A stretch of DNA of 64,000 nt from NCBI GenBank assembly GCA_019113985.1, contig DXGJ01000062.1:1-64000 (forward strand), in the 5' to 3' direction. The notes under the pieces were generated by a model. That model was not told the DNA's origin. It saw nothing but the letters and a program-made list of their open reading frames with translations, and searched no databases. Positions 1 to 64,000 of the stretch are shown here, piece by piece. Made by a program: the position numbers and the translations under genes. Positions within the stretch are counted from its first letter, which is position 1; every line of letters begins with the position of its first letter. This stretch comes from Candidatus Levilactobacillus faecigallinarum (GTDB lineage Bacteria; Bacillota; Bacilli; Lactobacillales; Lactobacillaceae).

Positions 1-420
<420 letters not shown>

Positions 421-453
421 ACACACAGCGGACTGACAAAGGGGCCGATTTGC

Positions 454-1527
454 ATGGCAAAACGTTATTTAATTCTAGAAGACGGCTCGGCGTACGCTGG
501 CGAGGGCTTTGGTGCCGGTGCGACGACCAGCGGCGAAGTCATCTTTAACTTAGACCTACTGGGCTATCAGGAGACGGTGACCGACCAGATCTACCATAAT
601 CAAATCATTATTTTCGCCCAACCGGCGATCGGTAACGTCGGCATCAACCACGATAGCTATGAATCGATCCTGCCAACGGCCAAGGGAATGGTGGTTCGGG
701 ACCTGACCAATATCTCGACCAACCGCCTCTCCAAACTGTCGTTGGATGAATTCTTGCGACAACATAACATCCCCGGGGTCAGCGGCATCGACACCCGGGC
801 CCTGATTCGGAAGCTCCGCCAGGCGGGGCCGATGAAGGGCAGTATCGTTGACGTGGCCGACGCACACGCGTTCGACCAACTGAACGCCACGGTCCTGACC
901 AACCGGCAGGTCGATCAGGTCGCGACCCCCAAGCCGTATCCGAACCCAGATACCGGTAAAAACGTGGTGGTCATCGACTTTGGCCTGAAACACGGCATCT
1001 TGCGACAACTCTCGGCACGCAGTTGTAACGTCACGGTCTTACCGTGGACAGCGAGTGCTCAGGATGTTCTGAACCTGGACCCGGACGGCGTGCTGTTGTC
1101 GACCGGACCCGGGTCGCCCCTAGACTTGGGCGAGGGGGTCCTCGACATGATTCGTGAGGTCCAGGCGGAGATTCCACTGTTTGCGATTGGGTTGGGCCAC
1201 GAGCTCTTTGCCCTGGCGAACGGCGCGGAGTTGACCGCGTTGCCCGTGGAGTACCACGGAAGCAGTCACCCGATTCGCCGGATTATCACCAACGACGTTA
1301 TTTACGCGACCCAGGGTCAGGGGTATGCCGTGACGGCCAAGTCGATTGACAGAGACCGGCTGATTACGACCTACGTTGACCTGATCAACGGGACGGTTCA
1401 GGGGTTGCGCCACCGGGATTTCCCGGCCTTTTCGGTGCAATTTTTTGCGGACGGTGCCCCGGGTCCCCACGAGAGTCGCGATCTATTCGATGAATTTATG
1501 GAAGCGATGACGGCACGGGAGGGATAA
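454..1527 (+). CDS. Carbamoyl-phosphate synthase small-subunit-like protein with degenerate glutaminase triad
   Basis: CarA-like throughout (KRYLILEDGSAYAGEGFG, SGIDTRALIRKLR, STGPGSPLD, SPGPH-like end), but LFAIGLGHELFAL replaces the GxCLGHQ nucleophile motif and SVQFFADGAPGP replaces SVQYHPEASPGP. Confidence 0.88.
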   Translation: MAKRYLILEDGSAYAGEGFGAGATTSGEVIFNLDLLGYQETVTDQIYHNQIIIFAQPAIGNVGINHDSYESILPTAKGMVVRDLTNISTNRLSKLSLDEFLRQHNIPGVSGIDTRALIRKLRQAGPMKGSIVDVADAHAFDQLNATVLTNRQVDQVATPKPYPNPDTGKNVVVIDFGLKHGILRQLSARSCNVTVLPWTASAQDVLNLDPDGVLLSTGPGSPLDLGEGVLDMIREVQAEIPLFAIGLGHELFALANGAELTALPVEYHGSSHPIRRIITNDVIYATQGQGYAVTAKSIDRDRLITTYVDLINGTVQGLRHRDFPAFSVQFFADGAPGPHESRDLFDEFMEAMTAREG

Positions 1528-1530
1528 GAC

Positions 1531-4101
1531 TTGCAGAGCTTGACGAATTTACAGAAGGTCTTAATCATCGGGAGTGGTCCGACAGAGATTGGTCACGAGA
1601 CCGAGCTGGACAGCGCGACCGTTCAGATTCTGACCGGGTTCAAAAAACACGGCGTCCGAACGCTGGTCATCGACAACAACCCGTTCTCGGTCGCCCTCGA
1701 AGAGATTCAACCCACGAATATGTACATCCAGGCCGTGACCACGGCCAACGTCCGGCACATTATTGAAAAAGACCAGCCGGACGCTATTTTACCAACTTTA
1801 GGGGGGCTTCAGGGAATTCGCATTGCCCAAGAGCTCCTAGAAAACGGTGACCTGGGACGGTTCGGCGTCCAGGTTCTGGGGATGCCCACGTCGACGTTGC
1901 GGCAGATTAATAATCCGGCCGACCTCAACGCGACACTACGGGAGATCAACGAACCGGTCATCGAGGCCCAAGTCGTCCAGACCGACGACGAGGCCTTGGG
2001 ATTGGTTGAAGCGATTGGTTTTCCGTTAATCGTGAAACCGGTCGCACCACGGGTGGACACCAACCGGACCATCTGTGAGAACGTCGACGACATGTTGGCA
2101 GCCTTAAACCAAGGCTTCCAGCAATCACGGTTCGACCAGTGCACGTTGGAACGTAGCGTGGTTGGTTATAAGGAGATTGAAATGGTCGCGCTCCGCGACG
2201 TGGCCGATACCAAGATTTTAATCAGTGGTCTGGAGGACGTCGATCCGATTGGGATTCACTCTGGCGACTCCATCGCCGTGACACCGCCGCAGACGCTGAC
2301 TGACCGCGAGTATCAGGACCTACGGGATGCGACCTTCCGGATTGCCACGGAACTGGGCATCGTCGGGGTCCTGCACGTGAACTTCGCGTTGAACCCGGCC
2401 AACCAGCACTTCTACGTGACCAAGCTAGCGCCGTATTTCACCCGGGGCGTTACGCTGGCGGCCCGAACCGTGGGCTACCCGATCTCATTGGTGACCGGAG
2501 CCCTGTTACTGGGTGAACGCTTGGTGGACATCAAGTTGCCCGGGAACTTCACCAAGCAGACCGCCATCATGGAACCAACCAGCGACCACGTGAGCGTTCG
2601 TATCCCGCTGTGGCCGTTCCAGGAAGTTCCCGACGCCGACCAGCATTTGGACACGGTGATGAAGGCGGTCGGCTCGACCGTCGGGATTGGCCGGTCGGTC
2701 GAGGAGGCCATGTTGAAGTCGGTCCGGAGCTCGCAGTTCTCGCCCCGTGACGTCCTGCCCTCCGTTAGTAACCTGACTGACAATGAGATGATTAGTCAGC
2801 TGATTCACCCACTGGCGAACCGGATTCTGGTGCTGATTGAAGCCCTTCGACGCGGATACTCGCCGGAGGAACTCAGTGAGCTGACCAAGATCGATCCCTT
2901 TTATTTCGTGAAGCTCCAACACTTGTTGACTATTGAGCACGAAATCACGGAGAATCCGCGTGACGTTGAAACGTTGCGGCGGGCCCGGTATTACGGGTTC
3001 GGCGACGGGATGATTGCCCGCATCTGGCAGACCGATACGGCAACGATTCGGGCCTTATCCGCCGAGGCGAAGATTCGCCCGACCTATAAGATGATCGAAC
3101 CGACCGCCGGCGAGTTTCCGGAGGACCTGAGTGGCTACTACAGCACGTTTGAGGACGAAAATGAGAGCCAATCGCTGGGCGACCGGACCGCCTTAGTATT
3201 AGGCCGGGGCGGCAACCAGTTAGGGCCTAACTCGGCGGCGGAGTACTTTACCACCGAGATGCTCAAGCAGCTCAAGCGGGCGGGGTATCACACCATCTTA
3301 ATGAACACCAACCCAAACGCTGTGAGCGTGGCCCCGGAGTTCTCCGACAAGCAGTACGTGGATCCGATTCAACTGGGGGATGTGCTCAACGTCATTAGCG
3401 TTGAGCACCCGGACATCGTCATCGTGCCAGGCAACCGGCATTACCTGACCCGTGAGCTGAAAAAGCTCGACCTGAACTTACACGTCTTACCGCCGGATCA
3501 AGAAACGGATGAACCGGCGCCCAAGCAGGCGACGATTGGTGTCAGCCTGTTCGTCAACGGCCAGCAGAAGATTGCGGTTGGGGTGATGGACATGATTGCG
3601 CCGGGGATGAACAAGTCTCTAGCGCAGGTCACGGCCTTCCGGATGCCCGCCGAGTTGCCTAAGGCCAAGCGCCTAAACTTGGTCGAAATGGCCAAGCAGG
3701 CGGTCAGCGAGCGGCAGATGACGGGGATGGTCCAGATTCTATTTGCCCCCAAGGGTGAGACCAAGCAACTAGCCGTGGTCGGCGTGCGGCCGACGCGGTT
3801 GACCGAGATGGCCTTCTTGAGCAAGGTCACTGGGATCAACTGGGTCCGCATGCTGACGCGGCAACACATTGGCACGCTGGATGAGGACGAGTTGACGGCC
3901 ATCAAGGTGGACGTCAACAGTACCCGGGTCGCGCTAATGAACGCGGCCTTCCCGTTCCGGCAATTGCATGTTCTGAACCGGCCGGGATCGACCGATCAGG
4001 AAGTTGGGGCCACGATTGCCTTTGGCTCCAGCGAGGCGTTGACACTGACCAACCTCAGTGATACCGCGGAACTGGATCAGATTATTAATCGGACGATTTA
4101 A
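1531..4101 (+). CDS. Carbamoyl-phosphate synthase large-subunit-like protein, shortened (856 aa) with degenerate ATP-grasp motifs
   Basis: CarB-like (LIIGSGPTEIGHETELD, AILPTLGG, GIHSGDSIAVTPPQTLTDREYQ); Gly-rich ATP loop and metal-ligand motif not conserved; second ATP-grasp shortened. Confidence 0.87.
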   Translation: MQSLTNLQKVLIIGSGPTEIGHETELDSATVQILTGFKKHGVRTLVIDNNPFSVALEEIQPTNMYIQAVTTANVRHIIEKDQPDAILPTLGGLQGIRIAQELLENGDLGRFGVQVLGMPTSTLRQINNPADLNATLREINEPVIEAQVVQTDDEALGLVEAIGFPLIVKPVAPRVDTNRTICENVDDMLAALNQGFQQSRFDQCTLERSVVGYKEIEMVALRDVADTKILISGLEDVDPIGIHSGDSIAVTPPQTLTDREYQDLRDATFRIATELGIVGVLHVNFALNPANQHFYVTKLAPYFTRGVTLAARTVGYPISLVTGALLLGERLVDIKLPGNFTKQTAIMEPTSDHVSVRIPLWPFQEVPDADQHLDTVMKAVGSTVGIGRSVEEAMLKSVRSSQFSPRDVLPSVSNLTDNEMISQLIHPLANRILVLIEALRRGYSPEELSELTKIDPFYFVKLQHLLTIEHEITENPRDVETLRRARYYGFGDGMIARIWQTDTATIRALSAEAKIRPTYKMIEPTAGEFPEDLSGYYSTFEDENESQSLGDRTALVLGRGGNQLGPNSAAEYFTTEMLKQLKRAGYHTILMNTNPNAVSVAPEFSDKQYVDPIQLGDVLNVISVEHPDIVIVPGNRHYLTRELKKLDLNLHVLPPDQETDEPAPKQATIGVSLFVNGQQKIAVGVMDMIAPGMNKSLAQVTAFRMPAELPKAKRLNLVEMAKQAVSERQMTGMVQILFAPKGETKQLAVVGVRPTRLTEMAFLSKVTGINWVRMLTRQHIGTLDEDELTAIKVDVNSTRVALMNAAFPFRQLHVLNRPGSTDQEVGATIAFGSSEALTLTNLSDTAELDQIINRTI

Positions 4102-4105
4102 ACCC

Positions 4106-4160
4106 AAAACGACCAGTCTGGTCATCCGGCGTCACGTCGGAGACTAGGCTGGTCGTTTTT
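4106..4160. terminator. Rho-independent terminator after the carB-like gene
   Basis: AAAACGACCAG ... CTGGTCGTTTTT inverted repeat. Confidence 0.8.
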
Positions 4161-4185
4161 GGATTGGCAAATTGGCGCGTTTGCT

Positions 4186-4827
4186 TTATAGGGGTGCCCC
4201 GTTGGAAACGGACAGGCTCTGGTTGTGGTACTGGTCCTGAAACAGAGCGTTCGCCGCGGCCCGGGCGAAGGTTGACCGGTTGATGTCGAATTCGGCGGGG
4301 CCAATCTTACGATAATCCGGGAGGTGGGTAATCAGTTGGGTCTCGGGCCCGTTTTGAATCAGACCCGGTCGGAAGATGGTGTAGGCGATGCCGGACGCCG
4401 CGTAAAGGTCGGGCTTACGGAGCTGTTCTTTGGTGTAGCCGGGATACATAAAGCGCACGGCGGATAGGTAGGGCCTCAGGCCGGACTGATATTCGCCGTA
4501 GATGCCTCCGGCGGAGATGTCGACGATGTGTTCGATGGACGCTTGGGTGGTCTGAATAGCGCTGAGCAGGGCCGAGACACTATTGCCGGTCCCGGTGCCG
4601 CCAACCGCCGTGTAGACGTGGGTCACGTTGTCCAGGGCCGGAATCAGGTCCGTGGCGGTATTGGCGTCGCCGGTGAAGATAGGAAACGCGGTACGTTGGT
4701 CGGCGGGTAACTTCGCCGGGTTGCGAACGAACAGCTTGATGGCTGTGTCAGGATAATCAGTCTGCAGCAGTTGGATAAAGGCTTGTGCGGTGGGTGAGGT
4801 GGCGCCTAAGACTAAAACGGTTTTCAA
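4186..4827 (-). CDS. NAD(P)-binding / NmrA-SDR-like oxidoreductase
   Basis: N-terminal MKTVLVLGATSPTAQAFIQLL Rossmann motif. Confidence 0.8.
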   Translation of the reverse strand: MKTVLVLGATSPTAQAFIQLLQTDYPDTAIKLFVRNPAKLPADQRTAFPIFTGDANTATDLIPALDNVTHVYTAVGGTGTGNSVSALLSAIQTTQASIEHIVDISAGGIYGEYQSGLRPYLSAVRFMYPGYTKEQLRKPDLYAASGIAYTIFRPGLIQNGPETQLITHLPDYRKIGPAEFDINRSTFARAAANALFQDQYHNQSLSVSNGAPL

Positions 4828-5213
4828 TTTTTGTGTGCTCCCTTTTCAATGGTGTCGTAATCGTCTAGAAACTGCTGGATAAAGTCAATCTGGTCACGAA
4901 TCTCGGCTTGCTTGTGCTTCAGGGTGGTTAGGTGATCACTGAGAATCGTGCGGCGTTGTTCGATGGTTGCCGGTTTGCCGATCAGGACCAGGTCGGTGAT
5001 TCGCCGCAGGTCTTTGAGGGACATCCCGGAGGCCGCAAAGATTTTGACTTGCTGTAACCAGGCCACGTTTTCCGGCGTAAATTGCCGGTAACCGTTTGGC
5101 GCACGGTGGAGGGTGGGGATGAGGCCCAGGTGGTCGTAGTATTGAATCTGTGAGACGCTCATGCCCACCAGCGTGGCGACTTGTTTGGTGGTGTAGGTTG
5201 TGGGTGCAGTCAT
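4824..5213 (-). CDS. MerR family transcriptional regulator
   Basis: TYTTKQVATLVGMSVSQIQYYDHLGLIP MerR HTH; ATG at 5213 preferred over the longer ORF. Confidence 0.88.
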   Translation of the reverse strand: MTAPTTYTTKQVATLVGMSVSQIQYYDHLGLIPTLHRAPNGYRQFTPENVAWLQQVKIFAASGMSLKDLRRITDLVLIGKPATIEQRRTILSDHLTTLKHKQAEIRDQIDFIQQFLDDYDTIEKGAHKN

Positions 5214-5254
5214 GGTTTTTACTCCTCTCCGAATCAACAAGTCAGAATTATAGA

Positions 5255-5274
5255 CTATCAAGCTAACTTGATAG
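5255..5274. promoter_or_regulatory. Probable MerR operator (perfect palindrome)
   Basis: CTATCAAG-CTAA-CTTGATAG directly upstream of the MerR gene. Confidence 0.65.
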
Positions 5275-5379
5275 CAAGCGATTTCTTCAATATTTTTAAA
5301 AGTTACTTGCGAATCAGCTAAGGTGGGGAATCGGCTCGCCTGGGGGATGTTGCGACACACAAAATTAATTGTATCCAGC

Positions 5380-5420
5380 AAAAAGGCACCGTCTCGGTAT
5401 TTATGAGACGGTGCCTTTTT
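5380..5420. terminator. Rho-independent terminator
   Basis: AAAAAGGCACCGTCTC ... GAGACGGTGCCTTTTTT. Confidence 0.85.
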
Positions 5421-5437
5421 TAGCTGTAGCTTACAAG

Positions 5438-7153
5438 CTACTTGTTGTTAGCCGTTAATTGGTCCACCAGGTCGCTCTCAGGGGTCACGAAGACCGTCTT
5501 TTGACCGGTAAAAATGACGAACCCGGGTTTAGCCCCGTTCGGCTTATGGAGTCGCTTGACTGGCACATAATCGACCGGTACGGTACTAGAGCTCCGAGCC
5601 TTAGAGAAGTAAGCGGCTAGGTTGGCTGCCTCCATGATGGTCTGCTCACTCGGGGCGTCATCGTGAATGATCACGTGGGAGCCCGGCATATCCTTCACGT
5701 GCAACCAAATGTCGGTCCGCTTAGCCGTGTGCAGGCTGAGCTTATCGTTTTGCAGGTTGTTTTTCCCGACGGAGATCTTGGTGCCATCGCTGGCCGTGAA
5801 CTGGTCGGGCTGGCTGATTTTTTGCTTGCGCTTCTTCTTGGACTTCTTCATGTGGTCGTGGTCGCGCAGGTAACCGCCTTGTTGCAGTTCCAAGCGAATA
5901 TCGATCAGGTCCTTGGGTGCGGCCAGTTCGATTTGAGCCATGATGTTTTCGAAGTAGTCCACGTTGGCCTGAGTCTGGGCCAGCTGTTCGGTGACGTAAA
6001 CCACCGCGTTCTTGGCCTTTTGGTACCGTTTGAAATACTTCTGGGCGTTTTGGTTCGGCGAGAGCTGGTTTGAGAGCGCAATCTTCAGAGGCTTTTCGTT
6101 GTCGTAGAAGTTTGGCAGTGTGACCGTGGTGTCGCCGCGGTTGACCTGATAAAGGTAGGTGGTCAACACCTCGCCCTTGATGCGGTACTCGTCGGCGTTT
6201 TCCGTTTCGGCCATGGTCTTCTGAAGCTTCTTGTACTTGTTGCGATTCTTCTTCAGCTCATTACGGACCACTCGAATTAGGACACTACCCTGTTGCTGGA
6301 CCCGGTCGCGTTCGGCCTTGTCCTGGTAGTAAGCGTCGAGCAAGGCACTGAGGGTCTCCGCCGACTGGTGTTTACCGTCGGTGGGGTACGGAAAGGCCGT
6401 AAAACTGGTCTTGTTCTTCGCGGAAACGGTCAGCGTCGGCTGGGGCGCATCGAAGCCGGCGAAGAAGGCCTTGAAGTGTTCAGTGGCGTCACCCGGCGTG
6501 TGCAGGGCTTCGGCCAAGGCGGCAGCCGTATCCTTGCCTAACCCTTGGTATTGGGTCTGCAGGGTGTGGGCCAGCACTTCCTGATTGGGGAAGTCGCGGA
6601 TGGTTGCCGCCAGGTCGGCTCGGGGGCCGTCAAACGGGTTGGCCAGATCTTGCTTTGGTGGCGTGATGTACTGGGCACCGGGCAATAGAAGCCGGTAGCG
6701 GTTCTGGTCGGAACCAACATGCTTGATGGCGTCGAGAATCTTACCACTAGCCTGGTCGACCAAGATGACGTTACTGTGTCGCGCCATAATTTCAATAATC
6801 AGGTGAAGCTCCTGTTGGTCGCCCAACTCGTTGCGGGCGGTGAAGTGGAGATGGACCACTCGGTCGTTAGCGGCCTGGGTGACGTCCTTAAGAATGGCGC
6901 CTTGCAGGTACTTCCGGAGAATCATGGTGAAGTTGGTAGGGACGGCGGGATTAACGTAAGGAATCTGCGTAATCTGAATCCGGGCGTACGTCGGATTGGC
7001 CGAGAGGAGAATGGGGTTGTTATGCCCGTTGGCCCGAACGGTCAGCACGATTTCGTTGGCGTAGGGTTGGTTGATTTTACTGACCCGGCCGGTCGCGACC
7101 GTCTGACTGAGCTCGTGGACCATTGCGTGGGTGAAGGATCCATCAAAGGACAT
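5438..7153 (-). CDS. rqcH: Rqc2/NEMF family protein RqcH (NFACT; formerly fibronectin-binding)
   Basis: MSFDGSFTHAMVHEL start, long coiled coil, NFACT-R motif DIWLHVKDMPGSHVII. Confidence 0.93.
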   Translation of the reverse strand: MSFDGSFTHAMVHELSQTVATGRVSKINQPYANEIVLTVRANGHNNPILLSANPTYARIQITQIPYVNPAVPTNFTMILRKYLQGAILKDVTQAANDRVVHLHFTARNELGDQQELHLIIEIMARHSNVILVDQASGKILDAIKHVGSDQNRYRLLLPGAQYITPPKQDLANPFDGPRADLAATIRDFPNQEVLAHTLQTQYQGLGKDTAAALAEALHTPGDATEHFKAFFAGFDAPQPTLTVSAKNKTSFTAFPYPTDGKHQSAETLSALLDAYYQDKAERDRVQQQGSVLIRVVRNELKKNRNKYKKLQKTMAETENADEYRIKGEVLTTYLYQVNRGDTTVTLPNFYDNEKPLKIALSNQLSPNQNAQKYFKRYQKAKNAVVYVTEQLAQTQANVDYFENIMAQIELAAPKDLIDIRLELQQGGYLRDHDHMKKSKKKRKQKISQPDQFTASDGTKISVGKNNLQNDKLSLHTAKRTDIWLHVKDMPGSHVIIHDDAPSEQTIMEAANLAAYFSKARSSSTVPVDYVPVKRLHKPNGAKPGFVIFTGQKTVFVTPESDLVDQLTANNK

Positions 7154-7343
7154 GGAATCACACCTTTCATTTAGAATTTTATTATATTCGGAAAAAGACA
7201 ACACAACTAAGAGTATAACGATTCAGGGGTGGATGTGCAAAGAAGTTTCCTCGCAACTTTTCTGGACAAAAACGTTACACAATTGTGACTTGTGGGGGAC
7301 AATTGCACCGTTGTATAATGCAACTAAAGGAGTGAGGGCAAAC

Positions 7344-7775
7344 ATGAAATCAAGTTTGGCAGCGTTATTAACGGTTACCAAAGCGCAACAAGCGTTACTG
7401 CGGCAACTGACGCGGCAGTATCACCTGACTATCGCGGAGTGGCAGTTGTTAGACTACATCGGTGGTGGGGCCAACACCCAGGAGTCACTCGCTCAGCAGA
7501 CCCGACTCGATACGTCGACCCTGAGTCGCCAGCTCAAGGGATTGGTGACCAAGGAATTAATCAGTAAGGAGGCCGTGGGGCGCGACAAACGCCAGCTGAT
7601 CTATACGATCACCGAGCAGGGGGCGGCAACGGCGGCGGCCATGAACACGGCTTTCGAGGAGCTGTCCGACCAGATTTTTGAGCACTGGTCACCCGACGAG
7701 CGCAACCTTTTGCAGATTCTCTTGAACCGGTTGGCCAAGAGCATGGACCGGCAGCGCAACCTTTCGTCAAAGTGA
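7344..7775 (+). CDS. MarR family transcriptional regulator
   Basis: Winged helix with RLDTSTLSRQLKGLVTKELISKEAVGRDKRQLIYTITEQG. Confidence 0.88.
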   Translation: MKSSLAALLTVTKAQQALLRQLTRQYHLTIAEWQLLDYIGGGANTQESLAQQTRLDTSTLSRQLKGLVTKELISKEAVGRDKRQLIYTITEQGAATAAAMNTAFEELSDQIFEHWSPDERNLLQILLNRLAKSMDRQRNLSSK

Positions 7776-7789
7776 TAAATAAGGAGTGA

Positions 7790-9100
7790 ATGATCATCGC
7801 GCAACGTTTAATTGTTATTTCTTTAGATGCTATGGGTAGTCGGGACTTAGATGAACATCTCGACGAGCTACCCAATTTACGGCGATTAGTGGTCACGGGG
7901 ACCCGTGTGCGCCAGGTGCGGGGCATTTACCCCACGTTGACCTATCCGTCCCATACCACGATTATTACGGGGCAATATCCCCGCGAACACGGTATCGTGA
8001 ATAATACCAAGCTCCAGCCCCAGCGCAAGTCGCCGGACTGGTACTGGTACCAACGCGATGTCCAGGTGCCGACGCTGTATGATTTAGTGCGTCAGCAGCA
8101 CCAGAAGACGGCGGCCTTCCTTTGGCCGGTCACGGCGGGGAGTAAGATTACCTATAATCTAGCGGAAATCTTTCCGAACCGCATCTGGACCAACCAGGTA
8201 CTGGTTTCGTTGAAGGCTAGCAGCCCGGCGTTTCTGTTACGAATGAACCAGAAGTATGGTCACTTGCGACGGGGCATCCAGCAGCCCGAGTTGGACGACT
8301 TCATCACGGCTTGTGCGGTCGATACGATTACCCACAAAAAGCCACAGCTGACCCTGATTCACCTGGTCGACATGGACAGCATGCGGCACCGCTATGGCGT
8401 CCGGTCGGACGAGGCCATGGCGGCCCTGCGTCGGTTGGATACACGGGTCGGTGAGTTGATCGACGCGACCATCGCGGCCGGGACCTTCGCCGAGACCAAC
8501 TTCGCGGTCCTGGGCGACCACTACCAGATCAACGTGGACCGCATGATTCACCTGAACCAGGCGTTCGCCGACCGGGGGTGGTTAACACCAACGCCTGAAG
8601 GAACAGTCAAGCCCGATTGGCACGTGCTGGCGAAGTCCTGCGACGGCTGTACCTACGTTTATACCCGGAACTTTGCGGACACCCAGAATCTGAAGCAGCT
8701 GATGCTGGACACGGCTGGTGTGGTCAGTGTTATTGATGGGCGGGCGGCCGCCAAGCGCGGGGCCGACCCCCATTGCCAGTTCATGGTCGAGGCGGCGGAA
8801 GGCTACTACTTCACCGATGAGACCAACCGACCCAGCGTCGTTGAGCCAGTCGACCCGGCCAGCCTGGGGACCCCGGACCGCTACCATGGCGTTCACGGGT
8901 ACGACCCGGATAAGCCCGACTACTTCACGACCCTGGTGTTAAGTGGTCCGGCCATCAAGGGCGGCCACACCATTGACCACGCGGAACTGGTTGACGAGGC
9001 GCCGACGTTTGCCCACCTGTTGGGCGTTCAGTTCCCCGAACCATTGCCCGGGCACGCCCTAACGGATGCCCTTAAGGGGGACACCAATGAAGTTCAATAA
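7790..9100 (+). CDS. Alkaline phosphatase family / type I phosphodiesterase-nucleotide pyrophosphatase
   Basis: VISLDAMGSRDL, YPTLTYPSHTTIITGQYPREHGIVNN, VHGYDPD motifs. Confidence 0.88.
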   Translation: MIIAQRLIVISLDAMGSRDLDEHLDELPNLRRLVVTGTRVRQVRGIYPTLTYPSHTTIITGQYPREHGIVNNTKLQPQRKSPDWYWYQRDVQVPTLYDLVRQQHQKTAAFLWPVTAGSKITYNLAEIFPNRIWTNQVLVSLKASSPAFLLRMNQKYGHLRRGIQQPELDDFITACAVDTITHKKPQLTLIHLVDMDSMRHRYGVRSDEAMAALRRLDTRVGELIDATIAAGTFAETNFAVLGDHYQINVDRMIHLNQAFADRGWLTPTPEGTVKPDWHVLAKSCDGCTYVYTRNFADTQNLKQLMLDTAGVVSVIDGRAAAKRGADPHCQFMVEAAEGYYFTDETNRPSVVEPVDPASLGTPDRYHGVHGYDPDKPDYFTTLVLSGPAIKGGHTIDHAELVDEAPTFAHLLGVQFPEPLPGHALTDALKGDTNEVQ

Positions 9101-10334
9101 GGAACAGTGGAGCTGGGTCTTCTACGACTGGGCCAACTCCGGGTACGGCATCATCGTCACCACGGCCGTGTTGCCAATCTACTTTAAGGCCATCGCCCAG
9201 GGCAACGGGGTCTCGGCGGCTAACGCGACGGCCTTCTGGGGTTACGCCAATAGTGCGGGGACCTTACTGGTCGCGTTATTAGCGCCATTTCTAGGGGCCC
9301 TGGCTGACTATCAGGGGTTCAAAAAGCGCCTGCTGGTCGGGTTCACCACGCTGGGCATGCTGATGACGCTGGGGCTGGCGATCCTACCGAGTTCGCAGTG
9401 GCAGTGGTTGCTGGTAATCTACGTCCTGTCGGTCCTGGGCTACTCCGGTGGGAACCTATTTTATGACAGCTTCCTGACCGACATTAGTGGGGATGACCAG
9501 ATGGACCGTCTGTCCAGTGTCGGGTACGGTTTCGGCTACCTGGGTGGGGTCTTGGCCTTCATCCTTTTCATGGTGCTACAGTTCACCCATGGGTTTGGCC
9601 ACCTATCCAGCCTGGCCGTGGCTCGGTGGGGCTTTGTCCTGGCGGCCGTCTGGTGGGTCATCTTCTTCATTCCGCTGGTCCGCAACGTCCAGCAACGGCA
9701 TAGCTTGAGCGTCACCCAGACCCCCCTCCGGCAGAGTTGGTCGCGGGTCTGGCAAACGTTACGACACTTACGGCAACATAAATACTTAGCTTGGTTCCTG
9801 CTAGCCTACTTCTGTTACATCGACGGGGTCGACACCATCTTCACCATGGCGACCTCGATTGGGCTGGATATCGGAATTGACAGTACCACGCTGATTCTGG
9901 TCCTTTTGGTGGTCCAGCTGGTGGCCTTTCCGTTCTCCATCCTCTACGGGTGGTTGGCGGCCAAGACCAGCACCCGGACGGGGATTTTGATTGCCATCAT
10001 GGTGTACCTGTTGATTTGTTTAGATGCCTTACGCCTCCAGACGGTTACCGACTTCTGGGTCCTAGCGGTGCTGGTCGGGACTAGCCAGGGCGGCATCCAG
10101 GCGCTTTCCCGGTCGTACTTCGGCCGCTTAGTACCCAAGGACCGGTCTAGTGAGTTCTTTGGGTTTTACAACATTCTGGGGAAGTTTTCCGCCGTTCTGG
10201 GGCCCATCCTGGTCGGCGTGGTCACCCAGATGACCGGTCAGTCCCGAATCGGGGCGGCCTCGTTGTCGATTTTGTTTGTCCTCGGGTTGATTGCTTTTGT
10301 AACGCTTCCACGAGACGCCGCGGACAAATCCTAG
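9087..10334 (+). CDS. MFS transporter, UMF1/Atg22-like
   Basis: WVFYDWANSGYGIIVTTAVLPIYFK; multiple TM segments. Confidence 0.85.
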   Translation: MKFNKEQWSWVFYDWANSGYGIIVTTAVLPIYFKAIAQGNGVSAANATAFWGYANSAGTLLVALLAPFLGALADYQGFKKRLLVGFTTLGMLMTLGLAILPSSQWQWLLVIYVLSVLGYSGGNLFYDSFLTDISGDDQMDRLSSVGYGFGYLGGVLAFILFMVLQFTHGFGHLSSLAVARWGFVLAAVWWVIFFIPLVRNVQQRHSLSVTQTPLRQSWSRVWQTLRHLRQHKYLAWFLLAYFCYIDGVDTIFTMATSIGLDIGIDSTTLILVLLVVQLVAFPFSILYGWLAAKTSTRTGILIAIMVYLLICLDALRLQTVTDFWVLAVLVGTSQGGIQALSRSYFGRLVPKDRSSEFFGFYNILGKFSAVLGPILVGVVTQMTGQSRIGAASLSILFVLGLIAFVTLPRDAADKS

Positions 10335-10370
10335 TGGTTCCGGCGGTTTTATGGTATTCTAGTGGTTACA

Positions 10371-10530
10371 ACGAAAGACAAAAAGTAGGTGTAAATACAT
10401 CAACTACTGCGTGATAGAGAACACAGTTTGTAACACACATACTTTTCAGTATCGTCGTGCGAGCGTGCTGTGAGCACTCCGACCAAAGTGGTTACATCAT
10501 CGGGTAGTTGATTGATACCCGTTTAACCAT
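10371..10530 (+). ncRNA. Candidate rod-like structured RNA (possible 6S/Lacto-usp type)
   Basis: Nested pairs: ATCAACTAC(10399)/GTAGTTGAT(10504), TGTAAC(10429)/GTTACA(10491), ACTTT(10441)/AAAGT(10485), GTGCT-GTG-AGCAC apical hairpin; no long ORF in the 10335-10870 gap. Confidence 0.45.
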
Positions 10531-10714
10531 CAAGTTTTACTCGATAGTTGTTCATTCTAGGTGTTAAGGTGGTTGGAACTAGGCGTATTAACGAGTGTCT
10601 TAGATTACTGATAATTTTTATCAGTAATTTAGCGGTTTTCTCGATAATTTAACTGCTAAAAGCGGATTTTAAACTGCGCTAGTTTCTTAAGTTTGTAATC
10701 GGATATAGATTTGT

Positions 10715-10757
10715 TGATACCTTCAAGAAGTGTTGATTTACTTTCTTGAAGGTATCA
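10715..10757. terminator. Strong 15-bp inverted repeat, terminator-like
   Basis: TGATACCTTCAAGAA ... TTCTTGAAGGTATCA. Confidence 0.55.
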
Positions 10758-10871
10758 TATCACGTTTTAGAACGTGTGTTCGGAATGATGTCTTACAAAA
10801 TTATTTATTGAGGAGGTGAAGCGGGCTATCCCTCCAGCGACTAAAGTCACTGGTATCTCGCCCGTTTTATT

Positions 10872-11738
10872 ATGAAGATTGCTGTGGTCACCGATAGTAC
10901 CAGCTATTTGTCCGCAGAAGAGGTGGAACGATACCATATTCACGTCGTTCCCATTCCGGTGATCATTGATGGCCGCTCTTATGACGAAGGTGTTGATATT
11001 ACCACGGGTGAATTTTACGACTGGCTACGAAACTCGAAGTCGTTTCCCAGTACCTCGCAGCCGCCGTTGGGTGAGATGATCAATCTCTACAACCAATTGG
11101 CCGAAGAAGGCTATGATACGGTCATTAGTATCCACCTGGCTAGCACCATTTCTGGATTTGTTAACCAGCTAAAAAACATTGCCCCCACGCTTGAAAATAT
11201 TCGGGTCATCCCGTACGATTCGCAGATTACCGTGAAATTGATGGGGTACATGGCCATTGAGGCGTCCCAAATGGCCGCCAAGGGTGCCACCCCCGAGGAG
11301 ATTATCGCGCACTTAGACGAGCTTCGGGACACCATTGGCGAGTACTTCGTGGTCGATGACCTGCAGAACCTGGTCCGCGGCGGGCGCTTATCCAACGCCT
11401 CGGCGTTTATCGGGAGTGTTTTACGAATCAAGCCATTATTGACCTTCGACGATAACACTCACGAAATTGTGGCGTTCGAGAAGGTTCGCTCCCGCAAGAA
11501 GGCGTTGGCCCGGGTCGAAGACCTGTTCGTCGAGGCCCAAGCAAAGGTCGACTACCCCCTAAAGGCGTTGGTCTTAGATGCCAACGACCCCGAGGGTGGG
11601 CAGGCCTGGGCCGAGAAAATCTCGCAGAAGTATCCGGAGATTCCGGTCGAACGGTCGTACTTCGGGCCGGTCATCGGCGCGCACCTGGGCGAAAAGGCCT
11701 TAGCACTGGCCTGGTTACGCGACTATAGTCGGGCTTAA
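10872..11738 (+). CDS. DegV family (fatty-acid-binding) protein
   Basis: MKIAVVTDSTSYLS...; SQPPLGEM; GGRLSNASAFIGSVLRIKPLL. Confidence 0.93.
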   Translation: MKIAVVTDSTSYLSAEEVERYHIHVVPIPVIIDGRSYDEGVDITTGEFYDWLRNSKSFPSTSQPPLGEMINLYNQLAEEGYDTVISIHLASTISGFVNQLKNIAPTLENIRVIPYDSQITVKLMGYMAIEASQMAAKGATPEEIIAHLDELRDTIGEYFVVDDLQNLVRGGRLSNASAFIGSVLRIKPLLTFDDNTHEIVAFEKVRSRKKALARVEDLFVEAQAKVDYPLKALVLDANDPEGGQAWAEKISQKYPEIPVERSYFGPVIGAHLGEKALALAWLRDYSRA

Positions 11739-11777
11739 GGCAATTTTCGACAAATTCATTTGAAAAATTGATTTCAC

Positions 11778-11815
11778 AAAGGCCGCTCGCCAAATTTTTG
11801 GTGGAGCGGCCTTTA
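11778..11815. terminator. Rho-independent terminator after degV
   Basis: AAAGGCCGCTC ... GAGCGGCCTTT. Confidence 0.8.
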
Positions 11816-11930
11816 TGCGTGCTAGACTGGGATTTCGGTGAGTTGGTGAGACACCTTTGTGAAAAATAAGAGGCCTAGGACCTGCACAAAGTTGACGAGT
11901 GTGGTACGCTTGTTCCTGTAATTAAATTTA

Positions 11931-12043
11931 CGGAGTAGGCAATAAGGCGTCAAGTGCTGGTGGAACGCAATGTGAACACCGGACGAAGGGCAAGTGGCCC
12001 GCGATCTTATTGCCGCATTGGCCGCAGCAATGTGGCAACTCCC
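11931..12043 (+). promoter_or_regulatory. Tetrahydrofolate (THF) riboswitch upstream of folT-like gene
   Basis: GGAGT...ACTCC closing stem, GGCAATAAG/CTTATTGCC stem, CCGGACGAAGGGCAAGTGGCCCGCG core; folate ECF S component directly downstream. Confidence 0.8.
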
Positions 12044-12059
12044 TTAGGAGATGTCGAAA

Positions 12060-12595
12060 TGAAGACGATGGCAAGAACCCAGCTCCCGAAGCTGGACACG
12101 TTGAGTATGGTAACGATGGGGTTATTGATGGCGATGCAACTGGTCTTGAGCCGGTTCACGATTGGTAACCAGTTCCTTCGGTTGAGCTTCACCTTCCTGG
12201 TGGTCGCGTTGATTGCCAAGTGGTTTGGTCCCTGGTGGGGGATGATGACGGCGGCCCTGGTCGACGTGGTCGGGACGCTGTTGACGGGGAACCCGTACTT
12301 TGTTGGGTTTACGATTTCCGCCATTTTGGGCTCACTGATTTACGCATTGTTCCTGTACCATCACGAGGTGACTTGGACGCGTTTGATTATCGCCCAGTTG
12401 CTGATTGCGTTGGTGGTGAACACGCTACTGAACACCTGGTGGTTGAACATCATGTACCAGACGCCTTTCTGGGGACTGCTGCCGATGCGGGCCTTGAAAC
12501 AGGTCATCGTGTCGCCCATTCAGGTGGTGTTGCTGTACCTGTTATTGAAGAGCCACGTGATTCAGACCATTCAGCACCGGTTAAAAACGAAATAA
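12060..12595 (+). CDS. folT: Folate family ECF transporter S component
   Basis: LVLSRFTIGNQFLRLSFTFLVVALIAKWFGPWWGMMTAALVDVVGTLL; THF riboswitch upstream. Confidence 0.88.
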
Positions 12596-12840
12596 TGACG
12601 AGTCAGGAGGTTGTCCGCTTAGGTGGGCGGCCTTTTTAGTTTGCCGTCATTATAAATATAATTATTACTTTAACTAAAATAATTATAACCAGACCACCAC
12701 TACCATTTCACAAACTACCCGGCAACATAGACTATCCCGTCCCTAAGGTCGGGGCCCTAATCGTTAAGTTTCGGTAGTAAGTCGGCCACCGACTTGTCTT
12801 TTGCACCATTCTTCGCTATAACTACCATAGAGCATTTATT

Positions 12841-13311
12841 ATGAGCTTTATTTATTTCAGGGGGATTTGCGCATTGACTAACCGTATAAAAGAACTCTAT
12901 TACCGCTACAAGGACGTCCTAGCGTACCTCATCTTCGGGGGATTGACCACGCTGGTTAACTTAGTGGTTTTTTACCTGACCGCGACGTTGGGCGGCTGGA
13001 ACTACCAGGTCGCCAACGTTTTAGCCTGGTTTCTGTCCGTCCTCTTTGCCTACCTGACCAACCGGGTGTGGGTCTTCCATTCCCACTTCACGACCTTCCG
13101 CGCCTTAACCCATGAGGCAGTCAACTTCTTCACCGTTCGGGCTGCCACGCTGGTGATGGACATGGCCATCATGTGGATTGGGGTCTCGTTGCTTCAGCAA
13201 AATGAGATGCTGACCAAGCTGGTCGATCAAGTCGTGGTGGTCCTGGCCAACTATTTCTTCAGCAAGTGGTTCGTCTTCCGCAAGGCCAAGAACGCTGCTA
13301 AAAATGAGTAA
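12841..13311 (+). CDS. GtrA family membrane protein
   Basis: YLIFGGLTTLVNLVVFYL; NVLAWFLSVLFAYLTNRVWVF; NYFFSKWFVFR. Confidence 0.9.
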   Translation: MSFIYFRGICALTNRIKELYYRYKDVLAYLIFGGLTTLVNLVVFYLTATLGGWNYQVANVLAWFLSVLFAYLTNRVWVFHSHFTTFRALTHEAVNFFTVRAATLVMDMAIMWIGVSLLQQNEMLTKLVDQVVVVLANYFFSKWFVFRKAKNAAKNE

Positions 13312-13312
13312 A

Positions 13313-13367
13313 CACAAAAATCGTCCCGGTCATTTCTCACAGGAGATGACCGGGACGATTTTGTTCT
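13313..13367. terminator. Bidirectional terminator
   Basis: AAAATCGTCCCGGTCAT ... ATGACCGGGACGATTTT. Confidence 0.85.
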
Positions 13368-13377
13368 CTTTTTTCTC

Positions 13378-13896
13378 TTAGCCGACCTGCGCCTGAAGCT
13401 TGCGCTGCCGAGCGTTTCGAACGTGCAGGTAAACGGCGACGAGGGCACCGCCGACCAGAATCCCCGCCGCGTTGGCCAGAACGTCATTGATGTCACTACT
13501 GCGATTGATCAACCAGTGGTGTGACAGGACGTACTGGGCGGTTTCAATTGAACTGCCGACCATGAGGCCGAAGACGCCGACACCCCACAGGGATAGTCGC
13601 GGCCAAAGCCATTTGACCAGCAGGCCTAGCGGCAGGGTCATCACGATATTTTCCATGAAGCCCAGGTTAAAGACGTCTAGCTGGGTCAGATTGACCCGAC
13701 CAATACCGACGGGCATGATGTAGACCGATGTTCCATCGAACGATAACGGGGTGAAGACGATGGTGCTCAAGCCGGTTAAGTAGGCTAAGGTTACCAAGGC
13801 TAACCACCGATGGCGCCGATTGGTCATGGTCATTAAGATGACCAGGCCACTCAGACTCGCAACAAGCAAGATTAACAATAAGGGTTCCCAACGCAT
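13378..13896 (-). CDS. VanZ family protein
   Basis: Multi-TM; SSIETAQYVLSHHWLINRSSDINDVLANAAGILVG. Confidence 0.85.
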   Translation of the reverse strand: MRWEPLLLILLVASLSGLVILMTMTNRRHRWLALVTLAYLTGLSTIVFTPLSFDGTSVYIMPVGIGRVNLTQLDVFNLGFMENIVMTLPLGLLVKWLWPRLSLWGVGVFGLMVGSSIETAQYVLSHHWLINRSSDINDVLANAAGILVGGALVAVYLHVRNARQRKLQAQVG

Positions 13897-14106
13897 CCAA
13901 CCACCTCCGTTTATTTTTGTTAAATCAGCGGGTAACTTTTTAACATGGTGCTAGCTTACCGCAGAAGCTGGGCAAATGGGGGATTTAAACCCGAGCTTAA
14001 CCCTTTCTTTGGCGGCTTAGGAAAAACGCAAGGGTCCCGTCAAACAATCATCACATTTTAACTAGGTTACAAAAAGCGCTCCGGCAATTGACCAGAGCGC
14101 TTACGG

Positions 14107-15159
14107 TTAATCGGATGGGTGAACGGAAACCCGCGGACTGGTCCGCTTGAGATTTACGTCGAAGACCTTCAGGAAAAAGGCCACCAGTGGCACGCCCACA
14201 ATCAGGCCCCAGGTGCCAAAGACCTGCTCGCTGACAATCAAGGTGATGAAGGTCACGAAAATCGGCAGGTTGGTGGCGTTGGCCATTAACCGCGGATGCA
14301 GGAAGTACGATTCGAACATGTGAATCAAGATGACCAGGATAATCACCTCGACCAGCCGAATCCAGCCACCGGTGATGAAGGCCACGATGGTCAATGGAAT
14401 CATCGAGATCAGGACCCCGGCCACCGGAATTAGTCCCAGGAAGAAGATGGCGATGCCCAGAATTAGCAGGCTTGGCATGTGCAAAATCCAGAGGCCCAGG
14501 ACCATCAAAACCGTGTTGATCGAGCAAATCAGGAGTTGGGTCTCAATCACCGTCCCGAAGATTTGCACGAAGCTCAGAATCAATTGACCCATTGGCACGA
14601 ACAGTTTGGCAAAGCGGCTCAGGGTGAACGCGTGGGCGAAGTGCTGGAGTTGGCGCTTGGTCAGGTTAAAGATAAAGCTGAAGAAGAACGCCAGGACGAT
14701 GGTCTCGACACCGGAGCTCAGGCGTGAGAGTTTGCCCATTCCCGTGGTGAAGAGGGCCTTGCCGTTACTGATGACGGTCGCATTTTGTGAGAGCTCTTTA
14801 GTCAGTTTCTTGGCGTAGCCTTCCAGTTGCGGGTAGGTCTGAATCAACTTGCTGACGGCGTGCGGTAGGCTCTCCGCTTCGGTGACCAGCGGCGGAATAA
14901 TTTGCGAGAAGGCCGCCACCAGAATGCCTAAGAAAAGCAGGTAAATCAGGAGGGTTGCTAGGCCGTGATGGAGATGTAAGTGGCGTTCGGTCCCCATGAT
15001 GGCGGCATTTCCCAGGTAAATAAAGATGATGGTAAAGAGGGCCAGGGACAGAAACCCGCGGGCGAACCAGGCGATGATGATCAGAATCACCAGGGCCGAA
15101 TAATACGCGGTTAACGGGCTTTGCCACAGGCGTTTGAGACTTGTGAGCATAGCAGACAT
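14107..15159 (-). CDS. AI-2E family transporter
   Basis: Eight-TM-like pattern; LGLIPVAGVLISMIPLTIVAFITG; HPRLMANATNLPIFVTFITLIV. Confidence 0.87.
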   Translation of the reverse strand: MSAMLTSLKRLWQSPLTAYYSALVILIIIAWFARGFLSLALFTIIFIYLGNAAIMGTERHLHLHHGLATLLIYLLFLGILVAAFSQIIPPLVTEAESLPHAVSKLIQTYPQLEGYAKKLTKELSQNATVISNGKALFTTGMGKLSRLSSGVETIVLAFFFSFIFNLTKRQLQHFAHAFTLSRFAKLFVPMGQLILSFVQIFGTVIETQLLICSINTVLMVLGLWILHMPSLLILGIAIFFLGLIPVAGVLISMIPLTIVAFITGGWIRLVEVIILVILIHMFESYFLHPRLMANATNLPIFVTFITLIVSEQVFGTWGLIVGVPLVAFFLKVFDVNLKRTSPRVSVHPSD

Positions 15160-15303
15160 CCTTCCAAAAGCTTGATAGGGTTAAGTCTACGCTTGCCGGT
15201 TCAGATTGTAAATTCAGGGTGGGGACTTGGTGCGCCCGACAGAAAAAACGCGTTCGACCCGGTTGCGGCCAAACGCGTTTTGAATCGTCTCATCAGAAGC
15301 TAC

Positions 15304-15510
15304 TTAACGTACGAAGAATTGGGCAATCGTCCCAACCACCGTTACCGTGGACGTGGTTAAGGCCATCCGCCAAAAGGCAGGAACACTAAGGGCATTGTGG
15401 CTGTCGCGGTAAACCGCGTAGCCGCCCTCCAGGAACATGATACCCAGGCCCGTGCTATAGACCATCACAGCCCGGAGCCAGACGTTTTGTAAGAAAAATT
15501 CGTGAACCAT
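15304..15510 (-). CDS. Hypothetical small membrane protein
   Basis: 68-aa ORF with SD-like region upstream and own terminator at 15240-15285. Confidence 0.55.
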   Translation of the reverse strand: MVHEFFLQNVWLRAVMVYSTGLGIMFLEGGYAVYRDSHNALSVPAFWRMALTTSTVTVVGTIAQFFVR

Positions 15511-15805
15511 CGCTAGATTCCTCCTTTGAAGTCACTTGTCACGTTTTTTATAGGATAATCGTTTTGCCCAGGGTTCGACAACCGCTTTTCGTTGAGCTTA
15601 AACCGAAATTTAGGTTTCTGTCACAATTACGCAATTACGGTTAAGAATCCTTTAAAAAATGATTGGATAAACCCGGTAATTGATTGACTCGAGGCAACTC
15701 TAGCTGTCTGGGCAACAAGTGGTTCAACGAAGAGCTCAGTTGCGGTGATTGCCAAACTAACGACTGTTTGCGGTAAACTAGTCTTAGAAGGATGAGGTGG
15801 CAGCT

Positions 15806-16147
15806 ATGCTAATTGTGACGATGGGACTAGCCCATGACCAATGGCGGTTGATGCAGGCGGGCAGCAAAACGGTAGAGATTCACCTGTATGATGCCAAACG
15901 GCAAAGCCTACAGGTGGGACAGAAGATCAATTTTCAGGATACACAAACGGGAGAACAGCTTCTGATGACCATTCACCAGTTGGTGGTATTTCCAGACTTT
16001 ACGGCGTTGTTTCGGCGTTACCGGGGAACGGCGGTGGGGAGCCAATCACAGGATTCGTTAGCCCAGATGGTCCGGGAGATGCACACGATTTATTCACCGG
16101 AGCAGGAACGCCAATTCGGTGTTGTGGCCATTATTCTTACTCGATAG
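15806..16147 (+). CDS. ASCH-domain-like protein
   Basis: LAHDQWRLMQAGSKTVEIHLYDAKRQSLQVGQKINFQD. Confidence 0.65.
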   Translation: MLIVTMGLAHDQWRLMQAGSKTVEIHLYDAKRQSLQVGQKINFQDTQTGEQLLMTIHQLVVFPDFTALFRRYRGTAVGSQSQDSLAQMVREMHTIYSPEQERQFGVVAIILTR

Positions 16148-16510
16148 CGAAAAAACGGCTAGCCAAGTGCTAGTCGTTTTGTTATAAAATATTCAATAAT
16201 AAATATAAAAAAGCTTGTGAGCTAGTTAGTAGCTTTTGCCCATCAAGATATCGTAAAATCATCGTGTAAAAGGTTATGCCCCGTTGGCATTGTGGCTGAA
16301 TCTGGATGGTGTTTGGTTAGTGTGTTTGATTTCGTTACGTCTAATCCAGATAAAAGTGAGATAAATCAACGGTACAGCAACCGTTCATCATTCTTTTGCG
16401 GAAGTTATGATGAATTACACGCATCATCGGTTGTCTCAAAATAATTGAGAAAGTGGGATGGCGCAATCTCTCGGTCTGGACAATCACCAACGATCGCGCC
16501 AAACAGCAAG

Positions 16511-17116
16511 ATGGTTATCAAAGCGAAAGTATTTTTGGCATTAGCAACGCTAGGGATAGTGTTGCCGTTGACGGGGACGTTAGGGGTTCGTGCGGCGGAA
16601 ACGGCCACGCCAACTTCAGGTGCAAAAGTCAACGTTAAAGTTAAACCTGGAGAATTTACCTTTAAACAACAAGACAGTCAAGCAATGGTACCCTCATTCA
16701 GTTTTTCAGACGCTCAGGTTAGTAATGAAAACCAACAGCTAGAATTAAGTAATAAAGCAAATGAAAAGATTAGTGTAAATAACTACAGTGGAACGGGGGA
16801 AGCCTGGCAAGTCAATGCTAAGTTAAGTGCACTATCACTCACTAATGACAATAAGAAAGATGCAACTATTTCTGGGGCTTACATTAGCATGACCCCTAGC
16901 CAAACTTCTAACGTTGCATCCCCCAAAACCATTACTCCACAAGAGTTCACGGCTGGCGCTGAGTCCACGCCCTTACTTAAATTCGACAAAAATGAAGGCA
17001 TGGGTTCTATTGAATTTTCATTAACAAATGTCACCCTAAACCTTCCAAAAATCACATGGCAAGGAAGCTATACGGCAGACTTAACCTATACGTTGACGAA
17101 AACTCCAACAAATTAA
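16511..17116 (+). CDS. WxL-domain-like surface protein
   Basis: Signal peptide; FSFSDAQVSN; AWQVNAKLSAL; WQGSYTADLTYTLTKTPTN terminus. Confidence 0.7.
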   Translation: MVIKAKVFLALATLGIVLPLTGTLGVRAAETATPTSGAKVNVKVKPGEFTFKQQDSQAMVPSFSFSDAQVSNENQQLELSNKANEKISVNNYSGTGEAWQVNAKLSALSLTNDNKKDATISGAYISMTPSQTSNVASPKTITPQEFTAGAESTPLLKFDKNEGMGSIEFSLTNVTLNLPKITWQGSYTADLTYTLTKTPTN

Positions 17117-17134
17117 GATAATTCATTTATTCCG

Positions 17135-17176
17135 AGAAAAGCGCCTTTGGCTAGATCACACCAAAGGCGCTTTTCT
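17135..17176. terminator. Terminator between WxL-type genes
   Basis: AGAAAAGCGCCTTTGG ... CCAAAGGCGCTTTTCT. Confidence 0.8.
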
Positions 17177-17193
17177 ATGAAAGGATTCCGATT

Positions 17194-18243
17194 ATGGTAT
17201 TGAATAGGCGGTCTATTTTAATAACTATGTTTTTTACTTTATTTGGCATTTTACTACTTGGTTTTCCAACTTTAGTAGCTAGTGCAGATACAAGTGCTTT
17301 TAACGTCACTCCATTATTACCACGCGATAATGCGCCAATGGCCTCTTACTTTCAGTTCATGACGCACCCAGACGAACAACGAACCCTACACCTTAAAATC
17401 ACAAATCAAGGAACAAAATTAGGTACCTACGACATCACCCCTCGAATAGCGACAACCAACAGTAATGGCTATTTGGATTACAGTCTAGACAATACGAATG
17501 ATGCCTTGCCTGCCCATACTAATCAGCTCTTTGAAAAGGGACGTATCCGAACCACTATCGCACCAAATACAACAAAGGATATTCCCATAAGCTTTCACGC
17601 ACCAAAACAATCATTTAAGGGGATTTTGTTAGCTGGTCTGACGGTTAGTCAACATCAAACCAACAAGACTGTTCAAAAGGGTAATCGTATTGTCGCCCGG
17701 ACCGAATACGTCATTGCTTTAGAAACCTATCAACATAAACCGCAAAGCATTGGTCTACCGAACATTACCTTCAAGGGCGCCCGCTATCAATTGGCCCAAG
17801 CACTACCGCAAATCACATTGGGTATCACCAACCATTCACCGCAACTAGTTTCCCAAGGGATGCTAACCGCAACCTTACGTGATGCAGCAGGCAAGGCGAC
17901 TGCCAAATTCAAGAAAGAGCAATTATTATTTGCCCCCCAAAGCGCCTTCGGCTTAAACCTATCCCTAAACAATCGACAACTACCAGCAGGGGCCTACACG
18001 TTAGTGGGCCGGCTCAAGGCCCATGGTGGTGGCGAATATCCGTTTGAATTTCCCGTTGAGATCACCGCTGCCCAGACTAGGAACGTCAAGCGGCACGCCG
18101 CAGACTTTGCAGCCAAGCCCACCCATAACTGGTTACTTGATGGGGCCATTGCCGCATTGGTATTGGTTGGTAGCGGTGTTGGTTACCAACTTGGGAGGAA
18201 GCGACACGCTCTGCGAGAACCGAAACATTCAAGAAACCGGTGA
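17194..18243 (+). CDS. DUF916/DUF3324-type WxL-interacting surface protein
   Basis: Signal peptide; FNVTPLLPRDNAP...YFQFMTHPDEQRTLHLKITNQG; C-terminal TM plus basic tail. Confidence 0.8.
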   Translation: MVLNRRSILITMFFTLFGILLLGFPTLVASADTSAFNVTPLLPRDNAPMASYFQFMTHPDEQRTLHLKITNQGTKLGTYDITPRIATTNSNGYLDYSLDNTNDALPAHTNQLFEKGRIRTTIAPNTTKDIPISFHAPKQSFKGILLAGLTVSQHQTNKTVQKGNRIVARTEYVIALETYQHKPQSIGLPNITFKGARYQLAQALPQITLGITNHSPQLVSQGMLTATLRDAAGKATAKFKKEQLLFAPQSAFGLNLSLNNRQLPAGAYTLVGRLKAHGGGEYPFEFPVEITAAQTRNVKRHAADFAAKPTHNWLLDGAIAALVLVGSGVGYQLGRKRHALREPKHSRNR

Positions 18244-18320
18244 AAACTTTCGATTGTTTAATAACATATGTTAAATAACATAATTTTATGACAGCGAATT
18301 ATGCGTTAGAGGGGGATGCG

Positions 18321-19058
18321 ATGAAGCGTACAATTTTTAAAATGCAACATTGGATTTTAATTATTTTAATAATCGTCATACTTGATATTTGCAACGTGTC
18401 TGCAACTGCAACCGCGACAACTAATTTTACTTCTGATCCACCATCCGTTAAAACACGTGGGATAATTGGCTGGATTACCTCCGAATTTACAAGCCTAGTA
18501 AAAAATATCTCAAGCCAATTCCCACATCTGAATCCTAGCCAAACAAAGGACATCGCACAACAAATTAAAAATGCTTCATCGAATTCCAGTAAAATTACCG
18601 AGATTTTAAATAATGCTCAGGTAGCTGAAGCTAAAGCGGCTAAAACAGAAAGTCCCTCCGGTAAATTAAACTTTTCGCGAGATACTCGACCACCGGATTT
18701 TTCTTTTCCTGATATAAAAATCACTGGCATAACGCAACAGGTTCAACTGAATCTTAGTGATAACAAAATCGATGTAGACAGCACGCCCAAAAAGAACTGG
18801 ATCCTTCAAGCGCAGTTGTCGAATTTTAAAGATACAAATAATCATTTACTCGATGCCACATTGGCGTTAATGGACAAATCGTCAACTACCTTAGCTACAC
18901 TAACCACTGATGGAAAGGCCGTGCCATTGATGACAAGCCAAAGTTATAAAAAGGGCGGTATCTATATACCAAAGGCAGTCCTGAATATTGAACCTATAAC
19001 TTACAGCGGTACCTATTCAGCTATCATCACCTATAGACTGATCAATGGCGTGGGTTAG
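18321..19058 (+). CDS. WxL-like surface protein
   Basis: Signal peptide; WILQAQLSNFKD; NIEPITYSGTYSAIITYRLINGVG. Confidence 0.6.
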   Translation: MKRTIFKMQHWILIILIIVILDICNVSATATATTNFTSDPPSVKTRGIIGWITSEFTSLVKNISSQFPHLNPSQTKDIAQQIKNASSNSSKITEILNNAQVAEAKAAKTESPSGKLNFSRDTRPPDFSFPDIKITGITQQVQLNLSDNKIDVDSTPKKNWILQAQLSNFKDTNNHLLDATLALMDKSSTTLATLTTDGKAVPLMTSQSYKKGGIYIPKAVLNIEPITYSGTYSAIITYRLINGVG

Positions 19059-19167
19059 TCAGTATCTCACAATTAGATAAAGGATTAATAATTTTCGGTT
19101 GTTGCTTAAAGAGCCCCGCTCTAAATAAAAGGGCTGGGCTTTTTAAGCAACATGTTTTTGTCAGGTA

Positions 19168-20106
19168 CTATTTTTCCTCCCGCACCACATACTGCGGCCG
19201 GTGTTTGGTCTCCCGGTAGACCCGACTGATATACTGCCCCAGGATACCCAGACAGAAGAGCTGAATCCCGCCAACTAGCAGGATAATGACCACCAGCGAA
19301 GGCCATCCCTCGGCGGCACCGCCCACAGTCAGCGCCCGGACGAATACGAAGACCAGACCCACCAGCGACAGGAGAAACGACAGACTGCCCACCCAAGTCG
19401 CGAGCTTGAGTGGCGCATCCGAGAAGTCGATGATGCCCTCCAACGAGTAGGCGAAGAGCTGTGAGAGTTTCCAGTGGGTGGTACCGGCCACCCGGGGTTG
19501 GCTCTCGTAGGTCAGGTAGGTGGTCTTAAACCCGACCCAACTAAAGATGCCCTTAGAGAACCGGTTAAACTCCGGTAACGACAACACCGTATCGACGAAC
19601 TGGCGGGTCATCAGCCGGTAATCCCGCGCGTTGGGTTCGATGCGCACGTCGGAGAGACGGTTAATGACCCGGTAGAAGCTGGTCGACAAGAAGGCTCGTA
19701 GCTTACTTTGGCCCTGACGGTTACGCTGAATCGTGCCGACACAGTCGTAGCCTTGGTCCTGAATCAACTCGAGCATCTTGGGCAATAACTCCGGTGGGTC
19801 CTGGAGATCCACGTCCATCACCGCCACGTAATCACCGGTCGCCGCCTGTAGGCCCGCGGCCAGAGCCGACTCCTTGCCGAAATTGCGGGCAAATGAGCGG
19901 TAGTGGACCATCCCCGGGTACTTGCGGTGGAGCTGTTTCATCTCCGCCAACGAGTTATCCGTTGATCCATCGTCGATGAAGACGTACTCGGCTGTCAGTT
20001 TCTCAGCCGAAAAATTGGTCGTGAAGACCCGGTTGACGGTCTCGAAGAATAGTGGAATGGATTCCTCCTCGTTGTAGCATGGAATCACTAAACTAATCGT
20101 TTGCAT
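19168..20106 (-). CDS. Family 2 glycosyltransferase (GtrB/CsbB-like, bactoprenol glucosyltransferase type)
   Basis: SLVIPCYNEEESIPLFFETV, FIDDGSTDNS, DVDLQDPPELLPKML, two C-terminal TMs. Confidence 0.9.
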   Translation of the reverse strand: MQTISLVIPCYNEEESIPLFFETVNRVFTTNFSAEKLTAEYVFIDDGSTDNSLAEMKQLHRKYPGMVHYRSFARNFGKESALAAGLQAATGDYVAVMDVDLQDPPELLPKMLELIQDQGYDCVGTIQRNRQGQSKLRAFLSTSFYRVINRLSDVRIEPNARDYRLMTRQFVDTVLSLPEFNRFSKGIFSWVGFKTTYLTYESQPRVAGTTHWKLSQLFAYSLEGIIDFSDAPLKLATWVGSLSFLLSLVGLVFVFVRALTVGGAAEGWPSLVVIILLVGGIQLFCLGILGQYISRVYRETKHRPQYVVREEK

Positions 20107-20122
20107 GCCACCAGGCCTCCTT

Positions 20123-20320
20123 TCAAACTGAGTGCTGATTCAAAAGCGTCATAAACGGGACCGATGACCCCGTTGCCAATTGAATGATCCGTTGGGCAGT
20201 CTCGAAATCTTGCTTATCCATCAGAACCACATCCGTCGTTGCGTGCAGAACAACGGGATGGTGCGTGGTCGTGGCCAGCGTTGTGAGTTGGTCAACGTTA
20301 GGTGTTTTGCGTGTTGCCAT
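20123..20320 (-). CDS. Small Phd/YefM antitoxin-like protein
   Basis: HHPVVLHATTDVVLMDKQDFETAQRIIQLA resembles Phd/YefM; 16 bp upstream of the glycosyltransferase. Confidence 0.4.
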   Translation of the reverse strand: MATRKTPNVDQLTTLATTTHHPVVLHATTDVVLMDKQDFETAQRIIQLATGSSVPFMTLLNQHSV

Positions 20321-20595
20321 ATTACCGTCTTCCTTTCACTGGCCGCCGCGGGGTACCCGACGACCATCATCAATAAAGCCATCATAGTCTCATTCGTTGC
20401 GGGGGGCATTGACGATTCCCTAAATATTGTCTGACAAATTCTCAGAAAGGCCGTAGGTTAGTTTTCTGGCCGTGAAAAACGTTATTCGTGGACAAGCCGA
20501 CCACAAAGCTGAGGAAACTTTCATCCCGAAACTAAAATCCCCACGGTTGACATCATTTAAGATGAAAACCATAGGGACTCGTTCGGTAACTGTTT

Positions 20596-21210
20596 TTAAA
20601 GCCAGGCGACCGTCATGAGTTGCCGGCGATTCTGGGGATGTTGCACCTCATCGATCAAGGCCAGAGCCATGTCGGCATAGCTGATTGAGGAGTCGCCGTT
20701 TTGGTCATACAGTAGCACATCGTGGCCCACTTGATAGTGGCCCGTTGCGGGGCCGTCCGGCAAATAATTCATTGGTGGCGCCACGTAGGTCCAATCAAGG
20801 TCACTGTCCCGGAGCACCTGCCGGGCAATTTGGTGTTGCCGACTTGAGTGCCGCATGATTAGCGGCAGTTTATCCCCAACGGTCTTGGTGCGCGCTGTGT
20901 CGAGAAATAGGGTGGCCCCGGAGCCCACCACGATTAAACGTGTCGCCGTCCCCGTTAGGCACGCCACTAAATGCTGATTGACGCGGGAATAATCGCTCTT
21001 TTTCCCCGACGCAAAGGTACAAATGATGACATTAAAGGGGGCCAGATCCGTGGCGGTCAGGTCGAAAATGTCTTTTTCCACCGTGGTAACGGGCGCGGTG
21101 AGATGCGCCGCGTTGCGGACAATCGCCGTCACGTCCAGGTTTCGGTCCAATGCGACTTTCAGCACGGCTTGACCCGTTTTCCCGGTTGCCCCGATAATTC
21201 CTAATTTCAT
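20596..21210 (-). CDS. NAD(P)H-binding SDR family protein
   Basis: MKLGIIGATGKTGQAVLKVALDR; ATG at 21210. Confidence 0.85.
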   Translation of the reverse strand: MKLGIIGATGKTGQAVLKVALDRNLDVTAIVRNAAHLTAPVTTVEKDIFDLTATDLAPFNVIICTFASGKKSDYSRVNQHLVACLTGTATRLIVVGSGATLFLDTARTKTVGDKLPLIMRHSSRQHQIARQVLRDSDLDWTYVAPPMNYLPDGPATGHYQVGHDVLLYDQNGDSSISYADMALALIDEVQHPQNRRQLMTVAWL

Positions 21211-21425
21211 GTAAGCATCTCCTTGGTACTTAAACATAAATGGTCTTAACTGGCTTAAGCATAAAGGTTTAGTCCCCAATAAACAACAATCCACTCTTCA
21301 TCACTGGCACCGCTAATCTTTATCAGCCAAGAAGTTTACCGAAAAATCTTGATGGCGGGCCTGTTGACCATCCCAATAGTTTGCTATAGTGGAAATAAAG
21401 TGACAATTTCGGAGATGGTTAGCTT

Positions 21426-23051
21426 ATGGATTGGGAAGAAGCGTTCGAGCCGCAGATTTTGGACCGTGGCTACGATTATCAACGACGGGGACTGGTCCAG
21501 GACCTTCAGGTGGTGGGTGAGACCCTAACGGCGACGGTACTAGGCTCACAGGCCTACCGGGTCACTATCACGCTGGACGCCGGGGAGATGACCGCGGCCG
21601 CGTGTGATTGCCCCTACGCCCTGGAGCACGCCACCTGTAAACACATGGCGGCCGTGCTCTTTGCCTGGGACCAGCAGGATGGTCACATCGACCAGACGCC
21701 GGACCTCACCGCGCTGGTGAACCAGGCCAGCCCCGAACAACTCTGCCAGCTTGTCACGACGGCGCTAACCCGCGAACCATCGTTGATTAACGCGTTTAAA
21801 CAGATTGTCGCACCAGAAGTCATCAGTTCGGACCTGACGGCCTGCCAAGCCGCGGTGGACGCCATTTTTGACCGTTACACGGATGACGCTGATTTTATCG
21901 ACTATGAGGCGGCCAAGGGCTTTGCGGATGGCCTTCTGATTTTCCTGCAAGATGACCTGCAGACCTTGATTGACGCCGGACGGGTAGATACGGTTTTGCA
22001 AGTGCTGATGAATCTCTTTATGGCCCTTGATCGGGTCGATATCGATGATTCGGATGGCGAGCTCATTGCGCTATTCGACCAGTGCACGGACAACTGGGAA
22101 CAAATCATGGAACAGGCGACCCTGCCACAAAAGACCCGGGTCTTTACCTGGTTACAAGACCAGCTCTCCCGGCCGTTAGACACCGTCGGCGATAGCCTGG
22201 AGGACCTTCTGTTTAACGACTTCACGGAGCCAGCGTTCCTAACCGCGAAATTAACGTTAACGGCGCAACGCTTTCAAACTGCCAAACGGCAACGGAACGA
22301 CTGGGAGATGGACCACTGGGCCGGACGCCACTTGCGGGTCATGGATCAGGCTGGCGTTGCCCCGGAAAAAATTAAGGCCTTTTGTCAGGCTAATCTCAGC
22401 CTTAACCAGGTTCGGCAGTTTTATGTGACCTTTTGTATCCAGCATCAAGACTATCCGACTGCCATTCAACTACTAAAAACGGGCAAGCAGGTGCGTGATA
22501 ATTTTGATGGCCGCGTGATCCGCTATAGTCGGCAGTTGAAGGACTTGTATCAGCAACTGGGACAGACGGCCAACTACCAGCACGAACTCTGGCAACTGGT
22601 CACCCGCTACCAGCCGGCGGACTACGCTTTATTTCTCGAACTGAAGGGGCAATCCGACCCGCAGGCGTGGCCGGAAGAACGCGACCGCTTCTTTAAGATC
22701 GCGGTTAAGACGGCTTCAGCGGCGAATCTAGAGAGGCTCTACGCGGAAGAGGAACTCTATCCACGCTTACTCGAAGCCGTGTTAGCCGAGGACGGCCTCG
22801 AGGGGATTCGGACCTATGCGACCATTTTGCGACCGCGATATGCCCGACCGGTCCTGAAGAAGTATCAACGGACGTTGCAAGACCTCGCGGTTCCCGTGAC
22901 TGACCGAAAGCATTACCAGCACCTGGTAACGCTCCTACGTGAAATGGCCAGTTATCCCATGGGCCAGCTCATGGCCGAGGACTTGGTCAGCCAATGGCGC
23001 CAACAGTATCCGCGCCGGCGGGCGATGTTGGATGAGCTGTCACGGTTTTAG
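21426..23051 (+). CDS. SWIM zinc finger family protein
   Basis: AAACDCPYALEHATCKHMAAVLFAW (CxCx...CxH SWIM). Confidence 0.85.
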   Translation: MDWEEAFEPQILDRGYDYQRRGLVQDLQVVGETLTATVLGSQAYRVTITLDAGEMTAAACDCPYALEHATCKHMAAVLFAWDQQDGHIDQTPDLTALVNQASPEQLCQLVTTALTREPSLINAFKQIVAPEVISSDLTACQAAVDAIFDRYTDDADFIDYEAAKGFADGLLIFLQDDLQTLIDAGRVDTVLQVLMNLFMALDRVDIDDSDGELIALFDQCTDNWEQIMEQATLPQKTRVFTWLQDQLSRPLDTVGDSLEDLLFNDFTEPAFLTAKLTLTAQRFQTAKRQRNDWEMDHWAGRHLRVMDQAGVAPEKIKAFCQANLSLNQVRQFYVTFCIQHQDYPTAIQLLKTGKQVRDNFDGRVIRYSRQLKDLYQQLGQTANYQHELWQLVTRYQPADYALFLELKGQSDPQAWPEERDRFFKIAVKTASAANLERLYAEEELYPRLLEAVLAEDGLEGIRTYATILRPRYARPVLKKYQRTLQDLAVPVTDRKHYQHLVTLLREMASYPMGQLMAEDLVSQWRQQYPRRRAMLDELSRF

Positions 23052-23130
23052 TAAATCTTTTACGACTTCAAAACAGCCTGGTAAAATATTCAGTAAAATT
23101 AACGATGGTTTCATTAGGGGGGAAAAGACT

Positions 23131-23544
23131 ATGCCACAAGTGACACCCAAGTTTTACATTTCATCGCGCCTCAAGAATCGTGAGCAGGTGCGCATCGTGG
23201 CAAACCAGTTAACAGCCAACGGATGGCAGCAAACCTGTGATTGGACCACGTTTCCACCCGCAATGGGCAATACGCCCGCTGGCTTACGGGCCATCAGTGA
23301 ACAGGAAGTTGCCGGTCTTCAATCTGCTGATGTACTTATCATCTTGACGCCACAAGGGCGGGGGACGCACACCGAACTGGGGCTGGCCCTTGCCCTGGGG
23401 AAAACGATTTATCTCTACCACCCAGACACAACCTACTTTCAGCCCAACAAAGACACCTGTGCTTTCTACTGGTTACCACAAGTACATCAGTTAACCGGCA
23501 GTCTAGCAGCCGCCATCGTCGTTATTCTGCGAGAAAATTCTTAG
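23131..23544 (+). CDS. Nucleoside 2-deoxyribosyltransferase-like protein
   Basis: FYISSRLKNREQVRIVANQL; ADVLIILTPQGRGTHTELGLALALGKTIYLY. Confidence 0.75.
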   Translation: MPQVTPKFYISSRLKNREQVRIVANQLTANGWQQTCDWTTFPPAMGNTPAGLRAISEQEVAGLQSADVLIILTPQGRGTHTELGLALALGKTIYLYHPDTTYFQPNKDTCAFYWLPQVHQLTGSLAAAIVVILRENS

Positions 23545-24057
23545 CACAATCAGTCCAGCCATCAGGACTTTCACCTGGTGGCTGCTCTTTTTACAAAAAA
23601 TTACTAATTTGAAGGCCGTCCCTTGTTCGGCGTATTGTTTAATCAGCCGGCGCACACCAATGGCGATACCCAATTTCTGCTTCATCCCCAACGAATAGCC
23701 CTTCGCCGGCGCATCAATGTAGGCGGTCATCTTTAGCGTCTTGACCAAGGTCCTGGGGGTCACGTGAATAGAGGGTCAAGTTCTGGCGTCCCGTTAGAAA
23801 GGGGTAGATTGCGGGTGCTCAATCAAGGCGCCCACGTTCGTCAGGGCGGCATGGTTCGTTTCCGTGACCGGTACCTGGTCGACCAGAATGTCGCCGGTAA
23901 ACTTGGTGAGCCCCAGGATGGTTTTCATGATGGTGGTCTTATCGGCACCGTTCGGTCCAACCAGTCCCACGATATCGCCCGCTTCAAGGTCGAAGGTGGC
24001 TTGTTTGATAATTTGTTTGTGTTTGATGAAGGTGTTGACGTTCCGTAACCTTAGCAT
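23503..24057 (-). pseudogene. Decayed ABC transporter ATP-binding protein (bacitracin-export type)
   Basis: N-terminal fragment with GPNGADKTTIMKTILGL and separate out-of-frame C-part AKGYSLGMKQKLGIAIG. Confidence 0.8.
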
Positions 24058-24488
24058 GCAAATCTCCTCCCAACTCGAACCCGTTAGTGGTGGTCCGTTT
24101 ACCCTTAATCTCGGCCATTTGGTGCTTACTTACAAGCAACCAAAGACGGATATTCCGCAAAAGGAAAGCAATAAGCACGCAACTACGCGTGACGCAACCC
24201 GGGATAAACACTGTCTTGGCAGCATTCTAGCGGGTTGCGTTATTAAAACACAGGATGAACTCAGTCACAGCTAAACGACGACGCCAAATTACTAATTTAT
24301 TCTCTAATAGGTCGTCGATATAAAAAAAGTCACCTTTCTATCCTGATTAAGTCGCGTCGTAAACCAATGCCCTTTCCGCTAAGCGGTGTACTTTAGCCCT
24401 AATCTTGAATAATTTCCGGCCGCACCACAGATAATCTGCTTGTTCGGTTTGAGCCGGTGGGTGGCCAGCTTAGATTGGAGTCCTAAGT

Positions 24489-26195
24489 ATGGAAGTAGCT
24501 GCACCGAGATTCAAAACCATGATTGGTGTTGCCCAGTTAATCACCGTCCTGTCGAGTGCCGTGGGTGTCGCCATCCCGTTAGTTCTTAAGCAGGCCATCG
24601 ACGGTCGCCAAACGACCGGGTTTCGCATGGAACTGGCCCTATTAGTCCTCTTTCTGGTTCAGGCCATCATGGAGTCGACCGGGTCGTTCCTGATGGCCCG
24701 CGCGGGGGAGGCCCAGGTATTAGCGACCCGCTCGCGGATCACCCATCATCTCTTGTTTGCCAACAAGTCGTTCTTCGACCATCAGGTGGGCGACGACCTG
24801 GCCTCACACATCGTGGCCGACACCAACACCATCCGCGAGTTCTTAACACAAAACGTCACGCTCTTCGTCGCCGGTATCGTGACCATCGTGGGCTCGGTGA
24901 CCGCGCTGATTATCCTGGACTGGCGGCTCAGCCTGGTCATGATTGCCGCCTTACCACTGGCAGTGCTTGTAATCACACCGATTTCAAACGTAAGCGAGAA
25001 GTACGCCAAGCTGATGCAAGACGGTGTTGCCCAGGCCACCAGTGGCTTGGCGGAGTCGTTTCGGACCATCGAGCTGGTCAAGGCCAACACGGCCGAGGCG
25101 ACGACTAACCGCCGGCTAGACCACAACTTCAAGCGGCTCTACCGACTTTCCCTCCGAACCGACCTGATGGACGCCATCTCGTCACCCACGGTCTTGTTAC
25201 TCCTGTTCGGCGCCGTCGCGGTGATCTTCCTTTACGGCGGGCAACGGGTCGCGGCCGGCACGCTCTCCGTGGGGACCCTGATGTCCTTCCTGGTCTACGT
25301 TTTTCAACTGTTGAATCCGCTAGGGGGCCTGTCCACGTTCTTCGCCAGCTACGCTCGCATGAAGGGGGCCACGGCCAAGCTGAATACCCTGGAAAATGTC
25401 GCGGTGGAGGATACCGGTGGGGACGCCCAGCTCACACCGGGACCCTTGGCTTTTCGAGACGTCACCTTCAGCTACGACGGCCAACGGCCCATTTTAAATG
25501 ACGTGACCCTCAACATCCCCCTGAACAAAAAGGTCGCCATCGTGGGTCCCTCCGGTGGAGGCAAGTCCACGATTGTTGATCTGATCGAACGCTTTTATCC
25601 GGTCAACACCGGGACCATCGCCTACGATGACCGCAACGTCACGGCTTATAATTTAACCAAGTGGCGCCAGGCGTTTGCCCTGGTCAGCCAGGACAACAAC
25701 ATCATCGCGGGCACCATTCGGGATAACCTGACGTTTGGTCTGGAGCGGTCGGTCACCGATGATGCGTTGAAAACGGCGCTAAACCAGGCCGGACTCTTAG
25801 CCGAAGTAACCGCCTTTCCGGATGGTCTGAACACGGACGTCGGGGAGAACGGCACGCTCCTGTCCGGGGGGCAGAAGCAACGCATTCAGATTGCCCGGGC
25901 CTACCTCAAGAATGCCCGGTACATTATTTTCGACGAGGCCACGGCTAACCTGGACGCGGATGCCGAGCACCAGGTATCAGTCAGTCTCAATCAGCTTCTG
26001 ACCAACCGGACCGCCATTATCGTGGCCCACCGACTCTCGACCATCGTTGACGCCGATATCATCTACTTCCTAGAGAATCACCACATCACCGGTTGCGGGA
26101 CCCATGACCAGCTGATGGCGACCCACGCGACTTACCGCCGCTTCGTTAACGAACAGATTATTCACGTTCAGAAGCAGGCGAAAGAAACCCCATAA
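24489..26195 (+). CDS. ABC transporter, fused permease and ATP-binding domains (multidrug type)
   Basis: VAIVGPSGGGKSTIVDLIERFYP; LLSGGQKQRIQIARAYLKNARYIIFDEATANLD. Confidence 0.9.
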   Translation: MEVAAPRFKTMIGVAQLITVLSSAVGVAIPLVLKQAIDGRQTTGFRMELALLVLFLVQAIMESTGSFLMARAGEAQVLATRSRITHHLLFANKSFFDHQVGDDLASHIVADTNTIREFLTQNVTLFVAGIVTIVGSVTALIILDWRLSLVMIAALPLAVLVITPISNVSEKYAKLMQDGVAQATSGLAESFRTIELVKANTAEATTNRRLDHNFKRLYRLSLRTDLMDAISSPTVLLLLFGAVAVIFLYGGQRVAAGTLSVGTLMSFLVYVFQLLNPLGGLSTFFASYARMKGATAKLNTLENVAVEDTGGDAQLTPGPLAFRDVTFSYDGQRPILNDVTLNIPLNKKVAIVGPSGGGKSTIVDLIERFYPVNTGTIAYDDRNVTAYNLTKWRQAFALVSQDNNIIAGTIRDNLTFGLERSVTDDALKTALNQAGLLAEVTAFPDGLNTDVGENGTLLSGGQKQRIQIARAYLKNARYIIFDEATANLDADAEHQVSVSLNQLLTNRTAIIVAHRLSTIVDADIIYFLENHHITGCGTHDQLMATHATYRRFVNEQIIHVQKQAKETP

Positions 26196-26201
26196 CGACC
26201 G

Positions 26202-26247
26202 TAAAACACCCGTTTAGACTGGTAGGTGGTCTAAGCGGGTGTTTTTT
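26202..26247. terminator. Rho-independent terminator
   Basis: AAAACACCCGTTTAGAC ... GTCTAAGCGGGTGTTTT. Confidence 0.85.
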
Positions 26248-26332
26248 GGTCGCGGCCGGTTGACTTGGAGTGGGGTTTAAGTCGTATCATAACCAGGAAT
26301 ACATGATAAAACTTATGGAAAGGATTGACGAC

Positions 26333-26896
26333 ATGCCAAGTGAATTAGAAAAGTTAGAGAACGGGGACTGGTACCATTTCTTGGACCCGGCCGTTGCGGC
26401 ACGGAAGGCCCGGGCGGCCCAACTCTGTCAGGAGTTTAACGCGATTCCGGCGACCGACCCGGCGGCCCAGACCGCCAAAATCAAGGAAATCTTCGGGTCC
26501 ACGGGGAAAAACGTCTCGGTGCAGGCGACCTTCAACTGCGACAATGGGGCCAACATTCACGTCGGCGAGGATTTTCTCAGTAACTACAACCTGACGATTC
26601 TCGACATCGCCCCCGTCACGATCGGAAATCACGTGATGATTGGCCCCAGCGTGGGCATCTACACGGTCAATCACCCCATGACCGCGGCGGGGCGCCGCGA
26701 TTATCTGGCTAAGGCCAGTCCCATCACCATCGGTAACGACGTCTGGATTGGTGGTAACGTCACGATTCTGCCCGGCGTTACGGTCGGTAATAATGTGGTG
26801 ATTGCCGCGGGCGCCGTGGTGACCAAGGACGTGCCGGCAAACGTGTTGGTCGGTGGGGTCCCCGCTAAGGTGATCAAGCCGCTCGAACAAGCCTAA
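26333..26896 (+). CDS. Maltose/galactoside O-acetyltransferase family (LbH hexapeptide)
   Basis: MSPSELEKL-like start, [53 protein letters not shown]. Confidence 0.88.
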
Positions 26897-27076
26897 ATAC
26901 AAAAGGTAACGTCCTGACCCGTGTTCTGGTGAGGACGTTACCTTTTGTTCCAAGTATGGTTTGTCCCGTCGCTAAACAAAAGCCGGGGTGACCGGCACTC
27001 GTGATTGACATTTTTATCGAGGAACTCTAGATTGTGAGCATATAATTGTCAGGCCTAACCGAAGGGGGAGAATCCC

Positions 27077-27829
27077 GTGAAAAAATATCTCATGCAAGTG
27101 GTCATTTATACTCGGTATTTCATCAAGGTGGCGCTGGACAACCCGGGCGTGCTGATTTATACGTTAGCCTTGCCCGTCTTTTTCCTGGTGTTGAACGCCC
27201 AGAAGCACCTGTTTCAGCACCTGACCACGGGACAATTCATCAACGACATCGTGCCGTTTATCGTGTGGATCGTCGTCTCCAATGCGTTGATGGCGATTGG
27301 CGACGTGGGGGCGCTACGGGAACAGGGGTACCTGAAGCAGTACAAAACACTGGTGGTCAATCCGTCCGTGTTGTTGGTCAGCAAGTTTCTCGTGGCCCTC
27401 ATCACGCTGTTCCTGACGACGGGGCTGGTGGGGCTGACCTGCAGTCTCCTCTTTCGGTTGGCCCCCGTGACCACGCTGCTCCAAATCTGGGGAATGCTAC
27501 TGCTCACGTTCATCCCGTCAATCTGCCTTGGGTTGCCGATTTTGGCCTTCACGATGCGCTTCCAGACGCTCAATACCGTGGTCAACGCAGTTCTGATGGT
27601 GGTCATGTTTGGGTCACTGGGCATCAGTGCGCTGCTGAACCCGGCGGTCACCAATCTATTCGTCAATATTATCAGTCCCGTCTACTTCGACATGAACGTT
27701 TACGCCCTGGTGGCGACCGGGAACTTCGGACAATTTGGTATGAGTTACCTGGTGATTACCCTGGGCTGGGTTCTGATTGGCTTGTGGAGTTACCGTCACC
27801 TGAAGCTCTTGCCAATGGAGGGGATGTAA
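27077..27829 (+). CDS. ABC-2 type transporter permease
   Basis: Six-TM pattern, followed by ATPase gene. Confidence 0.8.
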   Translation: MKKYLMQVVIYTRYFIKVALDNPGVLIYTLALPVFFLVLNAQKHLFQHLTTGQFINDIVPFIVWIVVSNALMAIGDVGALREQGYLKQYKTLVVNPSVLLVSKFLVALITLFLTTGLVGLTCSLLFRLAPVTTLLQIWGMLLLTFIPSICLGLPILAFTMRFQTLNTVVNAVLMVVMFGSLGISALLNPAVTNLFVNIISPVYFDMNVYALVATGNFGQFGMSYLVITLGWVLIGLWSYRHLKLLPMEGM

Positions 27830-27831
27830 GC

Positions 27832-28506
27832 ATGCACATCAATCACCTGAGTTACACTTTTCCCAAGGCGCATCAGCCGTTTTTCGACCAGGTCAGTTTT
27901 GACCTGGTCAGCCCGGGCATCAACTTCTTAATCGGGCACAACGGGGCGGGCAAAACCACGCTGGCCGATATCTTGACGGGGCTGCGGTCGGCATCGGGGA
28001 CGGATAAATTGCCCACGGACGCGATTTACCTGAATCAAAGCTTACCGATGCTGTCTTCGATTCGCGTGCGGGATGTCGCCCAACTAGTTCTGGGCATCGA
28101 GACCGGGCAAACGCACTTATCGCTAGCTGACCTGACCCGGCGCGTCGATGTCGCCACCAGCGCCTACCTGACGCCCATCTGGGACCAACACTACCGTGAA
28201 CTTTCGGGGGGCCAGCGGAAACTGGTGCAACTCTTACTGTTCCTGCAGGTCGACCGGTCGCTGGTGGTCTTAGACGAACCCACGGCGGCCGTGGACCGGG
28301 AGAACGTCAAGCTGCTCTTCTCGGTGATGGCGGCGCATCCCCAGCGGACCTACCTGATGATTACCCACGACGTCCGTGATATTCGGGCGTTTACCGATTA
28401 CCAGGTGCTGTGGCTCCGTGACCGGCAGATTACCGGCATGACGCCGACCGAATTTCTGGAGAATAGTACGAACGCCGATTTTTTGACGGCATTTCAAGAG
28501 ATTTAG
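27832..28506 (+). CDS. ABC transporter ATP-binding protein
   Basis: INFLIGHNGAGKTTLADILTGL; ELSGGQRKLVQLLLFLQVDRSLVVLDEPTAAVD. Confidence 0.88.
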   Translation: MHINHLSYTFPKAHQPFFDQVSFDLVSPGINFLIGHNGAGKTTLADILTGLRSASGTDKLPTDAIYLNQSLPMLSSIRVRDVAQLVLGIETGQTHLSLADLTRRVDVATSAYLTPIWDQHYRELSGGQRKLVQLLLFLQVDRSLVVLDEPTAAVDRENVKLLFSVMAAHPQRTYLMITHDVRDIRAFTDYQVLWLRDRQITGMTPTEFLENSTNADFLTAFQEI

Positions 28507-28606
28507 TCAAAAAGGCCTTAGTCGGACTGGGTTGATGCCAGCTCGGCTAAGGCTTTTTCGCGGCGCTTAGACCCCATCAAATAGCGGTACAGAGCGTCCT
28601 CAATGA

Positions 28607-28742
28607 TTAATTTTTAGTACGCAACTGCCATCGGTGCTCAGCACGTTTATAGACTTTTTCATCTTCGCGCTTACCAATAGCAATAATTTCAATAATATCG
28701 ATTGTTTGCTTGCTCTGGGTAAATACGATTCGCAAACCCGCT
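28607..28742 (-). pseudogene. C-terminal relic of RelE/ParE-type toxin
   Basis: GLRIVFTQSKQTIDIIEIIAIGKREDEKVYKRAEHRWQLRTKN*; no N-terminus or start. Confidence 0.65.
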
Positions 28743-28890
28743 TGTCGTTATTTTATTTTGCGACAACCGGCCAAAAGAAGTCTTTTAAAAGACTTTAATC
28801 TTGCTATTAATCAAGTCCTGCAAACGCTTAAACATAAAAACACCCGTACCAGGTTGATAACAATCAACCTAGGACGGGTGTTAGTGGCTA

Positions 28891-29700
28891 CTACCGCATA
28901 ATCAGAATCAAATGACCGTTCAACGTCTTTTGTGAGAGTTTCCCCGAAAGTGGGGACCATAACGCGTATTGGGTGGCGTGATGGGCTTGCAGTTGTTGCT
29001 CAACGTAGGTCGCCATCGAAAGGGCCAGCTGGCCGTTCCCCGTAGCCTCTAGTTGCTGGTTACCATTCTTAGGGTCAATCCAGTGGGTGATATTAGGGAG
29101 CTTGTCCAGTGATGTGGCGCTTAGCTGACTTAGTTGAAGTCCCTTGGGATGCTCAATTTTAAACGCGTCGGCTAGGGGCAGCGTTTGGGGCGTCAAATCG
29201 TTAGACCAGTAGTAGTCCATAATCATCGCCAATGGGCTACTATAAACGTACCCGTCATCTTGAAGCTTGGTTCGAACGACCCGGTCGAACTGATTCTGTT
29301 GGTTATAGGTCACGGGCGAGGACAGGTGCAAGCCATCGGATGCCGGTGCGGCCTGTTTCGTGGCCGTTCCCGGTGCCAAGAAGCCGTGCCAGATCCAGCC
29401 ACCGACTTGGTGTCGCTGATTGGTCACGTAGACGTATTCGGCGTGTTTATTCTTATGGGATAAGATGACCGAATAGGTGGCGTACCAGGTGGTGTGGGGG
29501 TAGTTCTTGATGTTGTGGTACTTGCGGGTGTGTTGCCAGTTCATCAGGTAGTGCGTGGCCGAACTACGGTTATGGTAGGCCTGGGGAAAGACGAGGGCCC
29601 CGCCACTAATCCAGGTGTAGCTACTAGCGGATGCCGTCGTGATGCCCATTAGACTGGCGAGAACGGCGACAGCTAAACTCAAGCGAAATTTGTGAAACAC
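28891..29700 (-). CDS. Hypothetical secreted protein
   Basis: Signal peptide MFHKFRLSLAVAVLASLMGITTASAS. Confidence 0.75.
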   Translation of the reverse strand: MFHKFRLSLAVAVLASLMGITTASASSYTWISGGALVFPQAYHNRSSATHYLMNWQHTRKYHNIKNYPHTTWYATYSVILSHKNKHAEYVYVTNQRHQVGGWIWHGFLAPGTATKQAAPASDGLHLSSPVTYNQQNQFDRVVRTKLQDDGYVYSSPLAMIMDYYWSNDLTPQTLPLADAFKIEHPKGLQLSQLSATSLDKLPNITHWIDPKNGNQQLEATGNGQLALSMATYVEQQLQAHHATQYALWSPLSGKLSQKTLNGHLILIMR

Positions 29701-29935
29701 AGTGATCTCCTCCTCAACGTGGTAGCGGATAACCCCGGTGTTTGTGACCGCTACCTAGGTTTATCATACACGTTTACAAAGAGGATGGGATGAGAAAAAT
29801 AAGTTTCTCTAAGCTGGAACTATCTTTGCTGCCAACAATTACCGTTAATGTAAAAGTTATGTACAGATCATGTAAATATCCTTGTTCGGTTAAATTTCCT
29901 TTGTTAAGTTTAAGCTAATTGGGAAGTGATTACTC

Positions 29936-32900
29936 ATGACAAATATAGAGTTTCCAAAGCTTATCAGGCATATGCATCAAATCATCACAAAAGACTCCCC
30001 CGGATGTCTTATGACGCTCGGGGCGCCCATGGGGAGTGGCAAGACTTATGGCATAATTCAATATATCAGCCATAAGATGATAGCCGATTCAAGCTTTCGA
30101 GTCTTTTTTGTAGCTAATCAGTTAACGGGATTACATGAGAATGCGTTTTTTTCGGCAATTCTTGCCGCTTACCAAGAAGCATATGGTCCATTTGCCACGA
30201 CTGCTGATCAAAAGTGGTATCTCGATCAACATGTCGCAATTTTAAAATCACTGCCAAACAGCGTTGCAGCTTTATTAGAAACCCCCTTACCACCAGAGCT
30301 TAATACCAATCAAATTCATCATTTCATGGAAATCTTATCTCAATATCATCGGCGCTATCAGAACCGACCAAGCGACAGCATTAGTGACGGTAGTGCCGAT
30401 TGGCAAAACCTCAAAAACGCCTATGAAGAGGTAAAAAGGGCAATAGTTGAGACGGTTGCATCCGCTCTTCATCTCAGTGTGCCATTATCCCGTGTCGATC
30501 GACATAAGATTCAACAATACGTAGCAACCCAGAAAACGGCGTTGACTGCCTTCTTGGTCCATTGCTTTTCAACTATCGATTTGGAAAAACGTCAATTGGT
30601 TATCCTAACATCAGCTAAGCTTATCAGCACCTATCTAGATTTTTTTACCGGGAAATCGCTACCAGTTAGTCGTAAACAGTGTCTGGGAAATGCGCTGATT
30701 GTTATTGACGAGATTGATAACTTAAAGCCCATTATTTTGGACAAAATCATTGATGATGCACAACGATTTCCAATCGACTTTTTGCCATTTTTCAAAGAAG
30801 TTTACGCAGGGGTCAATCACCCCCAAAAGAAGCGTCCCGTAGGTATTTTAAAAATTTTGCGCAAAGACCATCAACTAAGTACCTTGAAGCATCTCATCAA
30901 TAATTTAGCCCAAGAGTATGAGCTTGAAGAGGACTATAAAACTGTTAATATCCAAACCACCAACAATTTCATTTTCACATTAGATAACATCACAGAGACT
31001 ACGCATGGTCCTTGGTGGAGTCGTCAGGATAAAGAGAAACAACAAGTTACAATCTACACTGGAAAATCGCCACAGGAGAATAATCTGCATTTTTATCGAA
31101 TGCTCCGGCGGATGGGTCATTTTCAGATGACATTAGCCCGCTTGATCAATGACTGGGCTATGCAGTATCAACAAAAAGTCAATCGTCAACGTCAAGCATT
31201 AGATAATCAATTCAGCTTGAATGATGCCATATTAACGATTTGTGATTGTCTGGGCTTTTCTACTGAATCCAAACAATTGATGATGGCGCTACATCAACGC
31301 TTAGGTCATCTCCACGGCAAACCATTAAATTTACCCAAGGGCCAATATGGACAATACCTACAACGAACTGGTCTTCAATTATTTTCAATGACCGATGGTG
31401 ATGCACACCTCAATAGAACCTCATTGGGGGCCGTATTCATTCAAGAAACACCGGAAAAGTTTTTATTAAAGTTAGCCCAGCGAGGACCAGTTTTAGGGGT
31501 GTCAGCAACCGTTGATGTAGAAACAGTTCTGGGGAATTTTGATTTTAATTTTTTACGTGAACAATTAGGAGACCACTTATTAGATGGAAATCAAGATTTA
31601 TCTGCAACAACACGGCAACAATTTGATGTCAGTCAGCGATGCCGTCAACAGGGGATATCCGTCAAAATCTTGCCCGTGATTTCTGAGTATGGCGACGTTG
31701 AAGATGGTCAATGCATGCGAAGGCTTATTCGAAAAAGGTTACCCGATTTTTCTGAACAATCTGTGCTTAATCCTCATCTCCGACAGCTCGAAGATATCGT
31801 TCGGCAACTAACGTGTGATATTCGACGTGTAAACGATAACGACCAATCCTGTAGTTACTATCAAAATCGGTATTTAGATCTCTTTGACAGCTTTATTTGT
31901 TTCTTGATTCAGCCTAAAATGCCAACATTTCTGGGACTTCAAAGCGTTTCACCCAAGTCACAGGGGGAACCTAATGAAAGTCAAATGGCAGCAACGAGTA
32001 TTGGCCAGGTCTTTAATCTGTTGGCAATTATCCTTTGCTCACAAGAGAAGAATCAACCCCAATTACGATTAATAAAAAAGAAGCAAGATATAGAGAGGCA
32101 GACGATTGAAGAGCAAATCAATCAGGCACTCATGCTTCCGGAAAAAGATGAAACGCGCGTCTACTTGCTAAGCGCCTATCAAACGTTAGGGGTTGGACAA
32201 AACCTGGTTCACAATATTGGTGTACTCGAGAAAAAATGGGCAATTAATATTGCCCCTCAAGATGCTGAGATAAGCGATTCTCGTCACCGAAAAATCGATA
32301 TTTCCGGTATCTACTACGGTCCCATTACCCATATCTTTTCAAATACGAATCAGGATTTTTCGAAACAATTAACTAGAAGCTGGATTTTAAAATACTATCA
32401 ACTTTATAGTCTGGTGGATAATCACGAGATATCGCTACTTGACGTAAAAAAGTATGCACGGGCACAAAGTCAGCGACGACATGTTCCGCAACTACGCCAA
32501 AGCATTAGTTATTTTGGCGCGCAAACACGAATCGTTTTACAAGCGGCGGGACGCCTGGATCGAACCTTTAACAAGGTGCCTACTACACTAGTTGTTGTAA
32601 GTTCTGATATTCTCAATTATTTTAACGTCTTCCCACTGCAAGATTATCAGCTCGGTCCCATTGCGCAGGCCCTACGTACTTATCAACAGCAAAAAAAGAT
32701 GCCCGCTTTTACACCCGAACAAGCCACGAGAAATGAGTGGGAAAATCAAACATTAAAAACACAAAAGACGGTTGACTACTTGAAACAACACTTACAGGAA
32801 CGGGGACCTGCTAATCGATTCAAACATTATCGCGACGAACTTATTCATTATCCAACAGTTGGTTTCGAACACTATCATGCTAATGAGGATAAACCGGAAT

Positions 32901-33529
32901 TTGCCTACCTCCATGAGGCCACCACTTGCTACCACGTTCAGCGGCAGGGGGAGACGTTTACCTTTTTACCAGACAACCTGGGGAACGAAATTGTCTCGGC
33001 CGAAAATACGGGGTTGACCGCAATGATGCATAATTCCCTTTTAGCAGCCCACTTTGATGCACTTCATTATCCGAAACATTGGGAAAAATTAGCTTATACG
33101 CTCAATCCGGTCCAAGCTGACAGCTACAAAGGACGATTAGGAGAGATATGTGGGCAATGTCTACTTGAGCATTACTGGCACGTCACCTTAACTGAATTAC
33201 CCTTACAATTCAACGAATTCTTTGACTTTGAAACGGCCAATAAGGTCCTCATTGATTTTAAGAATTGGCAACAGCCCCATCAACGGAATTTTAAACAGGA
33301 GCGTCAACATGTCCAAGAAAAACTGGATGTGATTCGTCAAAATAAGCCAACCGAGAATTGGCGCGTTTTAATTATTAATATTCTCCAACCGCGCGGTGAT
33401 CAAGTGTTTCATATTCAGGCTGTCAATTCACAACACATTTTAGAGGTTCCTTACTTATTGAATCAAAAGGGCGTATTCATACTAACGCCTGCACAACAGC
33501 AAAGGGTGGCGAAATTTTTAAATGGTTAA
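29936..33529 (+). CDS. Large SF2-like helicase with C-terminal PD-(D/E)XK-like nuclease domain
   Basis: Walker A GAPMGSGKTYG, Walker B NALIVIDEIDNLKP, motif III-like GVSAT, YQTLGVGQNL, QAAGRLDRTF; C-term YKGRLGEICGQCLLEHYW ... FFDFETANKVLIDFKNW. Confidence 0.75.
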   Translation: MTNIEFPKLIRHMHQIITKDSPGCLMTLGAPMGSGKTYGIIQYISHKMIADSSFRVFFVANQLTGLHENAFFSAILAAYQEAYGPFATTADQKWYLDQHVAILKSLPNSVAALLETPLPPELNTNQIHHFMEILSQYHRRYQNRPSDSISDGSADWQNLKNAYEEVKRAIVETVASALHLSVPLSRVDRHKIQQYVATQKTALTAFLVHCFSTIDLEKRQLVILTSAKLISTYLDFFTGKSLPVSRKQCLGNALIVIDEIDNLKPIILDKIIDDAQRFPIDFLPFFKEVYAGVNHPQKKRPVGILKILRKDHQLSTLKHLINNLAQEYELEEDYKTVNIQTTNNFIFTLDNITETTHGPWWSRQDKEKQQVTIYTGKSPQENNLHFYRMLRRMGHFQMTLARLINDWAMQYQQKVNRQRQALDNQFSLNDAILTICDCLGFSTESKQLMMALHQRLGHLHGKPLNLPKGQYGQYLQRTGLQLFSMTDGDAHLNRTSLGAVFIQETPEKFLLKLAQRGPVLGVSATVDVETVLGNFDFNFLREQLGDHLLDGNQDLSATTRQQFDVSQRCRQQGISVKILPVISEYGDVEDGQCMRRLIRKRLPDFSEQSVLNPHLRQLEDIVRQLTCDIRRVNDNDQSCSYYQNRYLDLFDSFICFLIQPKMPTFLGLQSVSPKSQGEPNESQMAATSIGQVFNLLAIILCSQEKNQPQLRLIKKKQDIERQTIEEQINQALMLPEKDETRVYLLSAYQTLGVGQNLVHNIGVLEKKWAINIAPQDAEISDSRHRKIDISGIYYGPITHIFSNTNQDFSKQLTRSWILKYYQLYSLVDNHEISLLDVKKYARAQSQRRHVPQLRQSISYFGAQTRIVLQAAGRLDRTFNKVPTTLVVVSSDILNYFNVFPLQDYQLGPIAQALRTYQQQKKMPAFTPEQATRNEWENQTLKTQKTVDYLKQHLQERGPANRFKHYRDELIHYPTVGFEHYHANEDKPEFAYLHEATTCYHVQRQGETFTFLPDNLGNEIVSAENTGLTAMMHNSLLAAHFDALHYPKHWEKLAYTLNPVQADSYKGRLGEICGQCLLEHYWHVTLTELPLQFNEFFDFETANKVLIDFKNWQQPHQRNFKQERQHVQEKLDVIRQNKPTENWRVLIINILQPRGDQVFHIQAVNSQHILEVPYLLNQKGVFILTPAQQQRVAKFLNG

Positions 33530-35603
33530 TCATTCTGAAATGACCCTGACTAACAAGATTTCCTTTCAACTTGATGAAATCGGCTTTGATCAACGCTACA
33601 GACTACTCTTGGTTGAAACACTCGCTCCTCAAAAACTAACAGATTGGTTTAACGCCTGTCCAATCTTAGCGATGCACCGTTTACGACGTCATGTTAATCC
33701 CCAAACGAAAAAGTCGGATGGACCCTATCGTTATTTGGCGATGGTGGACCGCCTGATTAACTTACCCCGATTAGACGCAATTCATGTAACACCGGTCAGA
33801 GTACGTCAGGCGCTTCAACAGGGAATTACGTCGGATACCATCGTCTTTATGATGCTTAAACAGCTCACTCAGTGCCGTATTGAAGATAATGTTCTTGGCA
33901 ACTATGATGCTGTAAGTGATTTATATTTAACACTGTCCCATGGCTATAAGAAACAGAAACACACTTTGGTTGTCATTGAAGTCAAGTTAGATAATCGTGT
34001 TTTACGTTTGATTAGTAGAACTTTTACGGAGGTCTCCAGAAAGGGCTATGTCATTAGCGGTGATTGCTTAAAATGGTCTAACGGTGGTCCAGGGCCATTT
34101 TTTAAGAAAGCTAGTCATAATGGTATTAAGAATTTAACAACTTTTTTATCGCTACAGGATTTCCAAAAATTTAATAACAGTAAAGCCGGTATTGCCTATC
34201 GCTTGATGACGCAACTACGAGAGAGATATCTCGATTGTTTTAAAATCGTACCAAGTTTTTGCGCTTACCCCGTACAAAATTATACGGGGCGGTTAAAAAC
34301 CACTGCAGAACAGCAAGCTCTAAAAATGCTGGCAAATCGTCCCTTGAACATCGTAACAGCTTCTAGCGATGATAAAGTTCAAAATATGGCCAATTATTTA
34401 GTAGTGCAATTAGAGCGGAGCCCCCGACTGCAAAAAAATCGAACCATTATAACAACCAGTTCTAAACCCAAACCTGGGTTAAATATACAGGTTGTGCAAG
34501 ATCTTTCCGACCCCACGTATTTAATGGGGTCGGCAACAACCATCATTCAACACGTAACCGTTAATAACTTCGGTCAAAGTGACGAGAATTTCCAATTCCA
34601 ATGGCGCGTTAAATCAGGACAGGATATATGGGATGATCCGAGGTTTCGAACAACCATTTATCAATTAGGGGTTAAACAAGATGTCTATTGTCATCAGTTG
34701 AATTTTCCCTCGGATGTGGAGGCCCAGTTTGCCGCTAAATATCGTTATTTTGATTTTCATGAATTAGATGAACAAACCGTGCAAGTTACGTACCTAGACA
34801 TTAACGCAGATAAGCGGCAACTAAACTTTAAACGATTTCGGTTGAACATGGGTCAACATAATGAACCGCCCACCGAAATTGAACAGGCTGCTTGTGCAAT
34901 TTGGCAGTGTCCTGATGAAAATTCCAAATTGTTGTTAGGCGGTCTTCAAGTTGACAACCAACTCTTTGCCATTTATAGAAGTGATTTGGAAACAGTTCCC
35001 GATTTGTCCAAGATAAAAACAGCGCTGGTTGCCGCAAATCAAAGCGATTATGTTAATTTGGCTGATTTAAAATTAGTTGCTCAAGACGTCTTGTTAGAAA
35101 ACAAAAAAGATGTCTTACATAAACAACAACTAATTGCAGACTTACAAAAAATTCCTACGGGACGGTTGACGATTGCAGAGCTTCGCCAAAGTATCTCACA
35201 AAATTGGCGTTCAAATGTGATGAAGCGTTTTGCGGATGATTACCATGCCAGTTATGATAAATGGCTCTATCTCCCGATTCGTCGTAAACAATTCGACGCC
35301 TATTGGGTTGGTATGTACGGAAGTGGCTTACTGAACATTGCAGGAGATGCCTACTATTTTGTGGGCCAGCAACAACAACTAGACGTAAAGGTTTCACGTG
35401 CCGTTCCTTTAAAGAAACTAGTTTCGGTGAACAGCCATCAGTCGGTAACCGAAAGTCAGTTAGCATTTGATGTCTTAGCGAACCTCATGCAGGTTGGTTT
35501 CGTTCGGTACAATCAATACACGGTTTTACCATTTCCGTTTAAGTATATTCGAGAATATAACGATATATTAAAACATCGAGACAAAAGGGGCTTGCCAAAT
35601 TGA
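33522..35603 (+). CDS. Uncharacterised 693-aa protein, possible divergent pPIWI_RE-like component
   Basis: 8-bp overlap with the helicase gene; MID/RNase H-like stretch TTIYQLGVKQDVYCHQLNFP and C-terminal AFDVLANLMQVGFVRYNQYTVLPFPFKYIREYNDI. Confidence 0.5.
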   Translation: MVNHSEMTLTNKISFQLDEIGFDQRYRLLLVETLAPQKLTDWFNACPILAMHRLRRHVNPQTKKSDGPYRYLAMVDRLINLPRLDAIHVTPVRVRQALQQGITSDTIVFMMLKQLTQCRIEDNVLGNYDAVSDLYLTLSHGYKKQKHTLVVIEVKLDNRVLRLISRTFTEVSRKGYVISGDCLKWSNGGPGPFFKKASHNGIKNLTTFLSLQDFQKFNNSKAGIAYRLMTQLRERYLDCFKIVPSFCAYPVQNYTGRLKTTAEQQALKMLANRPLNIVTASSDDKVQNMANYLVVQLERSPRLQKNRTIITTSSKPKPGLNIQVVQDLSDPTYLMGSATTIIQHVTVNNFGQSDENFQFQWRVKSGQDIWDDPRFRTTIYQLGVKQDVYCHQLNFPSDVEAQFAAKYRYFDFHELDEQTVQVTYLDINADKRQLNFKRFRLNMGQHNEPPTEIEQAACAIWQCPDENSKLLLGGLQVDNQLFAIYRSDLETVPDLSKIKTALVAANQSDYVNLADLKLVAQDVLLENKKDVLHKQQLIADLQKIPTGRLTIAELRQSISQNWRSNVMKRFADDYHASYDKWLYLPIRRKQFDAYWVGMYGSGLLNIAGDAYYFVGQQQQLDVKVSRAVPLKKLVSVNSHQSVTESQLAFDVLANLMQVGFVRYNQYTVLPFPFKYIREYNDILKHRDKRGLPN

Positions 35604-35833
35604 TTAAATTAAAGGTACTACGCAGACTTAATCTTTAAAAAAGAGAAGTGTAAGGCTTTAATCGATGAATACGGAACGACTCTAAGTCTGGTTCTAGAAA
35701 GTTGATGCAATGCTGCTTTATATTCAACCCTAACAAAATTGTCGGCTTTCCACCCCGGTAGCGTTATACTCGTCATTGAGTCATAATTGATGAGATATGG
35801 TGATCACAAACCATAACGGGGAGGCAATTCAAC

Positions 35834-36706
35834 ATGCATAAGATTCATTGGCAACGGGCAGTGCGGCGACTGGGGATGTTAGCCGGACTCGTCTTACTCC
35901 TAAGCGGGTGTGGGCAAGTCACCAAAACGTCTACGCCGGCCAAGGTCGCGCAAACCACTTACGGTGACCGGTACGTACCGACCCTGTTTTTCCACGGATA
36001 TGGCAGTAGCGCCAACGCCGAGATGCACATGATCCACGCGGCGGAAGCGGCCGGCGTCACTAAGACCGTCCTGCGCGCCACGGTCGCCAAGAACGGCACC
36101 GTCACCTGGCGTGGGCAGTTTAAGCAGGGGGATTACCATCCCTTAGTGGCCGTGGAATTCAAAGATAACCAGAACGGTGACTACCAAACTACGGCGGGCT
36201 GGGCCAAACGCATCATCAAAGGGCTTCAGCAGTCCTACCACATCACAAAATTTAACGTGGTCGGCCACTCGATGGGCAACATGGCCATTATGTACTACCT
36301 ACTCGCTAACGGGCAGAACCGCCACTTGCCACAATTACAGAGGCAAGTGGACATCGCGGGGCACTTCAACGGTATCCTGGGGATGAATGATCAGCCCAAC
36401 CGGATGAAGTTGACCACCGCGGGGAAGCCCACCAAAATGGACCGCGATTACCAGCAACTGTTGGCACTCCGGCAACGGTTCCCACGGCAGATTCGCGTGT
36501 TGAACATTTACGGCGACAAGAACGATGGCACGCACTCGGACGGCCGCGTCAGCAACGCCTCGTCGAAGTCGTTGCGCTACCTGGTTCAAAGCCGGGCAAC
36601 GTCCTACCAGGAACACCGCATCGTGGGACCCAATGCCCAGCATAGTAAGTTACATGATAACGCTCAGGTCGACCGGGCCCTGATAAAGTTTTTGTGGGGG
36701 AAGTAG
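35834..36706 (+). CDS. Alpha/beta hydrolase (DUF915-type), lipoprotein
   Basis: LLLSGCGQ lipobox; TLFFHGYGSSANAEMHMI; NVVGHSMGNMAIMYYL. Confidence 0.88.
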   Translation: MHKIHWQRAVRRLGMLAGLVLLLSGCGQVTKTSTPAKVAQTTYGDRYVPTLFFHGYGSSANAEMHMIHAAEAAGVTKTVLRATVAKNGTVTWRGQFKQGDYHPLVAVEFKDNQNGDYQTTAGWAKRIIKGLQQSYHITKFNVVGHSMGNMAIMYYLLANGQNRHLPQLQRQVDIAGHFNGILGMNDQPNRMKLTTAGKPTKMDRDYQQLLALRQRFPRQIRVLNIYGDKNDGTHSDGRVSNASSKSLRYLVQSRATSYQEHRIVGPNAQHSKLHDNAQVDRALIKFLWGK

Positions 36707-36714
36707 CCCGGTAA

Positions 36715-36760
36715 AATCGTCTTGTGCCGTTTGTTCAGATGACAAGCGGTACAGACGATT
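36715..36760. terminator. Rho-independent terminator
   Basis: AAAATCGTCTTGTGCCG ... CGGTACAGACGATTTT. Confidence 0.75.
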
Positions 36761-36851
36761 TTTTCTGTGTTCCTTAGAGCTTTGCGTTTCCCCAGGGAAA
36801 CATTCTATGCTAAAATGATGATAAAGAAAATCCAGATTGGATTGATGCAGC

Positions 36852-37196
36852 GTGGGACAGGCAGCTGACATAAAGCAAATAATTGTTTTAATTAAAAGCA
36901 ACCGGAGAAAATGGCGAATTAGTCATCGTCAAAAAAACATGGCGGCGATGGTAATCTTGGGGATTGACCTAGACGAAATTCTAAACGAAATCTATGCAAA
37001 AATTACTTGGTTGGATTACGTGAGTGGACCAGAGTATGACAATCATATCCCACTGATTCCCGGGCCAGTCTGGGTATTCGGTATGAATCTAGAAGATGTC
37101 GAGTGTTATCTTAAATTTCAAGTTAAAGACAAAAATATCATCTTTTGGATTTCAGCACATCCTGCTGAGCATCATCTTGTCTATCCTTATAAGTGA
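36852..37196 (+). CDS. MqsR-family-like toxin (GTG start)
   Basis: RQKNMAAMVILGIDLDEILNEIYAKITWLDYVSGPEYDNHIPLIPGPVWVFG ... ISAHPAEHHLVYPYK. Confidence 0.7.
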   Translation: MGQAADIKQIIVLIKSNRRKWRISHRQKNMAAMVILGIDLDEILNEIYAKITWLDYVSGPEYDNHIPLIPGPVWVFGMNLEDVECYLKFQVKDKNIIFWISAHPAEHHLVYPYK

Positions 37197-37240
37197 TAGC
37201 TATGCATCGCGGATTGTTTATATCGAGGAGGTTATCCTAA

Positions 37241-37807
37241 TTGAATAGAAGGACTTTTTATAACCCTGAGACCGAAACTAGCGGAGAATACACTGAGGTT
37301 TGGAAAAATGAAGTTGTTGCGGTAAAGGATGTTAAGGATCTACTGGTAACAAACCACTATTGGAAAGATGATAATGAAGGGGAATTGTGGCTCGACTTTG
37401 ATGATCCAAATGAGAACTTTAGAGTGGCTTTTAATGCATACCGCAGTAGAAAAGGCTATATGAAACCGCAAGAAATTAAAAACTTACGGAAAGATTTAAG
37501 CCTTGATATTCGTAGTTTTGCTGAAAGACTAGGAATCAGCTATTCTAAGCTATCCCAAATCGAAAATAATAAGCGAGTTCAAACCCTTTCTCAGGAAGTT
37601 TCATTTAGAAAAGCGCAGCAGGACTATGAGCGGCAAGGCTTCTTGACAGACTATTCGGAATCGTTAAGTGCAGCGAAGCTGTTAGCTACGGCTATAGAGC
37701 GTCGTGAACCCAATAGCGTAAGGCAACCGAATAAATCTTATCTATTAAAAGATTATTCTAATGAAAATTATTTTGAAATTACCAGTTTTACAGGAGGCCT
37801 TGCATGA
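37241..37807 (+). CDS. MqsA/Xre-type antitoxin with C-terminal extension
   Basis: YMKPQEIKNLRKDLSLDIRSFAERLGISYSKLSQIENNKRVQT HTH followed by ~70-aa tail. Confidence 0.75.
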   Translation: MNRRTFYNPETETSGEYTEVWKNEVVAVKDVKDLLVTNHYWKDDNEGELWLDFDDPNENFRVAFNAYRSRKGYMKPQEIKNLRKDLSLDIRSFAERLGISYSKLSQIENNKRVQTLSQEVSFRKAQQDYERQGFLTDYSESLSAAKLLATAIERREPNSVRQPNKSYLLKDYSNENYFEITSFTGGLA

Positions 37808-38241
37808 TGGCAGTTACGGTATTGGAATTTAAAGGCTACTTGGTCAAAGAACAGAGTTACAAGAAAAATGAAGATTTTAAAAAAACAGATCAAGGGGTAG
37901 AACTTAATCCACAGATAGACTTAAATATAGAAAATAATATTAAGGGAGATAGTATTTTAGTTACGCTTGGTGTTAAGGTTGGTTCTTTAACTGACGATCC
38001 CTTTGAGGTAATTGTTCGAGTTTGTGGAAGATTTGTTTATCATATTGAAAAGGACACTAACAAGATTGGTGTCGATACTTTGATTAGAAGTAATGCGGTT
38101 GCCATTCTGTATCCGTATGTGCGTTCTATTGTATCAGGCTTAACCAATACGTCTAACGAGTACCCGGCATGTATATTACCAACCATTGATGTGGCACAAG
38201 TTCTTAAAGAACAGCCAGGAACGTCAGAGATAGCTGACTAA
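37804..38241 (+). CDS. SecB-like chaperone of TA locus
   Basis: Overlaps the antitoxin stop; RSNAVAILYPYVRSIVSGLTNTSNEYPACILPTIDVAQVL resembles SecB C-terminal half. Confidence 0.7.
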   Translation: MMAVTVLEFKGYLVKEQSYKKNEDFKKTDQGVELNPQIDLNIENNIKGDSILVTLGVKVGSLTDDPFEVIVRVCGRFVYHIEKDTNKIGVDTLIRSNAVAILYPYVRSIVSGLTNTSNEYPACILPTIDVAQVLKEQPGTSEIAD

Positions 38242-38502
38242 TGAGTGATGCTTATATATACTTGTTATAGCTTTCTTCTAATTCTTAAAGAGATTATTAA
38301 AGACACCCGGACAGGTCTAGGTGTTTTTTTTCGTACATTCAAGAACGTGTGGAATTAAAACCGATGAGTACACGTTCCATGCGAACCGCAATATGGAGCA
38401 TGGTATACTAAACAGCGAGCCAATCCGCCAAGAAAATCATCGACGGACCGGCCATCACCAGACTCGTTTCACGCATCAAAAAATGACTTATGGAGGAACA
38501 GT

Positions 38503-40716
38503 ATGGCAACCAACTCATCAGAAACTAACCTGGTCGACCTAGCCCAGCCGGTGCAGCACACCCTGAGCCAGTACCGGGTCCAACAGATTCAGGCCGTGTT
38601 GGGCCTCCTGGACGAGGGCAACACGGTGCCCTTCATCGCCCGTTACCGCAAGGAGCGGACCGGGGCCCTGGACGAAGTCGCCATTCGCGACATCGAAGAC
38701 GAAGCCCATCGCCTCCAAAAGCTCAACCAACGCCGTCAGGACGTCCTGAAGCTGATTCAGGAACAGGGCAAACTATCCGCGACCTTAACCCAATCCTTAG
38801 CACGGGCCACCACGCTCCAACAGGTGGAAGACCTCTACTTACCCTACAAGCAAAAGCGCCGGACCAAGGCCACAGTGGCCCGAGAAGCCGGTTTGGCGCC
38901 GTTGGCCGAGTGGCTCTTGACCTATCCCGCCAACGGCCTCGACGCCAAGGCTCGGACGTTTATCGCCGCAGATAAGGACCTGCCCGACCTCACCAGCGTT
39001 TGGACCGGGGTCCACGAGATCCTCGCCGAGACCTTTAGCGAGCAGGCTGCCTTCCGGGAGTGGATTCGGCGTTATACCTGGCAACACGGCGAGCTGACCA
39101 GTAAGCTCAAGCGTGGGGCTAAGGCGGCCGACGAACAACAGGTCTACGCGACCTATTACGACTTTAGCCAGGCACTGAAGCAGGTGCCACCGTACCGGGT
39201 TCTGGCCATCAACCGAGGCGAACGGGAGAAGGTCCTGTCGGTCGGCATCGCCGTCGACCCCGCGTCCATTTTGCAGTACGGGCATTTCCGCCTGGTTGGT
39301 CAGCACACCGGACCGGCCGTGGCCAAGGTAACGGCTGCCTTTGCTGACGCCTACAAGCGGTTCCTGGGGCCGGCCATCGAACGAGAACTGCGGCGCCAGT
39401 TGTCTGAAACGGCCGACGCGCACGCCATTCAGGTCTTTGGCAACAACCTGTACCACCTGTTGATGCAGGCACCGTTAAAGGGCAAGGTGGTCATGGGCTT
39501 CGATCCGGCGTATCGGACGGGCTGTAAGCTCGCCATCATGGATGCCAACGGCCGCTTCCTGACCAAGCAGGTCATTTACCCGCATAAACCCGCCAGCGGG
39601 AAGCAACGGGCTGCAGCCGGACCCGAATTTAAGCAATTACTTGAAAAATACCACGTTGAAATGATTGCGATCGGTAACGGGACCGCCAGCCGGGAATCCG
39701 AGGAGTTCGTCAGTGGCATCTTAAAGACGTTAGACCATCCCGTCTACTACGTCATCGTCAACGAGGCCGGGGCATCGGTCTACTCGGCCAGTGCCAACGC
39801 CCGGGCGGAGTTCGCCGACCTGCACGTTGAGGAACGCTCGGCTGTTAGTATCGGCCGCCGGCTCCAGGACCCACTAGCCGAGCTGATCAAGGTCGACCCC
39901 AAGGCCATTGGTGTCGGCCAGTACCAACACGACGTCCCCGAAAAGGCCCTGGATGAACAGCTAGACCGGGTGGTGGAAACCGCGGTCAACCAGGTCGGGG
40001 TCAACGTCAACACGGCCAGTCCGGAGCTATTGACCCACATTTCCGGACTAACGGCGACCACCGCACAGAACGTTGTGACCTACCGTAACGAAAACGGGGC
40101 GTTTGCCACCCGCCAGGCCCTAAAGGCGGTCCCACGGTTGGGACCCAAGGCCTACCAGCAGGCGGTGGGCTTCCTGCGAATCTTAAGCGGCAGTAACCCG
40201 CTGGATAACACGGACATCCACCCGGAGAGCTACGCGGCGGCTAAGGCGTTGCTGGCGGGCATCGGCGCCACACCGCAGGACATTGGGACAGCCAAGCTCC
40301 AGCAACAGCTGAGCCAGTTGAACCAGCACCAGTGGGCCACGCAACTGGGCATCGGTGAGGCGACCTTAACGGACATCCTGGACGGGCTGAGTAAGCCCGG
40401 TCGAGACCTGCGGGATAGTATGCCGGCACCGTTACTGCGCCAGGACGTGCTAACCATGGCCGACTTGAAACCGGGGATGGAACTCCAAGGAACCGTCCGC
40501 AACGTCATCGATTTTGGTGCCTTTGTCGACATCGGCGTCAAGCAGGACGGCCTAGTTCACATCTCGCAACTGGCCGACCACTACGTCAGTGACCCCAGCA
40601 CGGTGGTCACGATTGGCGACGTGGTGACCGTCTGGGTCCTGAGCGTGGACCAACAGCGCCACCGGATTCAGTTGACCATGCGAGCCGATTCGGCGGTCAA
40701 GCCGGGCCAAGGATAA
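38503..40716 (+). CDS. tex: Tex family S1 RNA-binding transcription accessory protein
   Basis: NTVPFIARYRKERTGALDE; MGFDPAYRTGCKLAIMD; C-terminal S1 GTVRNVIDFGAFVDIGVKQDGLVHISQL. Confidence 0.95.
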   Translation: MATNSSETNLVDLAQPVQHTLSQYRVQQIQAVLGLLDEGNTVPFIARYRKERTGALDEVAIRDIEDEAHRLQKLNQRRQDVLKLIQEQGKLSATLTQSLARATTLQQVEDLYLPYKQKRRTKATVAREAGLAPLAEWLLTYPANGLDAKARTFIAADKDLPDLTSVWTGVHEILAETFSEQAAFREWIRRYTWQHGELTSKLKRGAKAADEQQVYATYYDFSQALKQVPPYRVLAINRGEREKVLSVGIAVDPASILQYGHFRLVGQHTGPAVAKVTAAFADAYKRFLGPAIERELRRQLSETADAHAIQVFGNNLYHLLMQAPLKGKVVMGFDPAYRTGCKLAIMDANGRFLTKQVIYPHKPASGKQRAAAGPEFKQLLEKYHVEMIAIGNGTASRESEEFVSGILKTLDHPVYYVIVNEAGASVYSASANARAEFADLHVEERSAVSIGRRLQDPLAELIKVDPKAIGVGQYQHDVPEKALDEQLDRVVETAVNQVGVNVNTASPELLTHISGLTATTAQNVVTYRNENGAFATRQALKAVPRLGPKAYQQAVGFLRILSGSNPLDNTDIHPESYAAAKALLAGIGATPQDIGTAKLQQQLSQLNQHQWATQLGIGEATLTDILDGLSKPGRDLRDSMPAPLLRQDVLTMADLKPGMELQGTVRNVIDFGAFVDIGVKQDGLVHISQLADHYVSDPSTVVTIGDVVTVWVLSVDQQRHRIQLTMRADSAVKPGQG

Positions 40717-40769
40717 GCTTACTGGTTATCAGGGTAAAACCAAGTAACACGTGATACCAATTAATCAAA

Positions 40770-40813
40770 GTAGGACCCGAAACCCTTATCTGGTTTCGAG
40801 TCCTACTTTGTCT
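40770..40813. terminator. Bidirectional terminator
   Basis: AAAGTAGGACCCGAAACC ... GGTTTCGAGTCCTACTTT. Confidence 0.8.
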
Positions 40814-40818
40814 AGCAG

Positions 40819-41361
40819 TTAAATGCCGGCCTTGATGAGTTGCCAAATGGCCTCGAACCGCTGCTGATAGGCGGCGTCATTCCAGGTCTCCTTGAAGTTG
40901 GGCAGCGTGAAGATGGCGAAGGTGGCTAAAATCATTTCGGCGTGATCCGTTTCTTCCACCGGTAAGCCCAAGATGCGGTTCATTTGGTGGTAGGCGCCGG
41001 TCAGTACCTGGTGAAGCGCCGCGGGATTGTTATCGACGTAGGCCGTGTTTAAGGAAAACATCTTGGCATCCGAGTTGAACGCTGCCTTTTTTGCGTTAAC
41101 GAACGCCCAGAGCCAGTCGTGGAGACGCTGGTCCCGGGAGCCGTGGGTGGGAAGTTGCAGCTTACCAATGATTTCACGGTTGAACCACGCCGACGAAACG
41201 GCCGTCCAGAGGTCCTGTTTGTTTTGAAAGTGCTTATAGAGGGCGCCGTGGGTGATCCCTAACCGTTGACTGAGCTGGGTCAGGGAGACCTCCGCCGTGT
41301 CGTTTTCCTGAATCAGCGCCTCGGCGGTCGTTATGATTTGTTCGCGGGATGTTTTGACCAT
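40819..41361 (-). CDS. TetR/AcrR family regulator
   Basis: TSREQIITTAEALIQENDTAEVSLTQLSQRLGITHGALYKHFQNKQDLW. Confidence 0.9.
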   Translation of the reverse strand: MVKTSREQIITTAEALIQENDTAEVSLTQLSQRLGITHGALYKHFQNKQDLWTAVSSAWFNREIIGKLQLPTHGSRDQRLHDWLWAFVNAKKAAFNSDAKMFSLNTAYVDNNPAALHQVLTGAYHQMNRILGLPVEETDHAEMILATFAIFTLPNFKETWNDAAYQQRFEAIWQLIKAGI

Positions 41362-41503
41362 CAGTTTAACGACTCCTTTCGGGGATATTGCGTCTAGTGT
41401 AGCATAAATCAATTGAAAGTAACTTTAATTGACTTTTGTTACCTACGAAGCTACACTTCTAAGTAACAAATCCGAAAAAATGTTACTAAAAAGGAGACCC
41501 GCC

Positions 41504-42511
41504 ATGCAAGCAGTCCAGTTACGCCACTATCAGAAGAAGTTTCGCCTCGAGGTCCGGGACATCCCCGTGCCAACACCCGCAGATAATGAGGTTTTGGTCA
41601 AGGTCGCCTATGCCGCCGTTAATCCGCTGGAGATGTTGATTGGCACCGGAAGCGTGCGGTTGATTCAAGACTACCGGCTGCCGGTGACCATGGGCAACGA
41701 GTTCTCGGGAACCGTGGTGGCCGTTGGCAAGCACGTGACGGGTTTCCAACCGCGAGACGCCGTGTACGCGCGGCTCCCACTGGCTAAAATCGGGGCCTTC
41801 GCGGAATACCTGACCATCGACCAGGCCGCATTGGCACCCATGCCCACGACGTTAGATGCTGCCCATGCGGCGGCCATCCCCTTGACGGGCCTCACCGCGT
41901 ATCAGGGGCTGCATGACGTGTTGGGTGCTCACGCGGGGCAAAGCCTGATGATTCCCGGCGGCTCCGGTTCCTTTGGCCAATTGGCGATTCCCATGGCCAA
42001 GGCGCTGGGGATGACCGTCGCGGTCAGTGGCAATCAACGAAATCGTGAACAAACCCTGAAGTTAGGTGCGGACACCTACTTCGATTATCGGGAAGAAAAC
42101 TACTGGGAGCGCCTAGCGCCGGTGGACGTCGTGATTGACACGTTGGGCAAGTCGGAGCTGGCCCACGAACTCAGTGTCATCAAGCCCGGTGGCCAATTGT
42201 TGTCGCTGCGGATGGGGCCGAATCGGCGCTTTGCCCAACGAATCGGGGCGCCGTTGTGGAAACGGGGGCTCTTTGCGGCGGCCGGCCACGCGCTCAACCG
42301 CCAAGCTGCTAAGGTGGGCGTCGATTACCAATTCATGTTCGTAGAGAGTAATGGGGCCCAACTGGCTAAGGTGACGGCTCTAGTTGAGCAACAGGGAATC
42401 GTTCCCGCGCTCGACCCCCACGTATTTGCCTTAAAAGACGTTAATGCGGCTTTAGACCTGGTGGCGACAGGACATCCCCAAGGGAAGGTTCTCATCAAGC
42501 TTAATGACTGA
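41504..42511 (+). CDS. NADP-dependent oxidoreductase (quinone reductase/zinc-type MDR)
   Basis: MQAVQLRHYQKKFRLEVRDIPVPTPADNEVLVKVAYAAVNPLEML. Confidence 0.9.
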   Translation: MQAVQLRHYQKKFRLEVRDIPVPTPADNEVLVKVAYAAVNPLEMLIGTGSVRLIQDYRLPVTMGNEFSGTVVAVGKHVTGFQPRDAVYARLPLAKIGAFAEYLTIDQAALAPMPTTLDAAHAAAIPLTGLTAYQGLHDVLGAHAGQSLMIPGGSGSFGQLAIPMAKALGMTVAVSGNQRNREQTLKLGADTYFDYREENYWERLAPVDVVIDTLGKSELAHELSVIKPGGQLLSLRMGPNRRFAQRIGAPLWKRGLFAAAGHALNRQAAKVGVDYQFMFVESNGAQLAKVTALVEQQGIVPALDPHVFALKDVNAALDLVATGHPQGKVLIKLND

Positions 42512-42584
42512 GACTAGCTCAAAAAGGCGTCCCCTGATTAGCATTTTAGCCAATCCGGGGACGTCTTTAAGATGGGTACGACAA

Positions 42585-43067
42585 CTAGTCCGGCAAGTCC
42601 ACCAGCGCATGAATATCTTTGGCCACGGCTAATTGTGCCTGGTAGGTGGCCTGGGTATTCGGATCAACGAAAGTGGTGCCGGGCGTGAAGTGAATGCTTT
42701 CGGTTCCCGCCTCGACGGCCGTTTTGTAATACCACTTTTTGAATCGGAGAAAATCCAACTGGGCTTGCATGTCCTGAATTTTATGTGCGAGAACGGTCTC
42801 CTCTTGGTCCAGGTAATCGTAGCGTTCCCGTAACGTCTCATCGCCTTGCAAACAAAGGTTGATAAACCGGCCAATGTCCTTGACCGGCACACCACTCTTT
42901 TTCAGGCAGGAGATGACTTCCAAAAAGTTAAAATCATTCTCTTTGAATCTGCGGCGGCCGGCCGCATCACGGTCGACAAAGGGGAGTAGTCCCTTTTTAT
43001 CATAATAGCGCAGCGTGGTTGCCTTCATGTTCATTTTTTTCGCGACGTCACCAATGGAATAGCTCAA
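42585..43067 (-). CDS. MerR family transcriptional regulator
   Basis: MSYSIGDVAKKMNMKATTLRYYDKKGLLPF. Confidence 0.9.
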   Translation of the reverse strand: MSYSIGDVAKKMNMKATTLRYYDKKGLLPFVDRDAAGRRRFKENDFNFLEVISCLKKSGVPVKDIGRFINLCLQGDETLRERYDYLDQEETVLAHKIQDMQAQLDFLRFKKWYYKTAVEAGTESIHFTPGTTFVDPNTQATYQAQLAVAKDIHALVDLPD

Positions 43068-43088
43068 AATTTTGCTCCTCTCAACTTG

Positions 43089-43108
43089 ACTTACACCTTA
43101 GTCTAAGT
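43089..43108. promoter_or_regulatory. Probable MerR operator
   Basis: ACTTACACCTTAGTCTAAGT imperfect palindrome between divergent MerR and SDR genes. Confidence 0.5.
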
Positions 43109-43196
43109 CGTAAACTGACCCGTAATCAAGGGACAATCGTGATTATTACGCGATTGTCCCAAATCAGGATAAATAGGAAACGAGGTCATTTCGTTT

Positions 43197-43925
43197 ATGG
43201 GACGTTTAACGGGAAAAACCGCAATTATCACAGGTGCCAGCTCCGGATTTGGTAAAGGCACCGCACTAGCGTTTGCCGCGGAAGGGTGTAACTTAGTTTT
43301 GACTGCCCGGCGTGAAGAAAAATTAGCCGCCGTGGTGGCGCGGTGTCAGGCATTCGGGGTTCAGGCAACGGCGTACGTGGGGGATGTCCGAGAAGCGGCG
43401 ACAGCGAAAACCACCGTAAAATTAGCGATAGCCTGCTTCGGTAAGCTGGATATTTTGGTGAACAATGCTGGCATTGGACGGACGCTTTCCCTGACCGACA
43501 CCACGATGCGCGATTATGATTTAATCATGGATACCAACGTCCGGAGTGCCTTCGCATTCACCAAGTACGCCGTGCCGGAGATGCTGAAGAACCATGATGG
43601 ACAGATCATCCTGGTCTCCTCGGTCACAGGCATCAAGGGCCATGCGGACGAGACCGCTTATACCTGCAGCAAGTTTGCGCTCCGGGGGTTGGGTCAGGCG
43701 TTGGACCAGGAACTTCTCGGTCAAGGGATTCGGACCTGTGTCTTCTGCCCCCACGCGGGTGCCACGGAATTTGAGGTGGGGTACGGGCGAACGGCTGAGG
43801 GCGTCGCGTCCTCGGGATTCTTGACGCCCGAAGACGTCGGCCAGGCCCTAATCAGCGTTTGCACACAGCCGAAAAACTCACGGATTGTTGAGCTGCGGTT
43901 GGCGTCTAATAATGTGACTTACTAG
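43197..43925 (+). CDS. SDR family oxidoreductase
   Basis: GKTAIITGASSGFGKGTALAFA; NNAGIG; YTCSKFAL. Confidence 0.92.
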   Translation: MGRLTGKTAIITGASSGFGKGTALAFAAEGCNLVLTARREEKLAAVVARCQAFGVQATAYVGDVREAATAKTTVKLAIACFGKLDILVNNAGIGRTLSLTDTTMRDYDLIMDTNVRSAFAFTKYAVPEMLKNHDGQIILVSSVTGIKGHADETAYTCSKFALRGLGQALDQELLGQGIRTCVFCPHAGATEFEVGYGRTAEGVASSGFLTPEDVGQALISVCTQPKNSRIVELRLASNNVTY

Positions 43926-44122
43926 TGGTCCCTAATGCTAACACTAATCAATATGAAGGGCACATTTTACGCGCGCAATCGGCGACTATAGTGGCCTGAA
44001 GAAAACTATCAAAAAGGAAAAATAGTGGGCATTACCGGCACCATCAAGAAAACCCGCCATGGACACGGACCGGTGAAAGGGTTACTCTGTTAAGACAGCG
44101 TAAGAAAAGAGGTAAACGCGTG

Positions 44123-44251
44123 ATGACTGAAAAAGAGAAAATGATGGCCCTCATCGAAAAGAAGAAGCAAAACGGCCATAACAAGCAGCGTACCGTGGCT
44201 AAGAATGACCGTAAAAACATGCGTAAGGGCCCTAAGATTTTCAATAAGTAA
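44123..44251 (+). CDS. Small basic hypothetical protein (42 aa)
   Basis: MTEKEKMMALIEKKKQNGHNKQRTVAKNDRKNMRKGPKIFNK*; below ORF-track cutoff; RBS-like GAGGTAA upstream. Confidence 0.55.
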   Translation: MTEKEKMMALIEKKKQNGHNKQRTVAKNDRKNMRKGPKIFNK

Positions 44252-44410
44252 CATTGGTCTATGAGAAGAAGTGCTTCGGAGAATTCAAGTGATTCTCTGA
44301 GGCACTTTTTTGTGGTCAGCCGGTGTTTAAGCGGTGTAATTTTTCGGAGGCGAAGGCTATTTCTTGAAGCTTTGTATAATTACACAAAAGATGAGAAGAG
44401 ACTGAAGCTA

Positions 44411-44578
44411 ATGAAGGTGAAAACGAGAAAACAAGGTAACTCATTGATGATTACGATTCCATCAAGCTTTGAAGTTCCGGAAAGCACGGAGTATATACCA
44501 GTCATGGATGAAAATGGTATCATTTCTTTTAAGCATCAGGCAATCGAAGCCGTCAAAGATATTTTTGACGTTATGTAG
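44411..44578 (+). CDS. AbrB/MazE-type antitoxin-like protein
   Basis: MKVKTRKQGNSLMITIPSSFEVPESTEYIPVMDENGIISFKH. Confidence 0.65.
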   Translation: MKVKTRKQGNSLMITIPSSFEVPESTEYIPVMDENGIISFKHQAIEAVKDIFDVM

Positions 44579-44649
44579 CATGGCAAGCGAAAAAGGTTTA
44601 ATAAAAGGGACTTAGCTCACTCGAATGTGGGTTAAGTCTTTATTTTAAA

Positions 44650-44830
44650 CCGCTATAGTTGGTCAAGTATTGTACTATGACTACCAATCGCAATGAGCGT
44701 TGTCCGCTCAAGTCGATGTGCCATCAATCAAGCGACCGTTCGAAATCGTCTAACGTTGGACCACCTGGTAGTGGCCGTTGCTTGACCTTGGCATCGACCA
44801 TTTCTAAGATAGCGTCGTTAACCGCATTAT
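44650..44830 (-). pseudogene. Deleted RelB-RelE/YafQ TA remnant (paralogue of 51120-51774)
   Basis: Near-identical to parts of 51125-51600, missing ~310 bp of toxin and the antitoxin N-terminus. Confidence 0.7.
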
Positions 44831-44942
44831 TAAAACTATTTTTAATCAAGTCCTTTCCTTTGAATTTTTGATTTTAAAAACCTAAAAAGCGGATCCAGGG
44901 GACTGCTCCGAGTCAAGTAGACAGTTCAAATAATTAAAATAG

Positions 44943-45779
44943 CTATGCAGTTTTTAGAATGGCATGATTCCGAAATTCTTTCGGAGTCATGCCATTTAGT
45001 GTTTCTTGGCGACGCTTGTAGTTATACCAATTGATACACTTTTCGATAAGTTGAACCATTTGTTCACGATTTAATGCATGGTGAAAATTAAAAAACTCGG
45101 TCTTCATATGACTCCAGAAGCTTTCCATAGGACTGTTATCACCCGGAGTTCCTGGCCGCGACATACTATGCTTAATCCCTTTGCTAGCTAAATGATCGTT
45201 AAATACTCCAGATGTATAGCTTGACCCTTGATCTGAGTGTAAAACCGCTGGTTTTACACCATTGTTTATTACCAATGCTTTATCCAGCGTTCGAGTCACT
45301 AAGTCGGCCGTCTCAGTTTCTTCAACGTCCCACGCGATGATACTATGGTCGCTCAAGTCCTTGATTGCACTAAGCCTCAGACGTTCATTGAATTTCCAAC
45401 CAAAATGTAACTCCGAACAATCAGTTACCCAGACCCGGTTTGGCTCGTACGGTTTAAAGTCATGTCCTTCGTCCGTAAGGAGAAGGTTATTACTAATGTG
45501 CTCTTTCTTCTGAGCTTTTCGATTCTTCTTTGCCACGCGAATCGAAGCTACGATATCATTTTCACGCATGATTCGACGCATTTTTCCAGCACTAGTATGA
45601 TACGTTGTATCAAGATGGAGGTTCATCATTAATCTTCGTACGCCAAGGGTGTACTCGTTTTCTTCTTCAATAGTTTTGACATACTTCAAAATCTCTCTAT
45701 CTTCTAGAGCGCGCTTGCTCGGGGTTCGGTGTATCCATTTGTAGTATGCAGCGCGTGAGACCTTCATAAAACGGCACAT
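44943..45779 (-). CDS. IS3 family transposase orfB (integrase core); frame extends upstream into the orfA overlap
   Basis: VWVTDCSELHFG, VLHSDQGSSYTS, SRPGTPGDNSPMESFWSHMKTE DDE motifs. Confidence 0.92.
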   Translation of the reverse strand: MCRFMKVSRAAYYKWIHRTPSKRALEDREILKYVKTIEEENEYTLGVRRLMMNLHLDTTYHTSAGKMRRIMRENDIVASIRVAKKNRKAQKKEHISNNLLLTDEGHDFKPYEPNRVWVTDCSELHFGWKFNERLRLSAIKDLSDHSIIAWDVEETETADLVTRTLDKALVINNGVKPAVLHSDQGSSYTSGVFNDHLASKGIKHSMSRPGTPGDNSPMESFWSHMKTEFFNFHHALNREQMVQLIEKCINWYNYKRRQETLNGMTPKEFRNHAILKTA

Positions 45780-45826
45780 AAAACTAACTCCATAAACTCG
45801 GTTCGTATCAGGATTAAGCGTAGTTG

Positions 45827-46531
45827 CTAACGTTTGGATTGTTTCGTAGATGTGTTGTGAGTGGCATCCAACCTTTCCAATTCTTGGAGTTTTTTTAGAA
45901 CTGCATTCTCTGTCGATAAATGTTCAATTCGAGCTTTAAGCCGCTTGACCTCAAGGTCACGCTTCTCGTCATCTGTGAGCTGGTCTATGGCCTTTCCTTT
46001 ACCACGACGATCGACAAGGGCTTCAGGTCCGCCTTGTTTAAACTTCCGAGTCCACGAATAAACCTGACCATATGATACGTTGTACTTGCTCATTGCACGG
46101 GAATAATCCATGTCATTTGCTATGATCCATTGAACAATTTCTACACGTTCCAATTGTGTTGTTTTTCGACCGTTTTTCACTCTTTTCACGCTCCTAGTGG
46201 TGAGTTGTTTACCACTAGTATACTGATGAACCCATTGATAGATAGTACCAACGTTAGGAATATTATATTTATCGCACAGTCGGGGATAAGAAGTGTGTCC
46301 TTCTAGGTACTCCAGGACTATTTTTAACTTCAAATCGCCCGAATATTTTCCTATGGATTGATGCCGTAGGCCATCGATCCCTTGCAGTTTATAATTCTTT
46401 ACCCATTGGCTCACCTGACTATGCGCAATGCCATACTGTCTTTGAATGGCATTAGGTGCCATGCCCTCAACAACTAGACCAATGTAAAATAGCTTCTTTT
46501 CAATCGGATAGCGAGAACCTTTTCTGCCCAT
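45827..46531 (-). CDS. IS3 family transposase orfA (HTH)
   Basis: Repeated HTH segments; C-terminal leucine-rich VKRLKARIEHLSTENAVLKKLQEL. Confidence 0.9.
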   Translation of the reverse strand: MGRKGSRYPIEKKLFYIGLVVEGMAPNAIQRQYGIAHSQVSQWVKNYKLQGIDGLRHQSIGKYSGDLKLKIVLEYLEGHTSYPRLCDKYNIPNVGTIYQWVHQYTSGKQLTTRSVKRVKNGRKTTQLERVEIVQWIIANDMDYSRAMSKYNVSYGQVYSWTRKFKQGGPEALVDRRGKGKAIDQLTDDEKRDLEVKRLKARIEHLSTENAVLKKLQELERLDATHNTSTKQSKR

Positions 46532-46641
46532 AGAAAAACTCCTCCTTAAGTAGGCAAGCTTTGATTATTTGCTTGTCTACCTAAAGAGGAGTATATCCCA
46601 GTCAGTAACTGAATCCGTTCAGCATTTTTTTATTCGAGTCT

Positions 46642-46968
46642 CTAAATGAATTGATCAATCGTTGAAACGACTTTGGCCCAAGTGACCGGGTCACACGCTT
46701 CGACGTACTCCAAGCGGCGTTTCTTGAAATCCATGGACCGTAATTGATGGGTCACGACTTCACCATGGGTCTTACCAGTTGATTCGAGTTGGATGTAAGT
46801 ACCAAAGGCCCGTTCTGTACTGGTGATGGGGCAGATCAAACAAAAGCCCGTTAGCCGGTTAAAAATAGTTTTACTAACGACCAATCCCGGTCGCCGTTTA
46901 CGAATTTTATGACCGAGTGCCGGGTCAAAGTTGATGTATACGATGTCACCTTATTTGGGGGTATACAT
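46642..46968 (-). pseudogene. MazF/PemK-type toxin with in-frame stop at codon 6
   Basis: MYTPK*GDIVYINFDPALGHKIRKRRPGLVVSKTIFNRLTGFCLICPITS...; TAA at 46951-46953. Confidence 0.85.
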
Positions 46969-47186
46969 CAGTCACTCACTGCATCCCATTCGTCGTCTTC
47001 TTTAGAGATACTGTCCCGAAAGCCAGTCCAAGCAGCTGGATCAGAGAAAAGGTCAACTTGGACTGGTGTCAGGACAAACGTCTCATTGATTTTAACGATT
47101 TGGTACTTATCACCAGCTTTAGCATCAAGCTCACTGGGGATGATTGCCCCTACTGAATTACCAATTTTACGAATCGTCGTTTCCAT
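46968..47186 (-). CDS. MazE-type antitoxin (AbrB fold)
   Basis: METTIRKIGNSVGAIIPSELDAKAGDKYQIVKINETFVL; stop overlaps mazF start (TGATG). Confidence 0.85.
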   Translation of the reverse strand: METTIRKIGNSVGAIIPSELDAKAGDKYQIVKINETFVLTPVQVDLFSDPAAWTGFRDSISKEDDEWDAVSD

Positions 47187-47330
47187 GTGAGATCACTCCT
47201 TCACTTGTTATAACGAGTATAATTCAATTTAACACAAAAGCAGCTTAAATACCCTTGGCTCAAAGCGGTTATCATTTTTAATCTCGATCGATATGTATTG
47301 CTAGTTCAAGATTAAGTAAAAAAATTCTCT

Positions 47331-47510
47331 CCCGGATTTAAAATTGAAGTGCAACACCTAAATGACTAGACCAAAAAGGCCATGAAGACCTATTCTTAAA
47401 TCATCCACGAAATAAGAAAAGAGTGTCTTCATGACCCATAACCAGAATATCATTCATTGTCATTACCAACAACTCCAATCGAATCAACTAAACAACATTA
47501 TTAAAGCTAT
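47331..47510 (+). mobile_element. Truncated IS30-family element (left end plus first codons of transposase)
   Basis: CCCGGATTTAAAATTGAAGTGCAACACCTA then MTHNQNIIHCHYQQLQSNQ... Confidence 0.65.
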
Positions 47511-47654
47511 TTTTAATGGATGGACTTTACTTTGTAGGTGAATAAAGTCCATCTTTCACTTTGGACCAGCATACGCTTAAATTCTGGGCACTCAACTATC
47601 TTTTCAAAGATGTTGACACCTTTCTTTAAAGGTTGTATATTAAAAAAACAGCAA

Positions 47655-47676
47655 AATAGACTAATCAGTCTATTTT
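47655..47676. promoter_or_regulatory. TetR-type operator palindrome, copy 1
   Basis: AAATAGACT-AATC-AGTCTATTT. Confidence 0.6.
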
Positions 47677-47938
47677 TTTGAAATGAGAGTTCTCTTGCTG
47701 AAGTCAAACAGGCATATATCACCAACGCTTTAACAGCGATGCAGCAGTTTTAAGCAACTCAAACATTTCTGGACAACGCCGACCAAGCCGCTAGATGCAA
47801 CAATCATTGGGATTTGCCAAAAGATTGCTGGGGGAAACTTGGCCGAAACGCGCCAGTCGGCAACTGTCTGGGGCCAGTGGACACTACTTCGTTAATACCG
47901 TTCCAATTAGGAGCCAAGGCTCCATTTATTTTTGATCA

Positions 47939-47962
47939 AAAATAGACCGATTAGTCTATTTA
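47939..47962. promoter_or_regulatory. TetR-type operator palindrome, copy 2, upstream of hydrolase gene
   Basis: AAATAGACCGATTAGTCTATTT. Confidence 0.6.
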
Positions 47963-47981
47963 ATTACGAAAGGATGATTTT

Positions 47982-49154
47982 ATGTCAAAGTTAATGCACG
48001 CGTTTCGTAAGTTAGGGAAGGGAGCCTTAGTCTTCTGTTCATTATTATTGGGGCTCTTCATTCTCGGCACCTTTTGGCCCCAACTCATCATATTCGGTCA
48101 AGTTGGAACAATTGCCACATCGTTTTGGAATTTACACGTTTTAATCCTCGCCGTAATTTTTGCAATCATTAGTGTCGTCTTATTGCGAAAAAACAGCACC
48201 TGGTTAAATAAAAGCCTGGTCGTCTTAAACGGATTAACCATTTTAGGCAGCGGCGCCTTATTGGGAAACCAGATTCAGACCGCCCATCAATACGACACCC
48301 AGATTAACTGGGGACAATACCTAAGTGGGCAGGTTGATATGGGTACACCTAACGAGAAGCAATCGGTGATTTACACCAGACAGGGCGGAAAAACGCTCAA
48401 ACTGCAGGTGACGATGCCCAAGAAAAAGGCTAAAAGTTATAAACCCGTGTTCATGATTCATGGGGGCGGCTACATGGCTGGCTCACGAAATCAGCAGCCT
48501 TCCTGGGTTAACTATTACCAGTCAAAGGGCTACGTCGTTTTTGATGTTGACTATCACCTAGCCAGTAAGTCGCAGCATCCCTGGAAGCAGGCGCCGACAG
48601 ACATTGCCCTGGCAATCCAGTACGTTCAGCAACGGGCAGCGAAGTACCACGTCAACATGGACAAAATGGTCATTGCCGGTTCGTCAGCCGGAGGTGGCAT
48701 CGCCCTACAAACGGCCTATGGTATTTCCGATGACACAATTTCTGTCAAGGGTCTCCCAACGCCTAAAGCCGTCGTGGCGATTTACCCTGGCTCAGATCCG
48801 TATGCGCTGTGGCATGGCAACTCTTCTCTATTGGGAATGAAGGGAAATATCTGCGATAAATACTATATTGGTGGGTCACCTGATCAATACCCAGAACGCT
48901 ATGCGCAAGTGTCTCCCAGTCGGCACATCACCAGAAACACCCCAGCGACCCTGATCGTTGCAGGTAAAAATGATCATGTCATTCCTTATCAGGGGCAACA
49001 GGAATTCGCACAACAGCTTTCCCGGAAAAACGTTGCGCATAAGTTGGTCACGCTACCATATAGTGATCATTTCTTCGATATGGCCGGGGGCAGTGTCGGC
49101 AGTCAAATTGCCCGACAACAGGCCACGAATTTCTTGAACAAACATAATCGGTAA
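47982..49154 (+). CDS. Membrane-anchored alpha/beta hydrolase (esterase/lipase HSL type)
   Basis: MIHGGGYMAGS; IAGSSAGGGIALQTAY; N-terminal TMs. Confidence 0.88.
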   Translation: MSKLMHAFRKLGKGALVFCSLLLGLFILGTFWPQLIIFGQVGTIATSFWNLHVLILAVIFAIISVVLLRKNSTWLNKSLVVLNGLTILGSGALLGNQIQTAHQYDTQINWGQYLSGQVDMGTPNEKQSVIYTRQGGKTLKLQVTMPKKKAKSYKPVFMIHGGGYMAGSRNQQPSWVNYYQSKGYVVFDVDYHLASKSQHPWKQAPTDIALAIQYVQQRAAKYHVNMDKMVIAGSSAGGGIALQTAYGISDDTISVKGLPTPKAVVAIYPGSDPYALWHGNSSLLGMKGNICDKYYIGGSPDQYPERYAQVSPSRHITRNTPATLIVAGKNDHVIPYQGQQEFAQQLSRKNVAHKLVTLPYSDHFFDMAGGSVGSQIARQQATNFLNKHNR

Positions 49155-49225
49155 AGCGGCATCTAGAGTAACGGCTATGTAGGATAGCTTACCTTGGAAA
49201 ACGCTAGCTAATTGCAAAAATACGA

Positions 49226-49271
49226 AAAGACAACCACCAGAAATCCCAACGATTTCTGGTGGTTGTCTTTA
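49226..49271. terminator. Bidirectional terminator
   Basis: AAAGACAACCACCAGAAAT ... ATTTCTGGTGGTTGTCTTT. Confidence 0.85.
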
Positions 49272-49459
49272 TAACATTAACTAAACGACCTCGCTGTTAA
49301 TCCGTACAAGACTAGTCAGAATAATGTAATTCGACTAAAAATATGGTATTCACATCAGTGTTTAGCACTTCTAAATTCTTGGCTACACTTTTGTTTTTTT
49401 ATAATATAGAATTAGGTGTCGTAGCGTTCTCTCAAAACTAATAAGGCAGGTCCGTCAAC

Positions 49460-50155
49460 TTACAATCTCTTCCAAGGATTAATTCCTTGAGTTTGCAATT
49501 CATGATAAATTGTAAACATATACCAGGTGTCACAAATAAATGTGAGACCAACAATAACAATCATGAATCCGGTCGGATCAGTTAATATCGCAAGGAGTCC
49601 AACGGTTAAGGGTGTCCCAATCCATTTTGTACCCGCAATGATAAAGGACTGGCCACCAATTGAGCTACCTTCCTTTTTTCTTTGATAAAATTGAACCAAG
49701 AATAAAATACTCATCACCATATTCTGAATCAATGCAATAACTTTGCCAACATTGAAAGTATCGTGGCCAACTTGAGGAAGATCAATAAAGTATTTTGGAC
49801 CGATTAACATGATGCCGAATGAAAAAAGTATTCCCAATAAAAACATCACATAAAATGTTATTTTACCAATACCAAATTGTCGGTTATAAGTAGCGGGTCC
49901 GTATTTTAGCATGTTGATTACGATTAATGTATCCAAAATCATCCAAATAACATTAATGATAACCAACATAATTGAACTTTCTGGTGGATAAATTAAGGAA
50001 AAGGTTATTTCCCAAGCAAAATTTAAAGCTAACGCTGCCAAGGGCATGCCAGGGGTCTTGTCTTTAAACCCGCGATAGGTTAACCCTAAATATGTTATCG
50101 TCCAAGCCATCCCACTGATTAGCGGGGAAATCTCTGAAAAGTTCAACAATACCAC
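49460..50155 (-). CDS. Seven-TM-like membrane protein resembling PaxB/Pyr4 membrane terpene cyclases
   Basis: ALNFAWEITFSLIYPP and LTFICDTWYMF acidic motifs in TM context. Confidence 0.5.
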   Translation of the reverse strand: MVLLNFSEISPLISGMAWTITYLGLTYRGFKDKTPGMPLAALALNFAWEITFSLIYPPESSIMLVIINVIWMILDTLIVINMLKYGPATYNRQFGIGKITFYVMFLLGILFSFGIMLIGPKYFIDLPQVGHDTFNVGKVIALIQNMVMSILFLVQFYQRKKEGSSIGGQSFIIAGTKWIGTPLTVGLLAILTDPTGFMIVIVGLTFICDTWYMFTIYHELQTQGINPWKRL

Positions 50156-50254
50156 TCCCTTTGTTTAAGTAGTATAAGCATACGAATATTTAAGGATTCA
50201 TCAATCGAAGCGTTACAACTTATCCCGTTATTGTAACAAGGAGAACGATTCTAA

Positions 50255-50773
50255 ATGGAAAACTCAGATAAAAATGCTCTGTTATTTAAATCACTAGCAG
50301 CGCTATCTCGAAAGAGTGCCTTTAATGAAATCTCAATTTCAGCATTATGTATTCGGGCTGGTGTATCTAGGATGTACTTTTATCGCCATTTTGATACATT
50401 CGATGATATTATCACGCAACGTATCAATGATGATTTTCTGTACTTTCTTCGGCTTATTGATCATCACAACATAAATAATCCGGAAGCGATTATTAAGACA
50501 TTTTTTCAAGTTCTTGAACCTGATCTACCTGAATTATCGACCTTTCTCAAAAGTGATCGAGCAGATCTTATTCAAACGATCTTCCAAAACGATTTAAATG
50601 AGTTAAGTAAGGTTGAAGCGCTGCCGTTTCCTAAAATTCAAAATCCATACTGGAAGGTCTTCACTTCAGGTGGCCTTACACGCATTTTAGTGACCTGGTT
50701 CGGAAAGGATAAACCCGAATCGGCAAATGAGATGGGAAAATTAGTATCTGAGATTGTAACCAACCCATTTTAG
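50255..50773 (+). CDS. TetR/AcrR family regulator
   Basis: FNEISISALCIRAGVSRMYFYRHFDTFDDII; divergent from membrane protein. Confidence 0.85.
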   Translation: MENSDKNALLFKSLAALSRKSAFNEISISALCIRAGVSRMYFYRHFDTFDDIITQRINDDFLYFLRLIDHHNINNPEAIIKTFFQVLEPDLPELSTFLKSDRADLIQTIFQNDLNELSKVEALPFPKIQNPYWKVFTSGGLTRILVTWFGKDKPESANEMGKLVSEIVTNPF

Positions 50774-50775
50774 AA

Positions 50776-50805
50776 CCCGGATTTAAAATTGAAGTGCAAC
50801 ACCTA
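50776..50805 (+). repeat. Second copy of IS30-type end (30-bp exact repeat of 47331-47360)
   Basis: CCCGGATTTAAAATTGAAGTGCAACACCTA. Confidence 0.9.
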
Positions 50806-51119
50806 TAGCTCCAATATGCAGAACGTCGTTTGATTATGGCCTGGCTAAGCAAAAATGTTTCCTACGACTTGGTGTTTTTATTTTTGCCTTCAATCTCTGG
50901 GGTTCACTTCAAGTGATTCTCTGGGGCACTTCTTTTGTGGTCAACCGGTGTTTAACCGGTGTAATTACAAAAAAAGATGAGCGAGAAAGTGGAGCAGTTG
51001 GTCGATCAACTAAGACTAGGCAATTGTAGCAAATAAAGATATCTTTGACGTTATGTAGCTTGGCAAGAAGAAAAGGTTCAATAAAAAGGACTTAGCTCAC
51101 TCGAATGTGGGTTAAGTCC

Positions 51120-51493
51120 TTATTTAAGATCAAATATCGTACTATGACTACCAATTGCAATGAGCGTCGTTACCTCAGGAGTATCATGATACACCAATAA
51201 ATGGTCGCCATTATGGCCATCAAAATGAAGCTCAAGAATTTCAATTTTAATATTTTTTCCTAAACGCTGTTTAATCTGTTGTTTCAGCTTATCGGAAACC
51301 GATAACTGATGCGCGTAAAAATAGCTCGGAATAGGTTGCTCCGTTAAAAAACAATTTAGAATATAGCGCCAAGGAGACTGCGAATCGTCAGCAAAGGGTA
51401 GGCTACCTTGAAATATTGGTTGCCATCGCGGATTTTTTTAATCTTCTTAAACTGTTTATGAAATAGTGTTGTCCGTTCAAGCCGATGAGCCAT
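51120..51493 (-). pseudogene. Frameshifted RelE/YafQ-type toxin
   Basis: MAHRLERTTLFHKQFKKIKKIRDGNQYF then frameshift to SDKLKQQIKQRLGKNIKIEILELHFDGHNGDHLLVYHDTPEVTTLIAIGSHSTIFDLK*. Confidence 0.75.
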
Positions 51494-51774
51494 CAATCAA
51501 GCGACCGTTCAAAATCGTCTAATGTTGTACCACCTGGTAGTGGTCGTTGTTGGGCCTTGGCATCGACCATTTCTAAGATAGCGTCGTTAACTGCCATATT
51601 AGGGAGAGCAAAATTATCTGGTAATCCGTGTTCAGCAACACCCGTTAAGATGATTCGAACATATTCGGAAATTGTGAGACCATTTTTTTCAAGTTCCTTT
51701 TGGGCCTTCAACTTAATCTCTGCATTAATCCGTGAATTGATTCGATCAGTTTCAGTATTTTGCATATGTGGCAC
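51493..51774 (-). CDS. RelB/DinJ family antitoxin
   Basis: TDRINSRINAEIKLKAQKELEKNGLTISEYVRIILTGVAEHGLPDN. Confidence 0.88.
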   Translation of the reverse strand: MPHMQNTETDRINSRINAEIKLKAQKELEKNGLTISEYVRIILTGVAEHGLPDNFALPNMAVNDAILEMVDAKAQQRPLPGGTTLDDFERSLD

Positions 51775-51928
51775 CTCCTCAGTCAGTCATTGTACACCAT
51801 ACGTCATACAAATTAACTAAACAACATCATTTAAAAACGATAGCTAGGCTAACATATACGAATTGCCTCTTTTGCTTAGACAGACGGGTTTTCATATTTT
51901 ACTAAGATTATTGAATTGCCAGCTAGTG

Positions 51929-52993
51929 CTACATCTTATCCAATCCTTCGCGCTGCTCCTCATCAATCATATGGGTGTACAGCCCGGTCGCACTGGTCGA
52001 GTTCTGACCCAATTGGGTGGCAACTAGCTGCTCGTTCTTAGTTGCCAGGTAAAGCTTTGAGGCCAAGGTATGGCGGAGCTTATGCGGTGTAATCCGGACC
52101 TTAAACGCCGCGGAGTACTTCGCCACCATCTTCTCAATCGTATTGGACTGCATCCGTGACGCCTGACCACGATAAATCGTCAGGAATAGGGCCCGGTCGT
52201 CACTTGCCGCGTGGTAGAGAGCCTGGCGCTGTTCGACGTAGGTCTGGATGTACGGCATGGTCCAGGGGGCAATGGGCACCGTGTCCCGTTGGCCGCCCTT
52301 GCGCACCACGCCAATGGTCGCCGTCTTGAGGTTCAGGTGGCGTAAATCAGCGTTGGCCGCTTCGGAGACCCGCAGGCCACTGCCCAGTAGGAGGGCGTTA
52401 ATCGCCAGGTCACGCAACTTGTCACGTTTGAAATAGCGCCGCTTGGCTGGGGTCAGCTGTTGCTCATAGGTGTGGTCGATAAAGTCCAAGTACTCGTGAT
52501 CGGTGTTGCCCAGCATCAGCTTAGTCTTCAGATTCGCGGCCCGGGTCGCATAGGTCTCGTTGGTTCGGACCAGGGCAATCTTGTGCATCACGTTACGGTC
52601 AAAATAAGCCTCACCATGCTCGTCTTCGGTGTCTTCGGTCAGATACTTAAAGAGCGATGACAGGGCGTTCAGCGAGCGGTTAATAGTGGGATGCGAGCGA
52701 CTACCGGGGGCGCCGGTTAACTTGGTCTGGTTCAGGAGGGCGGACTTATACAACTCGACGGTCTCCTTCTTCAACTTCGCCAACACGTCGATAGGGATAT
52801 CGGCAGGGCGCGTCGCCGGGGTGAGCCCCTCACTGATCAGCCAGTTAAAGAACCGGCGAAACTCCGTCAGGTACTGGTACAACGTCGCCGGTGAGAGGGG
52901 GATGGTCGACTTGGCCTGATAGTATTCCTGCACGAACCAGGGGGCGTTGGTTAATTCCTCATCAATCAATTTGAGATAGTGTTGCTTTTCCAT
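51929..52993 (-). CDS. xerS: Tyrosine recombinase XerS-like
   Basis: RDLAINALLLGSGLRVSEAANADLRHLN; HKLRHTLASKLY; Tyr in SATGLYTHM; ATG at 52993. Confidence 0.85.
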   Translation of the reverse strand: MEKQHYLKLIDEELTNAPWFVQEYYQAKSTIPLSPATLYQYLTEFRRFFNWLISEGLTPATRPADIPIDVLAKLKKETVELYKSALLNQTKLTGAPGSRSHPTINRSLNALSSLFKYLTEDTEDEHGEAYFDRNVMHKIALVRTNETYATRAANLKTKLMLGNTDHEYLDFIDHTYEQQLTPAKRRYFKRDKLRDLAINALLLGSGLRVSEAANADLRHLNLKTATIGVVRKGGQRDTVPIAPWTMPYIQTYVEQRQALYHAASDDRALFLTIYRGQASRMQSNTIEKMVAKYSAAFKVRITPHKLRHTLASKLYLATKNEQLVATQLGQNSTSATGLYTHMIDEEQREGLDKM

Positions 52994-53132
52994 GAGCAGG
53001 CCTCCAAACATATGTTCTAGTTACCTATTATGATACCGGGACAGTCGTTAAATGTAAAGCCAGGTCGTTGTAATTCTGCCCAGTTATCATTCGCGCTTAC
53101 GAAGGTGATTATTTCCGGACGGAGATTGTAGC

Positions 53133-53161
53133 TTGACTTTTTGCTTATTATCCTGTATAGT
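53133..53161 (+). promoter_or_regulatory. Sigma70-type promoter
   Basis: TTGACT-17 bp-TATAGT. Confidence 0.7.
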
Positions 53162-53164
53162 TAA

Positions 53165-53280
53165 TCATCAGAGTTTAAGAGATGCTAATAAAGAGATTCA
53201 GAGAAGTTGATTAGCAAGCCGGAGTTTCTTAGATTTTAAAAACGCTCGCCCATTCGTAGGAATGGCGGGCGTTTTTTTCG
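53165..53280 (+). ncRNA. Candidate small RNA (promoter to terminator, no substantial ORF)
   Basis: Promoter at 53133 and terminator AACGCTCGCCCATTC-GTAG-GAATGGCGGGCGTTTTTTT at 53238-53278. Confidence 0.45.
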
Positions 53281-53391
53281 TCTTGGTAACAGGCTTCCCA
53301 GGTTCGTCGGCTGGCGCTGCATACTAGCTGTTTCTTTTATTTACGCCCTAACCTATACTTGAGTTAGTTCAAGTGATGAAGGAGGGTAACC

Positions 53392-54339
53392 ATGTCTCGT
53401 ATCCAGATAAAGTACGCCTACATATCATGCCTAATCGTTACGGTGAGTAGTTTCATGTTCCTTTCACCGGTAATTGTTAGCGCTAACACAGCAAGCGATT
53501 CAGCAACACTAAATCGTCAAGTCGTGGAATCAGCGTCCGCCAGACCAGCGGCGCACCCATCGACCACCGTCAAAGTCACCAAACGGCAGGCCCGTATCAA
53601 AACAAAGCTGAAAAAGTATCTCCATGCCGTCACTCGCGATAAAACCGCCGCGGTCTCTTTTTACAACCTCACCCCGGTGAAGGGCAGCCCCGCGGCCAAG
53701 TCAGCGCAGGCCGCGGTTTACCAGCAAGGCAAGCTGGCCGTTCACGCCCGGGGCAACCACGTGACCACGTCCGCTAGTACCTATAAGCTCTATATCGCGG
53801 CCTACCTAATGCACCTGAAGCAACGGCACCGCTTTACCTGGACCAAGGCCAACCGGGCAGGTGTGACCCGGATGATTGTGCAGTCCGCCAACGACTATCC
53901 GGTCAGTGTTTTACAGAAGCACGGTCGCACGCGAATCAATCATTGGTTGGCGTCGCAAAACTATTATGGCAAGGCCTTTAGCACGACGCGGGCGACGAAA
54001 ACCACTGCCAATAGTCTGGTTAAGGTGCTAAAGGACCTCCACACGGGACAGGGTGCGTTCACCAATCGCCGTGACCGAAAATTCATTCTCAAACAAATGG
54101 GCCGGCAAGTCTACCGGCGGGGAATCCCCACGGGAGCGGCCCGGGCGACCAAGGGAACGACCGTCCAAGACAAGGTCGGTTTCCTCGCTGATAATAATGG
54201 GGACGCGGGAATTGTGACCCTGCCAAACGGCCAACGATACTTACTGGTGATCCTCACCTGGGGCCGGGGCCAACACGGGTTTAGCGGTTATCCCCGGATT
54301 GCCCGGATTGCGGAGCACGTCCAAAAAATTGTTTATTAA
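53392..54339 (+). CDS. Secreted serine hydrolase (class A beta-lactamase-like fold)
   Basis: Signal peptide; STYKLYIAAYLMHLKQ SxxK-like; VQSANDYPVSVL; QDKVGFLADNNGDAGIV. Confidence 0.75.
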   Translation: MSRIQIKYAYISCLIVTVSSFMFLSPVIVSANTASDSATLNRQVVESASARPAAHPSTTVKVTKRQARIKTKLKKYLHAVTRDKTAAVSFYNLTPVKGSPAAKSAQAAVYQQGKLAVHARGNHVTTSASTYKLYIAAYLMHLKQRHRFTWTKANRAGVTRMIVQSANDYPVSVLQKHGRTRINHWLASQNYYGKAFSTTRATKTTANSLVKVLKDLHTGQGAFTNRRDRKFILKQMGRQVYRRGIPTGAARATKGTTVQDKVGFLADNNGDAGIVTLPNGQRYLLVILTWGRGQHGFSGYPRIARIAEHVQKIVY

Positions 54340-54401
54340 GCGCAGCGGCTGTGGCGTGGTATACTAAGCACACGAAATCATGAGAAAGTGGTGCTTGGAC
54401 A

Positions 54402-54551
54402 ATGCAAATGCACAAGACAATCAATATCGGTCCCAACGGGCAACTGAATCGCGTGAATGCCCAAAACAAGAAGGCCGCCAAGAGCAGTAAGGACCGGAAG
54501 CAGGAACTCATCAAGGCCTACCTGAATAAAAAGCATCAGCCGGCCAAGTAA
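54402..54551 (+). CDS. Small basic hypothetical protein (49 aa)
   Basis: MQMHKTINIGPNGQLNRVNAQNKKAAKSSKDRKQELIKAYLNKKHQPAK*; own terminator downstream. Confidence 0.5.
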   Translation: MQMHKTINIGPNGQLNRVNAQNKKAAKSSKDRKQELIKAYLNKKHQPAK

Positions 54552-54798
54552 GCAGCCGACATGTTAAAAGACCGCCCACCAGTCAGTAACGATTGGTGGG
54601 CGGTCTTTTATGGTTGGATTAATGACACAATGACGGGATAGCATCTTAAAACAGCTCCCAGTAATCGGTGCACGCAAAGCTCACGACATGCTTTGGCGGC
54701 TTTCTTGCTAAGCATAGTGGTAGACCTGGAGGCCATCGCCTTCACTTGACCCATTTACGTGCTATATTGTGCCTATCAACAAAAGGAGCGTGATTGAA

Positions 54799-55026
54799 AT
54801 GGCTGAAACAGTGGTAACCTCATTACGACTCAAGAAAGATCACTATCAACAGGTTAAGAAAATGGCTGACTGTCACGGTATCTCTATAGCCAAGTATATG
54901 CGTGAAGCTGTCTTGGAACGACTAGAAGACGAAGCGGATTATCACGATGCAATGGCCAACCTAAACGCGAGCCATGGCGAAACTGTCTCTCGTGATGAGA
55001 TACGCCAGTGCCTGGGGATGCACTGA
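54799..55026 (+). CDS. Ribbon-helix-helix / RelB-like orphan antitoxin (DUF6290-like)
   Basis: VVTSLRLKKDHYQQVKKMADCHGISIAKYMREAVLERLEDEAD. Confidence 0.7.
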   Translation: MAETVVTSLRLKKDHYQQVKKMADCHGISIAKYMREAVLERLEDEADYHDAMANLNASHGETVSRDEIRQCLGMH

Positions 55027-55130
55027 TGGGGTTGCTGATTACCCCATCAGCTTACTTATCACCGATTAATCGTTGACGGGTAAGCGGCAATTATCCTACA
55101 ATGACGTGAAAGTACTGGTGACGGGCGCCA

Positions 55131-56384
55131 TTACTTTCTCAGTAACGTCGACCCGTACATGCCGAGAATGGATCCAGCGCCAATAGCTAACAGGAGACGC
55201 AGGGGCTGGCCAGTCACCGTGGCGTCCCGAAGGTAGAGCTGATTCGTGAAGAGGTCGTACGCAAAGCGAATCGGCGTCCAGTTATAGACGAAATCCTGAT
55301 AGAACGGGCTCAGCATCTGGGGCACCATGGTTATCACGGCCATCGACCCAATCCAGATTACCAGCAGGAGTGGCCACCCCTTGATACCTAGGAGATTCAA
55401 GACCGCCGTTTGCAGCAGGTAAAAGACGAGGCTGATCAGCGTGGTCAGCCAGAAGAACTGAACCGGCTGGGGAATCGGCATCCCGTAGCAAACCTTCGTG
55501 AAAAAGTAGATGGTACCGGCAACACTCATGGCAATGACTAATCCGGCAATCAATTGACTGGTCACACTGCTAGCCGACAAATAACCATCGTTACGCCGTT
55601 GTTCAAACTTACGGTGAGCCCGCCAACTCAAGAAGCTGGCTAAGAGACTCCCCAACCAAGCAAAAATGGTGATGATCATCGGGGCCATGCCGCTCAGCAT
55701 CTTGGTTGAAACTGAATTACGTTTAACCAATGTCACGTTGATGGGCGTCTGAAGGTCGGTCCATTGCTGAGCAGTTAAGGGCAGCTTCGCCTGCGTAGCA
55801 ACCTGGCCATAACGTTTAGCAATCGTTTGGTTCATCTGCGTTGCGAGTTGCGGTAAGCGCGTCATCAACTGGCTGGCAATAACTGCATTGTTGCCCTGAC
55901 TGACGTAGAGGGTTAGACGTGCCTGCTGTGGGGCGTGCGCGACCAACGTCCGGGCGACGGCCTGCTGCTGTTGAAACGGCTTGGCTTGGGCCACCAGTGG
56001 AGCCTTCGTGGCGACCGCCACGAGTTTTTGGGTCATCACTTGGCCCTTTAGATAAGCGACCTGTTGCCGTAAGGCCTGACTGAACCCGGAATGGAGCACC
56101 ACGGCCCCGTAATACTTCCCCGCAGCAAACCCCTTGGTCAATTGCGAGGTGTGCTTCACGGCAACCCACTTAATGGTCGCGTCCCGGTGATCACCGGCGT
56201 CTTGGAGCTTCTGAACCACCTTTTGGGCCGCTGATTCGTGATCGTTGACGACTAGGGCCAGTGGCAGGTGCCGAACTTTAACCGTACTGCGAGCCCCCAC
56301 CTGGGCAAATGCGAACAGACCAATGACGAGAAACGATACCAGTAACCCAATATAAAGGTCTTTTTTCTTAAATATCGTAAGCAT
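55131..56384 (-). CDS. YhgE/Pip-like ABC-2-type membrane protein
   Basis: N-terminal TM, extracytoplasmic domain (LPLALVVNDHESAAQKV), five to six C-terminal TMs. Confidence 0.75.
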   Translation of the reverse strand: MLTIFKKKDLYIGLLVSFLVIGLFAFAQVGARSTVKVRHLPLALVVNDHESAAQKVVQKLQDAGDHRDATIKWVAVKHTSQLTKGFAAGKYYGAVVLHSGFSQALRQQVAYLKGQVMTQKLVAVATKAPLVAQAKPFQQQQAVARTLVAHAPQQARLTLYVSQGNNAVIASQLMTRLPQLATQMNQTIAKRYGQVATQAKLPLTAQQWTDLQTPINVTLVKRNSVSTKMLSGMAPMIITIFAWLGSLLASFLSWRAHRKFEQRRNDGYLSASSVTSQLIAGLVIAMSVAGTIYFFTKVCYGMPIPQPVQFFWLTTLISLVFYLLQTAVLNLLGIKGWPLLLVIWIGSMAVITMVPQMLSPFYQDFVYNWTPIRFAYDLFTNQLYLRDATVTGQPLRLLLAIGAGSILGMYGSTLLRK

Positions 56385-56544
56385 AGTAACTACCTCCCTT
56401 AACTTATAACTCAGTATAGAGGCTCAGCTGATGGCATAAAATGGGCAACGAATCGTGACTTGTTGCTTAATACCACAGATTCGCGTGATGTGGGGGTGTA
56501 GGTGACAAGATGACGTACATTGGGTAATTCGGGAGGGGATAAAC

Positions 56545-57099
56545 ATGGCCGACTTTAGAAGTCAAAAGACAGACGACCTCATCGTCACAGCCTTCGTCGA
56601 CCTGGTTCTTGAGAAGGGGTTCGACCACGTGACCGTGACCAGTATTGCCGACCGAGCGTTAATTAATCGCAAAACCTTTTACGAACACTATCCTGATAAG
56701 TTTGCATTAACTGACGCCATTCGTCACGCCATCATCATGTGGTTCGAGATGACTTTACAAAAGCGGGCAACGTTAATCCGCCAGGGGATGGGCCTAAGCG
56801 AAACCATTGGGCAATTAGAGCCGGAATTGCGGCAGCTGCTAACGTCTTGGCGGCAACCGCTCAACGCGCTTCTCAGCATTCACGAGGTAAAACCCCAGTT
56901 ATTGGATGATATTCAGCAGGTGCTCAGCGCCCAGCTGAAGTGGGGGGCACGACAACCTGTATCTGAACTCACGATTAACGTGCTAAACGGTATCATGATG
57001 GGCATGCTTAAATATGATTTAGAAACAAACCAGTTGCCATCCCGGCAGGAGTTGCAGGAGCTGACCCAAAATATCCGCTTAATCTTAGGGGATACCTGA
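56545..57099 (+). CDS. TetR/AcrR family regulator
   Basis: KTDDLIVTAFVDLVLEKGFDHVTVTSIADRALINRKTFYEHYPDKFAL. Confidence 0.88.
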   Translation: MADFRSQKTDDLIVTAFVDLVLEKGFDHVTVTSIADRALINRKTFYEHYPDKFALTDAIRHAIIMWFEMTLQKRATLIRQGMGLSETIGQLEPELRQLLTSWRQPLNALLSIHEVKPQLLDDIQQVLSAQLKWGARQPVSELTINVLNGIMMGMLKYDLETNQLPSRQELQELTQNIRLILGDT

Positions 57100-57523
57100 C
57101 GTTGTGACCAGCGAGGATGGGGAATTGATCTTTTGATGATCAGTTGTCCGCTTATGCGTGTCGAATAAAATTTGCTAGGATTGACCAAGGAGACACGAGT
57201 AAATTTTATCGTGTCTGACGAAGGTAAAGTTATGACAAACAAACTGGTTAACCGAATCGTTTTACTAAGCCATCAATAATATTATTGGATTCAATTCTTT
57301 AAAAATCGGTAGCCCTTGCATCTTACAAAACCGCCGTCCAACAGGTGAATTGGGCGGCGGTTTATGTAGTTTTATGCGCCTTAAGCGAAGTGACTAAGAT
57401 GGTCCCTCAATAGTCGATAAATTACTATCAGTGTAAAGTAAAAAATTGGGTTTATATTCTATAAGTGAATAAAACCCATTTTTAGTATGCCCGTCAACAA
57501 TAAATAAACAGTTTCTACATCTT

Positions 57524-58438
57524 CTACATCGTAGTTGGAAATTCCTTCTCGTCATTATTCTGAATGAATTCATGCAGAAAATCCGCAGTTTTCTTCCCGG
57601 GTAGTTTGGTGCTCAGTAGACCGTAATCAACGGTTACATCGGTTTTGAGTGGGACGGTGACTAAGTTGGGGTGAATATTTTTCCAGGGAGTTAACGAAAT
57701 CATTGCAATGTTTTCTTCCACTGTTTCATTAAAGGTATTGATATCATAGCGTCCGTTGGTGTCGATAGTTTGAATGGTCGGTACTTCCGTCAACATTTGT
57801 TTACGCAAGAGATCGTTTTTTTCACTGATTCCCGTGGGAACCATCAGGACTCTTTCATGCGCGAGGTCTTGAAACGAGATGGCTTCAAGTTGCGCCAACG
57901 GATTATCACTTCGGACGGCAATTCCAAAATGGTAGGAGCCTAGTTTGATGGCACTAAACGAGTGCTTCAGGGTGGTACTGTCAAAAGTACCGACAATTAG
58001 ATCGCTACTCCGTCCGAGCATCGCGTATTCACGGTTACTAGAATTCAAGTCTTCCTGCAATTGGACCAAGCGAATTTGGAACCTGGGCATTTTCGGCGCA
58101 ACTTGCTTCCAAAGTGCCATAAAGGGATCCGCCGGGTGTAATAGGGAGGTTCCAAGTAGAATAATGCGTTTATCATCAGTCCGAACCCGGCGCGTTTCCT
58201 CAACGGCGGTGTTCAGCAAATCAAGCAACTGACGAACGTACGGCTGAAACTTTTTACCCTGAGGTGTGAGGTTGACTCCGGTCGCCGTACGGAGAAAAAG
58301 TTTTAGGTTAAGCTCGGTTTCTAGACGATTGATTTGTTTCATCACGGCCGTTCCGGAGATGAAGCTTTGCTCACCAGCCTTGGTAAAGCTACCATACTCA
58401 CTTACGCGTAAAAATGTTTGTAGCTGATTAATATCCAT
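57524..58438 (-). CDS. LysR family transcriptional regulator
   Basis: MDINQLQTFLRVSEYGSFTKAGEQSFISGTAVMKQINRLETELNLKLFLRT. Confidence 0.93.
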   Translation of the reverse strand: MDINQLQTFLRVSEYGSFTKAGEQSFISGTAVMKQINRLETELNLKLFLRTATGVNLTPQGKKFQPYVRQLLDLLNTAVEETRRVRTDDKRIILLGTSLLHPADPFMALWKQVAPKMPRFQIRLVQLQEDLNSSNREYAMLGRSSDLIVGTFDSTTLKHSFSAIKLGSYHFGIAVRSDNPLAQLEAISFQDLAHERVLMVPTGISEKNDLLRKQMLTEVPTIQTIDTNGRYDINTFNETVEENIAMISLTPWKNIHPNLVTVPLKTDVTVDYGLLSTKLPGKKTADFLHEFIQNNDEKEFPTTM

Positions 58439-58473
58439 TGCTATCCCTCCAATATAGCTAGTATAAACCTAAA

Positions 58474-58490
58474 GTTGATAGTTCATCAAC
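58474..58490. promoter_or_regulatory. Probable LysR operator
   Basis: GTTGAT-AGTTC-ATCAAC perfect palindrome in divergent intergenic region. Confidence 0.55.
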
Positions 58491-58573
58491 AAGCCGATTC
58501 TTCTAATTTCCGATTTTCAGCCTATACTAGTCATTGTAGTTGAGACACGGAAGGTTATGAAAGAGGTCAGCGA

Positions 58574-59026
58574 ATGAACAAAAAAGTAATGGGTGCAATT
58601 TTAGGTGCAATTGTTGTAATGACAGGATTGGTAATGTTAACGATTGGAATGACACGCCAAGCGGAAAGTACTAGCCGAGCAAAACCAGCGACTAATACGA
58701 CCGTTGCAAAACATGTTGTCAGTCCAAGTAAAGCAAGTTCCAATGCAACGGCTAATCAAGCAAGCATGACTGATGCAGACGTCATCGGTGTCTGGATCAA
58801 TCATCATAACAAAGATATTCATCAAAAAATCACCTTCACTGCCGATCATAGGTGGAAGGAAAATCAACATCATGTTACTAATATTTATTCTGGAACCTGG
58901 AAGCGAATTGGCCATAACCAGATTTTACTAGCCCCATATAATGAAAAAATTCATCTATATGGTAATAACTATCAGACCATGAATGTTTTGAACTATAATC
59001 ACATCTTAAATAAACAAACTAATTAG
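58574..59026 (+). CDS. Hypothetical exported protein
   Basis: N-terminal hydrophobic segment, VIGVWINHHNKDIHQKITFTADHRWKE. Confidence 0.65.
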   Translation: MNKKVMGAILGAIVVMTGLVMLTIGMTRQAESTSRAKPATNTTVAKHVVSPSKASSNATANQASMTDADVIGVWINHHNKDIHQKITFTADHRWKENQHHVTNIYSGTWKRIGHNQILLAPYNEKIHLYGNNYQTMNVLNYNHILNKQTN

Positions 59027-59039
59027 GAGGAAACAAATT

Positions 59040-59783
59040 ATGTCAGTAGAAAATAAAGTCATTGTCATTACCGGTGCATCTTCAGGAATTGGTGAAGCTA
59101 GTGCTAAGTTATTAGCAAGTCACGGTGCGAAGGTCGTTTTAGGTGCTCGTCGTGAGAGTCGGTTACAAACGATTGTCAATGATATTCAAGCGAATGACGG
59201 TCACGCCACTTATCGAGTTACGGACGTTGCTGACCCGGCTGATTTAGTTGCTTTAGTTGATTTAGCCAAAACTAAATTTGGCGCGATTGACGTGATCTTT
59301 AATAACGCCGGAATCATGCCGACTTCACCGATCAGCGCTTTGAAGACCGATGAATGGAATGCCATGATTGACGTTAACTTAAAAGGGGTATTGAACGGCG
59401 TTGCAGCGGTGATGCCAGATTTCACCAAACAAAAACACGGTCAAATTATTACGACTTCTTCCGTTGCCGGCTTAAAGAGTTTCGCGGGTTCAGGGGTCTA
59501 TGGTGCAACTAAGTTTGCAGTTCGTAACTTAATGGAAGTTATTCGAATGGAAAGTGCCCAGGAACACACTAATATTCGAACGACTAGCCTTTATCCAGCG
59601 GCCATCAATACCGAACTCTTACACACCATTACTGATTCAAACGCTAAGCAGGGTATGAACAAATTATATGCGGCGGTTGGAATCACACCTGATGCCGTTG
59701 CACGGGTTGTTGACTTTGCAGTAGCACAACCAGACGATGTTAACGTGAATGAATTTACAATTTATCCAACTAAACAAGCTTAA
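59040..59783 (+). CDS. SDR family oxidoreductase
   Basis: NKVIVITGASSGIGEASAKLLA; NNAGIMP; YGATKFAV. Confidence 0.93.
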   Translation: MSVENKVIVITGASSGIGEASAKLLASHGAKVVLGARRESRLQTIVNDIQANDGHATYRVTDVADPADLVALVDLAKTKFGAIDVIFNNAGIMPTSPISALKTDEWNAMIDVNLKGVLNGVAAVMPDFTKQKHGQIITTSSVAGLKSFAGSGVYGATKFAVRNLMEVIRMESAQEHTNIRTTSLYPAAINTELLHTITDSNAKQGMNKLYAAVGITPDAVARVVDFAVAQPDDVNVNEFTIYPTKQA

Positions 59784-59805
59784 TTGGATTTAGGAAAGAA
59801 GAGAT

Positions 59806-61218
59806 TTGAAAGTGAAACGGCTGATCAATAAAGGAAACCTTTATCGTAGTTTAATCGTTGGCCTAGTGCTGATTCAATTATTAGAGCTGGTAGTGCCGCT
59901 TAACCTGACAGTGTTAGATGCTCTATTTGCAATTGGAATCGCAGTTCTAGGAATCCAAAATTTAAGCCGTTCCTTTCAAGTTGCAACACTCGTCTTCTTT
60001 GTCGCGGGATTGGGCTTGTTGAGTACCACGGGGTTGTCGTTATATGGGATTGCGACGGCAATCGTTTCAATGGTGGATATTGTGGTTTTACTGGTAGTCA
60101 TGCAGCTTTTCCTGATTCCGGTAACGGTTGGAAAATATCAGGCAGCTGTTGAGGTGTTCATGCACGACCATGTTCATGGGCCGAAACAGACCTATACGTT
60201 TGTTATGTTAGTGACGCATTTACTTTCCAGCATTCTTTCGATGGGTACGGTCGCAATCGTCCTATCGATCTTGGGTGACAGTATCAAGCGGCAAGTTAAA
60301 GATTCTGCACGTTTTTCTGCTACTGCGGTTACTAGGGCCTTTACCCTTGGAACGTTGTGGGCACCCGGTGCGGCAACCATTTTCCTGATTAGTACCGTGA
60401 CGAAGGTTAGTTGGACCCGGCTATTTATACCGTGTTTGATTTTGGGATTGTTAGGCCTAGTTCTTGCGTATGCCATGGAACGTCATCAAGCATACATGCA
60501 AGTAAAGCCAAGCGTGATTACGAACAATGTGGCGCATCCGAATAAGGGCCACGCATCGTTATTTGGATTAGTATTGGCAGTCATTGCATTGTTGTTGCTT
60601 AGTTTTGTCCTGATGGAAAATAAGGTTGCGAGTTCGATGGATTCTGTGACCTTAGCTGGTTTGCTGATTGTTCTCATTTGGACTGGCTTGTTGGGAGTCA
60701 AGCGTGGCAGTAAACTGCCGGCGTTTAAGCCGGCTTTAAAAGAAGCCCTGACGGCTTATTGGCACCAAGGAATGACGCGTGGTGCATCGTTGGCACCGTT
60801 CTTTGTCGGTATCGGGACCTTCACGTATGGGTTTCAGCATTCGACCGTTAGTACCCAACTAACGGCGGCTTTAACGCCAGTCTTTTCCCAGCTAGGCTGG
60901 TGGTTGGTTCTGTTGATTCCAATCATCGTTGTCTTGGTGTCATTAATCGGCATTCATCCATTAGCATCAGTCGCGTTGATTGGTAAAGTCATTATGGCAA
61001 TGCATATCTCGTTATCCCCACTCTTAATTGCCCTCAGCTTAAATATTGGGAGCGTGGCAGCTTACATGTTGTCACCATTTGCCGGGATTGTCATGATTGT
61101 CGCAACGCTGTTAAACGTGGGTCCGGGAACCGTTTCAATTCGCTGGAACTGGCAATTTTGCTCGGTGTTTCTAGTCCTTAGTGTCATAGTCGCAGTTTTA
61201 TTGAACTTGGTCTTTTAG
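59806..61218 (+). CDS. Multi-TM transporter (anion/organic acid permease-like)
   Basis: About 12 TM segments; two internally similar halves. Confidence 0.65.
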   Translation: MKVKRLINKGNLYRSLIVGLVLIQLLELVVPLNLTVLDALFAIGIAVLGIQNLSRSFQVATLVFFVAGLGLLSTTGLSLYGIATAIVSMVDIVVLLVVMQLFLIPVTVGKYQAAVEVFMHDHVHGPKQTYTFVMLVTHLLSSILSMGTVAIVLSILGDSIKRQVKDSARFSATAVTRAFTLGTLWAPGAATIFLISTVTKVSWTRLFIPCLILGLLGLVLAYAMERHQAYMQVKPSVITNNVAHPNKGHASLFGLVLAVIALLLLSFVLMENKVASSMDSVTLAGLLIVLIWTGLLGVKRGSKLPAFKPALKEALTAYWHQGMTRGASLAPFFVGIGTFTYGFQHSTVSTQLTAALTPVFSQLGWWLVLLIPIIVVLVSLIGIHPLASVALIGKVIMAMHISLSPLLIALSLNIGSVAAYMLSPFAGIVMIVATLLNVGPGTVSIRWNWQFCSVFLVLSVIVAVLLNLVF

Positions 61219-61236
61219 AAAAAGGAAGTAATTAAC

Positions 61237-61875
61237 ATGAAAAAAGTTATTTTATTAGGCGCCACCAGTAATATCTCAGCATTCTTGATTCCACGGTTAT
61301 TAGAGCAGTCCGACGTTGAATTGACTTTGTTTGCAAGGCATGCTGGTCAACGATTGCCACAATACGCCAATAATGATCGAGTAACACTCATTGACGGTAA
61401 CTGGAACGAATTATCTGATGTAGTTAACGCAATTAGCAATCAGGACGTTGTCTACCTTGCCACAGGACATTTTTCTAAGGCCAATCAAAACGTTGTTAGC
61501 GCCATGAAAACTGATGGTGTTGATCGGCTGATTGTTGCTGGCGGGTTGGGAATCTATGACGAAGTAGCAGGAAAGTTTGGCAGCTGGAACGCTCGTATGA
61601 TGGGTGACTATACGGAAATTAAACGCGCAGCCAAGGTAATCGATGATAGCGGCTTAAATTATACGTTTCTCCGAATGGCTTGGCTGTATAACAATGATCA
61701 ACACCTTGATTATAAGGTGATTCCCCAGGGGAGCCCGTTTAAAGATACGCAGGTCACCCGTCAAGCCGTTGCAGAGCTGGTAACGGATATTATCAAGAAT
61801 CCGGCGATTTATCAACGTGCCAGCATTGGGGTGGCGGAACCCAATACGGCTTGGGATAAACCTAGTTTTTATTAG
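61237..61875 (+). CDS. NAD(P)H-binding SDR-like protein
   Basis: KKVILLGATSNISAFLIPRLLEQ. Confidence 0.88.
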   Translation: MKKVILLGATSNISAFLIPRLLEQSDVELTLFARHAGQRLPQYANNDRVTLIDGNWNELSDVVNAISNQDVVYLATGHFSKANQNVVSAMKTDGVDRLIVAGGLGIYDEVAGKFGSWNARMMGDYTEIKRAAKVIDDSGLNYTFLRMAWLYNNDQHLDYKVIPQGSPFKDTQVTRQAVAELVTDIIKNPAIYQRASIGVAEPNTAWDKPSFY

Positions 61876-61887
61876 GAGGAATATCGA

Positions 61888-62382
61888 ATGCAGATTACAG
61901 TTGCTTTGAAAGACGGCTACTTGCCAACTACTTACACGAGCCAGGCCAGCGTTAAGCATAACAATCAACCAATTATATCATTCCCAATTGAAATTCAGTC
62001 GGTCCCCGAGAAAACGCAATCATTAGCGATTTCTTTAATTGATTATGACGCCGTTCCACGGACCGGATTCCCATTTATTCACTGGCTAGCGACGAACGTA
62101 CCACCGATGGCAGAGATTCCAGTTGACTTTAGCCGTCACTATGAAGGACCACAGGGACAAAATACATGGATGTCACGATTTTATCAAATGAATGATCCAT
62201 ATTTTGCCAGTCACTATGCCGGCCCCAATCCACCTGATCAGGCGCATCAGTATACTTTAACCGTGTACGCACTTAATCAGGATATGAATTTAGAAAATGA
62301 GTTTTACTATAATGCTTTTCGTAATCAACTTGCTGGTCGCGTGATTACAAAAGCTTCATTGCCGGTCTTAGCTAAAAATTAG
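61888..62382 (+). CDS. YbhB/YbcL (PEBP/Raf kinase inhibitor-like) protein
   Basis: SLAISLIDYDAVPRTGFPFIHWLATNVPP; YAGPNPPDQAHQYTLTVYAL. Confidence 0.88.
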   Translation: MQITVALKDGYLPTTYTSQASVKHNNQPIISFPIEIQSVPEKTQSLAISLIDYDAVPRTGFPFIHWLATNVPPMAEIPVDFSRHYEGPQGQNTWMSRFYQMNDPYFASHYAGPNPPDQAHQYTLTVYALNQDMNLENEFYYNAFRNQLAGRVITKASLPVLAKN

Positions 62383-62404
62383 TTGGTTGAAAGGATGTGT
62401 TAGT

Positions 62405-62815
62405 ATGGAACAAAATAAGCAAAGCGTTCAAAAAGGTCTTTTTGCAATGGGTGACCTAAACGTCGCATTTCAGCAATATTTCACGGGTCAAAGTTATCAT
62501 AACTCACTGGTCAAAGATAATGACGTTAGTGTGACCGTTAGCAACGTTAGTTTTGAGCCCGGTGCACGCAATAATTGGCACATTCATCGCAATGGGTATC
62601 AGATATTGCTAGTGACTGGTGGTGAAGGCTGGTATCAAGAGGCGGGTAAACCGGCTGAACGGTTGCATCCTGGTGATGTCGTCATCACTCATGATGGTGT
62701 TAAACATTGGCATGGTGCTACCAAAGACAGCTGGTTTAGTCATATTGCAATTACTGCTGGTCAGCCAGAATGGTTGGAGCCAGTTAGCGATACTGAATAC
62801 GACGCTTTAGGCTAG
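62405..62815 (+). CDS. Cupin domain protein
   Basis: FEPGARNNWHIHRNGYQILLVTGGEGWYQEAGKPAERLHPGDVVI. Confidence 0.93.
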   Translation: MEQNKQSVQKGLFAMGDLNVAFQQYFTGQSYHNSLVKDNDVSVTVSNVSFEPGARNNWHIHRNGYQILLVTGGEGWYQEAGKPAERLHPGDVVITHDGVKHWHGATKDSWFSHIAITAGQPEWLEPVSDTEYDALG

Positions 62816-62826
62816 GAGGAGTTTTA

Positions 62827-63180
62827 ATGAAAAAAGTAAAAATTACGGTTAATGGTCAGGTCATGACGGCAAACTTCGCCGAGAACGCAACGACAGCCGC
62901 GTTATTTACCCAAATGCCAATGGAACTACCGATGTTAAATTTATACGCCCGTGAGTTAACTTATCGTTTTAAGCAGGCACTGCCGGCAAACGAAGCCCGG
63001 ACGTCAGGTTATACGGTTGGAGACATTGCCTACTGGACCCCACGCCATAGCTTTGTCATCTTTTATAAGCAAACTGGTGAGGTCATCAGTGATTTGCAGA
63101 AGGTCGGTCATATCAATAATGGTGACTTAAAACAGTTCCAATCATTGGGTAACGTTACAATGGAATTTGCTGAGGCTTAA
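62827..63180 (+). CDS. Cyclophilin-like fold protein
   Basis: PMELPMLNLYARELTYRF...GDIAYWTPRHSFVIFYKQTG. Confidence 0.85.
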   Translation: MKKVKITVNGQVMTANFAENATTAALFTQMPMELPMLNLYARELTYRFKQALPANEARTSGYTVGDIAYWTPRHSFVIFYKQTGEVISDLQKVGHINNGDLKQFQSLGNVTMEFAEA

Positions 63181-63267
63181 ATTGGTCGTCCTGATATTTT
63201 TTATCAATCAAAACACCCGCTTAATTAGACTGTCTTAGTCGGATTAAGCGGGTGTTTTAGTGCGATC

Positions 63268-63930
63268 TTATAATTTTAGGTGTTGATAGTCATGAATGAT
63301 TTTATCTACGCGCAAATTAGCCGGAATAATCATCTTATCCAATTCGGAATCCTCAACTAAGACGACTTGCCCAACTCGGGCGTGGTTGGCGGCCTCAATC
63401 CCTGAAGCGGAGTCTTCAAAGATTGCACTATTTGCGGGAGTTGCGCCAACATTTTTAATGGCTTGTAAAAACATATCTGGGGCAGGTTTACCAGGTAATT
63501 CCCCGTTATTTAAAACGATTTGGTCAATATCAAACCACTTATCAAGATGCAAGTGTTCAAAAAAGAAATCAACATTGGTCCTTTCAGAGGCGGTTGCAAT
63601 ATTCAATTTAGTACCTTCTTGTTGGCAACGGGATAAGAGTTCAGGTAGACCGGTAACTAAACGGAATTTTCCCGGTTGCCTTAAACAATATTCACGATAC
63701 AATTGTTCTTTTTGTTCAGCGATTTCAAATAGTTCTGCATCGGTAAATTTACGGTTAGTAAAGTACTCAAAGGTATGTCGGTTATTACGTCCGGCAACGT
63801 GTTCACCAAACTCATGATCGGTCATTGAGCTACCGAATCGTTCTTCAAGAAACTCACGCCAAGAATTCTTTTGGAGTAAACCGTCAAAAAACATGGTCCC
63901 GTTAAAATCAAAAATGAGTGTATTGATCAT
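63268..63930 (-). CDS. HAD family hydrolase (beta-phosphoglucomutase-like)
   Basis: NTLIFDFNGTMFFDGLLQ; GKPAPDMFLQAIKNVGATPANSAIFEDSASGIEAA. Confidence 0.92.
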   Translation of the reverse strand: MINTLIFDFNGTMFFDGLLQKNSWREFLEERFGSSMTDHEFGEHVAGRNNRHTFEYFTNRKFTDAELFEIAEQKEQLYREYCLRQPGKFRLVTGLPELLSRCQQEGTKLNIATASERTNVDFFFEHLHLDKWFDIDQIVLNNGELPGKPAPDMFLQAIKNVGATPANSAIFEDSASGIEAANHARVGQVVLVEDSELDKMIIPANLRVDKIIHDYQHLKL

Positions 63931-64000
63931 AAGCGTGCTCCTTTTGTCAGCTAGGCAACGATATATGCAAGGTTGAAGGATTCTTACTATGTCATTACAA

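Follow-up and report, generated by a model that had tools for sequence, protein, structure and literature searches.

Two large genes lie side by side on the forward strand of the window, i.e. the whole 64,000-nucleotide stretch of DNA analysed here, which comes from a 72%-complete draft genome. The first, ddmD (29936..33529, +), encodes a 1197-aa protein, an SF2 (DinG/XPD-like) helicase with a C-terminal PD-(D/E)XK nuclease. The second, ddmE (33522..35603, +), encodes a 693-aa Argonaute-like partner, a putative guide-binding protein of the long pAgo kind that is predicted to be catalytically inactive. The ATG of ddmE is at position 33522 and the TAA of ddmD at 33527-33529. The two genes share 8 bp (ATGGTTAA, 33522..33529, +), as read directly from the sequence, and from this overlap we infer translational coupling. 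Open reading frames of 1197 and 693 codons are not due to chance, given their length and the conservation of their homologues across genera.

The GC content was 0.40-0.43 across 30-36 kb, with ~41% for the ddmDE block, and roughly 0.49-0.61 in the flanks, at 19-30 kb and 38.5-44 kb (window GC profile). The original prediction, made from the letters of this DNA, had described two large overlapping genes in an AT-rich block between GC-richer ones. Both the gene layout, with its 8-bp overlap, and the AT-rich block were found as claimed. Upstream of ddmD lies a divergent open reading frame (28891-29700) without a Pfam match. A promoter scan 5' of ddmD gave matches no more common than those in shuffled sequence. 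A further segment of the window, at 16445-19058 (GC about 0.42), holds a WxL surface-protein cluster. It encodes a protein with a WxL domain, a WxL-interacting protein and a third, secreted-looking one that has no Pfam match.

The helicase and nuclease motifs of DdmD are, by sequence, intact, including the catalytic residues. Walker A (LGAPMGSGKTYGI, 30017..30055, +) spans residues 28-40, and its G33 and K36 do not vary among 16 homologues. In the same 16 proteins, D258, E259 and D261 are invariant in the Walker B / DExD motif (LIVIDEIDNLK, 30695..30727, +), and so are all three residues of the SAT motif (S523-A524-T525). Helicase motif VI (IVLQAAGRLDRTFNKVP, 32531..32581, +) covers residues 866-882, of which Q869, A870, G872, R873 and R876 are invariant. 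The PD-(D/E)XK core (33119..33274, +) reads GE1070 ... FD1097 ... ID1107-F-K1109, again with E1070, D1097, D1107 and K1109 invariant in the 16 homologues, and this nuclease motif aligns with VIDFKNW of the Lactobacillus casei DdmD (9ix4). The fusion of a helicase with a PD-(D/E)XK-like nuclease, as originally proposed for the first gene, is confirmed by these motifs, as are the sites singled out for mutation, K36 of Walker A and the IDFK motif (here D1107/K1109).

Database searches placed the whole DdmD chain in a known family. The PADLOC DdmD model matched with an E value of 4.8e-23. In the PDB sequence search, residues 21-1197 aligned with L. casei DdmD (9ix4) at E=8.8e-145, and V. cholerae DdmD was matched at E=2.4e-23. 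A profile built from the 16 homologues gave E=0 against L. casei DdmD and about 1e-71 against V. cholerae DdmD. The AlphaFold2 model of DdmD had a mean pLDDT of 82.7. When this model was searched with Foldseek, the first 21 PDB matches were all chains from DdmD/DdmDE structures of L. casei or V. cholerae, and homology to DdmD extended over the whole chain (E=2.3e-75). After these 21 came the DinG and XPD helicases (6fws, DinG, E=1.5e-9). These SF2 helicases are the closest non-DdmD folds; they differ from DdmD in having neither a C-terminal PD-(D/E)XK nuclease nor an operon partner.

The partner protein was recognised as DdmE by sequence and by predicted fold. A single-sequence phmmer search matched it to L. 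casei DdmE (9iw3) at E=7.5e-31. A profile of 20 DdmE sequences matched L. casei DdmE over its whole length at 7.7e-211 and V. cholerae DdmE at 1.3e-15, and the PADLOC DdmE model gave a weak match at the C-terminus (E=0.0024). The AlphaFold2 model (pLDDT 88.4, pTM 0.86) was superposed by Foldseek on L. casei DdmE 9iw3 with a TM score of 0.84 and E=5.8e-51. Its next PDB matches were V. cholerae DdmE, followed by human Argonaute2, the M. jannaschii Argonaute (MjAgo) and Piwi. In the predicted structure, DdmE has a long-pAgo-like fold and is homologous to known DdmE. Among the 20 aligned DdmE sequences, no Asp was found to be invariant or nearly so, which indicates that the D-E-D-x tetrad of PIWI domains is missing. 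By this conservation argument, DdmE is predicted to be catalytically inactive, as expected of a DdmE.

Overall, by sequence, profile and fold, both proteins resemble those of the L. casei DdmDE system (9ix4, 9iw3, 9ixm; Huang et al. 2024, Cell Res 34:873, cited in PMC12409362) along practically the whole chain, and the L. casei structures (9ix4 and 9ixm, with 9iw3) head the Foldseek PDB matches of the two models. The L. casei proteins are of similar length (DdmD 1192 aa and DdmE 715 aa, compared with 1197 and 693 aa here), and the two DdmD proteins share the helicase motifs and the IDFKNW nuclease motif. Identities in the structural alignments are about 29% for DdmD and 21-22% for DdmE, values that point to a separate clade of the lactobacillus branch. 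The DdmDE of the V. cholerae island VPI-2 (8u3k, 9ezy, 9bgk and others) shares domain architecture, fold and two-component logic, at 15-17% identity in structural alignments. In V. cholerae, a WYL/HTH regulator gene precedes the ddmDE genes in the operon (PMC12409362), whereas here the unrelated divergent open reading frame takes this position.

These comparisons bear on what kind of system the locus represents. The original prediction was of an undescribed two-gene anti-phage or anti-plasmid system, with a second protein of no common family that could be named. Pfam and NCBIfam speak for this view, since nothing significant was found there for either DdmD or DdmE. The statement about the partner thus holds for these two collections, but not for PADLOC and the PDB, in which DdmE was matched. 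Both proteins match solved DdmD and DdmE structures over their full length, by sequence and fold, and their relatives share the same operon architecture. The PADLOC and Foldseek searches, which had been suggested as checks, gave a clear assignment to a known system whose L. casei representative is structurally solved. A new system is ruled out by the PADLOC matches and by the sequence and fold matches in the PDB, and we give it practically no chance. The idea of a coupled two-gene defence module, in which a helicase-PD-(D/E)XK fusion acts with a partner, possibly against plasmids, stands once the claim of novelty is removed: the module is DdmDE.

A second candidate was the ApsAB type, described in E. 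coli ST38, which likewise pairs a helicase-PD-(D/E)XK protein (ApsA) with an Argonaute-like protein (ApsB) and acts against plasmids, but as a related, distinct family (PMC11096173). ApsA and DdmD are both members of a broad helicase-nuclease family in which intermediates exist (PMC11096173). The partner, however, is DdmE-like by sequence and fold and not ApsB-like, and ApsB was reported to have no similarity to DdmE (PMC11096173). In addition, DdmD is shorter than ApsA: the nuclease residues of ApsA are at 1420-1435 and its Walker A at 218-222 (PMC11096173), compared with a protein of 1197 aa and a Walker A at residues 30-37 here. The DdmE matches of the partner and the size of DdmD led us to reject an ApsAB-type locus as highly improbable, with ApsB compared by its published description.

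The same pair of genes was found in other genomes of the family. A DdmE-like match was present in 26 of 401 genomes, and the DdmE-like gene adjoined a DdmD-like gene in 19 of the 20 loci fetched with their flanks. The exception (L035) runs off the end of its contig, and the same genome has a ddmD at the end of contig G053:C30. Wherever both genes were intact single frames, which was so in 14 relatives, ddmD came before ddmE, with an overlap of 8-47 bp. Pairwise identities between loci were strongly correlated for the two proteins (r=0.99, Mantel p=1e-4). Such a correlation fits co-inheritance of D and E, although ordinary descent also contributes to it. The named relatives were mostly Levilactobacillus, foremost L. 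acidifarinae (65% DdmD identity), together with Lactiplantibacillus, Secundilactobacillus, Companilactobacillus and Loigolactobacillus. In the genus of the window, DdmD was found in 10 of 36 genomes, which indicates an accessory, patchy system. In the plasmid collection searched, the sole DdmE-like match was a distant one on a Nostoc plasmid, with no plasmid-borne lactobacillus copy. In several relatives one of the genes is broken into two open frames: ddmD in L040, L041, L045 and L049, and ddmE in L038 (TAG). The breaks suggest either that the system has been inactivated repeatedly or that they are errors of sequencing.

We read the locus as a chromosomal DdmDE anti-plasmid operon of the L. 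casei type in a Levilactobacillus-like genome (probability about 95%). Family membership, intact motifs, an Argonaute-type DdmE fold and a conserved operon architecture are established here. By homology, DNA-guided plasmid elimination is the likely role, and the original guess of an anti-plasmid function was probably right. In V. cholerae, DdmE finds plasmid DNA with single-stranded DNA guides and recruits DdmD, an autoinhibited dimer that opens, loads onto the non-target strand, moves 5'-to-3' and cuts by its nuclease domain (PMC12409362). Judging from this published work on relatives, the DdmE of the window, Argonaute-like but without nuclease activity, would load short DNA guides, pair with plasmid DNA and then recruit DdmD. 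Until that point DdmD would be held as an autoinhibited dimer. Once recruited, it would load on the displaced strand, translocate as an SF2 helicase and cut with its C-terminal PD-(D/E)XK domain, and the plasmid would be lost. The catalytic motifs and folds that the V. cholerae model requires are present here, and by homology the system is presumably active.

The target could nevertheless be another one. DdmE is so divergent from its L. casei counterpart (21-22% identity) that it could use another type of guide or prefer other targets, and the operon might mainly restrict phages, conjugative DNA or DNA taken up by natural transformation rather than small plasmids. The experimentally studied DdmDE members act on plasmids (PMC12409362), and the cousin system ApsAB was inactive against eight phages (PMC11096173), which makes such a preference unlikely. 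We consider it similarly unlikely that the Levilactobacillus clade has shifted its guide chemistry or its target, e.g. to phages or conjugative elements, with the DdmD engine retained.

Since DdmDE has already been characterised in V. cholerae and L. casei, the anti-plasmid operon described here adds a further example and no new defence class. It is well conserved in food-associated lactobacilli, and roughly one in four of the congeners examined carries it. If active, it could help to explain why vectors are rejected or lost in some Levilactobacillus strains. The DdmE homologues collected here also form a diverse set for mapping the guide-binding site.

Downstream of ddmE, beyond a DUF915 hydrolase gene and a terminator-like hairpin of 14 pairs (36722-36754), three genes for a toxin, an antitoxin and a SecB-like chaperone lie at 36852-38241, before the Tex gene. 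The TA-chaperone locus that had been noted downstream is indeed present there. The antitoxin has an HTH and a match to the MqsA family (TIGR03830, 5.4e-8, under the curated cut-off). For the chaperone, the SecB match exceeded the Pfam gathering score, and PADLOC gave a match to its PD-T4-9_C model. The small toxin matched no Pfam family, and its MqsR type is suggested by its antitoxin and chaperone partners. From their sequences, the three genes look like a tripartite toxin-antitoxin-chaperone module of the MqsRA/SecB-like type, and MqsRA/SecB modules are already known (PMC5105189). Homologues of all three genes were found together at L075:821-2183.

We considered whether these genes could be part of the ddmDE module and rejected this, as they lie behind the DUF915 gene and the hairpin, which separates ddmE-DUF915 from them, and as the relatives scanned did not link them to ddmDE. 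With the genes of the window as queries, the 8-18 kb stretches of nine ddmDE-bearing relatives (L030-L037, L050/L073) showed no copy of the trio next to ddmDE. In two close relatives, L070 and L071, about 140 bp separate DUF915 from Tex and the module is missing at this junction, which indicates that its arrival was independent of that of ddmDE. The ddmDE genes of L. acidifarinae are situated about 2.4 kb downstream of Tex, whereas in the window they lie upstream of DUF915, the toxin-antitoxin-chaperone genes and Tex (L073:2731-12869 compared with 28891-40716 of the window). This difference in position marks the region around Tex as a variable locus.

Further along the window, a tyrosine recombinase gene (Phage_integrase, 3.8e-22) adjoins that of a RelB-type antitoxin (51493-53011). 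The pair is at the edge of an AT-rich block at 44-52 kb, which also has an IS3-like transposase pair (44943-46531). Together with the recombinase, this block is possibly a small mobile segment.
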